Of a stretch of DNA of 64,000 nt, positions 1 to 64,000 are shown piece by piece. Source of the DNA: Lachnospiraceae bacterium MD308 (GTDB taxonomy: Bacteria; Bacillota; Clostridia; Lachnospirales; Lachnospiraceae). The notes under the pieces are model-generated. The model did no database searches, was not told the DNA's origin, and was given only the letters and a program-made list of their open reading frames with translations. The translations under genes and the position numbers were made by a program. The stretch lies in NCBI GenBank assembly GCA_010206225.2, contig VIQU02000002.1, positions 480-64,479 of the forward strand, in the 5' to 3' direction. The first letter of the stretch is position 1. The number at the start of each line of letters is the position of its first letter.

Positions 1-378
1 TCATGCTGCCAGATGCGGGAAAAGAAATCATAAAAAGTACCGACACCAGGGGTATTCCCGAAAGAGAAACCGCTGAGGATGGCATAAAGCGGAGTTTCCT
101 TAAGCATGCGGCACCAGACAGTGATGGAAGTAACTTTCAGTTTCAAAGCAAGCAGATAGGAGCGCAGCATGCAGGAAGGGAGCCTTGGTTCCGGACCAAA
201 AACAGAGTAACATTCCTGCATGATAGAATCCGTCTTGGAAAGATCAAGATACCAGAACTGCACGATATAATCCCAAGTGCTTTTGGGAAGCACAAAGGGG
301 TCCGGGTAAAATTTATGGAACTGGGATACGAAAGTATCCTGAAAGGCGGCATGACCGCCAGAGTTATCAGGTAACATC
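1..378 (-). CDS. Transposase N-terminal part (IS element, runs off left edge)
   Basis: Minus-strand frame open from ATG at 378 to the window edge: MLPDNSGGHAAFQDTFVSQFHKFYPDPFVLPKSTWDYIVQFWYLDLSKTDSIMQECYSVFGPEPRLPSCMLRSYLLALKLKVTSITVWCRMLKETPLYAILSGFSFGNTPGVGTFYDFFSRIWQ; transposase-like. Not in ORF track because it has no stop inside the window. Confidence 0.7.
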
Positions 379-389
379 AAAAATCGCCT

Positions 390-448
390 CCAATCAAAAA
401 AATGTACTTTTTGATCAAGGGCGCGAAGCGCCGCATTTTTTGATTGGT
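390..448. repeat. Inverted repeat / hairpin beside the IS transposase
   Basis: CCAATCAAAAAAATG...GGCGC-gaa-GCGCC...CATTTTTTGATTGG; coordinates approximate. Confidence 0.55.
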
Positions 449-1827
449 TTGTCAAGTGGTTTTGAGAAAAAAGTGGGTGATTTTTGAAAAATAGGTTCTG
501 AAAGCCCCATGAAATAAGGGCTGAAGATTCCGAGAAGTTATCCTATCTTAAGGGAGGAACAATTTTAGACGGTACAGAGGAAGAACTGCTTCCAACAGTG
601 TATGCGGGCGGTTATACGAATACGTCGATTGGGGGTAATGCCTCTCTAACAGTGAGAAACTCTAATGATGAGACAATGTTTAAAGCAATTTATATGGGGC
701 ATAATCAGGGAAATGACAACAAAAAGCCTTATAATGGCAATGCTGTTTTGAATCTGGATGCCAAGGTGACGGTTCGGGAAAACATTGTGACATCTGGGAA
801 TAGTAAAGCGGCAATCAACATTTCTGGAGGGGCGAATCAGGCGGCGCAGGCAAAGAAATTTTACGGGAATGAAAATACCACTTTGACAGTTGATTCGCCT
901 CTGGTAGAAAACGCGGTACTGGATAATATAGGGAATGTGGTGTTGCGCAATGGGGCGTGTCTGTCGCCTGAAACAGAAAGCTTATGCAATGTCACATTAC
1001 AAAGCGGAGCCTGTCTGGATTTGAATGATGTATACAATGCAGTTATAACTGGAGATTTTACCGGAGAAACGGATGCTGCAAAGGAGAAAGGAATTCTTGT
1101 GCTGAATCGGGAGGGCTGCCTGCGGATTAATGGGAAAATTACAGGCACTACGCAGTTTCAGACGGAACATAGGAATACTCCGGGCATACTTTTGCCAGAC
1201 AGAGCCTACATTATTGCCGATCGTGAAAAAGCCACAGAATCGAATTTTGTATTGACACAGAATAGTATAGAGAATGGACATGAACTGAAGTATTCGGATG
1301 GAGTATGGAAAACAGCTCCGTTGATTTTAAGAGAGATTGGGCGTATAGAGATACTTTCAGCGCCATCAGAAGTGGATTTGGCAAAGATCAGCATGTATGA
1401 TGAAGAGAAAATCTCCGAAGGAGATCCATATTTTGAAGTCGAATGGTATGATAAAGAGGGCAATATATTCGATGACAGCGAGGTAGAAGATAATCTGTTT
1501 TATGAAATCGGTCAAGTACTCTGTATTCGGACAGAATACTGGAAAAATAATACAGAAGATATTCTGCAAAAGAATGATTGGATGCAATGGGTTACGCTTT
1601 CGTCTCTGGAAGGATATTCAGGCAGATATTATATTCAGAAATATGGTAACATGGCAACAACGGGGGATTATACGTTTTTATTCTTGTCTTCACCTTATGA
1701 GCTTGAACAGTTGGATACAGTGGCAGATGTAAAAGCTTTGCAAAATGAGGTAATGGCCGAGCGGCGAGTGATATTTTACAATGGGGATACAGGTGAGACA
1801 GAGAAGCCGGAGCCGGAAAAACCGGAG

Positions 1828-1907
1828 CATACCCATTCATACCAAAGCGCAGTGACAAAGGAAGCGACCTGTACAGAGAAGGGAATCAGGACCTATACCT
1901 GCAGCTG
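1828..1907 (+). repeat. 80-bp perfect direct repeat, copy 1
   Basis: Identical to 2077-2156, offset 249 bp; encodes HTHSYQSAVTKEATCTEKGIRTYTCS. Confidence 0.85.
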
Positions 1908-2076
1908 TGGGAATACCTATACAGAAAGCATTGAAGCGGCAGGCCATAAACCGGTCACAGATCCAGCGGTGGCGCCTACAGAGACAACAGCCGGAAAAAC
2001 AGAGGGAAGTCACTGCAGTGTCTGCAAAGAGGTATTAAAAAAACAGGAAGCAATCCCGGCGCTTGGAAAACCAGAA

Positions 2077-2156
2077 CATACCCATTCATACCAAAGCGCA
2101 GTGACAAAGGAAGCGACCTGTACAGAGAAGGGAATCAGGACCTATACCTGCAGCTG
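2077..2156 (+). repeat. 80-bp perfect direct repeat, copy 2
   Basis: Identical to 1828-1907. Confidence 0.85.
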
Positions 2157-2822
2157 CGGAAATAAATATACAGAAGAACTTGCTGTGCTGAGTCATAAAT
2201 ATATAGTAAAAGTATCCCCGGCAACTGTTAAGAATAATGGCAAAATACAACAGAGCTGTCAGGTGTGTTCTGCGGCCGGGAGTGCATCTGTTATTTATAA
2301 ACCCCGGAAGCTTACATTGAACAAAACAGATTTTTCTTATGATGGAAAGGTGAAAACACCTTCTGTGACTGTAAAAGACAGCCAAGGGAACAGTTTAAGA
2401 AAGGGTACGGACTATCAGATCAAATATCCAAAAGGGAGAAAGAATCCGGGAGTATATTCAGTGGCGATTGTGCTTCAGGGAAATTACAGTGGTAAAATGA
2501 CCGGAAGCTTTACCATAAGGCCAAAGAAGACCAGTCTGAAAAAGGTTGCCGCCAAATCAAAGGGGATGCAGGTGACGTGGAATAAGCAGGCAGCCCAGAT
2601 CGATGGTTATCAGATTCAGTATTGCACAAGTGCGAAATTTAAGGGGAAAACCTTAAAAGCTGTTACGGTGAAAAAGAATAGCACTGTAAAGAAGATTTCC
2701 AAATTGGCAGGAAAGAAGAAATATTACGTTAGAATCCGCACATACAAAACAGTGAAAGTGAATGGAAAAAGCAAAAAATTGTATTCGGATTGGTCTGGTA
2801 AAAAAGCCGTGAATACGAAGAA

Positions 2823-3299
2823 ATGATGAAAAGAATTCCTATGCTGCTCATGATGGCAGCACCTTACATATTTATCGGAACATGCATACAAAAAGGACTT
2901 GGAAGTGAAGCTTTTACTGTGTGGAAAATTCTTTGCGTGCTGATTTATCTGCCAAATATGATATATGCTTTTATCCTTCCGAAACTGTATTGCGGGGGAA
3001 GGCAGCTTTTATTCTGGGGTATGATATTGAAGTTGTTCAATATTCCGGTGTATGTATTAGTGATTTTAATCGTATTGATGCTGCATATCCTGATTCTGCC
3101 GCTGATTCCATTTTTGGTATTGTTTGATTATATGTTGCTGCTGCCGTCATCAATGTATGGAATCAGTGGAATAGTAGTGAGCCGTGCTGAAGGCAGGATG
3201 TCTAAGAAAGAGACGGCGGTTCATATTATCATGCAGTTTATGTTCTGTCTGGATGTTGTCAGCGCGGTTTCTTGTTATTTTAAGATGCGGAAGAACTGA
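2823..3299 (+). CDS. Hypothetical multi-pass membrane protein
   Basis: ORF with several hydrophobic segments. Confidence 0.5.
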   Translation: MMKRIPMLLMMAAPYIFIGTCIQKGLGSEAFTVWKILCVLIYLPNMIYAFILPKLYCGGRQLLFWGMILKLFNIPVYVLVILIVLMLHILILPLIPFLVLFDYMLLLPSSMYGISGIVVSRAEGRMSKKETAVHIIMQFMFCLDVVSAVSCYFKMRKN

Positions 3300-3366
3300 C
3301 AGGAAGAAAAGTGTGAGAAGAGTTGAAAGAATGCAGCGATTTTTAAATTCGTGAGGATTAGGGAAT

Positions 3367-3867
3367 ATGTTAAAAGTAATGATCATCGGCTGTCCGGGCG
3401 CGGGAAAAAGTACATTTGCGCGGGAATTGAAGGATAAGACGGGACTTCCCCTATATCATCTGGATATGATCTGGCATAAGCCTGACCGGACCAATATCTC
3501 AAAAGAAGAGTTTAATGCAAAGCTTGCTGAGATTGTGCGAAGAGACAGATGGATTATCGACGGAAATTATCAGCGAACGCTGGAATTGCGCCTTAAGGAG
3601 TGCGACACGGTTTTTCTGATGGATTATCCGCTGGATATCTGTCTTTCGGGGGCAGAGTCTCGTATTGGGGAAAAGCGTGAGGACCTGCCGTGGCTTGAGA
3701 CAGAATTTGATGAGGAGTTTAAGCGGTGGATTATTGATTTCCCCCAAAACGAATTGCCGGACATATACAAGTTGATAAATAAATATAAGGACGAGAAGAA
3801 TATCGTGATTTTTAAATCACGGAAAGAGGCAGGCGATTATCTGCGAAAGATAGCCGGATGCCTTTGA
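3367..3867 (+). CDS. P-loop NTPase, adenylate kinase/topology modulation-like
   Basis: GCPGAGKSTFA Walker A at N-terminus; DGNYQRTL motif. Confidence 0.75.
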   Translation: MLKVMIIGCPGAGKSTFARELKDKTGLPLYHLDMIWHKPDRTNISKEEFNAKLAEIVRRDRWIIDGNYQRTLELRLKECDTVFLMDYPLDICLSGAESRIGEKREDLPWLETEFDEEFKRWIIDFPQNELPDIYKLINKYKDEKNIVIFKSRKEAGDYLRKIAGCL

Positions 3868-3880
3868 ACGGAGGGATATT

Positions 3881-4066
3881 ATGCATAAAAGGGAAAGGAT
3901 ATTAGTCTGTGCGCTGGCATTGCTATTTAGTGCTTGTGCCACACATTTCCGTCTAAATCTTTCCACAGGAAATCCCCGTCATAAAGCATATATCCGTGCG
4001 CGGAGCCGTCCTTCGGAATGGCGACAGAACCCGGATTCATATAGGTATAGGCATCCATGTTCTTGA
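3881..4066 (+). pseudogene. Possible truncated lipoprotein (signal peptide only)
   Basis: Good RBS and MHKRERILVCALALLFSACA lipobox, then runs antisense through the 3' end of the convergent phosphoesterase gene. Confidence 0.3.
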
Positions 4067-4460
4067 TTGCCGGAACATGGGTGTGTCCGTTCAGAAGGAT
4101 GTCCCCGTCCTTTAATGGCGGCGGTGTCTGTGGATTATAGCGGTGCCCGTGGGAGGCAAAGATAGTATGTCCGTCAAGCTCAAGCAGACAGTAATCAGCG
4201 AGGATCGGGAATTCCAATACCATCTGGTCAACCTCTGTATCACAGTTCCCGCGGACACATAAAAGTTCCTGCTTTAGAAAATTGAGCATCGTGATGACTT
4301 CTTTAGGATTGTAGTCTTTCGGCAGAGCATTCCGCGGACCATGATAGAGGATGTCGCCCAAAAGGAGAAGTCTTTCGGCTTCTTCTCTTTTATATGCGTC
4401 TATCATTTTGCGGCAGTAATAAGAAGAGCCATGTATATCAGAAGCGATCATTAATTTCAT
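3927..4460 (-). CDS. yfcE: YfcE/MJ0936-type metallophosphodiesterase
   Basis: MKLMIASDIHGS, LLGDILYHGPRN, NGHTHVP motifs. Confidence 0.85.
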   Translation of the reverse strand: MKLMIASDIHGSSYYCRKMIDAYKREEAERLLLLGDILYHGPRNALPKDYNPKEVITMLNFLKQELLCVRGNCDTEVDQMVLEFPILADYCLLELDGHTIFASHGHRYNPQTPPPLKDGDILLNGHTHVPAIKNMDAYTYMNPGSVAIPKDGSAHGYMLYDGDFLWKDLDGNVWHKH

Positions 4461-4620
4461 AGTGTGACCTCCAAAACAGATTATTTTCTATATTCAGCGT
4501 AACACAGGAAAAGAAAAAATACAATTGGTTCCCTTAAATAGTATAACATGATATACTGATTTTGCGTATATGCCGCAAGGAAGTTGTAATAATCAGATTT
4601 TATTCAGGAAGGATTTATAT

Positions 4621-5481
4621 ATGTGGATTGCAGATGATTGGAAGGATTATGAGATTATTGATTGCAGTAATGGTGAAAAGCTGGAGCGGTGGGGAGAATA
4701 TCTTTTAGTGAGGCCTGATCCGCAGGTTATATGGGATACCCCAAGGACAGACAGCGGGTGGAAGAGAAGAAACGGACATTATCACCGCAGTAAGAAGGGC
4801 GGCGGGGAATGGGAATTTTTTTCGCTTCCAAAACAGTGGCAGATTCATTATAAAAAGCTGACTTTTAATCTGAAGCCCTTCAGCTTTAAGCATACAGGGC
4901 TGTTTCCGGAGCAGGCGGCGAACTGGGACTGGTTTTCTGAAAAGATAAGGAATGCAGGACGTTTGGTGAAGGTTCTGAATCTGTTTGCGTATACAGGCGG
5001 CGCGACTCTTTGCGCAGCGGCAGCAGGAGCGCAGGTGACTCATGTAGATGCCTCGAAAGGTATGGTAAACTGGGCGAAGGAAAATGCGGCTTCGTCCGGC
5101 CTTTCAGATAAGCCCGTCCGCTGGCTCGTGGATGACTGCGTGAAGTTTGTAGAGCGGGAGATCCGGCGGGGCAACCGCTATGATGCGATCATTATGGATC
5201 CTCCATCCTATGGAAGAGGACCGAAGGGCGAAATCTGGAAGATTGAGGATGCCATACATCCGTTGATAAGGCTTTGCACTCAGATTTTATCAGAGGAACC
5301 GCTGTTCTTTTTGGTAAACTCTTATACTACCGGACTCGCGCCGGCCGTTCTGACTTATATGCTGGCTACGGAGCTAAAGATATGGAAAGGTTATGTGGAT
5401 TCGCAGGAGGTGGGACTTCCCGTTACCCACTCAGGGCTTGTGCTTCCCTGCGGAGCGTCCGGACGGTGGGAGGCACAATAG
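4621..5481 (+). CDS. Class I SAM-dependent rRNA methyltransferase (RlmI-like)
   Basis: VLNLFAYTGGATLCAAAAGAQVTHVDASKGMVNWAKEN and DAIIMDPPSYGRGPKGE motifs; ORF can extend to 4570 but MWIADDW start has the better RBS. Confidence 0.8.
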   Translation: MWIADDWKDYEIIDCSNGEKLERWGEYLLVRPDPQVIWDTPRTDSGWKRRNGHYHRSKKGGGEWEFFSLPKQWQIHYKKLTFNLKPFSFKHTGLFPEQAANWDWFSEKIRNAGRLVKVLNLFAYTGGATLCAAAAGAQVTHVDASKGMVNWAKENAASSGLSDKPVRWLVDDCVKFVEREIRRGNRYDAIIMDPPSYGRGPKGEIWKIEDAIHPLIRLCTQILSEEPLFFLVNSYTTGLAPAVLTYMLATELKIWKGYVDSQEVGLPVTHSGLVLPCGASGRWEAQ

Positions 5482-5490
5482 GCTTCTATC

Positions 5491-7839
5491 CTATTCCACA
5501 TTCTTAAGGCTTAAGTCCATCGGTATTTTCCGGATCTTTTGAAACTGCAGGATGGCTACCGCACCGTAGGCAAGCAGGAGCATGAAAAATATCGCCGGGT
5601 AGATCCACGGTGCGAAGTAGCAAGTCAGCCATCCGCCGAAATCGACCATGAATGCACGGTATATGAGGGAGATGATCTTGGTTGCCAGTGCGAGGCTTAT
5701 CAGAATGGACAGGATCACAACGATACTTGTTGCCAGCAGATAGAGTCTGGCAATCTCGTTGTTGCTGTAGCCTAATATTTTTACCATGGATATGGATGTG
5801 CTGTTTCTTTCTAAGATCAGTTTTGTCAAAAGATAGATCAAAAGCGCAGCCATTGCAGTTGCGAATACTTTTACCATATCGAACATATTGCCCATAGAAA
5901 CGCTGAGCTGGCGGGATACCTTTGTCATGTCATCAATCGTGATGCATGCCGCAACATATTTTTCGTCAATATCTGTGAGCCTCTCATCAGAGAAATATCC
6001 ATTGTAATACAGACCGTCATCGGGAGTTGACAGCCGGCGCAGGAGAAGCTCGATATCTGTGTAATCCATGTCATAGATATCTGCTGTAGTATCGAAAGTA
6101 TCAGTATACTTCTGATTTGTCATGAATACGGCGAGACTGCCAGGATAGTCTATGATCTTTTTGACGATAAAATTATAACTGCCGTCATCGTAGGTTTCGT
6201 GAAGATGAATCACATCGCCTGTTTCAATCCGGTATTTTTCCGCAAATCCATCTGATATGCATATTCCGTCTTTTGGAAGCTCTTCCTTGAAATATTTGCT
6301 GTTTTCTATAATTCCGTAAATGCTGATCTCTTCGCTGCGTTCTTTGGAGTCATAGGTCAGGGAGGAAGCGCATAAAGGCTCGGCCTGCCTGACTTTAGTC
6401 GGTATCTTTGCTTTTAAAATGTACTGGTACTTTGCTGGCATATTGCTTGTGACTTCATTTTGATAATGATCCAGAAGCGGTTTCATCATGATTCCAAACA
6501 GCAGTAAGATTGACGCAAACAGGATTCCAGCAAAAAGAGTACAATAACCAGACAGATTCTGCAGGATAATGCGTATCCGGAATCGGTGGAAAAACGGGAG
6601 GCTCGGCAAAGGAACGGTCTTTTTTTGTTTCCTGCGGCTTAAGTCCCTTCTTAAAAACTGCAGCGGAGTCAGTTCAAGCTTTCTGGTCAATATGATGAGA
6701 TTTGCAGCCAGCATAAGAAGGATAGGAATTACAGTAGTCAGAATGAATGCCTCGGCGTTCCAGATCACATGGAAGGTAGGAAGGCTGTAACTGTTATAGT
6801 AAAGTCCTGCGACCATATTTTTGAAAACTGTATATCCAAGTACATTTCCTGCTATCGCGGACGTTAAGGTTACAATGACCGGAGGAGTGATATAATGGCG
6901 CAGAAGCTCTCCTTTCGTATATCCGGAAGCAAGAAGAGTTCCGATCACTGCGGATTCCCGCACAATCGTGTGGCTGATCGTCACGGAAAATACAAATGCA
7001 AGTATGATGATCAGGATATAGAGAAGTACGATTATCATAGTCTTGTCGCTTCCCATATCATCGCCCGTAAAATTAATTGCCTGATTGGCAATCCGTGGGA
7101 TAACTGTGTCAATTTCAATGTGAGCCGTCAAGACCTCATCTGCCAGAGCTTCGATGAAGTCTTCAGAAAGCTCCTGCTCTTTTTCCTCATTTTTCGGCGG
7201 ATCGTTGTATTGCCAACAGTAGTTATAGCGGATATTTTTTTCGGAAAGTCTTTTGAATCCGTCTTTTGTCACGACAGCCACACCGAATTTGATCGAATCG
7301 AACATTAGATCATTGTTATCTGAAAAAAGTGCACTGTAGTCAGACAGAGCCACAAGTCCTGATATTTTGAAATCTTCGTTCCCAATTTTAATATGGTCGC
7401 CGGCTGTAAGATGGTTGTTATCAGCGTACATCCGGTCAATAGCTATCTCTTCGTCACGTTCGGGGAGAGAACCCGCCATCAGGCAGATGAGATTTAGATC
7501 TTTGCGTATTTTGAAAATGCGTAATGTGCTGTCAGCGTTCCCGTTCAAATCAATATCCACAGTCTCCTCTGCATAATAATCTGGACAGATATTTACGCGC
7601 TCTTTTTGTTCCAGTGCCTCCGTTATAGCAGCGGATGCTTCTTCTTTTAATATAAAATGTCCATCTTCAATCTGATATTTCTCAAAGCTTTCATCATAGG
7701 CTTTGATCATGCTGTCCCCGGCTACTAAAAAACCGGAGACGAATCCGATCGTCAGCGTCATAAAAAGAAAAATTACCAGATATTTGCCCCATTCATCTTT
7801 AAGCTCTCTGAAAAGCCTTCTGTTCAGTGGATTTTTCAT
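5491..7839 (-). CDS. ABC transporter permease (FtsX/MacB family)
   Basis: MKNPLNRRLFRELKDEWGKYLVIFLFM start; two permease domains. The longer ORF to 8004 overlaps the ATPase gene and is not favoured. Confidence 0.8.
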   Translation of the reverse strand: MKNPLNRRLFRELKDEWGKYLVIFLFMTLTIGFVSGFLVAGDSMIKAYDESFEKYQIEDGHFILKEEASAAITEALEQKERVNICPDYYAEETVDIDLNGNADSTLRIFKIRKDLNLICLMAGSLPERDEEIAIDRMYADNNHLTAGDHIKIGNEDFKISGLVALSDYSALFSDNNDLMFDSIKFGVAVVTKDGFKRLSEKNIRYNYCWQYNDPPKNEEKEQELSEDFIEALADEVLTAHIEIDTVIPRIANQAINFTGDDMGSDKTMIIVLLYILIIILAFVFSVTISHTIVRESAVIGTLLASGYTKGELLRHYITPPVIVTLTSAIAGNVLGYTVFKNMVAGLYYNSYSLPTFHVIWNAEAFILTTVIPILLMLAANLIILTRKLELTPLQFLRRDLSRRKQKKTVPLPSLPFFHRFRIRIILQNLSGYCTLFAGILFASILLLFGIMMKPLLDHYQNEVTSNMPAKYQYILKAKIPTKVRQAEPLCASSLTYDSKERSEEISIYGIIENSKYFKEELPKDGICISDGFAEKYRIETGDVIHLHETYDDGSYNFIVKKIIDYPGSLAVFMTNQKYTDTFDTTADIYDMDYTDIELLLRRLSTPDDGLYYNGYFSDERLTDIDEKYVAACITIDDMTKVSRQLSVSMGNMFDMVKVFATAMAALLIYLLTKLILERNSTSISMVKILGYSNNEIARLYLLATSIVVILSILISLALATKIISLIYRAFMVDFGGWLTCYFAPWIYPAIFFMLLLAYGAVAILQFQKIRKIPMDLSLKNVE

Positions 7840-7864
7840 AATATGTTCATTCCCCTTTTTTGTC

Positions 7865-8575
7865 TTACCATTCGAGTTCGGCAGCAGGAATCTTAGCTTC
7901 ATTACGGGAATTTGTGCGGATCTGTCCATCCCGCAGCTTAATGATGCGGTCTGCCATATTCCGAATCGCATCATTGTGTGTAACCATGATGATGGTATTG
8001 CCATACCTATGATTCACTTGCTCGATAAGTTTAAGGATTTCTTTTGAGGTCTGGTAATCAAGGGCGCCGGTAGGCTCATCGCAGAGCAGGATATCAGGAT
8101 TTTTTATAATGGCTCGGCCGATTGCTGTTCTTTGCTGCTGTCCGCCGGAAAGCTGATTCGGAAGCTTGCTGCGATGTTCGTAAAGACCGAGCGTATGTAG
8201 TAATTCATTGATGTCTAGAGGATTGCTGCCCAAATAAGAGCCTACCTCGATATTTTCTTTTACGGTAAGATTGGGGATCAGATTATACATCTGGAATACG
8301 TACCCCAAATGCTTCCGACGGTATCTGGTAAGCGCTTTTTCATTCATATCCGCAGTTTTTTCTCCCGCGATCCGTACAGAACCGCTGTCTGCACTGTCTA
8401 TTCCTCCGATAATGTTCAGAAGAGTCGATTTTCCGGAGCCGGAGGGACCTAAGAGGATGCAGATTTCCCCTTTTTCTACTGAAAAAGAGATTCCTTTTAA
8501 TACTTCGGTTTTAGTGTCCGCATTTTTGAAGCTCTTTTTTAATTCTGTGATTTCTAAAAACATAGATATCCCCAT
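7865..8575 (-). CDS. ABC transporter ATP-binding protein
   Basis: GPSGSGKSTLLN, LSGGQQQRTAIGRA, LLCDEPTGALD motifs. Confidence 0.9.
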   Translation of the reverse strand: MGISMFLEITELKKSFKNADTKTEVLKGISFSVEKGEICILLGPSGSGKSTLLNIIGGIDSADSGSVRIAGEKTADMNEKALTRYRRKHLGYVFQMYNLIPNLTVKENIEVGSYLGSNPLDINELLHTLGLYEHRSKLPNQLSGGQQQRTAIGRAIIKNPDILLCDEPTGALDYQTSKEILKLIEQVNHRYGNTIIMVTHNDAIRNMADRIIKLRDGQIRTNSRNEAKIPAAELEW

Positions 8576-8781
8576 TTCTTGTTCTTCTATAGCAGTTTTT
8601 TACTATAAATCGTTAGACACAACTAACAAAACTGCTTTTATCATACATCAGAATCCATGAAATGTAAATGATAATATTTATCAACAAAAATTTATAGAAT
8701 TTTTCTTTCTTTTCTCTTCTATATACTTTATAATTTAAGGGACATCAAGAAATACTATGTATGAAATGGAGGCTTACGACT

Positions 8782-8943
8782 ATGAAAAAATATGTATGTG
8801 AACCATGTGGATATGTATATGATCCTGAAGTTGGAGATCCGGATGGCGGAGTTGCCCCGGGAACAGCATTTGAGGATATTCCGGATGATTGGGTATGCCC
8901 GATCTGTGGAATGGGAAAAGACGTGTTCATAGTAGAAGAATAG
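8782..8943 (+). CDS. Rubredoxin
   Basis: [49 protein letters not shown]; two CPxCG knuckles. Confidence 0.95.
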
Positions 8944-8951
8944 GCGTTTGC

Positions 8952-9602
8952 CTATTCTTCTTTTAATAATGGGATAACATCATATAAGGTTTCAAATTTT
9001 CTGTATGTAAGAGCAAGAGTTTCTTTGTCCGGTTCCATCAGATCCGGAACAACAATCACTTTAAGACCGGCTGCATGTGCAGAATGGATACCTGCCGGCG
9101 CGTCTTCCAAAGCCAGACAGTCATTGGGCGCCATCTTGATGCTTTCACACGCTTTTAAGTAAATTTCCGGATCGGGTTTCGTGTTTTTAACCATGTCACC
9201 GAAGATTCCGCCGTCAAAGTATTGCCAGATTCCGGCATCCGTCATCTCTTTTATGGCATATGCCTGACTTGTAGAGGTTGCGATAGCTATTTTGTATCCC
9301 TGTCCTTTTGCATACTCTAGCAGCTCTTTTGCCCCTGCTTTCAGCGGGATACCGGTATTTCCTATTATCCTGAAAAATATATCGCTTGTCCTCTGATTAA
9401 AGTCTTCCAGCGGGAAAACCGTTCCGTATGCGTTCTTGAAATATTCATTACGGGCTTTTCTGTTCAGGCCAAGCGTATGATAGATGTGTTCGCCAATACC
9501 CGGGATACCCAGCTCGTTCCCGGCTTCGTTCCAGGAACGTTTGACGATTCTCTCAGAATCCAGTAAAAGTCCGTCCATATCAAATACAAGTGCTTTAATC
9601 AA
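8952..9602 (-). CDS. HAD family hydrolase (beta-phosphoglucomutase-like)
   Basis: LVFDMDGLLLDSE motif; TTG start. Confidence 0.85.
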   Translation of the reverse strand: MIKALVFDMDGLLLDSERIVKRSWNEAGNELGIPGIGEHIYHTLGLNRKARNEYFKNAYGTVFPLEDFNQRTSDIFFRIIGNTGIPLKAGAKELLEYAKGQGYKIAIATSTSQAYAIKEMTDAGIWQYFDGGIFGDMVKNTKPDPEIYLKACESIKMAPNDCLALEDAPAGIHSAHAAGLKVIVVPDLMEPDKETLALTYRKFETLYDVIPLLKEE

Positions 9603-9760
9603 AATTCAATCCCCCGTCCAAGCGCATCTTTCAGATAGGAAGATACATCTTCGAGCTTGCGGACTATTTCCATCTTCTCCTCCCACTCATCGCCAGCCAT
9701 ATCCCTGTCAATCAGACATTTTTGAATATGTTTAACTTCTTTGATCAATTCTTCTGTCAT
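9599..9760 (-). CDS. Hypothetical 53-aa protein, translationally coupled to HAD gene
   Basis: MTEELIKEVKHIQKCLIDRDMAGDEWEEKMEIVRKLEDVSSYLKDALGRGIEF; stop overlaps the HAD start (TTTTGA); below the ORF-track length cutoff. Confidence 0.5.
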   Translation of the reverse strand: MTEELIKEVKHIQKCLIDRDMAGDEWEEKMEIVRKLEDVSSYLKDALGRGIEF

Positions 9761-10029
9761 GTAAATCGGCCCCCTTCTTAAAACAGCTTTTCACTCCTGA
9801 TATCTATTAGAAACAGTATATCATGTTTCAGAGATTTGTGAAATAAAATTAGAAAATCCGTAAAAAATTTATTTGCTATTTTATAAGGCGTGTGGCGTGC
9901 TGTCTGTAGAACACTTTATATAGATATTGTCAATATATAGATATATATATAAAAATTCCCTATTTGAAGACTTGGGATGCTGATTATATAATAAGAAGGT
10001 AAAGTAGTCATTGAAAAGGGGAATTATGA

Positions 10030-10689
10030 ATGTTTATTGACGTACACATGCACGAGATGACATATTCAAAGGACAGTTTTTTAAAATTGGATGAGATTGT
10101 AAAGATTGCAAAAGACAAAGGGCTTGGCGCAGTCTGTATTACCGATCATGATAGTATGGGTTTTAAGGAGTACGCGAAGGAATACACAAAAAAGACAGGG
10201 TTTCCTGTGTTTGTAGGGATTGAGTTCTATTCGCTGCAGGGCGATATTGTTGCTTTTGGGATTGATGATTATCCGAAGGAGAGGATTCCTGCGCAGGATT
10301 TTATAGAATTTGTAAAAGCGCAGGGAGGCGTTTGTTTTGCGGCGCATCCGTTTCGCAATAACCGCCGGGGACTGGAAGAGCATCTTTTGGAGGTCAAAGG
10401 ACTTGACGGGCTGGAGGTCTTGAATGGAAGTACTTCAAAGGAGGCGTGTCGGAAGGCGGCTGAGTATGCAGAACGCTTAAATCTTTTTACCTTGGGGGCA
10501 AGTGACTGCCATGTGCCTGAAAAGGTAGGCGTGTGTGTTACATATTTCCCGGAAGAGATACGGACATTTGCAGAATTTCTTGAAGCGTTCCGCAATGGAA
10601 ATATGAAGCCGGCATACTATAAAGACGGCGCATATCAGATATTGGATTCTTACAATTCGTCTATAGACATAAATGTAGATGAACTGTAA
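10030..10689 (+). CDS. PHP domain phosphoesterase
   Basis: MFIDVHMHEMTYSKDS, CITDHDS, FAAHPFR, GASDCHV motifs. Confidence 0.85.
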   Translation: MFIDVHMHEMTYSKDSFLKLDEIVKIAKDKGLGAVCITDHDSMGFKEYAKEYTKKTGFPVFVGIEFYSLQGDIVAFGIDDYPKERIPAQDFIEFVKAQGGVCFAAHPFRNNRRGLEEHLLEVKGLDGLEVLNGSTSKEACRKAAEYAERLNLFTLGASDCHVPEKVGVCVTYFPEEIRTFAEFLEAFRNGNMKPAYYKDGAYQILDSYNSSIDINVDEL

Positions 10690-10786
10690 CTATAAATTTT
10701 AAATATCCATTTACCTTTTTAAGAATCAGTGATAGAATATTTCTATATTGTATAATTGGGGAAATGGGTGGAAAGGTGGGAACATT

Positions 10787-11389
10787 ATGATTACAGTCAA
10801 CGCAATGGGGGATAATTGCCCAATCCCGGTTATTAAGACCAAAAAGGCAATGCAGGCGCTTAACGGTCCAGAGACTATTGAAGTGCTGGTGGACAATGAG
10901 ATCGCTGTCCAGAACGTAACGAAGATGGCGTCTGCATCAGGCGGACAGGTGTCTTCTGAGAAGGTTTCAGACGCAGAGTTTAAGATCATGATTCAGATGG
11001 AGGGAGCTCCCTCGTCATCAGAAGAAGAGGTGAGTTGTGTGCCGGATGCAAGAGATAACACAGTTGTAGTTGTTTCGTCTGACCGTATGGGGACGGGTAA
11101 TGATGAATTGGGAAAGGTACTGATCAAAGGATTTATCTTTGCAGTGACGCAGCTTGATACACTGCCAAAGACGATGCTTTTCTACAACGGCGGAGCAACA
11201 TTAACAGCAGAGGGTTCTGATTCGCTGGAAGATCTGAAATCCTTAGAAGCGCAGGGCGTTGAGATCATGACATGCGGGACATGCCTTGATTATTATGGGC
11301 TGAAGGAGAAGCTTCAGGTAGGTACTGTGACCAATATGTACAGCATTGTAGAAACAATGGCAAAAGCAGGAAGAATTATTAAGCCATAA
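10787..11389 (+). CDS. yedF: Selenium metabolism protein YedF (sulfurtransferase/TusA-like + DsrE-like)
   Basis: MITVNAMGDNCPIPVIKTKKAM and DRMGTGNDELGKVLIKGFIF; located directly before selD. Confidence 0.85.
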   Translation: MITVNAMGDNCPIPVIKTKKAMQALNGPETIEVLVDNEIAVQNVTKMASASGGQVSSEKVSDAEFKIMIQMEGAPSSSEEEVSCVPDARDNTVVVVSSDRMGTGNDELGKVLIKGFIFAVTQLDTLPKTMLFYNGGATLTAEGSDSLEDLKSLEAQGVEIMTCGTCLDYYGLKEKLQVGTVTNMYSIVETMAKAGRIIKP

Positions 11390-11431
11390 ACGGGAAATAA
11401 TAGAGAAAAAGAGATTTATATTTTCGCGGAA

Positions 11432-11520
11432 AAGAGCCATACCTTGTTTTTTAGTGCAGAGCACATAAGCTCGGGATGCCCTTTGGGGTATACTTCTTTA
11501 AAAGCAGAGGTATGGCTCTT
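11432..11520. promoter_or_regulatory. Long inverted repeat upstream of selD
   Basis: AAGAGCCATACCT (11432-11444) pairs perfectly with AGGTATGGCTCTT (11508-11520). Confidence 0.5.
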
Positions 11521-11640
11521 ATTTCAGATATCTAAGTATGCAAAATGGAGCTGGCGGCTGGCATTTTGTATAAAGAGGTTATTTTGGGAAATATGCGCTT
11601 TTGCGCATTTTCTAATAAATTGCAGGAGGATTATTGACGA

Positions 11641-12681
11641 ATGAGATCAGATGTCAGATTAACAAATTTAAGCAAGACCGCAGGCTGAGCGGCTAAGATT
11701 GGTCCGGAGACCCTTGCTCAGGTTCTGAGTAAGCTGCCGAAATTCCAGAATGATAATCTGCTCGTCGGTATTGAGACATCCGATGATGCGGCCATATATA
11801 AAGTGACGGATGATATCGCCATGATACAGACTGTTGACTTTTTTACACCGATTGTCGATGATCCTTATATGTTTGGACAGATAGCGGCTGCCAACTCCTT
11901 AAGCGATGTGTGGGCTATGGGAGGCGAGCCGGCAGTTGCACTTAACATAGTCGGATTCCCAAATTGTCTGGATCCGGCGATCTTGGGCGACATCCTGGCG
12001 GGTGGCGCGGCAAAGGTGAAAGAAGCAGGAGCGGTACTGGTGGGCGGACATTCCGTACAGGATGATGAACCTAAATACGGATTATGTGTGTCAGGCTTTG
12101 TACACCCTGATAAGATATTTAAAAATTATGGCTGCAGACCGGGAGATATTCTCGTTCTGACAAAACAGATCGGAAGCGGGATCGTCAATACTGCGATTAA
12201 AGCAGAGATGGCATCGCCGTCAGCGATCAGGGAGGCGCAGACAGTTATGGCGTCTTTAAATAAACTGGGAAAACAGGTAGTAGAAAAGTATGATGTGTCT
12301 GCATGTACAGATATTACCGGATTCGGGCTTTTAGGCCATTGTGTGGAGATGGCTTCTGCCAGCGAGGTTACATTTGAGCTTCGGGTGGATGATATCGCCT
12401 ATTTTGAGGATGCCATTGACTATGCGAAGATGGGACTTGTGCCTGCCGGGGCGTACAAAAACAGAGGATATTCCATGAAGCATGTGGAGACGGGGGCAAT
12501 AAAAGAGCATTTTCTTGATCTGCTTTATGACCCGCAGACATCGGGAGGATTACTGATCAGCGTATCACCGGAGAATCTAGGTGATATGACGGCTGATTTT
12601 CAGGCTGCCCGTATGGATACGACGGTATCAGTTATTGGTAAAGTAACGGCAAAAAGTGATAAATTGATTCGATTATTCTAA
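11641..12681 (+). CDS. selD: Selenide, water dikinase, selenoprotein (UGA at 11686-11688 read as Sec)
   Basis: MRSDVRLTNLSKTAG-U-AAKIGPETLAQVL... continues in frame into MTDDIAMIQTVDFFTPIVDDPYMFGQIAAANSLSDVWAMGG; SD AGGAGG upstream. Confidence 0.95.
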
Positions 12682-12701
12682 ATGTGAAGAAAGGGAATGT
12701 T

Positions 12702-14126
12702 ATGAACAAGAATCTTTTATACAGAAGTATCCCGAAGGTTGACGTGCTTTTGGAAGATGAAAATATACAGAAGATGATAGAGCGCTACAGCAGAGAGACG
12801 GTGATGGAGGCTATTCATATAGAGATGGACAAGCTGCGCGGCTTTATTGCGAGAGCAGAGGATGAGGATAAGGCAAAGGCGCAGATTGAGATGCTCCCTT
12901 CCCATATCGAGCTTACCGTGTCGGCCATGCATACGCCTAATATGCGTATGGTAGTGAACGGGACAGGTACGATCCTTCACACCAATCTCGGGCGAGCGCC
13001 TATCAGTGCAGAGCACATGAAACGAGTTCTGCCGCTTGTCAGCGGATATTCGAATCTGGAATACAATCTGGAAGCCGGGAAGAGAGGAGAGCGTTATTCC
13101 CATTTTGAAAAGCTTTTGTGTAAGCTTACAGGAGCAGAGGCCGCAATGGCGGTGAATAACAATGCCTCCTCTGTGCTGCTGATCTTAAGCTCTCTGGCAA
13201 AAGGGGGAGAGGTTATCGTATCCCGCGGAGAGCTGATTGAGATTGGCGGGAAGTTTCGTATTCCAGATGTGATGGAGCAGAGCGGGGCAGCTTTGGTCGA
13301 GGTTGGAACTACCAATAAGACTCATTATGATGACTATGAAAATGCCATTACCGAAGAGACAAAGGCGCTGCTCAAAGTACATACGAGCAATTACCGGATC
13401 GTAGGTTTTACAGATTCGGTGGGGATTGATGCATTGATTCCTCTCGCCAGAGAGCATGATATACCGGTTGTGGAGGATCTGGGCAGCGGTGTTCTCATAG
13501 ATCTGGCAAAGTACGGTCTGACACATGAGCCTACAGTGCAGGAATCCATTGTGAAAGGCGCAGACGTAGTATGTTTCAGCGGAGATAAGCTTCTGGGAGG
13601 TCCTCAGGCAGGCATTATAATCGGAAAGAAAAAGTATATTGACATGATGAAGAAAAACCAGCTTACAAGAGCGCTCCGGATAGATAAATTTACCGCGGCG
13701 GCGCTGGAGCTGGTACTTCAGGAATATTTATCAGAGGAAAAGGCGGTTAAAAACATTCCGGTACTCCGGATGCTTTCAGAACCGCGGGAAGAGGTTCATA
13801 AGAGGGCGAAGACGCTTCTTAGGATCTTGAGAAATAGAAAGCTTCCGGCGAAGATGGAGATAAAGCCATGTGAGTCACAGATCGGGGGAGGTTCGCTTCC
13901 GCTTGAGCGGATTCCCAGTATGGCTGTCACGATCCGGCCGGAAAAGATCAGTGTAAATGAATTGGAAGAGCGTATGCGTCTGCTTCCGGTGCCGATCATA
14001 CCAAGAACGGTGAATGACGAGATTCTTCTTGATGTGAGAACCATATCGGAAAGAGACGTAAAAGTGATCGCAGATCAGCTTGACGAGCTTGATGTGCTTA
14101 ACGAGATCAGCTTAATAGAACAGTGA
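12702..14126 (+). CDS. selA: L-seryl-tRNA(Sec) selenium transferase
   Basis: Next in cluster; NGTGTILHTNLGRAP and VVCFSGDKLLGGPQAGI PLP-lysine motif. Confidence 0.95.
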   Translation: MNKNLLYRSIPKVDVLLEDENIQKMIERYSRETVMEAIHIEMDKLRGFIARAEDEDKAKAQIEMLPSHIELTVSAMHTPNMRMVVNGTGTILHTNLGRAPISAEHMKRVLPLVSGYSNLEYNLEAGKRGERYSHFEKLLCKLTGAEAAMAVNNNASSVLLILSSLAKGGEVIVSRGELIEIGGKFRIPDVMEQSGAALVEVGTTNKTHYDDYENAITEETKALLKVHTSNYRIVGFTDSVGIDALIPLAREHDIPVVEDLGSGVLIDLAKYGLTHEPTVQESIVKGADVVCFSGDKLLGGPQAGIIIGKKKYIDMMKKNQLTRALRIDKFTAAALELVLQEYLSEEKAVKNIPVLRMLSEPREEVHKRAKTLLRILRNRKLPAKMEIKPCESQIGGGSLPLERIPSMAVTIRPEKISVNELEERMRLLPVPIIPRTVNDEILLDVRTISERDVKVIADQLDELDVLNEISLIEQ

Positions 14127-14160
14127 TTTAGAAAGGCGCGCCTTAAAAGGACAAGGGAAT

Positions 14161-16074
14161 ATGAAGAACGTAATTATAGGAACAGCAGGACATATCGATC
14201 ACGGGAAGACCACCCTGATAAAAGCATTGACAGGGAGAAATACAGACCGCTGGGAGGAAGAACAGAGAAGAGGGATTACGATTGATCTGGGATTCACTTA
14301 CTTTGATCTTCCGAGCGGAGACAGGGCTGGAATCATTGACGTGCCGGGTCATGAAAAATTTATCAACAACATGGTTGCAGGGGTTGTAGGGATGGATCTC
14401 GTGCTTCTTGTGATTGCCGCGGACGAAGGGATCATGCCGCAGACAAGAGAGCATATGGATATTCTTCATTTGCTCGGAATTGAAAAGAGCATTGTCGTGC
14501 TGAATAAATGCGACCTTGTAGATGAAGAGTGGCTGGAGCTTGTGGAAGAAGAGATAAAAGAAGAATTTGAAGGGACATTTCTTGAACAGGCGCCGGTAGT
14601 GAAGGTTTCTGCCGCTACAGGAAAAGGCCTTGAAGAGCTTGTGGAGCTGATCAGCCATATGACAAGTGATGAAGTGGTAGAGAAGGATATCCACACCATA
14701 CCGCGTCTGCCGATTGACAGGGCATTTTCCCTGTCCGGATTTGGTACGGTCATTACCGGCACGCTTGTTTCAGGAACCATCCGTAAGGAAGATATGCTGG
14801 AGATGTATCCGATTGGGAAAGAGAGCAAGATCCGGAGCATACAGGTGCATGGAGAGGATAAGACTGTGTGCTATGCAGGCCAGCGGGTGGCGATCAATCT
14901 TTCTAATATAAAGAAACGTGAGATTCAGAGAGGATGTGTTCTTGCTTCTAAAGGAAGTATGAAGACGGCAGACCTTCTGGATGTAAGGTTAAATGTATTA
15001 GACAGCTCCATGCGCGTGCTGACGAACCATACAAGACTTCATTTTTTTACCGGGACAAGTGAAATACTCTGCCGTGCGGTTCTTCTGGACCGGGAGGAGA
15101 TCGGACCGGGAGAGAGCGGTCTGGTGCAGCTTAGGCTGGAAGAGAGCATTGCAGTACGGCGGGGGGATAAGTTTATCGTAAGATTCTATTCTCCGATGGA
15201 GACGATCGGGGGCGGTGTTGTATTAGAGCCGAATCCGGGTATTAAGAAGCGTTTCCGGGAGGAGGTTATAGAGGAGCTTAAACGTAAGGAATCTGGTTCC
15301 AGTGCGGATGTCATAGAGCTTCATGTAAAAGAGCACAGGGAGACGATGATCACTGTGTCTGAGCTTGCGAAGCTCACCGCGCTTTCGGCAGAAGAAGTGA
15401 AAAAAGACGTTGAGGAGCTTGAAGAGCAGAAGAAAGTACATCTATTTGCCATGCGCAAAGATACGTATGTCTGGCATACGGAGGCTGCCGAGGAGGCAGT
15501 CCGCACACTGAAGAGTGCATTGTCTTCTTATGAAAAGAGATATCCGTATCGCTATGGAATCAAGAAGGCAGAAGTTCAGGCGACATACTTTTCAAAGATG
15601 AGGCCGAATGTATTTGACCGTATGATAGAAATGATGGCAGAAAAAGGATGGATTATGCGGGTGGATGAGTTTTTGTGCACACCGGGCTATAATGTATGTA
15701 AGGATGAGACGTTCAAAAAGGTATCAGGGATTCTTCTGGATACATTTGAGAAGAGCCGTTTTGACTTTGTGCGTTATTCTGAAATTAAATGTGAAGGAAC
15801 GCCCAGAGAGATCTGTGATGATATACTGAACATACTGCTTCATGAGGAAAAAGCAGTGAAGGTTACAGATGATATGTATACGCTTACAAGCTATATGGAG
15901 GAGGCCAGAAAGTTGATCTTAGAAAGGCTTGCCGAGTCTCCGGTGATCACGATAGCCGAGGTGCGGGATATGTTTTCGACAAGCAGAAAGAGCGCAAAAC
16001 CAATTTTGGAATATATGGATAGTATTAAAGTGACGAAAAAGACAGGCGGAGAAAGTGAAAGGGTAGCATACTAA
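14161..16074 (+). CDS. selB: Selenocysteine-specific elongation factor
   Basis: [35 protein letters not shown] plus long C-terminal winged-helix extension. Confidence 0.95.
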
Positions 16075-16982
16075 TGAATTTGAAACAGTTGGAGGCTTTT
16101 GTGAAGGTTGTCGAGACCGGAAGCTTTTCAAAAGCCGCAAAAGAATTATATCTGACACAGCCAACAGTGAGCGCTCATATATCAACTCTTGAGAGGGAGC
16201 TTAAAGTCAGGCTGTTTATCCGCAATACGAAGGAAGTGATGATGTCAGAAGCGGGGCAGGAATTATACAGATATGCGAAACAGATGGTTGAACTGGAATG
16301 TCAGATTGCAGAGCATTTTAATATGCGTGGAAAGAATTCATCGAGTCATTGTGTTACGATCGCAGCTTCTACTATACCGGCACAGTATCTATTGCCAGAG
16401 GTGCTGATGCAGTTTAAGAAGCGCTATCCCGATGAACAGTTTAAGCTTATAGAGACAGACAGTACAGAAGTCGTATCGCAGATTGTGAACAGTATGGCAG
16501 ATGTTGGGTTTACCGGAACTGTGCTGGAGAAGAAATATTGCAGATACATTCCTTTCTATAAGGATAAACTGGCGATCATTACGCCCAATACGGAGAAATA
16601 CCGGACTTTACTGGAAAGCAGCAAGGATGACATCTCATGGATTAAAAAAGAGCATATTATCATGCGTGAGGAAGGCTCTGGTACGCGCAAGGAAGCACAG
16701 AAGCAGCTTAAAAAAGCAGGGATAGAGACTGCGAATCTGGATATTATAGCAAGTATAGATAATCAGGAGACGATCAAGCGTTCAGTGCGTCAGGGAATGG
16801 GGATCTCTGTGCTGTCCAGACTTGCGACGGAGGAGGAAGTACGCAGCGGGCAGATACTGGCATTTCCGATTCCGAAGTCGGATGCGGGGCGGGATATTAA
16901 TCTTGTTTACAACAAAAACGCTCCTATGACGGCGAATATAGAGCGTTTTATTAAGATCATAAAAGAAATTTATAATATTTAA
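16074..16982 (+). CDS. LysR family regulator (selenium-cluster associated)
   Basis: [40 protein letters not shown]. Confidence 0.85.
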   Translation: MNLKQLEAFVKVVETGSFSKAAKELYLTQPTVSAHISTLERELKVRLFIRNTKEVMMSEAGQELYRYAKQMVELECQIAEHFNMRGKNSSSHCVTIAASTIPAQYLLPEVLMQFKKRYPDEQFKLIETDSTEVVSQIVNSMADVGFTGTVLEKKYCRYIPFYKDKLAIITPNTEKYRTLLESSKDDISWIKKEHIIMREEGSGTRKEAQKQLKKAGIETANLDIIASIDNQETIKRSVRQGMGISVLSRLATEEEVRSGQILAFPIPKSDAGRDINLVYNKNAPMTANIERFIKIIKEIYNI

Positions 16983-17015
16983 CGGCAGATAAGCTGGGGA
17001 AAAGAGGATGAACAT

Positions 17016-18158
17016 ATGATATATCTGGATAACGCGGCAACGACGATGCATAAGCCGCAATGTGTGATCGAGGCGGTTATCGGCGCGATGAGTTCTATGG
17101 GGAATGCCGGAAGAGGAGCAAATGAGGCATCGCTTAGTGCGTCGAGGATTATTTACGATACAAGAGAGAAGATTTGCCGTCTCTTTGGAGGAACGAATCC
17201 AAGGCAGGTGGCATTTACGAATAATTCGACAGAAAGTCTGAATATAGCGATTAAGGGACTTTTGAATCCGGGAGACCATGTGATTACGACGGTGTTGGAA
17301 CATAATTCTGTTCTGCGTCCATTATATGAGATGGAGAAAAAAGGCATAAAGCTCACGATCATAAAAAGCGATCACAAGGGCAGGCTTGATATTTCACAGA
17401 TCAGGAAGGCGATCTGTACGGAGACAAAGATGATCGTATGTACCAACGGCTCGAATCTGACAGGGAATTATGTGGATGTGGGTGCCGTTGGAAAGATTGC
17501 GAAGGAGCATGGCGTGCTTTTTGTAGTGGATGCTTCACAGACCGCGGGGGTGTTTCCGATTGATGTAGAGAAAATGAATATTGATGTTTTGTGCTTTACG
17601 GGGCATAAAGGCCTTTTGGGACCGCAAGGAACCGGCGGGCTGTATGTGCGGGAAGGCGTTGTCATACGTCCGTTAAAGTGCGGCGGAACCGGCGTGCAGA
17701 CTTATAATAAGCAACAGCCGGAGGAAATGCCCACTGCTCTTGAAGCGGGCACCCTTAACGGACACGGGATCGCAGGACTTCATGCGGCATTAGAGTATCT
17801 GGAGGAGACAGGCATTGATAAGATCCGTGCCAGAGAGCAGGAGCTGATGCGAAAGTTTTATGACGGAGTCAAAAATATTCCCGAAGTTACGGTATATGGA
17901 GATTTTTCTGAAAAAGAGAGATGTCCGATCGTGCTTTTGAACATTGGCGACTATGATTCTGGCGAGGTAAGCGATGCGCTCCTTACAGAGTATGGTATCT
18001 CTACAAGACCGGGCGGGCATTGTGCGCCGCTTATGCATGAGGCGCTTGGAACGGTGGAGCAGGGAGCGGTAAGGTTCAGCTTCTGTCATTATAACACGGA
18101 CGAAGAGGTGGAAGCAGCCGTCCGCGCTGTCAGAGAGCTTGCACAGGAGGAAGAGTAA
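17016..18158 (+). CDS. Class V aminotransferase / cysteine desulfurase family protein
   Basis: MIYLDNAATTMHKP; VLCFTGHKGLLGPQGTGGLYV; RPGGHCAPLMHEALG. Confidence 0.85.
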   Translation: MIYLDNAATTMHKPQCVIEAVIGAMSSMGNAGRGANEASLSASRIIYDTREKICRLFGGTNPRQVAFTNNSTESLNIAIKGLLNPGDHVITTVLEHNSVLRPLYEMEKKGIKLTIIKSDHKGRLDISQIRKAICTETKMIVCTNGSNLTGNYVDVGAVGKIAKEHGVLFVVDASQTAGVFPIDVEKMNIDVLCFTGHKGLLGPQGTGGLYVREGVVIRPLKCGGTGVQTYNKQQPEEMPTALEAGTLNGHGIAGLHAALEYLEETGIDKIRAREQELMRKFYDGVKNIPEVTVYGDFSEKERCPIVLLNIGDYDSGEVSDALLTEYGISTRPGGHCAPLMHEALGTVEQGAVRFSFCHYNTDEEVEAAVRAVRELAQEEE

Positions 18159-18161
18159 GAT

Positions 18162-18398
18162 ATGAGGAAAAAGGAACTTAAGCTTGTCGTAACGTTTCAC
18201 ACGACGGCAGACGCTATGGCTATGGAGAAGGCTTGCAAGGAACGAAGCGTCCCGGGACGGATCATACCGGTTCCGCGGGCCATCTCAGCGGGCTGCGGCT
18301 TATCATGGTGCGCAGAGCTTTCGGACAGAGAAGAGATCGTGTCCATGATGAAAACGGTCGGAATCGAAGAAGAAGAGATTCACGAGTGTATGGTATAA
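18162..18398 (+). CDS. DUF3343 family small protein
   Basis: KLVVTFHTTADAMAMEKACKERSVPGRIIPVPRAISAGCGLSWCAEL. Confidence 0.75.
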   Translation: MRKKELKLVVTFHTTADAMAMEKACKERSVPGRIIPVPRAISAGCGLSWCAELSDREEIVSMMKTVGIEEEEIHECMV

Positions 18399-18436
18399 TG
18401 TTCGGAATGAATGTAAGATGATAAAAATGAGCAGCA

Positions 18437-18490
18437 AAAAAGGGTACTTTGATGCGGCGGTGATATCTGCCGGATAAAAGTACCCTTTTC
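18437..18490. terminator. Inverted repeat between convergent genes
   Basis: AAAAGGGTACTTT ... AAAGTACCCTTTT. Confidence 0.6.
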
Positions 18491-18513
18491 GGGTTCATCA
18501 GAAATCTTCATAG

Positions 18514-19101
18514 CTATACTCCTTCGATAAAAGTATCTAATACATGCGGAAGCAGTTTCTTACTGTATTCGGATAGAGAGAATCTGCCGTTGAACAATGC
18601 CCAGTCATAAAGAAGCGCCCGCTCATACATGGCATAAATGTCCATCAGCTCTTCGGCAGTGCTTGTGTTCTTGAACTCGCCCCGTTCTAAGCCATCTGTA
18701 ATAATCTCAGTAATCCATTTAAAATAAAAACGTTTCTTGTCGGACAAAGATTTTTTGTCCTTGGTTGTCAGTTGTGAGGAATAAAGATAAGCCAGAAGGC
18801 TTATATCAACACTTTGTTCGATCATGCAGAATAATTCCTGGTTCAGGAATAACAGTTTATCATGGCAGGACATGCTGTGGTCGATTGCGTTATAAAGCTC
18901 CTCGTATTTCTGGTCAAAAAGATAGGACAGACTGTTGAGCAGAGCTTCCTTGCCTTTGAAATAATGATAAAAAGTACCTTTTGAGGTTTTAGATGCTGCG
19001 ATGATGTCCTCAATGGTGGTGTGATCATAACCGTTTTTATAAAAGAGGTTCCAGGCGGCTTTCACGATGCGGCTTTTTGTAGATTGTCGTTTTCTTGGCA
19101 T
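18514..19101 (-). CDS. TetR/AcrR family regulator
   Basis: IVKAAWNLFYKNGYDHTTIEDIIAASKTSKGTFYHYFKGKEALL. Confidence 0.9.
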   Translation of the reverse strand: MPRKRQSTKSRIVKAAWNLFYKNGYDHTTIEDIIAASKTSKGTFYHYFKGKEALLNSLSYLFDQKYEELYNAIDHSMSCHDKLLFLNQELFCMIEQSVDISLLAYLYSSQLTTKDKKSLSDKKRFYFKWITEIITDGLERGEFKNTSTAEELMDIYAMYERALLYDWALFNGRFSLSEYSKKLLPHVLDTFIEGV

Positions 19102-19201
19102 CGGTTGTCACCATTCCTTTCCGGGTTTATAAAAAGAGAAGCGGATTATGGCCAACCCGCTTCTGCTGTTTGCTGTAAGAATGATCAGGTTCCGGGTATG
19201 A

Positions 19202-20242
19202 TTAACCTACCTGAAAACCATATTTCAATGGGTCTGTTGGATCGATCAAATAGGTAGCAACACCTGTCAAGTAGCAGCTTCCTGTGATCATTGGGATAAC
19301 TGCGTTAAAGTCTGCAACCTTGGTCGTCTCTTTGATAACACCTTTGAACAGGCTGCCCATAAAGCTCTCATAGATGAACTCTTCGCCTACGCCGATCTCT
19401 CCCCAGTGATGAAGCGTAGCAAGCTTAGCGCTTGTTCCGGTTCCGCAAGGTGAACGGTCGGCCATATGCTCGCCGAAGATAACGACATTTCTCATATTGG
19501 CCTTATCCGGATTCGGAGTAGGTCCGTAGAACTCAACAAGGTCAACGCTTGTGATGTCGAGCTCCGGATGCTGAACCGGAATCTCCTTATTGATGATCTC
19601 TAACATCTTCATACCAAGATCGGTATAAGCAGGAACTGTCTTAGCGTTGATCTCCCCGATATCAAGCTTGGTTGTGTCAACCAGTGCAAAGAAGCTTCCG
19701 CCAAAGGAAATGGTGAACTCGATTTCCTTTCCGTCAACCGTAACCTTCTGGTTCTCTTTGTAAACGAAAGAGGGAACATTGGTCAGAGTAACATTCTCAA
19801 CCTTGCCGTCCTTAACCACAGCCTTTGTGCGGATGATTCCTGCAGGCGCCTCAAGAACAACTTCGTTCTCACCCTCATGTGACTCTACAAGCCCTGCTTC
19901 GATAGCAACCGTAACGGCGCCGATCGTACAGTGACCGCACATATTCAGGTATCCGCCTGTGTCCATGAACATAACGCCGAACTGCGCCTCTGGGTTAACC
20001 GGCTCGCAGAGGAACGCTCCGAACATATCGTGATGTCCTCTTGGCTCAAACATCAGAGCTGTACGAACATGATCGTAATTCTCCTCCATCCATTTTTTCT
20101 TTTCAATCATAGTATTGCCTTCCGGCTCCGGGAATCCGCCGATAACGATACGGCAGAACTCACCTACGGTGTGAGAGTCCACTACCTGAAGAGCGCCCTC
20201 AAACCGGTCGAAGTTGACTTTCGCTTCTAACTTCATAATCAA
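19202..20242 (-). CDS. prdF: Proline racemase
   Basis: Active-site motifs MCGHCTIGAVTVA and DRSPCGTGTSA (two catalytic Cys); adjacent to prd genes. Confidence 0.88.
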   Translation of the reverse strand: MIMKLEAKVNFDRFEGALQVVDSHTVGEFCRIVIGGFPEPEGNTMIEKKKWMEENYDHVRTALMFEPRGHHDMFGAFLCEPVNPEAQFGVMFMDTGGYLNMCGHCTIGAVTVAIEAGLVESHEGENEVVLEAPAGIIRTKAVVKDGKVENVTLTNVPSFVYKENQKVTVDGKEIEFTISFGGSFFALVDTTKLDIGEINAKTVPAYTDLGMKMLEIINKEIPVQHPELDITSVDLVEFYGPTPNPDKANMRNVVIFGEHMADRSPCGTGTSAKLATLHHWGEIGVGEEFIYESFMGSLFKGVIKETTKVADFNAVIPMITGSCYLTGVATYLIDPTDPLKYGFQVG

Positions 20243-20534
20243 GTACCTCCTTTAAACATACTCATAGAAAAAAACTATAAGTTATATAAAAACACAGTGG
20301 AATGAAAATTCCGACAGTGCCTTTTTTGTATGAACTTTCTGCTATAACAAATGACAGTTATGACAGAAAAATAACAAATAGACTGCATTCTAGTACGCAG
20401 TTCAATCCTTTGACATTATTATGTAGGAAAAACCTTGAAAAGTCAATGCTTTTTTGATATTATAAAAATAAATAAAAACAGTTGAAATATGGGTTGGAAT
20501 GTGATATGGTTATCTCGATTGGACAAGTTGATAT

Positions 20535-20632
20535 GGGGGTAGATGGGTGACTGGTGTGCCTCCTGGTCTTCAAAACCAGTGTGGGGCGTTAAGAGCGTCC
20601 CGGGTGGGTTCGATTCCCACATGCCCTCGCCA
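20535..20632 (+). tRNA. selC: tRNA-Sec (anticodon TCA at 20570-20572)
   Basis: 98-nt with anticodon arm CTGGTCTTCAAAACCAG, long variable arm GGGGCGTTAAGAGCGTCCC, T arm GTGGGTTCGATTCCCAC, 3' GCCA encoded. Confidence 0.93.
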
Positions 20633-20870
20633 AAAAAGCATTTTTAGTCAGAATTTAACTGTTAAGAATTCAGCAGAATTGATTTATAGATTTTGTTAAT
20701 AAACAGATCTGAATAAGATACATAAATGAAAATACGATTTTGGGGAATATTAAAAGCGGTTGGGAAAACATGAAAACATATTACTTGTGAAAGCCATGCA
20801 CTGCATTTTACGCTGAGAGGTAATGAAACGGACGGGGTTCGTTTTTTACTTAAATAAATTATAAAAGGAG

Positions 20871-22286
20871 ATGTTTAACATGGGAAATGTACAGATGTTA
20901 TTACGTCAGCATGTTGGGGCACCATGTGCGGCGATCGTTAAGGCCGGTGATGAAGTAAAAAAAGGTACTTTGATCGCAACGCCTACGGGGCTTGGCGCTA
21001 ACATTTTTTCCAGTGTGTACGGAAAGGTGACGGAGGTTTTGGAAGACCGGATCATCATTGAGCCGGCAGAAGAACAGCCAGACGAGTTCGTACCGATCGA
21101 TGTGCCTGAGGACGCAAGCAAGCTTGATATGGTAAAGGCGGCAGGCGTTGTCGGACTTGGGGGTGCAGGATTTCCGACAGGTATCAAGCTGAATATTAAT
21201 CTGGCAGAGACGCCGATGGGCGAGCTTGACCCGGAGATCAATCCGGAGCTTCCGGCTGATTTCAAGTTAGACTGTGAGAAGGGTTACATCCTTATCAACG
21301 CAGCGGAGTGTGAGCCGGGACTTGAGCATAACATCAGGCAGATTGAAGAGCAGTGCGATAAAGTGATCCGCGGTGTTAAATACTGCATGGAGATTACGAA
21401 TGCTGACAAGGCGATCTTCGCTATCAAGAAAAAGAACCAGAAGGCGATCAAGACTTTGCAGAAAGCGCTTGAGAATGAGCCTGCAATCTCTATGCACCTT
21501 CTTCCGGATATATATCCGATGGGAGAAGAGCGTGCGGTAGTAAGAGAATGTCTGGGAGTGAATCTCACGACGATGCAGCTTCCTTCAGCGGCAAAGTCCG
21601 TTGTAGTGAATCTTGAGACGGCGGCTAAGGTTGCCGAGGCGATTGATGAGAAGAAACCATGTATTACAAAGAATCTGACGGTTCGCGGCAAGCTCAACGG
21701 TGGAAATGGCGCACACGTATTCATGGATGTTCCTGTTGGAACAAGTGTTGGGGAATTGATCGAAAGAGCCGGCGGAATTGATGGAAAATACGGTGAGATC
21801 GTTATGGGCGGAGCATTTACTGGAAAGTCTACGGATTTTGACGCGCCGATCACGAAGACGACAGGCGGAATTCTTGTTACGGTTGAGTTCCCGGATCTTC
21901 ATGGAGCGAATGTGGGACTTCTTGTCTGTGCCTGCGGCGGTAATGAAGACCGTATGCGCGAGATCTGCGAGAAGATGAACGGAAAGGTTGTATCTGTGGC
22001 AAGATGTAAGCAGGCGATCGAGAACAAGCCTGGAGCACCGCTTAAGTGCTTAAGACCTGGCAACTGTCCGGGACAGGTTAAGAATAACATGCAGTTCAAG
22101 AAAGATAAGTGCGAATACATCATTATCGGTAACTGTTCAGACTGCTCCAATACAGTTATGGCATCCGGACCGAAGATGGGGCTTAAGGTATTCCACCAGA
22201 CTGACCATGTGATGAGATCCGTTGGCCATGCTCTGTATAGAACGCTTAAGGTGTCTAAACAGGTAAGTCAGGATGTTGATTTTTAA
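20871..22286 (+). CDS. prdC: Proline reductase-associated electron transfer protein PrdC (RnfC-like)
   Basis: LLRQHVGAPCAAIVKAGDEVKKGTLIA; VGLGGAGFPTGIKL; start probably 20880. Confidence 0.88.
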   Translation: MFNMGNVQMLLRQHVGAPCAAIVKAGDEVKKGTLIATPTGLGANIFSSVYGKVTEVLEDRIIIEPAEEQPDEFVPIDVPEDASKLDMVKAAGVVGLGGAGFPTGIKLNINLAETPMGELDPEINPELPADFKLDCEKGYILINAAECEPGLEHNIRQIEEQCDKVIRGVKYCMEITNADKAIFAIKKKNQKAIKTLQKALENEPAISMHLLPDIYPMGEERAVVRECLGVNLTTMQLPSAAKSVVVNLETAAKVAEAIDEKKPCITKNLTVRGKLNGGNGAHVFMDVPVGTSVGELIERAGGIDGKYGEIVMGGAFTGKSTDFDAPITKTTGGILVTVEFPDLHGANVGLLVCACGGNEDRMREICEKMNGKVVSVARCKQAIENKPGAPLKCLRPGNCPGQVKNNMQFKKDKCEYIIIGNCSDCSNTVMASGPKMGLKVFHQTDHVMRSVGHALYRTLKVSKQVSQDVDF

Positions 22287-22322
22287 CGCAAATGCTAGAA
22301 AGGTATTACTATTGTTTTCGGC

Positions 22323-22355
22323 AATGGAGAAAGACCCCCGATTCTTTCCTCCATT
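22323..22355. promoter_or_regulatory. Intercistronic hairpin between prdC and prdA
   Basis: AATGGAGAAAGA-cccccgat-TCTTTCCTCCATT, no U tract after it. Confidence 0.5.
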
Positions 22356-22460
22356 CCATAAGGCGAGAGGTTTCTTATGTGCCGGAGACAATTGTATATA
22401 TAATAATTTTTGCAGTCTATAAGGGCTGTTTAAGAAATCCAAACAAGGAGGGAAAACAAT

Positions 22461-24317
22461 ATGTCTATCACAGCTGAAACAGCGAAAGCACATGCTCATG
22501 ATCCTGCGGTTTTATGTTGTAGAGCCGAGGCTGGCATTACAATCGAGCCTGCGAATCTGGAAGATCCGTCAATTTTTGACGATTTGGTAGATTCAGGATT
22601 ATTAAACCTTGACGGTTGCCTGACCATCGAGGAAGTATTAGGAGCAAAACTTACAAAAACCTGTGATTCTCTTGCTCCGCTTACGGCAGATGTTCTTGAC
22701 GGAGTAAAGGCTCCGAGCGTAAGCGCTCCGGCAGTTGAAGAAGAGGTTGCACAGGAGGCGCCGGATCAAGCAGCACCAACAGCGGCAGTACCGGTTGCAG
22801 CAGGCGGCATGCTCAAGATCCACATCGGAGAGGGTAAGGATATTGACCTTCAGATTCCGGTTGGAGCACTTGGCGGCGGCGCAGCAGTAGCAGAAGTTCC
22901 GGCAGCGGCAGTTGCAGCAGCAGACGCAGCGGCACCGGCAGCAGCAGTCGGAGAAGAGAGAATCGTAGGAACTCTTACAAGAAAGCACTTCAACATCACA
23001 GAAGTTAAGAGAGGGCCTGAGACAAAGATCGAGGGAACTGTGCTTACTATCCGTGAGGGAATCGAAGCAGATGTTATCGCAGATCAGGAATTAGTTAAAG
23101 ATTTTAAACTTGAGATCATTACTCCTGAGTTATATCACACATATTCTGAGACCGTTATGGACGTACAGCCAATCGCTACGAAAGAGGGCGACAGTGAGCT
23201 TGGAAGCGGCGTGACAAGAGTGCTTGACGGCGTTGTTATGATGCTGACAGGCGTTGACGAGGGCGGAGTTCAGATCGGTGAGTTCGGTTCTTCCGAAGGA
23301 TACCTTGACGAGAACATTATGTGGGGCCGTCCGGGATGTCCGGATAAAGGCGAGATCTTCATCAAAGGTAACATTGTTATTCAGGAGAAGACAAACATGG
23401 AGCGCCGCGGACCTATGGCTGCTCATACAGCATTTGATATCATCACGCAGGAAATTCGTGAGGTTATGAAGAAGCTTGACGAGAGCCTTGTAGTTGATAC
23501 GCAGGAGCTGAAATCTATCCGCCGTCCGGGTAAGAAGAAAGTTGTAATCGTTAAAGAGATCATGGGACAGGGAGCTATGCATGATAACTTCATCCTTCCT
23601 GTAGAGCCGGTTGGTATCCTTGGCGCAAGAGCAAACGTAGACTTAGGAAACGTTCCTGTATGCGTATCTCCGCTTGAGGTTCTGGACGGATGTATCCATG
23701 CTTTAACATGTATCGGACCTGCATCGAAAGAGATGTCCAGACATTACTGGAGAGAGCCGCTTGTTCTTGAGGCTCTTCACGATGAAGAAGTTGACCTTTG
23801 CGGTGTTATATTCGTTGGATCTCCTCAGATTAACGCTGAGAAATTCTATGTATCCCGCCGTGTAGGACACACAGTAGAGATGCTGGATGCTGACGGCGCA
23901 TTCGTTACGACAGAAGGATTTGGAAACAACCATATCGACTTTGCAAGCCATATCGAGCAGATTGGTATGAGAGGCGTTCCGACAGTAGGTATGTCTTACT
24001 GTGCAGTACAGGGAGCTCTCGTTGTTGGTAATAAGTACATGCAGTACATGGTTGATAACAATAAGTCTGAAGCAGGTATCGAGAATGAGATTCTTGGTAA
24101 CAATACACTTTGCCCAGAGGACGCTGTCCGTGCACTTGCTATGCTGAAAGCGGCTATGGCCGGAGAAGACGTTAAGGCTGCTGAGAAGAAGTGGAATCCA
24201 AACGTTAAGTCTACAAACGTAGAGTTAATTGAGGGCGCATATGGCACAAAGATCGATCTCGTTGGAAATGAGCAGGAGCTCCCAATGAGCGAGAAGCGTA
24301 GATTAAAATACAGCTAA
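22461..24317 (+). CDS. prdA: D-proline reductase proprotein PrdA (pyruvoyl-forming)
   Basis: IRRPGKKKVVIVKEIMGQGAMHDN...DGCIHALTCIGPASKEMSRHYWREPL; Ala-rich linker in N-terminal part. Confidence 0.93.
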   Translation: MSITAETAKAHAHDPAVLCCRAEAGITIEPANLEDPSIFDDLVDSGLLNLDGCLTIEEVLGAKLTKTCDSLAPLTADVLDGVKAPSVSAPAVEEEVAQEAPDQAAPTAAVPVAAGGMLKIHIGEGKDIDLQIPVGALGGGAAVAEVPAAAVAAADAAAPAAAVGEERIVGTLTRKHFNITEVKRGPETKIEGTVLTIREGIEADVIADQELVKDFKLEIITPELYHTYSETVMDVQPIATKEGDSELGSGVTRVLDGVVMMLTGVDEGGVQIGEFGSSEGYLDENIMWGRPGCPDKGEIFIKGNIVIQEKTNMERRGPMAAHTAFDIITQEIREVMKKLDESLVVDTQELKSIRRPGKKKVVIVKEIMGQGAMHDNFILPVEPVGILGARANVDLGNVPVCVSPLEVLDGCIHALTCIGPASKEMSRHYWREPLVLEALHDEEVDLCGVIFVGSPQINAEKFYVSRRVGHTVEMLDADGAFVTTEGFGNNHIDFASHIEQIGMRGVPTVGMSYCAVQGALVVGNKYMQYMVDNNKSEAGIENEILGNNTLCPEDAVRALAMLKAAMAGEDVKAAEKKWNPNVKSTNVELIEGAYGTKIDLVGNEQELPMSEKRRLKYS

Positions 24318-24334
24318 GCCAAAGGTGTTTCTGG

Positions 24335-24631
24335 ATGAATAATGAACGTTTGAATTACGGCGACAGGATCATTTATATGGAGGGTGTTGTAGTAGATGTC
24401 GACGACTGCAGTATCAGCGTTGACCTGAAAGGACGCCTTGGGTTTTTCAAAGCTCCCAAGAGAATGTTTATCTGTGACACTGAACCGAAAGTGGGGCAGG
24501 AATTTGGATGGAACATGAGCTTTCCGGAGCAGCTTGGACCGGAGATAAATGAACACTACGTCAGCAACATTGAAAAAGAAAGACGCAAACAACAAGAAAT
24601 GAGTAAACGTTTGGATAATAAGGAGGTCTAA
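24335..24631 (+). CDS. Small prd-cluster protein (CBO2463/CBO2479-like)
   Basis: 98 aa ORF between prdA and prdB with good RBS; known gene-order position. Confidence 0.65.
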   Translation: MNNERLNYGDRIIYMEGVVVDVDDCSISVDLKGRLGFFKAPKRMFICDTEPKVGQEFGWNMSFPEQLGPEINEHYVSNIEKERRKQQEMSKRLDNKEV

Positions 24632-24633
24632 AA

Positions 24634-25359
24634 ATGAGTTTAACGGTTGTTAAAGGTTTACAATCAGAAATATTCGTTCCTATTACTCCGCCGTCTGTAT
24701 GGACTCCTGTAACAAAAGAGCTTAAGGATATGTCTATTGCTCTTGCGACAGCAGCAGGTGTTCACAAGAAAGATCAGGAAAGATTTAATCTTGCCGGTGA
24801 TTTCACATGGAGAAAGATAGAGAACACAACTCCGTCAGATGATCTGATGGTATCCCACGGCGGATATGATAACAGTGATGTTAACAAAGACATCAACTGC
24901 ATGTTCCCGATTGACAGAATCCACGAGTTAGCTAAAGAAGGCTTTATCAGAGCTTGCGCTCCGGTACATGCCGGATTCATGGGCGGCGGCGGAAATCAGG
25001 AGAAGTTCAAAGGCGAGACTGGTCCGGCTATCGCTCAGATGTTCAAAGAAGAGGATGTTGACGCAGTTGTCCTCACCGCTGGCTGAGGTACCTGCCACCG
25101 CTCTGCAGTATTGGTGCAGAGAGCGATTGAAGAAGCTGGAATTCCTACAATTATTATTGCAGCTCTTCCACCGGTTGTTCGTCAGACCGGTACTCCTCGT
25201 GCAGTTGCTCCGTTGGTGCCTATGGGTGCTAATGCAGGTGGACCGCACAATGTTGAACAGCAGACACAGATCGTTAAGGCGACTCTTGAGCAGCTGGTAG
25301 AGATCCAGACGCCTGGAAAGATTGTTCCGCTGCCATTCGAGTATGTAGCTAAGATTTGA
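24634..25359 (+). CDS. prdB: D-proline reductase catalytic subunit PrdB, selenoprotein (UGA at 25084-25086)
   Basis: ...DVDAVVLTAG-U-GTCHRSAVLVQRAIEEAGIPTIIIAALPPVVRQTGTPRAVAPLVPMGANAGGPHN; the two track ORFs join in frame through TGA. Confidence 0.96.
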
Positions 25360-25377
25360 TTTTGATTATAGTTCACG

Positions 25378-25435
25378 CGTCACCGGTCAGCTCAGGTTTC
25401 ACGCTTGCATGAGAAACTGAGTTGGCTGGCTGACG
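25378..25435. promoter_or_regulatory. Large imperfect hairpin downstream of prdB
   Basis: CGTCA..CTCAGGTTTC-acgcttgcat-GAGAAACTGAG..TGACG. Confidence 0.5.
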
Positions 25436-25535
25436 AAGGGAGCGTCGGTTCATGAGCAAAGATAGCTGTGACGCAGCGATGAGGCACCGTAGGTGTGTTT
25501 TGTGAAGGGCGCGGTGTGAACGGATTAAAGTTTCG

Positions 25536-25564
25536 GAGCAGATGTTTTTCATCTGCTCTTTTTT
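25536..25564 (+). terminator. Rho-independent terminator between prdB and prdD
   Basis: GAGCAGATG-ttttt-CATCTGCTC-TTTTTT. Confidence 0.85.
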
Positions 25565-25573
25565 AAAACGGAG

Positions 25574-26353
25574 GTGAAAATAAAATTGGCAGATGAGGTA
25601 AAGGATTTAAGAAGGCTGGTTATCAAGGCGTTCCATATGAATGAGGTAGAGTGGGGCGACCATAATGATATCACGACGGACGGCCATATGACAGTGAGCA
25701 AGGAGATGATTGACGAGCTTGTGGCGGCAGAGGAGCATATTGAGAAGATTGATATCCAGATTATCAAGCCGGGCGATCATGACCGCTGGACAAACACGAT
25801 GATGGATATTGTGCCTATATCCACAAAGGTGCTCGGAAAACTGGGAGAGGGGATTACGCATACGATTACAGGTGTGTATGTCATCCTTACGGGTGTGGAT
25901 GTGAATGGCAAACAGTGCCATGAATTCGGCTCGTCAGAGGGAAACTTAAAGGAGCAGTTATATCTGAACCGGGCAGGTACGCCGGGGGATGATGATTATA
26001 TTATTTCCTTTGATGTGACTCTTGCGGCAGGCATGGGTCAGGAGCGTCCGGGGCCGACTGCAGCCCACCGGGCATGTGATAAGTTCATTCAGAGCTATCG
26101 TGACAAATTAAAGAAATTCAAAGGTGAAAAATGTACAGAACGTCATGAGTATCACGACATCGTAAGGCCGGGAAAGAAGAAAGTGCTGATCATCAAACAG
26201 GTTGCCGGGCAGGGAGCCATGTATGACACGCACTTGTTTGCGAAAGAACCTTCTGGCGTGGAAGGTGGAAAATCAATTATTGACATGGGTAATATGCCAA
26301 TCATCGTATCTCCAAATGAGTACCGAGACGGCATTATCCGTTCTATGCAGTAG
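25574..26353 (+). CDS. prdD: PrdD, paralogue of the N-terminal/beta part of PrdA
   Basis: IVRPGKKKVLIIKQVAGQGAMYDTHLF; EFGSSEGNL; true start likely TTG at 25586 (MADEVKDL) from RBS spacing. Confidence 0.85.
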   Translation: MKIKLADEVKDLRRLVIKAFHMNEVEWGDHNDITTDGHMTVSKEMIDELVAAEEHIEKIDIQIIKPGDHDRWTNTMMDIVPISTKVLGKLGEGITHTITGVYVILTGVDVNGKQCHEFGSSEGNLKEQLYLNRAGTPGDDDYIISFDVTLAAGMGQERPGPTAAHRACDKFIQSYRDKLKKFKGEKCTERHEYHDIVRPGKKKVLIIKQVAGQGAMYDTHLFAKEPSGVEGGKSIIDMGNMPIIVSPNEYRDGIIRSMQ

Positions 26354-26366
26354 GAGGTGAAAGAAT

Positions 26367-26843
26367 ATGGGAATTGGTCCTTCAACAAAGGAAACATCGC
26401 TGCATCATTTCAGGGATCCTCTTTTGGAGGTTGTGGCGGAAGACACTGACCTTGACCTGATGGGAGTTATGCTTGTAGGCTCTCCGGATGGAAATGAAGA
26501 TAAGATGCTTGTTGGAACAAGAGCAGCTGTGTGGGCAGAATGTATGCGTGCAGACGGCGTGATTCTTTCCTGCGACGGCTGGGGGAACAGCCATGTGGAC
26601 TATACGAACACGATTGAGCAGATTGGCATAAGAGGCATACCGGTTACGGGAATCACATTTAACGGTACAGTTGCACAGTTTGTAGTTGTCAATGATTATC
26701 TGGATGCGATTGTTGATATCAACAAGAGCGAGAGTGGGGAAGAGACGGACGTAGTCGGGGAAAACAATATGGACCGCATTGATTGTCTGAAAGCAAAAGC
26801 ATTGCTTAAGCTTAAGATGAGAAAAAAAGATCAAATGGGATAA
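26367..26843 (+). CDS. prdE: PrdE, paralogue of the C-terminal/alpha part of PrdA
   Basis: MGIGPSTKETSLHHFRDPLLEVVAEDTDLDLMGVMLVGSPDGNEDK aligns with the PrdA segment following the processing Cys. Confidence 0.85.
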   Translation: MGIGPSTKETSLHHFRDPLLEVVAEDTDLDLMGVMLVGSPDGNEDKMLVGTRAAVWAECMRADGVILSCDGWGNSHVDYTNTIEQIGIRGIPVTGITFNGTVAQFVVVNDYLDAIVDINKSESGEETDVVGENNMDRIDCLKAKALLKLKMRKKDQMG

Positions 26844-26919
26844 AGTGTTCAAAGACGTCGAGAAAAATCGTTAAATATTTGTTAAAGTGCATAAAGATTT
26901 ACTTTTGCTCAATAAAGTA

Positions 26920-26948
26920 TTGACGTGAAAAACAAGAAATGGTATATT
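26920..26948 (+). promoter_or_regulatory. Putative sigma-70 promoter of ncRNA candidate
   Basis: TTGACG - 17 nt - TATATT. Confidence 0.65.
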
Positions 26949-26954
26949 AATAAC

Positions 26955-27175
26955 GCTTAATTAATGGTTGTTATTGCAGTTACACGGCCGCCGATTGTTT
27001 CCCCCAAGAACAGTCTTGCGGCAGTGAACTCCAATTAATATATACTTTCCTCCTTACGGAGGAGCATTCCCCAGCTTTGTATATAGCAAAACTGCAATGC
27101 AACGAGGAAAAACCTCTCAATGACATACCAAAGGAAAGAGCGCGGCATTCTGAAAATGCTGTGCTCTTTCTGTTT
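26955..27175 (+). ncRNA. Candidate standalone structured ncRNA (family unassigned; 6S RNA is one possibility)
   Basis: Closing stem GTTG/ATTGCAGTT (26967-26981) with AACTGCAAT/GCAAC (27090-27103), two internal hairpins, then a 15-bp terminator-like stem 27135-27169; no ORF. Confidence 0.55.
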
Positions 27176-27176
27176 G
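27135..27176. terminator. Terminator-like hairpin at end of ncRNA candidate
   Basis: AAAGAGCGCGGCATT-ctgaa-AATGCTGTGCTCTTT followed by CTGTTT. Confidence 0.6.
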
Positions 27177-27183
27177 TAAATAT

Positions 27184-27819
27184 TTATTCGTGTATAAATT
27201 TTTTCTCCCAGCTCATGCACCATTTGGTGAGTGGGCCGAGAACAAGCATACCGCCGATCGTCCCTTCGCGGATTTTGATCGACAGACCGAATATGAGTGA
27301 TAAGGAAAGGGAAATGGCGATGAGTATAGCATCCCCTGCAATGTGCAGCTTAGCAAAATCAATACCATATTTGCTGCTGGCAGTATAATACATCCCCTCT
27401 ACCGGTATCTGTACAGCGCCTAAAAGATTAAGACCGCCGATGAATACAGCCAGTCCAAGATAGGAGATGGCCCAGAATAAGACTCTTATGGGATATCCGT
27501 TGAGGTCAAAGGTAAAGATACGGTAATATACGAAATTGACAACAACACCGAATATAACAGCTACGGGAATCTGCAGAAATCGGATGGGGTGGAAATCTTT
27601 TCTCAGCATGAGTATCTGGATCAGGACACAGATCAGGTTTCCGATAATACTGAAAGTACCTACTTTAAAGCCTGTAAGCTGATAGACGTTCAGGCTTACG
27701 GAATCCCAGCAGGCACATAGCCCGATATCTGCCTTCATGCAGAAGGTTTGGGATACGGCCATCATAACGACAAAAAAAGTCACAAGAGCATATTTTTTGA
27801 TAATTTTTTTAGTACCCAT
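27184..27819 (-). CDS. YitT/YczE-like membrane protein
   Basis: 5-6 TM segments, FSIIGNLICVLIQILMLRKDF; conserved YczE-like pattern. Confidence 0.6.
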   Translation of the reverse strand: MGTKKIIKKYALVTFFVVMMAVSQTFCMKADIGLCACWDSVSLNVYQLTGFKVGTFSIIGNLICVLIQILMLRKDFHPIRFLQIPVAVIFGVVVNFVYYRIFTFDLNGYPIRVLFWAISYLGLAVFIGGLNLLGAVQIPVEGMYYTASSKYGIDFAKLHIAGDAILIAISLSLSLIFGLSIKIREGTIGGMLVLGPLTKWCMSWEKKFIHE

Positions 27820-27897
27820 TTTTATAACCTCTTCTTGTAAATGACATATTATAATAAAATTTCACATAATAGAGAGAAAGATGTCAATGCATAAAAA

Positions 27898-27941
27898 AGG
27901 ACGTTTGCATTGAGATCTACGAACCACAATACGAACGTCCT
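27898..27941 (-). terminator. Rho-independent terminator downstream of TauE/SafE gene
   Basis: AGGACGTTCGTATTG...CAATGCAAACGTCCT-TTTTTT on minus strand. Confidence 0.8.
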
Positions 27942-27980
27942 GTGTATTCTTTATTTAGTTTGTAAGATTAAACGCTTAAG

Positions 27981-28907
27981 CTAAGCGGCAGAACCTTTCT
28001 TGATAGCATCACGAAGATATAAGAATGCTGTCAAGTATACGATAGCAACGATAATCTTAGTAAGTACATCAAGCGGTAAGCTCTTAACAAATGCATAAGC
28101 TACATATACGCCGAGTGCTCCGAAGATTGCCTGTGTCCAGGAAGCAACCATATCATATCTGCCTTCTTTGATGAACTTCGGTCCATTACCAAATGCCATC
28201 AGATATGCACAGGAACCCATCATAGCCGGGAACGCGCAGCCTGCATCCATTCCGAGCGCAAGAACCATAGCCATACATGGTGCATAAAGACCAACACCGA
28301 TACTCATAAGAGCACCAAAAATGAAATTACCTACAACTGCAATTACGAGTTTAATTCCTGATAATCCAAGTTCTGTACCTACTGTACCGAATGGTCCGAC
28401 ACCAAGCACTTTCATAAGAATTACGGTTGCAAGAATAAACAAACCAATGAACAGCGTATAACGTACTTTCTTTCTGTCAAACTTCGATACGATACTAGCC
28501 ATCAGGATAGAACCGGCAACAGAAGCAACAAGCATAAGTACAAGTGTAATAACATCCATCTCTACAAAACCAAAGAATAAGAATGCCTCAACACATACGG
28601 GAACGGTATCTCCTACGTTCAGAGTACCAGGAACCAGAACGTCGTCTACAGATCTTGTGAGCTTAAAAGCTGCGGATGACGGAGCAAAAGAACCGATACC
28701 CAAAGTATCCAGAAAGTTCGCAACGAATCCCGTGATTGCTGTTGGGATCATGTGTTTCTTCTGTTCCTGCCACTGCTCTTCGCCGGTTAATCCGATCACA
28801 GGATCCTTTTCTGGGTTAGCGCGTAACTCTTTGTCTTTCCTCCACATAAGGAATACGTTCAGGATAATGCCGATCACGCATAATCCCTTCATAATGTACA
28901 TTGCCAT
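27981..28907 (-). CDS. TauE/SafE family anion permease
   Basis: ITGFVANFLDTLGIGSFAPSS and GVGLYAPCMAMVLALGM motifs. Confidence 0.8.
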   Translation of the reverse strand: MAMYIMKGLCVIGIILNVFLMWRKDKELRANPEKDPVIGLTGEEQWQEQKKHMIPTAITGFVANFLDTLGIGSFAPSSAAFKLTRSVDDVLVPGTLNVGDTVPVCVEAFLFFGFVEMDVITLVLMLVASVAGSILMASIVSKFDRKKVRYTLFIGLFILATVILMKVLGVGPFGTVGTELGLSGIKLVIAVVGNFIFGALMSIGVGLYAPCMAMVLALGMDAGCAFPAMMGSCAYLMAFGNGPKFIKEGRYDMVASWTQAIFGALGVYVAYAFVKSLPLDVLTKIIVAIVYLTAFLYLRDAIKKGSAA

Positions 28908-29173
28908 AAATCATCCCTCCAGATTATAAAATATTAAATTGTTTGTTACGGAATGCATACCTGTGAATTGCCCCCGATTGCAACTCAATATACATTCTGT
29001 ATTAATTAAAATTGTAGCATTTTTGTTGGGAAAGGTCAACTAAAAAAGGGAAAATAAAATGGTTTTGTTGGATAAATTGAATAAAAACAGGACTTGCATA
29101 AGAAGGACATTATCTATATAATGAAAATTGCGATAAGATGCAGATTATGTGAGAATGTGTCGTGGGGAGGATG

Positions 29174-29746
29174 AAGATGACTGTATTATATGAGGTGAAG
29201 ACAGGACATACAAAGGAAGTGCTGAAAGCATTTGCGAAGTTTTATAATGAGATTGGGAAGAATAACAAGAAGATTATGTTCCGGTATGGGATAGCGGCGG
29301 TATGTTTCCTGATGCTGCCAAGGGCATTGAAGCTGTCGGGAATTTATCCAGCAATCTGCTGGGGGGTGGGAATTGTTATCATCATATTGGCATTTGCAAG
29401 AACATATCTGACTTATTTTGGTCTGCTTGGGCGAGACATATATTATAAATATAATATAAAGATCAACATGTCATTTGGCCATTCTGGCTTTATCGTAGAA
29501 GATAACGAAAAGAATACTTACAAGTACCATATGATCCGGGAAATGTATGCGGATAACGAGATGTATTACTTATACATGGAGTCGGATGACCTGTTTATAA
29601 TTCCTAAGACGGATTTTGTATCGGGTTCTTCGGAAAAGTTTTATGATTTTATGCAGCAGAATACCAGCAAGGAATTTAAAGAGGTGCATATAAGTCTCAA
29701 ACAAAAATTCATCAGAATGCAGACAGGGCTGCAGAATCAGCAATAA
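29174..29746 (+). CDS. YcxB-like family protein
   Basis: Two TM helices then FGHSGFIVEDNEKNTYKYHMIREMYADNEMYYLYM; start approximate. Confidence 0.6.
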   Translation, partial: KMTVLYEVKTGHTKEVLKAFAKFYNEIGKNNKKIMFRYGIAAVCFLMLPRALKLSGIYPAICWGVGIVIIILAFARTYLTYFGLLGRDIYYKYNIKINMSFGHSGFIVEDNEKNTYKYHMIREMYADNEMYYLYMESDDLFIIPKTDFVSGSSEKFYDFMQQNTSKEFKEVHISLKQKFIRMQTGLQNQQ

Positions 29747-30049
29747 CAAGGATTCGGAAAAAGCGGCGTATCAGCTTAAATGTGATATGCCGCTTTTCTT
29801 ACGTCTGAATATCGCTGCATTTTTATTGAACAGAAATAAGAAAATGTAATGGCGGCATTAAGAATTATAATGTTTTTATTGACACACGTTTAACAGAGTG
29901 TTAAAATATATCAAGAACAGGTAAGAAGGCCATTAATTTTAGGGTATGTCAGTTTGCAGAATGGTTTGTCTTATCTCTGAATTTTCCGAAAAATATACGG
30001 GGAAATTAAGAATTCCTGAAAGTAACAGGAAAGAAACGAGGTGTATTTT

Positions 30050-31576
30050 ATGAGTGGTACCAGTATTATTATTTTATGTACGATTCTTGCGTACATGTGC
30101 CTGTTGATTGGAGTAGGTGTTTACAACTCAAGAAAGAACAGCAGCAGTGAGGACTTCTACCTTGGCGGAAGAAGAATGGGAGCGTTAGTAGTTGCCATGA
30201 GTGCTGAGGCGAGTGATATGTCAAGCTGGCTTCTGATGGGACTTCCGGGAGTTGCCTATCTGACGGGAATAGCAGATGCATTCTGGACGGCAGCGGGTCT
30301 TGCGATCGGTACATATCTGAACTGGCTTTTCACTTCGAGAAGATTGAGACGCTATTCAGAAAGAATCGATGCGATCACAGTTCCGACCTTTTTTGCTAAG
30401 AGATTCCATGATGAGAAGAATATCATTACAGCAATCTCTGCTGTTATTATCGTAATATTCTTCATCCCCTATGTGGCCTCTGGATTTGCAGCGTGTGGAA
30501 AGCTGTTCAATTCTTTGTTTGGACTTGACTATATGACGGGTGTTATATTGTTTGCGATCATAATTGTTATCTATACGATTATGGGCGGATTTACAACCGT
30601 TGCTACCAATGACCTGATTCAGAGTATTGTAATGTCGATCGCATTGATCTCCATCATTACATTTGGAGTGAGCAGTGCCGGCGGGTTCGGAGCAGTTATG
30701 GATAATGCAAAGTCATTGCCGGGATATTTTTCTCTTTCTGCAATTCATGATGCGGTTGCGGGAACAGCGGTTCCGTATTCTGCCTTGTCAGCAGTGTCTC
30801 TTCTTGCATGGGGTATCGGATACTTTGGTATGCCTCATATTTTAGTAAGATTTATGTCTATCGAGGATGAGAATAAGCTGGTATTATCCAGACGTGTTGC
30901 TTCTGTTTGGGTGACGATTGCTATGGGCGTTGCAATCTTTATCGGTGTTGTAGGTCTTGGTGTTGTTAATGCGGGAAACATGGCTCCGTTAGAGGACAGC
31001 GAGCGTGTTATCATCGCACTTACAGATATCCTGAGCAAGAACGGATTCCTTGCGGCGATTCTTGGCGGTGTGATCCTTGCAGGTATTTTGGCTGCAACGA
31101 TGTCAACTGCTGACAGCCAGATGCTTGTTGCGGCTTCCGGTGTATCTGAGAATATTGTGCAGGATTTCTTTGGCAAAAAGCTTACAGAGAAACAGGGACT
31201 TCTGGTTGCCCGTGGAACGATCCTTGCGATTGCTGCCATTGGACTATTCCTTGCAAGAGATCCGAACTCCAGCGTATTTGGAATTGTATCCTTTGCATGG
31301 GCTGGTATGGGCGCTGCATTTGCGGGTGTTATGATCTGTGCATTGTTCTGGAAGCGTACGACGCTGCAGGGCGCACTGGCAGGTATGATATCCGGCGGTG
31401 CAATGGTATTTATCTGGAAGTACGGTGTTCGTCCGATGGGCGGAATCCTTGATATCTATGAGCTGCTTCCGGCATTCTTAGTATCACTTGCAATGATCGT
31501 TATCGTGAGTCTTGCAACTAAGGCGCCAAGTCAGGCAATTATTGACGAGTTTGAGAGCGTTAGTGTAAAGAAATAA
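30050..31576 (+). CDS. putP: Sodium/proline symporter
   Basis: FYLGGRRMGALVVAMSAEASDMSSWLLMGLPGVAYLTG; SSF family, PutP-like. Confidence 0.88.
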   Translation: MSGTSIIILCTILAYMCLLIGVGVYNSRKNSSSEDFYLGGRRMGALVVAMSAEASDMSSWLLMGLPGVAYLTGIADAFWTAAGLAIGTYLNWLFTSRRLRRYSERIDAITVPTFFAKRFHDEKNIITAISAVIIVIFFIPYVASGFAACGKLFNSLFGLDYMTGVILFAIIIVIYTIMGGFTTVATNDLIQSIVMSIALISIITFGVSSAGGFGAVMDNAKSLPGYFSLSAIHDAVAGTAVPYSALSAVSLLAWGIGYFGMPHILVRFMSIEDENKLVLSRRVASVWVTIAMGVAIFIGVVGLGVVNAGNMAPLEDSERVIIALTDILSKNGFLAAILGGVILAGILAATMSTADSQMLVAASGVSENIVQDFFGKKLTEKQGLLVARGTILAIAAIGLFLARDPNSSVFGIVSFAWAGMGAAFAGVMICALFWKRTTLQGALAGMISGGAMVFIWKYGVRPMGGILDIYELLPAFLVSLAMIVIVSLATKAPSQAIIDEFESVSVKK

Positions 31577-31596
31577 ATGACCATATATAATAAGGA

Positions 31597-31635
31597 AAGA
31601 AAAGCCCTGCTTATGTTAGGGGCTTTTTCTTTTGG
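31597..31635 (+). terminator. Rho-independent terminator after putP
   Basis: GAAAAGCCCT-gcttatgtt-AGGGGCTTTTTCTTTT. Confidence 0.8.
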
Positions 31636-31682
31636 AATAAATAGATTGTATCAAAAAAAATACAATAATTCATTAAAAGGGC

Positions 31683-31711
31683 TTGAAATAGTTACTTCCA
31701 TCATATATACT
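31683..31711 (+). promoter_or_regulatory. Putative promoter of S10 operon
   Basis: TTGAAA - 17 nt - TATACT. Confidence 0.65.
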
Positions 31712-31719
31712 AAAAAAGC

Positions 31720-31951
31720 TGTGACATGATAGCGATGAAACGTGAGGTTGCTGCTGAAGATCTTCTTGGAATTAATTGTTCGGGAAGAAGTATAGCGGGT
31801 TTTCCGTGGAGCGAATGTCAAGTTAGGAAACTGGCGACAAGTCACTGTATCACATATGGGCTGTGTGAGGTTCTCACGACACACACGGCAAAGTGTACAG
31901 TCACCGCTTGTCGTACTGGAGTTAATAGTACGAAAAGGAGGCGACTTTTTT
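31720..31951 (+). promoter_or_regulatory. Structured leader of S10 operon
   Basis: CGACAAG (31835-31841)/CTTGTCG (31907-31913) stem enclosing TGTGTG..CACACA hairpin; GTACT/AGTAC hairpin 31913-31931. Confidence 0.55.
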
Positions 31952-32269
31952 ATGGCAAGTCAAGTAATGAGAATCACTTTGAAAGCGTATGATCATCAGT
32001 TGGTTGATGCATCCGCTAAGAAAATCATCGAAACTGTGAAGAAGAATGGGGCAAAGGTGAGCGGTCCGGTACCTCTTCCGACTAAGAAGGAAGTAGTAAC
32101 TATCTTAAGAGCCGTTCACAAATACAAAGATTCCAGAGAGCAGTTCGAGCAAAGGACTCATAAGAGACTGATCGATATTATCACACCTACACAGAAGACA
32201 GTAGATGCATTATCAAGATTAGAGATGCCAGCCGGTGTATATATCGATATCAAAATGAAAAATAAGTAA
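31952..32269 (+). CDS. rpsJ: 30S ribosomal protein S10
   Basis: [47 protein letters not shown]. Confidence 0.97.
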
Positions 32270-32300
32270 GCACTTGGCGAGGTGTTTTCGAGCCTAGTGC
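32270..32300. repeat. Ribosomal-operon hairpin repeat A
   Basis: GCACTTGGCGAGGTGTTTTCGAGCCTAGTGC. Confidence 0.8.
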
Positions 32301-32409
32301 GAACTTAGTTCAATGAACGGAGAGAATTGAACATCAACAACACACAGTATTCCTACTATTTAGGATGAGCGCATAAGCGTTCCGCTGTAAATCACAGGAG
32401 GTAATTATA

Positions 32410-33090
32410 ATGAAGAAAGCTATTTTAGCTACAAAGATCGGGATGACACAGATCTTTAGCGAAGACGGCACACTGACACCGGTAACGGTTCTTCAGGCTG
32501 GTCCTTGTGTAGTAACACAGGTTAAGACGGTAGAGAACGATGGATATGAAGCGGTTCAGGTCGGATTTGTTGACAAGAAAGACAAGATTGTGAATAAGGA
32601 CAAGAGCGGTAAGAAAGAGATCGTACACCGTCATGGTGTGACGAAAGCTGAACAGGGGCATTTTGCTAAGGCTGGTGTTTCTGGAAAGAGATTTGTCAGA
32701 GAGTTTAAATTAGAGAACGCGGGAGAATATCAGCTTGCACAGGAGATCAAGGTTGATATCTTCGAGGCTGGCGACAAGATTGATGCTACCGCGATTTCCA
32801 AAGGTAAAGGTTTCCAGGGTGCGATTAAGAGACATAATCAGCACAGAGGACCTATGACACACGGTTCCAAGTATCATCGTCATGCTGGTTCTAATGGAGC
32901 TGCTTCCGATCCGAGCAAAGTATTCAAAGGAAAGAAGATGCCCGGACAGATGGGGCACGTTAAGGTTACAGTTCAGAATCTTGAAGTGGTGCGCGTAGAT
33001 GCAGAGAAAAATCTGCTTCTTGTAAAGGGTTCTGTACCGGGGCCGAAGAAATCTTTGGTAACTATTAAAGAAGCAGTGAAATCTATTTAG
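32410..33090 (+). CDS. rplC: 50S ribosomal protein L3
   Basis: [20 protein letters not shown]. Confidence 0.97.
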
Positions 33091-33118
33091 GATTTGACGG
33101 GAAGGAGGAAGACTTAAG

Positions 33119-33739
33119 ATGGCAAACGTATCTGTTTATAATATCGAAGGCAAAGAAGTTGGTACAATCGATCTTAGCGATGCGGTATTTGGTGTTGAGG
33201 TTAACGAGCATCTTTTACACATGGCAGTTGTGAACCAGCTTGCAAATAACCGTCAGGGAACGCAGAAGGCTAAGACTCGTTCTGAAGTATCTGGCGGCGG
33301 AAGAAAACCGTGGAGACAGAAAGGAACAGGCCACGCCAGACAGGGTTCTACAAGAGCTCCACAGTGGACGGGCGGCGGAGTTGTATTTGCTCCGGTACCG
33401 AGAGACTATTCCTTTAAGATGAATAAGAAAGAGAAGAGGGCGGCGCTCAAATCCGCACTTACTTCCAGAGTAGAAGAGAAGAAGTTTATCGTTGTTGACG
33501 AGATCGTATTTGATGAGATTAAGACGAAGAACTTTGCTAACATGTTAAAGAATCTGGATGTTGCAAAAGCGTTGGTAGTATTAGAGGATGGTAATGTGAA
33601 CGCAGAGCTGTCAGCAAGAAATATTGCTGATGTTAAGACGGCTAAGACTGGAACAATCAACGTGTTTGACGTTATGAAATACAACACGGTAATCGCTACA
33701 AAAGCTGCTGTCCAGAATATCGAGGAGGTGTACGCATAA
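33119..33739 (+). CDS. rplD: 50S ribosomal protein L4
   Basis: TRSEVSGGGRKPWRQKGTGHARQGSTRAPQWTGGG. Confidence 0.97.
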   Translation: MANVSVYNIEGKEVGTIDLSDAVFGVEVNEHLLHMAVVNQLANNRQGTQKAKTRSEVSGGGRKPWRQKGTGHARQGSTRAPQWTGGGVVFAPVPRDYSFKMNKKEKRAALKSALTSRVEEKKFIVVDEIVFDEIKTKNFANMLKNLDVAKALVVLEDGNVNAELSARNIADVKTAKTGTINVFDVMKYNTVIATKAAVQNIEEVYA

Positions 33740-34044
33740 TGGCTGATATTAAATATTATGATGTAATCCTTAAACCGGTCGTTACTGAGAAGAGCATGGA
33801 GCTCATGGGCGAGAAAAAATATACATTTCTTGTTCATCCGCAGGCAACAAAGTCTCAGGTAAAGGAAGCTGTTGAGAAGATGTTCGACGGAACAAAAGTC
33901 GCAGGCGTTAATACTATGAACTGCGAAGGAAAAAAGAGAAGAGTCCGCGGTACAATGCAGTTTGGAAAGACAGCAAAGACGAAAAAGGCAATTGTCCAGT
34001 TAACAGAGGACAGCGCAGATATTGAGATTTTTGAAGGTCTATAA
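33739..34044 (+). CDS. rplW: 50S ribosomal protein L23
   Basis: YYDVILKPVVTEKSMELM. Confidence 0.96.
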   Translation: MADIKYYDVILKPVVTEKSMELMGEKKYTFLVHPQATKSQVKEAVEKMFDGTKVAGVNTMNCEGKKRRVRGTMQFGKTAKTKKAIVQLTEDSADIEIFEGL

Positions 34045-34140
34045 GACTTGCTGAGGGCGAGCCGAAAGGCGAAGGCCAAAGCCTAGTCGGGGCCTGTTCG
34101 GAGAACTTGGCGAGGTGCTTTCGAGCCTAGCGAACCGAAC
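34045..34140. repeat. Ribosomal-operon hairpin repeat B (two units)
   Basis: GACTTGCTGAGGGCGAGCC...GCCTAGTC (34045-34088) and GTTCGGAGAACTTGGCGAGGTGCTTTCGAGCCTAGCGAACCGAAC (34096-34140). Confidence 0.8.
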
Positions 34141-34239
34141 GTGTACAGCATGAGAATATGTAGTTGAAAATAAGGTAACATGCTAAATCATACGGATAGA
34201 AACCGTGATAATAAACAGTATTGAAAGGAGAAGTTAGTC

Positions 34240-35082
34240 ATGGGAATTAAGACATACAACCCATATACGCCTTCTAGAAGACAGATGACAGGTTCAGACT
34301 TTGCAGAGATTACAAAGTCGACACCGGAGAAATCACTGTTGGCTTCAAAGAGCAGACAGGCAGGACGTAATAATCAGGGAAAAATTACAGTTAGACACCG
34401 CGGAGGCGGGGCTAAGAAAAAATACAGAATCATAGATTTCAAGAGAAATAAAGACGGTGTAGCTGCTAAAGTAATCGGTATCGAGTATGATCCGAACAGA
34501 ACAGCAAATATCGCCCTTATCTGCTATGAAGACGGTGCCAAAGCATACATCCTTGCTCCGGAAGGACTTAAGGTTGGTATGAAGATCATGAACGGAGTTG
34601 AGGCTGAGGTGAGAATCGGTAACTGCCTTCCTCTTTCAGAGATTCCGGTAGGTACACAGATCCATAACATTGAGCTGTATCCGGGAAGAGGCGGACAGTT
34701 GGTTCGTTCCGCAGGAAACAGTGCGCAGCTTATGGCAAAAGAAGGTAAATATGCAACCCTCCGTCTTCCGTCAGGAGAGATGAGAATGGTTCCGATCATC
34801 TGCAGAGCTTCTGTAGGAGTTGTTGGAAACGGCGATCACAGCCTTATTAATATCGGTAAGGCAGGACGTAAGCGTCATATGGGTATCAGACCGACAGTTC
34901 GTGGTTCTGTTATGAACCCGAATGATCATCCGCACGGTGGTGGTGAAGGTAAGACTGGAATCGGACGTCCGGGTCCGTGTACACCTTGGGGCAAACCAGC
35001 GCTTGGTCTTAAGACAAGAAAGAAAAACAAATCTTCTAACAAGCTGATTGTCAGAAGAAGAGATGGCAGAGCAATCAAATAG
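34240..35082 (+). CDS. rplB: 50S ribosomal protein L2
   Basis: [39 protein letters not shown]. Confidence 0.97.
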
Positions 35083-35105
35083 TTTTTATAAGGAGGTTAG
35101 AACCT

Positions 35106-35387
35106 ATGGCACGTTCAATTAAAAAAGGACCATTTGCAGACGCAAGCCTGCTTAAAAAGGTTGATGCTATGAACGAATCGGGCAGCAAGTCTGTGATCAA
35201 GACATGGTCCCGCCGTTCTACAATCTTTCCAAGCATGATTGGGCATACAATTGCTGTTCATGACGGAAGAAAGCATGTTCCGGTATATGTTACAGAAGAT
35301 ATGGTTGGACACAAGCTCGGTGAGTTCGTTGCGACCAGAACATACAGAGGGCATGGAAAAGACGAGAAGAAATCAAAAGTAAGATAA
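35106..35387 (+). CDS. rpsS: 30S ribosomal protein S19
   Basis: [19 protein letters not shown]. Confidence 0.97.
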
Positions 35388-35412
35388 TCAATGGTGAAAG
35401 GAGGGTTCATCC

Positions 35413-35799
35413 ATGGCAAAAGGACATAGATCCCAAATTAAAAGAGAAAGAAATGCTAATAAAGATACAAGACCTTCTGCTAAGCTGTCTTATGCAAGAG
35501 TTTCTGTTCAGAAAGCATGTTTCGTATTAGATGCCATCAGAGGCAAGGACGTAACTACAGCGCTTGGTATTTTAACTTATAGTCCGAGATACGCATCAAG
35601 CTTGATAAAGAAGTTACTGGAGTCTGCAATTGCTAACGCTGAGAATAATAATGGTATGAATGCTGAGAACCTTTATATAGCTGAGGCATATGCAAACAAA
35701 GGACCAACAATGAAGAGAATCAGACCGAGGGCGCAGGGCAGGGCTTATAGAATAGAGAAGAGAATGAGCCATATAACACTTGTGCTTGATGAAAGATAA
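35413..35799 (+). CDS. rplV: 50S ribosomal protein L22
   Basis: Family match and operon position. Confidence 0.96.
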
Positions 35800-35810
35800 G
35801 GAGGGCAGAC

Positions 35811-36464
35811 ATGGGACAGAAAGTTAATCCTCATGGTTTAAGAGTCGGCATAATCAAAGATTGGGATTCCAAGTGGTATGCAGAGAAAGATTTTGCTGAT
35901 AATTTAGTGGAAGACCATGAAATCAGAACGTATCTTAAGAAAAGATTATACAGCGCCGGTATTTCCAGAATCGAGATTGAGAGAGCATCTGACCGCGCGA
36001 AGATCATTATCTATACAGCAAAGCCTGGCGTCGTAATCGGTAAAGGCGGAGCTGAGATTGAAAAGGTAAAAGGTGAGCTTGCAAAGTTCACGGATAAGAA
36101 GTTAATTGTTGATATCAAGGAAATCAAGAGACCGGATAAAGATGCTCAGTTAGTAGCAGAGAACATCGCTCTGCAGCTTGAGAACCGTATCTCCTTTAGA
36201 AGGGCTATGAAGTCTTGTATGTCCAGAACAATGAAGGCAGGAGCACTCGGAGTTAAGACTTCCGTATCAGGACGTCTTGGCGGAGCAGATATGGCTCGTA
36301 CAGAGTTCTACAGCGAGGGTACAATCCCGCTTCAGACACTCAGAGCAGACATTGACTACGGATTCGCTGAGGCCAATACAACTTACGGAAAAGTCGGTGT
36401 TAAGGTATGGGTTTACAAGGGCGAAATTCTTCCGGAAAAAGCAGCTAAGGAAGGGAGAGATTAA
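35811..36464 (+). CDS. rpsC: 30S ribosomal protein S3
   Basis: [26 protein letters not shown]. Confidence 0.97.
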
Positions 36465-36466
36465 TC

Positions 36467-36904
36467 ATGTTAATGCCAAAAAGAGTAAAACGTCGTAAAC
36501 AGTTCCGCGGTTCTATGAAGGGAAAAGCACTTCGCGGAAATCAGATTACAAACGGTGAATATGGTATCATTGCAATGGAGCCATGCTGGATCCGCTCCAA
36601 TCAGATTGAGGCTGCCCGTATCGCTATGACGCGTTACATTAAGCGTGGCGGTAAAGTCTGGATTAAAATATTCCCGGATAAACCTGTAACTACAAAACCA
36701 GCAGAGACACGTATGGGTTCCGGTAAAGGAACTTTGGAATATTGGGTAGCAGTTGTGAAGCCGGGCCGCGTAATGTTCGAAATTGCGGGTGTGCCGGAAG
36801 AAGTGGCAAGAGAGGCTCTTCGCCTTGCAACACACAAGCTGCCTTGTAAATGTAAAGTAGTTTCTCGCGCAGACTTAGAAGGCGGTGATAACAGTGAAAA
36901 TTAA
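36467..36904 (+). CDS. rplP: 50S ribosomal protein L16
   Basis: [25 protein letters not shown]. Confidence 0.97.
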
Positions 36905-37103
36905 TGCATTTGTAGAAGATTTAAAAACAAAATCAGCTGCAGAGCTGAACGAAGAATTAGTAGCTGCTAAAAAGGAACTTTTCAATTTAAGATTCCAGAA
37001 CGCAACAAACCAGTTAGACAATACAAGCAGAATTAAAGAAGTAAGAAGAAATATTGCCAGAATCCAGACAGTGCTGACTGAGGCACAGAAGGCTCAGGCA
37101 TAG
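36894..37103 (+). CDS. rpmC: 50S ribosomal protein L29
   Basis: [35 protein letters not shown]; overlaps rplP end. Confidence 0.95.
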
Positions 37104-37147
37104 GTATAAATTTCTGCTTTTCAAAAAATCCCGAAAGGAGTAAAACT

Positions 37148-37402
37148 GTGGAAAGAAATCTTAGAAAAACCCGTGTTGGTAAGGTTATCAGTGATAAAAT
37201 GGATAAGACCATAGTAGTTGCAGTCGAGGATCATGTAAAACATCCGCTTTACAAGAAGATTGTAAAGAGAACTTATAAGCTGAAAGCACATGATGAAGCG
37301 AACGAATGCAGCATTGGCGACAAAGTAAAGGTTATGGAGACAAGGCCGTTATCCAAGGATAAGAGATGGAGACTTGTCGAGATTATGGAAAAAGCAAAAT
37401 AG
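37148..37402 (+). CDS. rpsQ: 30S ribosomal protein S17
   Basis: [25 protein letters not shown]. Confidence 0.97.
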
Positions 37403-37421
37403 TATAAGGAGGGAAACCTGC

Positions 37422-37790
37422 ATGATACAGCAAGAAAGCAGACTGAGAGTGGCAGACAACACAGGCGCGAAAGAGTTATTGTGTATCCGTGTACTTGGCG
37501 GTTCTACAAGAAGATATGCAAGTATTGGCGACATTATCGTTGCGACTGTTAAAGATGCAACACCAGGCGGCGTTGTTAAAAAGGGTGATGTGGTAAAGGC
37601 TGTAGTTGTTCGTACTGTCAACAGCACTCGTCGTAAAGACGGTTCTTATATCCGTTTTGATGAAAATGCTGCCGTGATTATAAAAGATGATAAGACACCA
37701 AGAGGAACCCGTATTTTTGGACCAGTAGCGAGAGAGCTTCGTGATAAGCAGTTCATGAGGATCGTTTCTCTGGCTCCCGAAGTTCTTTAA
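37422..37790 (+). CDS. rplN: 50S ribosomal protein L14
   Basis: [27 protein letters not shown]. Confidence 0.97.
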
Positions 37791-37804
37791 GGAGGTGCGT
37801 AAGG

Positions 37805-38116
37805 ATGTCAATGTTAAAGATTAAAAAAGGCGATACAGTAAAAGTGATCGCTGGAAAAGATAAAGACAAAGAGGGAAAAGTCATCGCTGTGAACCAGAAG
37901 GATGGTAAGGTTGTTGTAGAGGGCGTGAATATGATCACAAAGCATGCAAAACCGAACGCTTCCAATCCGAACGGCGGAATCATCCATCAGGAAGCTCCGA
38001 TCGATGCGTCTAATGTAATGTATATTCATAAAGGAAAAACTACAAGAGTCGGCATTAAGATGGACGGAGATAAGAAAGTACGTTATGCAAAATCAACAGG
38101 CGATGTTATCGATTAA
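37805..38116 (+). CDS. rplX: 50S ribosomal protein L24
   Basis: KIKKGDTVKVIAGKDKDKEGKV. Confidence 0.97.
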   Translation: MSMLKIKKGDTVKVIAGKDKDKEGKVIAVNQKDGKVVVEGVNMITKHAKPNASNPNGGIIHQEAPIDASNVMYIHKGKTTRVGIKMDGDKKVRYAKSTGDVID

Positions 38117-38139
38117 TTTGAGGAAGGAGGTTCAAGGCT

Positions 38140-38679
38140 TTGAGTAGACTGAAAGAACAGTACCAGAACGAAATCGTTGACGCTTTAACGAAAAAGTTCG
38201 GTTATAAAAATATTATGGAAGTGCCGAAGCTCGACAAGGTTGTTATCAACATGGGTGTCGGCGAAGCAAAAGATAATGCAAAAATCTTAGATTCAGCCGT
38301 TGCTGATCTGGAGAAGATTACAGGACAGAAAGCAGTTATATGTAAAGCTAAGAAGTCAGTTGCCAACTTCAAGTTAAGAGAAGGCATGGCAATTGGATGT
38401 AAGGTTACACTGCGAGGCGAAAGGATGTATGAGTTCGTTGACCGCCTGATTAACCTTGCGCTGCCTCGTGTACGTGACTTCAGAGGCGTGAATCCAAACG
38501 CATTTGACGGAAGAGGTAATTATGCACTTGGCATCAAGGAACAGCTCATCTTCCCCGAGATTGAATATGACAAGGTTGACAAAGTAAGAGGTATGGATGT
38601 TATCTTTGTTACGACAGCAAAAACTGACGAAGAGGCAAGAGAACTGCTTACACAGTTCAATATGCCGTTTACAAAGTAG
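38140..38679 (+). CDS. rplE: 50S ribosomal protein L5
   Basis: [42 protein letters not shown]. Confidence 0.97.
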
Positions 38680-38689
38680 GAGGTAAATT

Positions 38690-38875
38690 ATGGCTAAGAC
38701 AGCAATGAAAATTAAACAGCAGCGTCCGCAGAAATTCTCCACAAGAGAATACAGCCGCTGCAGAATTTGTGGACGTCCGCATGCATATTTGAGAAAATAT
38801 GGTATCTGCCGAGTTTGCTTCCGCGAACTGGCATACAAAGGACAGATTCCAGGTGTAAAGAAAGCAAGTTGGTAG
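38690..38875 (+). CDS. rpsN: 30S ribosomal protein S14 (zinc-binding type)
   Basis: [41 protein letters not shown], two CxxC pairs. Confidence 0.97.
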
Positions 38876-38897
38876 CCCGAAAGCAACTGGCATTGAA

Positions 38898-39040
38898 CAC
38901 TTAGCGAAAGCAAGCCGTAAGGCGAAACTTAAGCTTAGTGAGAAAGCCCATCTCGGAATGAAATGACGGGATGTTGCAATGCTTAGTGCGAGGGCGTTCT
39001 TGGAGCTTAGCGAGGTATCCTCGAGCTTAGCGAGAAGAAC
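38898..39040. repeat. Ribosomal-operon hairpin repeat C (multi-unit)
   Basis: CACTTAGCG...AAGCTTAGTG (38898-38940) and GTTCTTGGAGCTTAGCGAGGTATCCTCGAGCTTAGCGAGAAGAAC (38996-39040). Confidence 0.75.
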
Positions 39041-39149
39041 CTCCCCCAAGGTCAGGATTCTTCCTTAAACAACAGGCAACTTTTTACCTTTAGGGAAACC
39101 AGTCTATAGCAACAAGAACAAAATTGGAAGAAAGAGAGGAATAACATTC

Positions 39150-39551
39150 ATGACTATGAGCGATCCAATTGCAGATATGCTTACAAGAATTCGTAATGCT
39201 AACACTGCAAAACATGATACAGTAGACGTACCGTCATCCAAAATGAAACTTGCTATCGCAAACATTTTACTGGATGAAGGATATATTGAGAAATATGACA
39301 TGGTTGAAGATGGAGTATTCAAGACAATCCGCATCACATTAAAATATGGCGCGGATAAGAATGAAAAAGTAATTACAGGTCTTAAGAGGATCTCAAAACC
39401 AGGTCTTCGTGTATATGCAAGCAGCGACAAAGTGCCGAAGGTATTCGGAGGACTCGGAACAGCGATCATTTCAACAAATGAAGGCGTGATTACAGATAAA
39501 CAGGCAAGAAAACTTGGTATCGGCGGAGAGGTTTTGTGCTTTATCTGGTAA
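39150..39551 (+). CDS. rpsH: 30S ribosomal protein S8
   Basis: [33 protein letters not shown]. Confidence 0.97.
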
Positions 39552-39560
39552 GGAAACACT

Positions 39561-39642
39561 ACGGCCACTAGGCTCGAAAGAACCTCGCCAAGTGGACCGT
39601 GTGTACTTTCGCACTAGGTTCGGGGAAAACTTCACCAAGTGC
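39561..39642. repeat. Ribosomal-operon hairpin repeat D (two units, inverted orientation)
   Basis: ACGGCCACTAGGCTCGAAAGAACCTCGCCAAGTGGACCGT (39561-39600) and GCACTAGGTTCGGGGAAAACTTCACCAAGTGC (39611-39642); reverse complements of the A/B type. Confidence 0.85.
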
Positions 39643-39709
39643 TCAATGTAACTGAAAACAGAGCAAACACAGATTTGTTCCGAAAATTTAAGTTAAGGAG
39701 GAAAAGGCA

Positions 39710-40252
39710 ATGTCACGTATAGGCAGACTGCCAGTTAAAATTCCAGCAGGTGTAACTGTTGAAATTGCAGAGAATAATAAAGTGACTGTAAAAGGTCCGA
39801 AGGGAACTCTTGAGAGAGAGCTTCCTGCAGAGATGGAAATTAAAAAGGAAGGCGAAGAAGTAATTGTTACAAGGCCGAACGATCTGAAAAAAATGAAGTC
39901 TCTTCATGGCCTTACAAGAACACTGATCAATAATATGGTTGTTGGTGTTACGGAAGGTTATCAGAAGGTTCTGGAAGTAAATGGTGTTGGATACAGAGCG
40001 GCAAAGTCTGGTAACAAATTAACCTTGAGTTTAGGATATTCCCATCCGGTAGAGATGATCGATCCGGAAGGTGTTGAGACTGTTTTAGAAGGACAGAACA
40101 AAATCATCGTTAAGGGTATCAGCAAAGAAAAAGTCGGACAGTATGCGGCTGAGATCAGAGATAAAAGAAGACCGGAGCCATACAAGGGCAAAGGTATCAA
40201 ATATGCTGACGAAGTGATCAGACGTAAAGTCGGTAAGACAGGTAAGAAATAA
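39710..40252 (+). CDS. rplF: 50S ribosomal protein L6
   Basis: [19 protein letters not shown]. Confidence 0.97.
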
Positions 40253-40263
40253 GAAAGGAGAGT

Positions 40264-40638
40264 GTGAAAATGGTTAGCAAAAAATCAAGAAGTGTTGTTC
40301 GTGCCAATAAGCACAAAAAATTACGTAACCGTTTGAGCGGTACGGCACAGTGCCCGCGTTTGGCAGTGTTCAGAAGCAATAATCATATGTATGCGCAGAT
40401 TATTGATGACACAGCTCATCATACACTGGTTTCCGCTTCCACTCTTCAGAAAGATGTGAAAGCAAATTTAGAAAAAACAAATAACATTGAGGCTGCGGCA
40501 TATTTAGGTAAAGTAATCGCTGAGAAAGCAATTGAAAAAGGTATTAAAGATGTTGTCTTTGACAGAGGCGGCTTCATATATCACGGTAAGATTCAGGCGT
40601 TAGCCGATGCAGCTAGAGAAGCTGGATTGAATTTCTAG
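40264..40638 (+). CDS. rplR: 50S ribosomal protein L18
   Basis: [27 protein letters not shown]. Confidence 0.96.
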
Positions 40639-40652
40639 AAGGAGGAGCACAC

Positions 40653-41162
40653 ATGAAACAGGAACGTATTGATGCTAGTTCATTGGAATTAACAGAAAAA
40701 GTGGTATCAATCAAGCGTGTAACCAAAGTTGTTAAGGGTGGCCGTAATATGAGATTCACAGCTTTAGTAGTTGTTGGCGATGGAAATGGCCATGTTGGTG
40801 CAGGCTTAGGAAAAGCTACTGAAATTCCGGAAGCGATTCGTAAAGGAAAAGAGGATGCGGCAAAGCACCTGATCACAGTAGCGTTAGATGACCATGAGAG
40901 TATTACCCATGATTTTATCGGTAAATTCGGAGGAGCTTCCGTATTGCTCAAGAAGGCGCCGGAAGGTACAGGAGTGATTGCCGGAGGCCCGGCGCGTGCC
41001 GTTATCGAGATGGCAGGAATCAAGAATATCCGTACAAAATCTCTTGGCTCGAACAATAAGCAGAATGTAGTCCTTGCTACTATCAGCGGGTTAAGTCAGG
41101 TTAAGACACCGGAAGAGGTGGCTAAACTCCGCGGTAAGTCGGTAGAAGAAATCTTAGGCTAA
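40653..41162 (+). CDS. rpsE: 30S ribosomal protein S5
   Basis: [37 protein letters not shown]. Confidence 0.97.
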
Positions 41163-41176
41163 GGAGGTAGATTAAG

Positions 41177-41356
41177 ATGGCAAATTTAAAAGTTACATTG
41201 GTAAAATCTACAATTGGAGCTGTGCCGAAGCATAAGAAGACTGTAGAAGCTTTAGGGCTTAAGAAACTTTATAAGACAGTTGAACTGCCGGATAACGCAG
41301 CAACAAGAGGTATGGTTAAACAGGTTGAACATCTGGTGAAGGTGGAAGAAGCGTAG
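41177..41356 (+). CDS. rpmD: 50S ribosomal protein L30
   Basis: MANLKVTLVKSTIGAVPKHKKTVEALGLKKLYKTVELPDNAATRGMVKQVEHLVKVEEA; 59 aa, just below the track cutoff. Confidence 0.96.
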   Translation: MANLKVTLVKSTIGAVPKHKKTVEALGLKKLYKTVELPDNAATRGMVKQVEHLVKVEEA

Positions 41357-41383
41357 AAAATATTCAGATAAGGAGGTGTCACA

Positions 41384-41824
41384 ATGGATTTATCAAATTT
41401 AAGACCTGCTGATGGAGCAAAGCACAGTGATAATTTCAGAAGAGGACGTGGACACGGTTCTGGAAATGGTAAAACTGCCGGTAAGGGCCATAAAGGTCAG
41501 AGAGCCCGTTCCGGAGGTACAAGACCGGGTTTTGAAGGCGGACAGATGCCATTATATAGAAGAATACCAAAAAGAGGTTTCACGAATAGAAATTCAAAAG
41601 AAATCGTTGGTATCAATGTAAGTGCTCTTGAGGTTTTTGATAATGAAGCAGTAGTTTCTGTTGAGACATTATTGGAGCAGGGAATCGTAAAAAATGCAAG
41701 AGATGGCGTTAAGATTCTTGGCAATGGTGAGCTTACGAAGAAGCTGACCGTAAAAGCGAATGCGTTCAGCGCAGGTGCGATAGCTAAAATTGAGGCTGTA
41801 GGTGGAAAAGCAGAGGTGATCTAA
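41384..41824 (+). CDS. rplO: 50S ribosomal protein L15
   Basis: [39 protein letters not shown]. Confidence 0.97.
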
Positions 41825-43140
41825 TGTTAGAAACTTTCCGAAGGGCATGGGGAATCAAAGACATTCGCAAAAAAATCGGATATACGTTTTTGATGTTAAT
41901 CGTAATAAGGATTGGATCGGGACTTCCGACACCTGGGGTAAATCCAACATATATTCAAAGATTCTTTGAACAGAACACTGGGGAAGCGTTTAATTTGTTT
42001 AACGCTTTCACAGGTGGTTCCTTTGAGAGAATGTCAGTATTTGCACTCAGTATCACTCCGTATATTACTTCTTCGATCATTATGCAGCTTCTTACAATTG
42101 CGATTCCCGCGCTTGAAGAGATGCAGAAGGATGGTGAAGACGGCAGAAAGAAGATCGTGGCAATGACGCGTTATCTTACAGTAGCGCTTGCACTTCTTGA
42201 ATCTACGGCGATGGCAGTTGGGTTTGGGCGTCAGGGACTTTTGACAGATTACAATTTTGTAAATGCCGCAAGTGTTGTACTGACGCTGACAGCAGGTTCT
42301 GCGTTTCTGATGTGGATCGGCGAGAGGATTACTGAAAAAGGTATTGGAAATGGTATTTCAATGGTGTTGGTGATCAATATTATTTCGCGTATTCCAAATG
42401 ATATGGCAACTCTGTTTGAGCAGTTTGTTAAGGATAAGAGCGTTGCTAAAGGCGGACTGGCTGTTATTATCATTATTGCGATTATTGTTGCACTGGTAGT
42501 ATTTGTTGTTGTCCTGCAGGACGGCGAGAGAAGAATTGCCGTTCAGTATTCTCAGAAAACAACAGGCAGACGGACGTTCGGTGGTCAGTCAACACACATT
42601 CCGCTTAAGATTAACACAGCGGGCGTTATACCGATCATCTTTTCTTCCTCATTAATGCAGTTTCCGATCGTTATTGCTTCCTTTCTTGGAAAAGACAATA
42701 CAAAGGGAATCGGCGGTGAGATACTCAGAGGAATGAATCAGGGGAACTGGTGTAATCCGGAACAGTTGAAATATTCGTGGGGACTAATTGTATATATAGT
42801 GCTTACAGTTTTTTTTGCATATTTTTACACGTCCATTACATTTAATCCATTAGAGATTGCAAATAACATGAAAAAGAGCGGCGGTTTTATTCCGGGAATA
42901 CGGCCAGGAAAGCCGACGGTTGAATATTTGACAAAGATATTGAATTATATTATCTTTATTGGAGCTTGTGGGCTTGTGATTGTTCAGGTGATTCCGATCT
43001 TCTTCAACGGCTGGCTTGGAGCGCAGGTTTCTTTCGGCGGAACGTCTCTTATCATTATTGTCAGCGTTATACTTGAGACGATCAAACAGGTTGAATCGCA
43101 AATGCTTGTACGCAATTACAAGGGATTTTTAAATAACTAA
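41824..43140 (+). CDS. secY: Protein translocase subunit SecY
   Basis: Ten-TM SecY, GITPYITSSIIMQLL-like motif. Confidence 0.97.
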   Translation: MLETFRRAWGIKDIRKKIGYTFLMLIVIRIGSGLPTPGVNPTYIQRFFEQNTGEAFNLFNAFTGGSFERMSVFALSITPYITSSIIMQLLTIAIPALEEMQKDGEDGRKKIVAMTRYLTVALALLESTAMAVGFGRQGLLTDYNFVNAASVVLTLTAGSAFLMWIGERITEKGIGNGISMVLVINIISRIPNDMATLFEQFVKDKSVAKGGLAVIIIIAIIVALVVFVVVLQDGERRIAVQYSQKTTGRRTFGGQSTHIPLKINTAGVIPIIFSSSLMQFPIVIASFLGKDNTKGIGGEILRGMNQGNWCNPEQLKYSWGLIVYIVLTVFFAYFYTSITFNPLEIANNMKKSGGFIPGIRPGKPTVEYLTKILNYIIFIGACGLVIVQVIPIFFNGWLGAQVSFGGTSLIIIVSVILETIKQVESQMLVRNYKGFLNN

Positions 43141-43206
43141 GAGTCATTTTCAACTCGCGGAATTTATAATTTCGCGGGTTAAAATGTTATAAGGAGGAAT
43201 GAATTT

Positions 43207-43851
43207 ATGAAAATCATTATGTTAGGCGCTCCGGGCGCAGGAAAAGGGACTCAGGCAAAAAAAATTGCAGCTAAGTATGATATTCCTCATATTTCAACAG
43301 GCGATATCTTTCGTGCAAATATAAAAAACGGTACGGAATTAGGGAAAAAAGCAAAAACATACATGGATCAGGGACTTCTCGTGCCGGATGAATTAGTTGT
43401 GGATCTGGTTGTAGACCGAGTGAATCAGGAGGACTGTTCTAACGGTTATGTATTAGATGGTTTTCCGAGAACGATCCCTCAGGCGGAGGCACTCGATAAG
43501 GCACTTGCTGATCTGGGACAGAAGATGGATTACGCGATTGATGTAGATGTTCCGGATGAAAATATCGTAAACCGCATGGGCGGGAGACGTGCATGCGTAG
43601 GCTGCGGCGCTACATACCATCTCGTATTTGCGCCTGCAAAGGAAGAGGGAATCTGTGATACATGCGGAAAAGAACTGATTCTTAGAGATGATGATAAGCC
43701 GGAGACGGTGCAGAAGCGTCTGAATGTATATCATGAGCAGACACAGCCGTTGATTGAGTACTATTCAAAGGCTGGTATTTTAAAGACTGTTGACGGTACA
43801 GTTGACATGAACGATGTATTTCAGGCAATTGTTGATATTTTAGGAGAGTAA
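43207..43851 (+). CDS. adk: Adenylate kinase
   Basis: [21 protein letters not shown]; Zn lid [14 protein letters not shown]. Confidence 0.97.
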
Positions 43852-43855
43852 TGAT

Positions 43856-44626
43856 ATGCCAATCGAAATTAAGTCGACCAGAGAAATCGAGCTGATGACC
43901 GAGTCTGGAAGAATCTTAGAAATTGTGCATAAGGAACTTGAAAAAGCACTTCGTCCGGGTATGAGTACGTTGGATATAGACCGGCTGGGTGAGGAAATCA
44001 TAAGGAGTTATAATTGTATCCCTTCTTTTTTAAATTATAACGGGTATCCCGCATCGATCTGTGTATCGGTTAATGAGGAAGTCGTTCATGGTATTCCGAG
44101 CAGTAAGCGTATTTTGAAGGATGGGGATGTTGTCAGTCTGGACGCAGGTGTAATATATAAAGGATATCATTCCGATGCCGCGAGGACTCATGGCATTGGA
44201 GAGATAAGCAAAGAGGCAAAAAAACTTATCGAGGTCACAAGACAAAGCTTTTTTGAAGGTATAAAGTATGCCAAAGAAGGCAATCATCTATTTGATATTT
44301 CCAATGCTATAGGAACATACGCGGAAAGTTTTGGATATGGGGTAGTCCGAGATCTGTGCGGTCATGGGGTGGGCACAAAACTCCATGAGTCTCCGCAGAT
44401 ACCGAATTATGTGATGAACCGGAGAGGCGTCAAACTGAAAGCAGGCATGACACTGGCGATTGAACCTATGATCAACATGGGTACATGGGAAGTTGACTGG
44501 CTGGATGACGAGTGGACAGTTGTGAGCCGTGACAGGTCTGTTTCAGCACATTATGAGAACACGGTGCTGATCACTGACGGCGAGCCGAGGTTATTAACAT
44601 TGACTGAAAGTGAGGAGCGGGCATAA
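43856..44626 (+). CDS. map: Type I methionine aminopeptidase
   Basis: VSLDAGVIYKGYHSDAARTHGIG; GHGVGTKLHESP. Confidence 0.95.
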   Translation: MPIEIKSTREIELMTESGRILEIVHKELEKALRPGMSTLDIDRLGEEIIRSYNCIPSFLNYNGYPASICVSVNEEVVHGIPSSKRILKDGDVVSLDAGVIYKGYHSDAARTHGIGEISKEAKKLIEVTRQSFFEGIKYAKEGNHLFDISNAIGTYAESFGYGVVRDLCGHGVGTKLHESPQIPNYVMNRRGVKLKAGMTLAIEPMINMGTWEVDWLDDEWTVVSRDRSVSAHYENTVLITDGEPRLLTLTESEERA

Positions 44627-44629
44627 GAT

Positions 44630-44890
44630 ATGAGAGAAAGTTGTATTGGAATGCTTGCCAGATCAGCTGCAGGTCACGATGAAGGAAAAATGTATGTGAT
44701 AATCGCTGAGGACGCTGCATATGTATATTTAGTGGACGGAAAAGTACGTACATTGGATAAACCGAAGAAGAAAAAAAAGAAACATATTCAGATTGTTAAG
44801 GATAAGTATGATATCCGTGACATTGATGACGTAAGAATCAAACGGATACTGAAAGACTGGAAAAAGGAAGAGGTAAAACAGGAGGATTAA
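44630..44890 (+). CDS. KOW domain RNA-binding protein (L14E-like)
   Basis: GMLARSAAGHDEGKMYVIIAEDAAYVYLVDGKVRTLDKPKKKKKKH between map and infA. Confidence 0.8.
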   Translation: MRESCIGMLARSAAGHDEGKMYVIIAEDAAYVYLVDGKVRTLDKPKKKKKKHIQIVKDKYDIRDIDDVRIKRILKDWKKEEVKQED

Positions 44891-44893
44891 TAT

Positions 44894-45112
44894 ATGTCAA
44901 AGGCTGACGTAATCGAGATTGAAGGAACAGTAGTAGAGAAGCTGCCGAATGCTATGTTTCAGGTGGAATTGGAAAACGGACATCAGGTGCTTGCACACAT
45001 CAGCGGAAAACTTCGTATGAACTTTATAAAAATCCTTCCAGGGGATAAAGTAACATTGGAGTTATCTCCTTATGATCTTTCCAAAGGAAGAATTATCTGG
45101 AGAGACAAGTAG
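44894..45112 (+). CDS. infA: Translation initiation factor IF-1
   Basis: [50 protein letters not shown]. Confidence 0.97.
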
Positions 45113-45116
45113 CAGT

Positions 45117-45163
45117 AAAAAGGTGTCCGTATGCGAGTCGTTTGTATGAGGACATCTTTTTAA
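45117..45163 (+). terminator. Terminator after infA
   Basis: AAAAAGGTGTCC...GGACATCTTTTT. Confidence 0.7.
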
Positions 45164-45236
45164 CATGTATGAATGCATTCGTTTGGCTGTGCAATTGCTA
45201 TAGGTGCAAGATTACGAAAGAAAAGAGGGAAAAGGC

Positions 45237-45998
45237 ATGTACTGTAAGAATTGTGGAAAAGAATTACCGGATGATGCCCGGTTTTGTCCAGAGTGCGGTG
45301 AACAAATTGCAGATGGGGATATAGAGCAGAAGAAGGAAGTGTATGAAAAAGAACCCCAATTTGAACCGGATCATAGTAATACACAGATGCGGATGATGAA
45401 ATCGGGGATCTTTATTCTTGCGGGTGTTTTGATTATAGTGGTGATTGCCTGCTTTGCTTATATTTCCCAAAAAGGACGCGAAGCGGAGATGAGAGCCGTT
45501 CAGGAGGAAAAGGAACGGGCAGAGGAACAGGCGAAAGAAGCGGAAGCTGCCAGAATAAAGGCAGAAGAAGAAAAGCAGGCGGCGCAGGAAGAAGCGGCAC
45601 AGGCAAAAGAGAGCGTCACAGAACCTGCTCAGGAGAAACCTGTCAGCACAGTCAATAATAACTATTATTATTATCAGGGAAGCCATTATGGGGAGCACGA
45701 TTATTATGATAATGTGCAGGTGGATGGTTACCTTTGGCCGACAGATGAGTATTATCTCACATATGGCGATTTGGAGGGCATGGATCAAGATACTGTAGAG
45801 GCGGTCAGAAATGAGATATATGCAAGACATGGATATGCTTTTGAAAAGAAACGATGGAGAAATTATTTTGGAAGCAAGTCATGGTACTACAGAGATAATT
45901 CCTGTACACAGGAGGTAGCGAAATCCAGAATGAACTCTGTCGAAAAGGCAAATCTGGAAACAATTGTGGATTATGAGAAACATATGGGATGGAGATAG
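45237..45998 (+). CDS. Zinc-ribbon, TM and coiled-coil protein with C-terminal YARHG domain
   Basis: MYCKNCGKELPDDARFCPECGEQ ... TM ... VEAVRNEIYARHGYAFEKKRW. Confidence 0.8.
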   Translation: MYCKNCGKELPDDARFCPECGEQIADGDIEQKKEVYEKEPQFEPDHSNTQMRMMKSGIFILAGVLIIVVIACFAYISQKGREAEMRAVQEEKERAEEQAKEAEAARIKAEEEKQAAQEEAAQAKESVTEPAQEKPVSTVNNNYYYYQGSHYGEHDYYDNVQVDGYLWPTDEYYLTYGDLEGMDQDTVEAVRNEIYARHGYAFEKKRWRNYFGSKSWYYRDNSCTQEVAKSRMNSVEKANLETIVDYEKHMGWR

Positions 45999-46010
45999 TC
46001 AAAAAAAAGG

Positions 46011-46039
46011 TTGACTAAGAGATTTGTGAGTGTTATACT
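46011..46039 (+). promoter_or_regulatory. Putative promoter for rpmJ-rpsM-rpsK-rpsD-rpoA-rplQ
   Basis: TTGACT - 17 nt - TATACT. Confidence 0.7.
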
Positions 46040-46153
46040 ATATAAGCGTGTTTTTGAGTATTTTTATGTGCAAATGCTGTTAAGCTACAGTATTTGTAAG
46101 GAAAATGCGCTGGTAAACCGTTGGCAGAGCAATGGATGAAAGGAGGATTTGAC

Positions 46154-46267
46154 GTGAAGGTTAGATCATCAGTAAAACCAATTTGCGAAAAGTGCAAAGT
46201 GATTAAAAGAAAAGGAAGCGTTCGCATTATCTGCGAAAACCCAAAGCATAAACAGCGTCAAGGGTAA
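46154..46267 (+). CDS. rpmJ: 50S ribosomal protein L36
   Basis: [40 protein letters not shown] start; below track cutoff. Confidence 0.96.
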
Positions 46268-46530
46268 GCACGGAACACACAGTGGTTATCTCAGCGGTTT
46301 ATGTTCGAATCAGGCGGCTGACAGTCAGGCGCGTGGAACGTGCAGACTGTTTCAAATATACAAGGACGCACCTTAAGCCGGTGGACTCCTCGTATATTGC
46401 TTCTAATGCCGGCCCGTCATTACCGACATGTCACAGACATGCGGTGGCCGGAAAGGATACGGGTATACCGAACCGTATCTGGACGTTTTATTCGTCCCTA
46501 TTAAAGACAGTATGAATCAAAACAAAGAAA
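46268..46530 (+). promoter_or_regulatory. Structured leader/spacer between rpmJ and rpsM
   Basis: ACAGTC/GACTGT, AATATACAAGGA/TCCTCGTATATT, CCGGCC/GGCCGG, GATACGG/CCGTATC, GGACG/CGTCC pairings; no convincing ORF. Confidence 0.5.
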
Positions 46531-46545
46531 ACGGAGGAAATTTAC

Positions 46546-46914
46546 ATGGCTCGTATTGCAGGTGTAGACTTACCAAGAGACAAACGTGTTGAGATCGGAT
46601 TGACTTATATCTACGGAATCGGCAGAACAAGTTCAAACCGTATTTTGGCAGAGGCAGGAGTTAATCCTGACATCCGTTGCAGGGATCTCACGGATGAAGA
46701 TGTAAAGAAGATCAGTACAGTAATTGATGAGACACAGATGGTAGAAGGTGATCTCCGCAGAGAAATCGCTCTGAACATTAAGAGATTACAGGAAATTGGA
46801 TGCTACAGAGGTATCCGTCACAGAAAGGGGCTTCCGGTTCGCGGTCAGAAGACAAAGACAAACGCAAGAACCAGAAAAGGACCAAAGAGAACAGTAGCAA
46901 ATAAAAAGAAATAG
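46546..46914 (+). CDS. rpsM: 30S ribosomal protein S13
   Basis: [30 protein letters not shown]. Confidence 0.97.
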
Positions 46915-46922
46915 GCCGAAAA

Positions 46923-47018
46923 CAACTTAATGAGAACAAGCTGAAAGCGCAGTTCGAATTTAGTGCGGGGCCGTTCGTGAACCTTAGTGAATGCATAGCA
47001 TGAACTTAGTTGAGCGGA
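46923..47018. repeat. Ribosomal-operon repeat E (degenerate units)
   Basis: AACTTAATGAG..TTCGAATTTAGTGC..GAACCTTAGTGAATGCATAGCATGAACTTAGTTGAG resembles units A-C. Confidence 0.5.
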
Positions 47019-47061
47019 CATATTACAAAATTAGATTAGGAAAGTGTAGGTTAGTTTTATT

Positions 47062-47457
47062 ATGGCAAAGAAAGTTACAAAGAAAGTGACAAAGAAACGT
47101 GTCAAGAAAAACGTTGAACGGGGACAAGCACACATCCAGTCATCTTTTAATAACACGATCGTTACATTAACAGATGCACAGGGGAACGCTCTTTCATGGG
47201 CAAGTGCAGGCGGTCTTGGTTTTAGAGGTTCAAGGAAATCTACCCCCTATGCAGCTCAGATGGCGGCTGAAACAGCAGCTAAAGCAGCATTGGTGCATGG
47301 ATTGAAAACCGTTGACGTATTTGTTAAAGGACCTGGTTCGGGAAGAGAAGCAGCAATCCGTGCTCTTCAGGCATGCGGAATCGACGTTACAAGTATCAGG
47401 GACGTTACACCGGTACCGCATAATGGTTGCCGTCCACCGAAGCGCAGAAGAGTCTAA
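47062..47457 (+). CDS. rpsK: 30S ribosomal protein S11
   Basis: [44 protein letters not shown]. Confidence 0.97.
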
Positions 47458-47480
47458 TGAGGATAGGAGGGAGATAAGAC

Positions 47481-48074
47481 ATGGCAGTGAATAGAGTTCC
47501 AGTTCTTAAAAGATGCAGATCACTTGGTATGGATCCTGTTTATTTGGGAATTGATAAAAAGTCTAACAGACAATTAAAAAGATCCAGCAGAAAGATGAGC
47601 GAGTATGGCCTTCAGCTGCGTGAAAAGCAGAAAGCCAAATTTATCTACGGCGTATTAGAAAAGCCTTTCAGAAATTATTATAAGAAAGCAAAACAGATGA
47701 GCGGTATGACAGGTGAAAACCTGATGGTACTTCTTGAAAGCAGACTGGATAACGTAGTATTTCGGATGGGACTTGCAAGAACCAGACGTGAAGCGAGGCA
47801 GATCGTTGATCACAAGCATGTTCTTGTGAATGGGAAGCAGGTTAACATTCCATCTTATCTGATCAAAGCAGGAGATGTAATTGAAATTAAAGAAAAACAC
47901 AAAAGCTCACCAAGGTACAAAGAAATTGTAGAGGTTACAGGCGGACGTATGGTTCCGGACTGGCTTGAGGTTGATGCAGAGAATTTAAAAGGAACTGTAA
48001 AAGAGCTTCCGAATCGTGATGCGATTGATGTTCCGGTTGATGAGATGCTGATTGTCGAGTTATATTCCAAATAA
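47481..48074 (+). CDS. rpsD: 30S ribosomal protein S4
   Basis: [20 protein letters not shown]4 domain. Confidence 0.97.
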
Positions 48075-48104
48075 TAACCCGTAACACCACAGGAGGTGGA
48101 CTTA

Positions 48105-49064
48105 GTGTTTGATTTTAATAAACCAAATATTGAAATTACAGAGATTTCAGAAGATAAGAAATATGGAAGATTTGTTGTAGAGCCGCTTGAGAGAGGCTAT
48201 GGTACAACATTAGGTAACTCCCTTAGAAGAATCATGCTTTCGTCTCTGCCTGGCACAGCAATCAGTCAGGTAAAGATTGACGGCGTTCTGCATGAGTTCA
48301 GTTCCATTCCCGGGGTGAAAGAAGATGTTACTGAGATTGTCATGAATTTAAAATCATTGGCCATTAAGAATACATCCGAGACGGATGAGCCGAAGACGGC
48401 TTATATCGAATTTGAGGGTGAAGGTATAGTAACGGCTGCTGATATTCAGGTAGATCCGGATATCGAGATTATGAATCCAGAGACAGTTATTGCAACATTG
48501 AACGGCGGGGCAGACAGTAAGCTTTATATGGAAATTACCATTACAAATGGCAGAGGATATGTGAGCGCTGACAAGAATAAGAATGATGATTTACCGATTG
48601 CTGTCATTCCGATTGATTCTATCTATACACCGATTGAACGTGTGAATCTGACTGTGGAGAATACTCGTGTAGGACAGATTACGGATTTTGATAAACTGAC
48701 ATTGGATGTATATACGAATGGGACATTGCTTCCTGATGAAGCAATCAGTCTGGCGGCAAAGGTACTTAGCGAGCATCTCAAGCTTTTCATTGATCTTTCT
48801 GAGGTGGCTCAGGCGGCAGAGGTCATGATCGAGAAAGAGGATGACGAGAAAGAAAAAGTTCTTGAGATGAGTATTGATGAATTGGAGTTATCTGTCCGTT
48901 CATACAACTGTCTTAAGAGAGCGGGTATCAATACTGTGGAAGAACTTACGAACAGAACACCGGAAGACATGATGAAAGTACGGAATCTTGGACGTAAGTC
49001 TCTGGAGGAAGTACTTGCAAAATTAGATGAGCTAGGCTTAAGCCTGAGCAAAGGTGAGGAATAA
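48105..49064 (+). CDS. rpoA: RNA polymerase alpha subunit
   Basis: [53 protein letters not shown] start. Confidence 0.97.
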
Positions 49065-49201
49065 GTCATTAGGCAAATTCTTGGCTTAGACTGTAAAATA
49101 ATAATAATTTCTGTCAATAAGTCCGAAGAGCATGGCAGAGCATCCGGAATGAATTGCTCCCTTGCAACGGATTCGGATGTTAATAATGGAGGATTAGAAA
49201 G

Positions 49202-49738
49202 ATGGCAAAGTATAGAAAACTCGGCAGAACATCAAGCCAGAGAAAAGCTTTATTAAGAAATCAGGTAACAGCATTGCTTAACAATGGAAAGATTGTTACG
49301 ACAGAACAGAAGGCAAAAGAGATCCGCAAGATTGCAGAGCCTCTTATCGCTATGGCAGTAAGAGAGAGAGATAACTTTGAAGAAGTTACTGTAAAAGCTA
49401 AAGTTGCCCGTAAGGACAAAGACGGCAAGAGAGTAAAAGAAGTGAAAGACGGCAAGAAAGTTACCGTATATGATGAGATTGACAAGACAATCAAAAAAGA
49501 TAAGCCTAGCAGACTGCATGCACGTCGTCAGATGCTTAAGGTTTTGTATCCTGTAAAGGAAGTTCCGGCAGCACAGGCAGGAAGAAAGAAAAATACAAAA
49601 CAGGTGGATCTTGTTGCTAAATTGTTTGATGAGATTGCACCAAAGTATGAGAATCGCCACGGCGGTTATACAAGAATCATCAAAATTGGACAGCGTAAAG
49701 GTGATGCTGCCATGATGGTTCAGATTGAGCTTGTATAA
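49202..49738 (+). CDS. rplQ: 50S ribosomal protein L17
   Basis: [26 protein letters not shown]; internal charged insertion typical of many clostridia. Confidence 0.95.
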
Positions 49739-49758
49739 TCTGAATAAAGATATGATAA

Positions 49759-49788
49759 ATACACTTTGAGAAATCAAAGTGTATTTTT
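49759..49788 (+). terminator. Terminator after rplQ
   Basis: ATACACTTTG-agaaat-CAAAGTGTATTTTTAT. Confidence 0.85.
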
Positions 49789-49897
49789 ATGCACTTTTCT
49801 ATGAGAAGGAATGATTTGACAAAGTTTTATCACAGTGATATGCTGATATCTGCGAATATAATGTTTGAGAGTAGTGCTTTAGCTGAAAGGAAGAAAA

Positions 49898-50712
49898 ATG
49901 CTAAATAATAAAAAATTATTTTGGGCTGCGCTTATAGTGCTTAACAGTGTTGCTTTAGGGATATTATTCAGCGGTTATTTTATAAAGGCAGATTACTCGC
50001 TGGGTCAGAAAGAAAGTTCATATTTTATTGGTGCAAGTTACATGACTATGAATAATGAATTTTATAAGATCATGAATGAAGAAATCAGCGCGAAAGTTGA
50101 GGCAGAAGGAGACAGGTTTATATTAAGAGATCCGGCTCTTGATGCAGACAGGCAGAAGGAACAGATTGAAGAGATGCTCCAAAAGGGGATAGATGTGCTG
50201 GTAGTTATTTTTTAGAGCAGTGTAAAGAGGCGGAACTTATCATTATGACGCATGAGGCTACAAAGTCCGGTCAGGACAGGGTGCAGGGATTTATTGACGC
50301 GCTCAGCGGCGAAGAAGGAATAAAGATTGTGCGCCGGATAGAGTGTGAGGGACAGACAGAGATTGCAATGCCAAGACTGCAGGAGGCAATTGATGAAGGA
50401 GTTCATTTTGACAATGTATTTTGTCTGAATGATCTGGCAAGTGTCGGAGTAGTTGCGGCATTAGAGGATAATCATATGTTGGATCAGGTAGGAGTATATG
50501 GTGTGGATGCGTCGCCGGATTCAAAGGCACTGATTAAGGAGAATATGATCGGAGCATCTGCAGCACAGTTCCCATCTAAAATAGGACGAGAAACAGCAGA
50601 CACCATATATGGGCTTTTGGAGGGGAAAGAGACAGAAAAAAATATTCTTGTACCTGTAGAATTGATCACGCCGGAAAATGTTGATGAGTTTGGCATAGAT
50701 AGATGGCAGTAG
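49898..50712 (+). pseudogene. Sugar-binding (type 1 periplasmic binding) protein, membrane anchored, interrupted
   Basis: N-part 49898-50215 ends ..GIDVLVVIF*; C-part from about 50212 continues LEQCKEAELIIMTHEATKSGQDRVQGFIDAL in the -1 frame; roughly 40 aa of the expected fold missing at the join. Confidence 0.7.
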
Positions 50713-50728
50713 ACAGTGGAGTAGCATT

Positions 50729-52047
50729 ATGGATGAAAACAAATCTTTGAATTACGTATTGGTCCTTATGGCGAATCTGAATCTGATAATAATCTTGTAT
50801 ATATCGGTATTCATGGCATATAGTTTGTCTGGATATATACGAGCCAATTCTGCACATGAATTTTTGCTTGAGATAGATAAGGCGCCGATTGCGGCATGGA
50901 AGATACCAACGATATCTTTGTGTCTGTATCTGGTGATACTCCTGCTCATGCGCATGCATAATATCAGCAATGCCGGACTGATCGTAAAAGTAGCCCTTGA
51001 ACTCGGGATCAGCTTTTTGGCAGTTATATTCTGGGATTTGCCTATACGGGTATTTTGCTTTTTATTCTTGCGGATACAATGAAATGGTTTCCAAAATCAA
51101 AATGGAAATTTACGTTTGCAGTTGTGATTTGCATGTTTTATCTCTTGATGGACTTTAATTTGCTTGTGACATACTTTGATGTTGTTCCTCTGGAAAAATA
51201 TCTGGAGTATTTTCAGAATGACATGCGTTCAATGCTTTTAGGAATTATAAATATTATGAGTTCTTTGAATACCTTTATTTTTCTTGTTTATATGATTCTG
51301 CTTGTGAGGATGCAGATGAGCGAGAAAGATAAGATTATGGTGTTGAATGAGCAGTTAAATTTTACAAATGCTGAATTGCAGGAAGCAAACAGACAGTTGG
51401 AGGAATATGCAAAAGAGTCGGTCAGGATGACTGAAACGAAGGAGAGGAACCGGCTGGCAAGAGAGATTCATGATACGCTGGGGCATGCTCTGACAGGAAT
51501 TATAACGGGAATAGAGGCATGTACAGCCTTGATGGACGTAGCGCCGGAGGCTACAAAGGTACAGTTGAATGCGATAGCGGAGGTCGCCAGACAGGGAGTT
51601 ACTGATGTGCGCCGCTCTGTAAAAGCGCTCAGACCGGACGCTTTGGAAAAGCTGGATCTTCAGAAGGCGATTCTTCAGATTGTTGACGAGATGAGTATGG
51701 CAACAAGTGCAAAGATTGATTATCAATGCAGGACAAGACTGAGTGGATTTAACGATGATGAGGAGGATATCATTTATAGAATTGTTCAGGAAAGCATCAC
51801 AAATTCCATTCGCCACGGGAAAGCGGATAGGATTCAGATACAGATAGACAGAGAATATAATATGCTGAAAATATACATTAAAGATAATGGGATTGGATGC
51901 AAGACAGTTCAAAAAGGGTTTGGACTGCATCATATGGAGGAACGGCTCGATATGCTGCATGGGGAGCTTACATATAGCGGTGAGGACGGATTTATGATAG
52001 ATGCCCGCATCCCGATTCGATGGGGCACGGAGGAGAAGGATGATTAA
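50729..52047 (+). pseudogene. Membrane sensor histidine kinase (NarL/LytS-type dimerisation domain), frameshifted
   Basis: N-part 50729-51082 and C-part 51055-52047; frames join at T5 run 51013-51017 (SFL -> SFFGSYILGFAYTGILLFILADTMKW); H-box AREIHDTLGHALTGI, NSIRHGKADR, GIGCKTVQKGFGLHHMEERLDMLHG. Confidence 0.75.
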
Positions 52048-52714
52048 AATATTGATTGCAGATGATCAGGAACTGATACGCCAGAGTATACAGATTGTGC
52101 TTGGACTAGAAAAAGATATCGAAGTTATTGATACGGTGGCGAATGGATTAGAGGTTATACGTTCTGTGCGTAAGATGAAACCAGATGTGATATTGATGGA
52201 TATCAGGATGCCGGAGATGGATGGAGTAGTCTGTACGCAGATTATCAAGGAGAATTATCCGAATATCAAAATTATCATTCTGACTACCTTTGATGATGAT
52301 GAATATGTATTTAATGCATTAAAATACGGGGCAAGCGGTTATCTGCTGAAAGGAATTTCAACAAAGGAGCTGTCGGATGCTGTCCGCAAGGTATATCAGG
52401 GGAGCGCTATGATCAACGGCGATATTGCCTCGAAGGTTGTGAAGCTGTTTTCTAGAATGGCCCAGTCAAATATTGCAATACATGTAGACAAAGAGCAGGT
52501 ATCTGATTTAAAAAGAACAGAATGGCAGATTATTTCGTTAGTCGGGTGCGGTATGTCTAACAAGGAGATTGCAGGCAAACTCAGACTGTCTGAGGGAACA
52601 GTACGGAACAATCTTAGCAATATATTAAGTAAGCTGGAGCTCAGAGACAGGACACAGTTGGCAATCTGGGCGGTACAGACAGGAGCAGTCAATCAGGATT
52701 TTGAAGACGAATAG
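52040..52714 (+). CDS. NarL/FixJ family response regulator
   Basis: MIKILIADDQELIRQS; DVILMDIRMPEMDG; C-terminal LuxR HTH. Confidence 0.93.
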   Translation: MIKILIADDQELIRQSIQIVLGLEKDIEVIDTVANGLEVIRSVRKMKPDVILMDIRMPEMDGVVCTQIIKENYPNIKIIILTTFDDDEYVFNALKYGASGYLLKGISTKELSDAVRKVYQGSAMINGDIASKVVKLFSRMAQSNIAIHVDKEQVSDLKRTEWQIISLVGCGMSNKEIAGKLRLSEGTVRNNLSNILSKLELRDRTQLAIWAVQTGAVNQDFEDE

Positions 52715-52717
52715 TTT

Positions 52718-54061
52718 ATGGTTGGAATAAGAGAAGACAGAAACATTATATTGGGCAGCATATGTGGTATACTCTTACTTATTGTGTGTCTGATTTACAG
52801 CGGAATATATAAAGAATGGCCGGAAAGCGGATCAAGGAAGCTTACTATCGGCGTGTTTTCTGACAGCTACTGGGAAGTTCAGAATGGGTATTCCTATCGT
52901 ATTCTGGAAGATGCTATCCGTATTTTTGAAAAACAGAATCCGGGAATACAAGTAGATTATGTAAGCGGGGTGCTGAAAGCGGATTATACAGAATGGTTAT
53001 CTGAACAGATCTTATCTGAAGAGGCGCCGGATCTGTTTTTTGTCCTTGCAGAGGACTTCAATGATCTTGCCGAGATTGGTGCGTTGAAAGATATTACCTC
53101 TTTGATAGAGAAGGATAAAACATTTAACAGCGATGACTTTTATTCATCTGCATACAAATACGGACGGTATGATAAGATTCAGTATTCACTGCCATATGAG
53201 TGTGCGCCAAAGCTGATGTTTGTAAATAAAAGTATTTTGGATAAAGAGGGAATAGCAATACCGAATGAAGAGTGGACATGGGAAGACTTTTATGATATCT
53301 GCAAAGCGGTTACGAAAGACACAGACGGAAATGGAGTGGCAGATCAGTTTGGAGTTGTGGGATATACATGGAGGGAGGCGTTTGAATCCAACGGTGTAAA
53401 ACTATTTAACCGACGTGGAACCGAATGCCGCCTGACAGGCAGCAATGTAGAGGATGCGCTTGTGTTTTTGGAAAAGATAAGTGAATTGGAGAGTGAATAT
53501 GACGTTACAACACACGATTTTGATCTGGGCAATGTCGTATTCCAGCCAATGCCGTTTTCCGAGTATCGTGCATATAAGCCATATCCTTTAAGTATTAAAA
53601 AATATTCCGGGTTTGAGTGGGAATGTGTTCCTATGCCCAAAGGACCTGCGGGAGATAATATATCTACGCTTGACACGCTTCTTCTTGCAATGAATGCGAA
53701 TACCAAAAATACGGAATATGCGTGGGAATTTATGAAGATGCTGACCTGTGATACTCATATACAGTCAGAAATATTTGATTATTCGGAAGGCGTATCTGTC
53801 CTGAAGGATGTGACAGAATCAGACCGGACACTTCAAAGTCTGATAGAAAGTTCGGGGAATACCGGCGGGCTGAATCAGGAGATTTTAAGCAATGCAGTCG
53901 AGAATGCAGTTGTTGCTCCGCGTTTCAGGAATTACAGTCAGACGACGGCGGAGGTAGAAAAGGCCGTCGACTCGATTATCGGCGGAAATTCGAACATCAG
54001 CATGGAACAAATTATCTGGAACCGGGAAATTAATAAATATTTAAAAGCTAACGGGAGATAG
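52718..54061 (+). CDS. Extracellular solute-binding protein family 1, N-terminal membrane anchor
   Basis: ILGSICGILLLIVCLIYSG anchor; EEWTWEDFYDICKAVTKDTDGNGVADQFGVVGYTW. Confidence 0.85.
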   Translation: MVGIREDRNIILGSICGILLLIVCLIYSGIYKEWPESGSRKLTIGVFSDSYWEVQNGYSYRILEDAIRIFEKQNPGIQVDYVSGVLKADYTEWLSEQILSEEAPDLFFVLAEDFNDLAEIGALKDITSLIEKDKTFNSDDFYSSAYKYGRYDKIQYSLPYECAPKLMFVNKSILDKEGIAIPNEEWTWEDFYDICKAVTKDTDGNGVADQFGVVGYTWREAFESNGVKLFNRRGTECRLTGSNVEDALVFLEKISELESEYDVTTHDFDLGNVVFQPMPFSEYRAYKPYPLSIKKYSGFEWECVPMPKGPAGDNISTLDTLLLAMNANTKNTEYAWEFMKMLTCDTHIQSEIFDYSEGVSVLKDVTESDRTLQSLIESSGNTGGLNQEILSNAVENAVVAPRFRNYSQTTAEVEKAVDSIIGGNSNISMEQIIWNREINKYLKANGR

Positions 54062-54117
54062 GCATGACAGGCTGGTGACAATTATCATAGAAATCATGAC
54101 AAATGTAATGCGAAAAA

Positions 54118-54154
54118 GATGACACTTGTGAACTGTGCAAGTGTCATCTTTTTT
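54118..54154 (+). terminator. Rho-independent terminator
   Basis: GATGACACTTG-tgaactgtg-CAAGTGTCATC-TTTTTT. Confidence 0.9.
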
Positions 54155-54204
54155 ATATACTGTTCTTGAAGTTAAGAGAAAACGGAAAAGAGAGGAAAGA
54201 AAAG

Positions 54205-54633
54205 ATGAAGTACATTGTTTTAGTCAGCCATGGAACATTTGCACCGGGATTGCACAATGCGTTACTGATGCTGGCAGGAGAGAGCCGGACGGATATTCTT
54301 TCAACCAGCCTGGAAAATGGTATGGGGTCGGATACATATATTGAGAATGTCCGTAAATGTGTCTCAAAGATTACGGAGAAAGATGAGATTCTTCTGTTAG
54401 GAGATCTGGTCGGAGGTTCTCCGCTTACGTTAGCGTCGAATGTTATTGCGGAACGCGGACTGTTATCCAGAACAGTGATACTCGGAGGAGTGAATCTTCC
54501 GTTTGCGCTGAGCGCAGCGCTTATGAAAGATGATATGGAGCTTAATGAGCTGATAGACGCGCTGCTTCCGGAGGCAAGAGAAGTAATGCAGGAGTTCAAG
54601 GTATACGTAGAAGAAAATGAGGATGATATTTAA
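54205..54633 (+). CDS. PTS mannose/fructose/sorbose family EIIA
   Basis: MKYIVLVSHGTFAPGLHNALLMLAG. Confidence 0.88.
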   Translation: MKYIVLVSHGTFAPGLHNALLMLAGESRTDILSTSLENGMGSDTYIENVRKCVSKITEKDEILLLGDLVGGSPLTLASNVIAERGLLSRTVILGGVNLPFALSAALMKDDMELNELIDALLPEAREVMQEFKVYVEENEDDI

Positions 54634-54646
54634 GGAGGATAAGAAA

Positions 54647-55141
54647 ATGGCAGTATCATTTATTCGTGTAGACGACCGTATGATTCATGGACAGACCTGT
54701 ACAAGATGGGCGCTTGAGTACCCCTGTGACGGGCTGATCGCTGTAAACAACACAGCAGCTAAAAACCCGGTATTGAAAGCCGCTTATAAGAGCGCAAGCG
54801 GAAAGAAGACATTTGTCTGGAGCATTGACGAGTTTGCGGCGAAGAGCGAAAAAGTATTAAACAGTAAGGATAATTATTTCCTTATTACAAAGAATTCGCT
54901 GGATATGGAAAAGATTCTGGTTGAACAGGGATTCAAGCCGGGAATTGACACAGTGATCATCGGACCTTGCAATGACAGACCGGGAACAACAAAGCTTGGA
55001 AATAACCAGTCGATCACTCAGGAAGAGGCACAGGCGCTGGAGAACATTATGAAGGCCGGATATGAAGTAGAGTTTGCTTTGTTGAAGGAAGAAGCGATCG
55101 GGAACTGGAAAAAATTCAGAGGACAATTTGGATTTCACTAA
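54647..55141 (+). CDS. PTS mannose/fructose/sorbose family EIIB
   Basis: FIRVDDRMIHGQTCTRWALEYPCDGLIAVNN. Confidence 0.92.
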   Translation: MAVSFIRVDDRMIHGQTCTRWALEYPCDGLIAVNNTAAKNPVLKAAYKSASGKKTFVWSIDEFAAKSEKVLNSKDNYFLITKNSLDMEKILVEQGFKPGIDTVIIGPCNDRPGTTKLGNNQSITQEEAQALENIMKAGYEVEFALLKEEAIGNWKKFRGQFGFH

Positions 55142-55155
55142 GGAGGAAAAACATT

Positions 55156-55998
55156 ATGACTATTAGTTGGTTACAAGCAGTATTGCTGGGCCTGTTCGCA
55201 TCATTATCAAGCATGCCTGACATGGGAGGTTCATCAATTGGTAACTACACATTAGGAAGACCACTGATCGGTGGCCTGGTGTGCGGAATTATCTTAGGAG
55301 ACATGTCAACAGGTATCTTAGTAGGATGCTCTATGCAGGTTGTTTACATTGCACTGGTTACACCGGGCGGAACCGTATCCGCAGATGTCCGTGCAGTCAG
55401 CTATATCGGGATTCCTTTAGCAATGGTTGCGCTGGGAAGCTACGGTCTGTCTGCAGCATCTACGGAAGGTGCGGCACTTGCAACTTCCTTTGGAACAATG
55501 GTTGGCACACTTGGAACCGTATTATTCTACGGAACGGCTACGATTAACCTTTTGTGGCAGCATATCGGCTGGAAGGCTGTTGAAAAGAGACAGTATAAGA
55601 AGCTTTATCTGGTTGATATGGGACTTCCGTGGATTTCACATCTGGCATGTTCTTTTATTCCTACCGTTATTATGTGTAAGATGGGAGCGGATGTGGTTGA
55701 GATGATCAAGAAAGCTCTTCCAATGGATGGAATTGCCATGAAGACACTGTTTACTGTCGGCGCACTCCTTCCTTGCGTAGGTATTGCGATTCTTCTGAAA
55801 CAGATTGTAAAACAGGTAACAGACTTTATTCCATTCCTGTTCGGCTTTGCGTTAGCGGCATCGATAGGAATCAATCTCGTATCCGCAACAGTTGTAGCAG
55901 CAATGTTTGCGATTATTAACTATAAGATAAAGATGCTGTCCGTAAATAAAGCGGCGGTGGCAGCAGATGGATTTGACGATGATGAGGAGGAAATCTGA
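55156..55998 (+). CDS. PTS mannose/fructose/sorbose family EIIC
   Basis: WLQAVLLGLFASLSSMPD...GCSMQVVYIALVTPGGTVSADVR. Confidence 0.9.
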   Translation: MTISWLQAVLLGLFASLSSMPDMGGSSIGNYTLGRPLIGGLVCGIILGDMSTGILVGCSMQVVYIALVTPGGTVSADVRAVSYIGIPLAMVALGSYGLSAASTEGAALATSFGTMVGTLGTVLFYGTATINLLWQHIGWKAVEKRQYKKLYLVDMGLPWISHLACSFIPTVIMCKMGADVVEMIKKALPMDGIAMKTLFTVGALLPCVGIAILLKQIVKQVTDFIPFLFGFALAASIGINLVSATVVAAMFAIINYKIKMLSVNKAAVAADGFDDDEEEI

Positions 55999-55999
55999 T

Positions 56000-56833
56000 A
56001 TGGAAAAGAAATTATCGAAAAAAGCGCTGACGAAATCTTTTCATAACTGGTATTACAGACATTTGACATGCTTTTCACAGGAGCATATGCAGACATTTGG
56101 CTATCTCTGCGCAATGCTTCCGCTGGTGGAAGAATTATATGACAATGAAGATGATAAGGCAAAAGCAATGAATACATATACAGCATTCTTTAATACAGAG
56201 CCGCAGCTTGGTACCGTAGTCGTAGGTATCACAGCAGGTCTGGAGGAAGCAAGGGCGAACGGCGCCGAGGATGTAGATGAAGAAGCGATCAACGGTCTTC
56301 GTGCCGGTCTTATGGGACCGATCGCAGGAATCGGAGATTCGCTGGTTGTAGGAACCGTAATCCCGATACTTCTTGGTATCGCGATGGGTATGTCTACAGG
56401 AGGCTCGCCGCTTGGAGCAATCTTTTACATCATCGTATGGAACCTGTTTGCATATTTCGGAATGAGATTCATGTATTTCAAAGGATATCAGCTCGGCGGA
56501 AAGGCCGTAGATTTTCTGATCGGCGCACAGGGCGAAGCATTGAGAGATTCTATCTCCATGCTTGGCGGTATCGTAATCGGCGCAGTATCCGCAACATGGG
56601 TAAGCGTAACAACATCGCTGCAGTTATTGAATGAAGAAGGCGAGCCTTATCTGGTGCTGCAGGATAAGTTAAATGATGTATTTCCGGGACTGTTGACGGC
56701 TGTGTTTATCATTATATGCTGGTTTTTAATGGCAAAAAAGAAGATGTCACCGATTAAAGTAATGCTTATATTAGTAGTCGTAGCATTCCTTGGAGTATTA
56801 GTAGGATTCTTCAATCCTGGATTAGCATATTAA
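56000..56833 (+). CDS. PTS mannose/fructose/sorbose family EIID
   Basis: GLRAGLMGPIAGIGDSLVVGTVIPILLGIAMG. Confidence 0.93.
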   Translation: MEKKLSKKALTKSFHNWYYRHLTCFSQEHMQTFGYLCAMLPLVEELYDNEDDKAKAMNTYTAFFNTEPQLGTVVVGITAGLEEARANGAEDVDEEAINGLRAGLMGPIAGIGDSLVVGTVIPILLGIAMGMSTGGSPLGAIFYIIVWNLFAYFGMRFMYFKGYQLGGKAVDFLIGAQGEALRDSISMLGGIVIGAVSATWVSVTTSLQLLNEEGEPYLVLQDKLNDVFPGLLTAVFIIICWFLMAKKKMSPIKVMLILVVVAFLGVLVGFFNPGLAY

Positions 56834-56850
56834 ATATTGGAGGTAACGCC

Positions 56851-57135
56851 ATGAATACAACTGAAAAAATAAGATTATCGAATGAAACCCAAATGCAGCT
56901 AAAAGCCCTCAAAAAAATAGAAGTATGGAAAAACATCGCCATTGCGCTGTCTACGTTAGGCGTAGCGCTTACCTATGCGGGAATGGCGGGAAATAGCCGT
57001 AATCTTTTTCTTGGTATTCCTGGCGTTATTATCATATTAGCTGGTCTTATCAGCGCCCTGATCCTTAATCTCGGATTGAAGAACGGAAGAAGAAATGTAA
57101 AGAAGATGCTTCGTATACTGGAAGGAGAGCTATGA
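56851..57135 (+). CDS. Hypothetical two-TM protein in PTS operon
   Basis: ORF with RBS between EIID and HAD gene. Confidence 0.6.
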   Translation: MNTTEKIRLSNETQMQLKALKKIEVWKNIAIALSTLGVALTYAGMAGNSRNLFLGIPGVIIILAGLISALILNLGLKNGRRNVKKMLRILEGEL

Positions 57136-57947
57136 TGGACAGAATTAAATTAATCTGTGCAGATATTGACGGCACATTACTTGATGATAACAAAAGAGTG
57201 CTTCCTCAGGTAAAGGAAAGTCTCAGAAAAGTGGCGGAAAGCGGAGTGCGAATTGCACTTGCTTCTGGAAGAATGCCGGCGGGAGTCGAGCTTGTGGAGA
57301 AGGAGCTTGGCATACCGTGCATAAAGATCTGCAATGCGGGGACCTGCATTTTGCTGGGGAACCAGTGTATCACCATGAAATATCTGCTTCCAGATGTGAT
57401 GGAACATATCTATGTAGATATTGCAAAAAAGAATAATCTTCCTCTTTGGATATTCAGGGAGAGGGAGTGGTATGTAACAGATGTCGACTCTTTTGTCGAA
57501 CGGGAGACAGAGATCATAAAATACCAGCCGAAGGTAGTTAAAGTTAGGAAACTGGCAGACGAGTGGAGCCAGGAAGGAACCGGTCCATGCAAATTGCTGA
57601 TTGCGGCAGACGCAGATATATTAAAACGGATTCAGCAGGAGATAAAGGAACAGAACTGGAAGGATGTAGATCTTGCATGTTCCGCGGATCATTTGCTGGA
57701 GATATTCCCTCAGGGGGTAACAAAAGCAACTGCCTTGTCCGCAGTCTGCAGTATGCTGGACATTGAGCCAAAGGATACTCTTGCGATCGGAGATCATGAA
57801 CTGGATATTCCAATGATAGAGATGGCAGGAATCGGGGTTGCGATGGGTAATGCGATCAGCGAATTGAAGGAAAAAGCCGATTATGTGACAAAGACGAACA
57901 ACGAGGCAGGAGTTGCCTACGCTTTAGATATTATCTGGCATAGATAA
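57135..57947 (+). CDS. Cof-type HAD phosphatase
   Basis: LICADIDGTLLDDNKRV; AIGDHELDIPMIEMAGIGVAMGNA. Confidence 0.9.
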   Translation: MDRIKLICADIDGTLLDDNKRVLPQVKESLRKVAESGVRIALASGRMPAGVELVEKELGIPCIKICNAGTCILLGNQCITMKYLLPDVMEHIYVDIAKKNNLPLWIFREREWYVTDVDSFVERETEIIKYQPKVVKVRKLADEWSQEGTGPCKLLIAADADILKRIQQEIKEQNWKDVDLACSADHLLEIFPQGVTKATALSAVCSMLDIEPKDTLAIGDHELDIPMIEMAGIGVAMGNAISELKEKADYVTKTNNEAGVAYALDIIWHR

Positions 57948-57960
57948 GGAGGATAAGATT

Positions 57961-58218
57961 ATGGTAAAATTTACATTCGCAGTAAACGATGAAATGGGAT
58001 TGCATGCAAGACCGGCAGGAGCTCTGGTAAAGGAAGCGGCAAAATGCTCCAGCAAGGTTACGATCCGTAAGGGAGAGAAAACCGGAGACGCGAAACGTAT
58101 TTTTAATGTCATGGGGCTTTCCATAAAAGCGAACGAAGAGGTCGAGATCATAGTGGAAGGCGATAAGGAGCAGGAAGAGGCAGCTCATTTAGAAGCCTTT
58201 GTAAAAGAAAATATATGA
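57961..58218 (+). CDS. HPr-family phosphocarrier protein
   Basis: NDEMGLHARPAGALVKEAAKCSSKVTI; ..FNVMGLSIKANEEVEI. Confidence 0.9.
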   Translation: MVKFTFAVNDEMGLHARPAGALVKEAAKCSSKVTIRKGEKTGDAKRIFNVMGLSIKANEEVEIIVEGDKEQEEAAHLEAFVKENI

Positions 58219-58231
58219 TCGGGGTGGCGTC

Positions 58232-59756
58232 ATGGAGAAAGTAAACGGCAAGTCCATTTTAAAGGGAATAGCGATCGGGAAAATATTGTTTTACCGGAAG
58301 GGAGAACAGTCTGTAAAACGTATTAAGGTAGATGATACGGCAGCGGAGATCAGACGTTATGAGGCAGCCAGAGAAACTGCGGTAGAGCAATTAAACGAGT
58401 TGTACCAGAAGGCTTTAAAAGAAGTCGGAGAAATGAACGCAGCGGTATTTGAGGTGCACGCAATGATGGTAGAGGACGGGGATTATGTTGACTCCATTCA
58501 GAACATTATTGAAACACAGCAGGTAAATGCAGAGTATGCGGTTGCAATTACGGGAGATAACTTTTCCAAAATGTTCGCTCAGATGGATGATGAGTATTTT
58601 AAGGCGCGCGCTGTTGATGTCAAAGACATTTCAGAAAGAATCGTCAATATACTGAGCGGCAATACAGACGGCGGAGATATCGGCGATGAACCTGTTATTA
58701 TTGTGGCGGATGATCTGGCTCCGAGCGAAACGGTTCAGATGGATAAAGATAAGCTGCTTGCATTCGTAACCCGGCACGGCTCATCCAATTCTCATACTGC
58801 GATCCTTGCAAGGACAATGAATATCCCGGCGCTGATCGGCATTGATATTAATGAGGAATGGAACGGGAAGCCTGCGGTTGTCGATGGGTATGAAGGAGTT
58901 TTATATATAGAGCCTGATGAGGAAAGCTGCAGAAAATTGAAGGAACGCAAAGAGGAAGATGAAAAAGCGAGAAATCTTCTGCAGGATCTGAAGGGAAAAG
59001 AGGACGTTACTCTTGACGGAAAGAAAATTAAATTGTATGCAAATATTGGAGGCGTCAAAGATGTCGCGAGCGTCCTTGCCAATGATGCGGCCGGGATCGG
59101 CTTGTTCAGGAGCGAATTTTTGTATCTGGAATCTGAGGATTACCCAAGCGAGGAAAGCCAGTTTCAGGCGTATAAAACAGTAGCCGAGAATATGGCTGGA
59201 AGAAAAGTGATCGTCCGGACGCTGGATATCGGCGCGGGCCCTGCTTCGGGCAAGTGTTTTTGGAAATATTGCCATTATGTACCCGATGATCATATCTGTA
59301 GATGAAGTCCGCAGAATCAAGGAAATCGTGGGACTGGTCAAAAAAGAATTAGAGGTTGACGGGATCAGCTATAATGATGTGGAGCAGGGGATCATGATAG
59401 AGACTCCCGCGTCTGTGGTGATCAGCGATGAACTGGCGAAGGAAGTTGATTTCTTTAGCATTGGAACAAATGATCTGACGCAATATACTCTTGCCATAGA
59501 CAGACAGAATATGAAACTTGATAATATCTATGATCCGCATCATCCGGCTGTGCTGCGTATGATCCAGATGACGATTGAGAATGGGCACAAACATGGATGC
59601 TGGGTAGGAATCTGCGGGGAGCTTGGCGCAGATACTACGCTTACGCAGACCTTTATCGAGATGGGGATCGACGAATTGTCAGTATCGCCGTCCTGCGTAC
59701 TGCCGATTCGCAAAAATATACGGGAAATCAGAGTGAATAAGGAAAAGCTGTTTTAA
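58232..59756 (+). pseudogene. ptsI: PTS enzyme I, internally deleted and frameshifted
   Basis: Part 1 58232 to about 59230 (GIAIGKILFY..VTRHGSSNSHTAILAR..VIVRTLDIGA); part 2 in another frame ARALLRASVFGNIAIMYPMIISVDEVRRI..GTNDLTQYTLAIDRQN; about 40 expected residues absent at the join. Confidence 0.8.
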
Positions 59757-59760
59757 CCGG

Positions 59761-59949
59761 ATGAAGGGAGGAGCTTATGAATATTTGCATGAAGAGCTTC
59801 CGAAGCATATCTTTGAGGAACTTAAGCATTTCTTTTCAATCTACAAATATCTGGAAGGGAAGGATACCGTTGTAAATGAATTCAAAGGCCCGATAGATGC
59901 GGTTGCATGTATTGAAAAGTGCATGGAAAACTATAAATATAGATTTTAG
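59761..59949 (+). pseudogene. C-terminal fragment of inorganic pyrophosphatase
   Basis: YEYLHEELPKHIFEELKHFFSIYKYLEGKDTVVNEFKGPIDAVACIEKCMENY resembles the C-terminus of family I PPase; no N-terminal part. Confidence 0.55.
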
Positions 59950-60158
59950 AAAAAATAAAGGATCAGAGGAAATGCAGCACAGAGACAGCCCGCAGTGGCT
60001 GGTCATTGCTGTTGCAATATATACAAGCATAACGATGTTCCGTTCGGCAGCAAAGACAGAATAAAGCGATATATATTGAACGGAGATATAACAAAATATA
60101 TATCGGATCCAATCAGTGAGATGAGAAATATGACAGTAAGCAGGAATCTGGGCTCTGG

Positions 60159-60419
60159 ATGGATTATATCGGGGGAGCGCTTATCTTTTATGGGTTTCTG
60201 TTAAGCATCTGGGAGAAGCACAACGATCTGGAGCTTTACTATGTACATGGAAAGGATTGGGGCAGCGCCGGCGCCAGGGTGATGAATAACAGCGGCTTTA
60301 TACAGGCTGTCGGTGTAACGGCCATGGCCAGCAGTATGAACAGGGGTGTATGGATCGCCTTGGCAGTAGCGGCAGGCCGGATTGTGCCGGGAACCCCCCG
60401 TTATGATCGTAATGTTTGA
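60159..60419 (+). pseudogene. Membrane protein fragment, probably degraded
   Basis: GGALIFYGFLLSIWEKHNDLELYYVHGKDWGSAGARVMNNSGFIQAVGVTAMASSMNRGVWIALAVAAG; stops upstream in frame. Confidence 0.35.
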
Positions 60420-60470
60420 GGGATCGAAACCCGTAGTGGCGAGGTTGTAACGGAGAGTGTAAAACAAGAT

Positions 60471-60505
60471 AACAGGGAGCGGAGGGTAAGTTCGCTCCCT
60501 GTTTG
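60471..60505 (-). terminator. Terminator downstream of MerR gene
   Basis: AACAGGGAGCG...CGCTCCCTGTT. Confidence 0.6.
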
Positions 60506-60519
60506 CGATATTTTGATAA

Positions 60520-61668
60520 TTATCTTTCTACCCAGGCAGGGGTTGTCTTGCCTTTCATATCGAATATCGTGCCGAGGATGTTCATGATCCGGCAGCTTTC
60601 TGTTATTGCAAAATATCTATTGCCGCCTTTTGCTTCCTGATATGCGTGGAACCAGTTCAGCCCGATGTACATGGTAAACAGGAAAAACCCGACAAAAAAT
60701 GTCAGCCACTGTCTGTTCAGCGTGATACCGATGAGCGTCATGACCGCTGTGTACCCAATCGCTGCGGCAACTACATACTGAGCTTTGCCAAAAAAGTGAT
60801 TCCATGTCCGGGATAACAGGAACAGTATGACCACATATGCCGCAATCATAAGCCAGAAGAGGCCGAAGTATGTTCCGTCCACATAAATATCCTTTTGATC
60901 CGATAGGAAAAATATTCTGGCAAACATATAGGTGATTACAGATAATGGGATTAGATTAATGGCATTTATATGGAATACTACCATTAATATTTTTGTGTTT
61001 CTGGTAAAATACATCGCTCCGTAACAGATGATGCACAGGATGACCGGGAAGAAAAAGGAAGAGCCAAATGTAATAGCAAATGGAACCCCCTTTTCTATCA
61101 ATCCCGGAGATCTTATAAGCATTTCTGGAGTCAGGATATCTTCAGAATAAGAGTACATCCAATCCCCGAGCAAAAAAGAAACGACAGCACATATCAGGTA
61201 TCCGTAAGACAGCATCAGAGCCAGATTCTTGTTAAACTGTTTCGGTGTCAGGATTTCCTTTGTAATGTCTTCTCTCATAACCTTCGCGAGCTGTTCGCTC
61301 CAGGATGCCTCGTCCCTTTCCAGAATGGATTCTGATACAGACTCGTAAGGAAGATGGCAATGGAGCAGGGTTTCACATACCCGCCTGACGGCTTCAAGGC
61401 TCTGCTCTTCCTCATGGAGCAGACGGAGACGGTTTTCCATAACTTTATTCAGGGTTACGTTCCCGTCTTTTAACTCCCGGATATCCGAGATTGGAACTCC
61501 AAGGACTCTTAGGACCTTGATCCTCTTGAGCTGTTCAATGTCTTCTTCAGAATATTCCCGGTAGTTGTTCGTATCATTTCTTTTTGGGGAGATAAGCCCT
61601 TCATTTTCATAGTATCTGATATTTGCCTTGGTAATGCCAACCTTGCTTTCAACGTCTTTAATCGTCAT
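60520..61668 (-). CDS. MerR family regulator with C-terminal membrane domain
   Basis: MTIKDVESKVGITKANIRYYENEGLISPKRNDTNNYREYSEEDIEQLKRI then several TM helices. Confidence 0.88.
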   Translation of the reverse strand: MTIKDVESKVGITKANIRYYENEGLISPKRNDTNNYREYSEEDIEQLKRIKVLRVLGVPISDIRELKDGNVTLNKVMENRLRLLHEEEQSLEAVRRVCETLLHCHLPYESVSESILERDEASWSEQLAKVMREDITKEILTPKQFNKNLALMLSYGYLICAVVSFLLGDWMYSYSEDILTPEMLIRSPGLIEKGVPFAITFGSSFFFPVILCIICYGAMYFTRNTKILMVVFHINAINLIPLSVITYMFARIFFLSDQKDIYVDGTYFGLFWLMIAAYVVILFLLSRTWNHFFGKAQYVVAAAIGYTAVMTLIGITLNRQWLTFFVGFFLFTMYIGLNWFHAYQEAKGGNRYFAITESCRIMNILGTIFDMKGKTTPAWVER

Positions 61669-61920
61669 GGTAAATGCCCTCCTTTGATATTTGATAAGTA
61701 GAGTATAAAGGTTCAAGTGCCTTGAAGGTCAATACTTTTTTGATATTTTTTTGATGATTTTCTTTTGTGTATTCTGTTTTTATGCAGAGATGCTATGATA
61801 AAAAAATCAGGGAAAGTGATTCTCAAATTCCCTAAATTATGACAGGCTTTGAAAGCCGCATGGTCTTCGCCCGTTTTCCGGGCAGCTATCCAAAGAAACT
61901 ACAAGGGAGGTTTTTGCGTA

Positions 61921-62057
61921 TGACGAACAAGCTAAAGGAGTATTTCCCCATGATCCGGACAAGAGAGGCTATCATGGAGAAGATTGAAGCAGACAGGCAT
62001 ATGAAAAAGCTTTGGAACGGATTGCGGAGTTGGAAGGGGCCTCTGCTTAAAAGATAG
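61921..62057 (+). pseudogene. Possible N-terminal fragment of Rpn/PD-(D/E)XK-type nuclease
   Basis: MTNKLKEYFPMIRTREAIMEKIEADRHMKKLWNGL; resembles the N-terminal stretch of that family; weak. Confidence 0.25.
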
Positions 62058-62099
62058 TCGCCCGCCCAAAAGCATTTTACAAAAGCAAAGACAAAGTAA

Positions 62100-62146
62100 A
62101 TAAAAAGCCTTATTTATAGATTGCACCTATAAATAAGGCTTTTTAT
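62100..62146 (+). terminator. Perfect 20-bp terminator hairpin
   Basis: ATAAAAAGCCTTATTTATAG-attgcac-CTATAAATAAGGCTTTTTAT. Confidence 0.85.
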
Positions 62147-62226
62147 AAAATCTATAAATTTGACATTCCTCTTTCCCGACAGTACACTTAAATTATAATA
62201 ATTATAGAACGGAGAGGGTATGTTAT

Positions 62227-63381
62227 ATGGAAACATTAGAATTACCAAAATCATTTGATGAATTTGTAGATGCAAGAAAAGCTGGATTTTTAAAGGTGAA
62301 AGAATATGTTGAGAACGGCGGGCATCTGGTGGGGATGTTTTGCTCTTACACTCCGCTGGAGCTTTTTGACGCAGCGGGGGTTTCGGTCGTAGGGCTTTGC
62401 GGAACAAGTAATGAACCGATCGCTGACGCGGAAAAGGTTCTTCCGAAAAATTTATGTCCATTGATCAAATCAAGCTATGGATTTGCCTACACGGAAAAGT
62501 GCCCGTATACATATTTCTGTGATTTTATCGTTGGTGAGACGACATGCGACGGGAAAAAGAAGATGTTCGAGCTGCTCAACGATATTAAAGAGACATATGT
62601 ACTTCATCTTCCGCAGAGCCAGAAAAGAGAATATGCAAAAGATATCTGGTATCAGGAAATAAAGCTTCTGAAAGAATACATGGAAAAAAGATACGGCATT
62701 GAGATCACAGATGAAAAACTAAGAGAGGCTGCGCACAAGAGGAATGAACTGAGAAAGACGCAGATGGAGCTGTACACATTGCAGGGGGCGGTACCTCCGG
62801 CCATGAAAGCTACGGAAGTAATGTCTACGCTCGCACAAGGGATGTTCAATTTCGGCGTGGATGCCCAGCATGCAAGCTACAAAGCAAAGGTAGATGCAGC
62901 AAAAGAGGCGGTTGCAAACGGAGCGAAGCCTGTTGATGAAAAAGCAAAGAGAATCCTTCTGACAGGATGTCCGTCTACCGGGGTTATCCAGAAGGTGGGT
63001 ATGACTATCGAAAATAACGGCGGGGTGATCGTCTGTCTGGATGACTGCGGCGGTGAAAGGACGCAGAAGATGTTGGTTGATGAAAATGCAGACAACATAC
63101 TGCGGGCAATCTCTGACCGTTATCTTGAGATCCACTGTTCGGTTATGACGACAAATGAAGGTCGGATCGAGAATACAAGGGAGATGTGTAAGAAATACAA
63201 GGCAGACGGCGTGGTGGAGATGGTACTTCAGGCTTGTCATACGTTTAATGTGGAATCTAACCTGATGCAGAAGATGTGCGAGGAGGAAGGTATCCCGTAT
63301 ATGAAGCTGGAAACAGATTATTCAACGACAGACAGCGGACAGATTGAGACAAGGATTGCAGCATTTATCGAAATGTTATAA
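62227..63381 (+). CDS. Double-cubane-cluster protein (2-hydroxyacyl-CoA dehydratase D-component-like, YjiM-type)
   Basis: [69 protein letters not shown]. Confidence 0.85.
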
Positions 63382-63396
63382 AATGTTCATAGAATA

Positions 63397-63427
63397 AAAG
63401 GGCAGGGAGAAGTCCCTTGCTCTTTTT
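63397..63427 (+). terminator. Terminator-like hairpin between YjiM-type gene and activase
   Basis: AAAAGGGCAGGGA-gaag-TCCCTTGCTCTTTTT. Confidence 0.6.
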
Positions 63428-63446
63428 AAAGGTTAAGGAGGATAAG

Positions 63447-64000
63447 ATGTATCAGGTGGGAATAGACATTGGTTCCAGTTCCGCAAAGACGGCTGTGCTG
63501 AAAGGAGGGGAGATTATAAAAACCATCCTGCTGGATACCGGATTCAGCAGCCGGAAAGTGGCGGATGAAATCTACGCCATGCTGGAGGCCGAAGGGATCA
63601 CAAGAGAAAACGCAGGGTATGTCGCTACCGGTTACGGCAGAGTCTCTGTACCGTATGCAGACGATACAGTGACAGAAATCACCTGTCACGGGAAAGGCTC
63701 ATATTTCCTTTTCAGGGAGAACGGAACGGTTATCGATATCGGAGGTCAGGATACAAAAGGAATTTCCTTGAAAAACGGGCGCGTCATGAAATTTGTCATG
63801 AATGACAAGTGTTCGGCGGGAACGGGGAAATTTCTTGAGGTCATGACAAACAGGCTTGGACTTACTCCGGAAGAACTTTCCAGACTGGCGCGGAAAGGAA
63901 AAGAGATTACGATCAGTTCTATGTGTACAGTGTTTGCTGAATCGGAGGTCATAAGCCTGATCGGGAAAGAGACGCCAAGAGAGGACATCGCGTTTGGCGT
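63447..64000 (+). CDS. Acyl-CoA dehydratase activase (HgdC/YjiL-like), runs off right edge
   Basis: MYQVGIDIGSSSAKTAVLKGGEII; VIDIGGQDTKGISL; NDKCSAGTGKFLEVM. Confidence 0.9.
   Translation, partial: MYQVGIDIGSSSAKTAVLKGGEIIKTILLDTGFSSRKVADEIYAMLEAEGITRENAGYVATGYGRVSVPYADDTVTEITCHGKGSYFLFRENGTVIDIGGQDTKGISLKNGRVMKFVMNDKCSAGTGKFLEVMTNRLGLTPEELSRLARKGKEITISSMCTVFAESEVISLIGKETPREDIAFG

Follow-up and report, generated by a model that had tools for sequence, protein, structure and literature searches.

Does the intergenic DNA downstream of prdE in Lachnospiraceae bacterium MD308 carry an RNA gene of its own, and if so, what might the RNA do? The window analysed here is a stretch of 64,000 nucleotides from this genome. 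The preliminary description proposed an unannotated standalone noncoding RNA between two convergent genes, and the neighbours are indeed prdE on the plus strand and a membrane-protein gene on the minus strand, with which the RNA ends convergently. The locus contains the following features.

26367..26843, plus strand: prdE, the upstream neighbour, matching the C-terminal part of PrdA (TIGR04480)
26920..26948, plus strand: sigma-A promoter TTGACG-N17-TATATT with an extended -10 (TG); a comparable promoter in 49 of 49 homologues
26955..27172, plus strand: predicted standalone RNA gene, its ends placed from the promoter and terminator
26967..26981, plus strand: 5' strand of the closing stem P1 (GUUGU..UUGCAGUU); helix 1, 99.3% of cells paired
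26989..27020, plus strand: hairpin P2, loop CCCCCAA at 27001-27007 (UCCCC conserved); compensatory change in 7 of 10 pairs
27040..27084, plus strand: AU-rich hairpin P3 (AUAUAC/GUAUAU), with an inner hairpin at 27048-27063 and an invariant UUCCCCAG segment at 27067-27074
27090..27103, plus strand: 3' strand of P1 (AACUGCAAUGCAAC), the same helix 1
27104..27116, plus strand: small hairpin P4, GAGG-AAAAA-CCUC; absent from several homologues, which retain CCUCUC
27112..27129, plus strand: 18-nt tail ACCUCUCAAUGACAUACC, identical in all members
27133..27171, plus strand: terminator-like stem-loop of 17 bp; helix 4, compensatory change in 8 of 14 pairs
27184..27819, minus strand: membrane protein gene, the convergent downstream neighbour; no family match

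A conserved RNA gene downstream of prdE

The promoter would start transcription at about position 26955. A single match to TTGACG-N17-TATATT is at chance level (1 found versus 1.8 expected in shuffles), and its weight therefore lies on conservation across homologues. We collected 49 distinct homologues of the RNA, and every one has a sigma-A promoter upstream, with a TTGACA, TTGACG or TTGACT -35 element, a 17-nt spacer (18 in one) and a TATA-type -10 element (TAAATT in one). The plus strand folds at -85.5 kcal/mol versus -53.1 kcal/mol in dinucleotide shuffles (z = -7.7, 0/200). The roughly 220 nt had been described as free of a convincing ORF; core lengths among the homologues fall in all three classes modulo 3, and a peptide gene was rejected on that ground. 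The terminator-like stem, first given as 15 bp, is present and measures 17 bp. As a terminator it is less clear, since its U-run is interrupted in the window and it was not flagged by a simple terminator scan; in most relatives the terminator is clean and bidirectional, with an A-tract and a U-tract.

We aligned the full element from 32 distinct sequences (alignment A1), the basis of a covariance model, R1. The consensus consists of the closing stem, a CCCC-loop hairpin, an AU-rich hairpin with a UUCCCC loop, and the terminator, and 98.6% of the cells of A1 are paired. Compensatory changes occur in 15 of its 43 pairs, a number reached by 0 of 500 shuffles, and the signal is lost in all slid controls. 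Two helices gain support from covariation, P2 with 7 pairs and the terminator with 8; P1 and P3 hardly vary, too little for such a test, and are consistent with the structure. The closing stem and both internal hairpins of the preliminary description are all present, and the structure as a whole is conserved and shows covariation in related genomes. Together, promoter, structure and covariation strongly support a standalone noncoding RNA, and on these comparative grounds the gene is almost certainly real.

The UCCCC loop of P2, the UUCCCC loop of P3 and the tail persist even where a member has otherwise diverged in much of its sequence. The tail ACCUCUCAAUGACAUACC is unpaired and identical also in divergent members that lack most of P3; members were gathered partly through the tail, and those found by R1 and blastn without it carry it too. 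Some members have lost the GAGG strand of P4 and kept CCUCUC, so local pairing does not account for the conservation of the tail.

Distribution of the RNA family

A blastn search over 90 loci and relatives found the element widely. R1 matched 24 of 299 sampled genomes of the window's bacterial family, or 23 of 299 after rejection of one weak match (G163) as chance. No other genome was matched when R1 was run against 300 genomes drawn from the phylum. Across 392 genomes of the class, the tail pattern with at most one mismatch recovered the window's own genome only, plus one chance match (G878, one mismatch), which we rejected because the RNA architecture is absent there. A search of phage and plasmid records did not find the RNA. 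Divergent copies were also sought beside rpsJ in genomes scored as lacking the RNA, and none was convincing; one match (L132) proved to be a LysR gene's terminator. Most of the named homologous loci come from Lachnospiraceae (Dorea, Faecalicatena contorta, Extibacter, Sporofaciens, Claveliimonas and others); cultured carriers include Extibacter muris DSM 28560, Claveliimonas bilis and Dorea phocaeensis. The RNA is single-copy.

As judged from these sequence comparisons, the RNA is a standalone small RNA family of about 200 nt, common to dozens of related species and, among the genomes sampled, restricted to the window's own bacterial family. It is a well-supported addition to the small set of conserved small RNAs known from Clostridia-type gut bacteria.

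A candidate base-pairing RNA with C-rich loops

What the RNA does can be suggested only tentatively. Our preferred reading is that it may be a trans-acting, base-pairing regulatory RNA of the 'UCCC' type of low-GC Gram-positive bacteria, by analogy with RNAIII, RsaE, SprD, FsrA and LhrC, in which UCCC motifs in loops or single strands are proven contact sites (PMC4132741). P1 to P3 would present the C-rich loops, UCCCC in P2 and UUCCCC in P3, which would pair with purine-rich Shine-Dalgarno regions, as would the single-stranded, CCUCUC-containing tail. Such pairing at ribosome-binding sites would block translation; the role of the invariant tail would be that of a seed or of a binding site for a protein.

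Like the LhrC, RsaE, RNAIII and FsrA type, the window RNA appears to be a standalone gene with its own promoter and terminator. It shares with that type the repeated, unpaired C-rich loops able to pair with Shine-Dalgarno sequences, here conserved as UCCCC in P2 and UUCCCC in P3, and the single-stranded stretch before the terminator (PMC4132741). It differs in having no sequence homology to these RNAs (no Rfam match), and in its larger, multibranched core closed by P1. The invariant 18-nt tail, the single copy and the terminator-like 5' domain of a subset of members are further differences.

Target searches found no conserved extended complementarity to Shine-Dalgarno regions, a result that leaves room for pairing through a short seed. 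The sole strong match was an 11-nt complement at the csd ribosome-binding site, and we rejected it as a target; it is not conserved within the genus, even in G005. In 10 genomes, sequences nearly complementary to the tail were no more frequent than expected from a reversed-pattern control, and where the P3 loop has exact 13-nt complements, these fall within unrelated coding sequences.

These negative searches speak for a structural or protein-binding RNA, our main alternative, in which tail and folded core would bind a protein, by titration or in a ribonucleoprotein, and not mRNAs. The unpaired tail argues for it, being identical in all members, the very divergent ones included: 18 fully invariant nucleotides exceed the need of a short seed and could be a protein site. 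Against this, both conserved loops are C-rich, a hallmark of small RNAs that pair with Shine-Dalgarno regions (PMC4132741), and the context suggests no protein partner. On balance we regard a protein-binding role as somewhat unlikely. The tail and loops yield precise, testable predictions.

The selenium and D-proline reductase neighbourhood

The genes around the RNA raise the question of whether it reports selenium or proline status. The neighbourhood in the window comprises the following.

11803..18158, plus strand: selenium genes (AIRS-type selD-like gene, selA, selB, a selenium LysR regulator and a cysteine-desulfurase/Sec-lyase family gene)
20535..20632, plus strand: tRNA-Sec
20871..26353, plus strand: prdC, prdA, a 98-aa ORF, prdB (with an in-frame TGA) and prdD
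31727..31840, plus strand: S10-Clostridia leader of the ribosomal protein operon

The window also holds proline racemase and putP. The selenocysteine and D-proline-reductase island is compact (11803-31840) and directly precedes the S10 leader and operon, a neighbourhood that recurs in many carriers. The RNA usually lies inside the island, and its distance to rpsJ is 0.5-14 kb in all 20 genomes that have both on one contig. This places it among genes for selenium use and Stickland (D-proline) fermentation, a pathway common to gut commensals and C. difficile; if the RNA regulates the island, it would offer a handle on competition for amino acids and selenium in the gut.

Specific control of selenocysteine or D-proline-reductase genes would fit the presence of tRNA-Sec, selA and selB nearby and the association of the RNA with SelB and PrdB. 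SelB was found in 20 of the 23 genomes with the RNA versus 24 of the 276 without (p about 3e-16, a value that ignores linkage and phylogeny), and PrdB in 19 of 23 versus 12 of 276. Within the SelB-positive genomes, PrdB occurs in 19/20 with the RNA and 7/24 without (p about 7e-6, again ignoring linkage and phylogeny). However, the p values are inflated, since the genes are physically linked and the genomes share ancestry. Additionally, three genomes carry the RNA and lack SelB (G065, G166 and G238), while seven have SelB and PrdB and lack the RNA, among them G151 and G169, in which the island lies beside rpsJ. The selenium link may thus reflect shared location. As a pairing partner, tRNA-Sec was rejected, its complementarity to the RNA being no higher than in shuffles. 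We therefore consider a dedicated selenium- or proline-status role improbable.

Three observations concern the island genes themselves. A TauE/SafE-family transporter gene (27981-28907, minus strand, in the window) adjoins the prd operon in many species and is sometimes duplicated; a selenium or sulfur species is conceivably its substrate. The 98-aa ORF between prdA and prdB (24335-24631, plus strand) is conserved in prd clusters and has no Pfam match. PrdB copies without the in-frame TGA occur in five genomes (G111, G178, G181, G198 and G237), all with no SelB over the cut-off and without the RNA tail.

An additional 5' domain in some members

At least 16 of the 49 members, about a third, carry an extra domain between promoter and core (L014, L016, L044, L091, L093, L099, L105, L107, L111, L112 and others); the window's genus does not have it. 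In an alignment of 17 sequences the domain consists of a conserved AACCAANGGCGGUU hairpin, which covaries, followed by a U-run. From its sequence this hairpin looks like an internal terminator, and the domain is a possible attenuator controlling the RNA. Under the base-pairing reading, members with the domain could regulate their own synthesis through internal termination. An alternative antiterminator hairpin, AACC:GGUU, was rejected; it is conserved in sequence, and its covariation is not above shuffles.

A more far-reaching interpretation, which we regard as a long shot, is a new class of RNA that couples translation to selenium supply or to D-proline fermentation. Abundant and encoded in the selenocysteine/S10 neighbourhood, such an RNA would bind a translation or selenium factor through its invariant tail, and in many species its own synthesis would be controlled via the internal terminator in the 5' domain.

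Relation to neighbouring genes and known RNA families

A cis-regulatory leader or 3' untranslated region of a neighbouring gene, such as a riboswitch or the prdE terminator region, is suggested by the position of the RNA directly after prdE in the window and by the terminator at its end. However, of the 34 prdE loci with the RNA, 4 have the two on one strand and 30 have them on opposite strands. Occurring on either strand, and usually antisense, the RNA is neither a prdE 3' end nor a leader. Its neighbours also change (prdE, a TauE-family gene, csd, an RlmI-like gene, rpsJ), it is convergent with the next gene in the window, and no gene consistently lies downstream of it in the same orientation. 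Its own promoter, free orientation and changing neighbours thus indicate a gene of its own, and we judge a cis-acting role very improbable.

A search with cmscan (Rfam 15, E<=10) returned only chance matches in the RNA region, and nothing above a family's cut-off overlaps the RNA at 20 homologous loci. A minus-strand match to rli40 (E 0.027, 20.6 bits versus a cut-off of 100) is just the terminator hairpin. The suggested identity as 6S RNA (SsrS), prompted by the standalone form, size of about 200 nt and long closing stem, can be dismissed, since a separate 6S gene (67.4 bits) is encoded on another contig of the genome (G000:C72:32284-32465); moreover, the window RNA does not match the RF00013 model at E<=10 and has two hairpins in a multiloop, not a single long rod with a central, promoter-mimicking bubble. 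By these searches the family is new, in the sense of lying outside Rfam, as the preliminary description had allowed.

Thousands of intergenic structured-RNA candidates have been reported from HMP2 human gut metagenomes (PMC8040213). The window RNA could be among the unnamed ones; the main text of that paper neither names nor discusses it.

Clostridiales-1 RNA (RF01699) is likewise a structured RNA of Clostridiales gut bacteria, and in G238 a copy follows the RNA at a distance of about 120 nt. Its sequence and structure are different, and it is dispersed, in contrast to the single-copy window RNA. A genome can hold as many as 47 copies of Clostridiales-1, some of them paired side by side (G067, G260, G267, G230, G323; L111:1209-1378, minus strand), a pattern that resembles a mobile or repeat element more closely than a small RNA gene.
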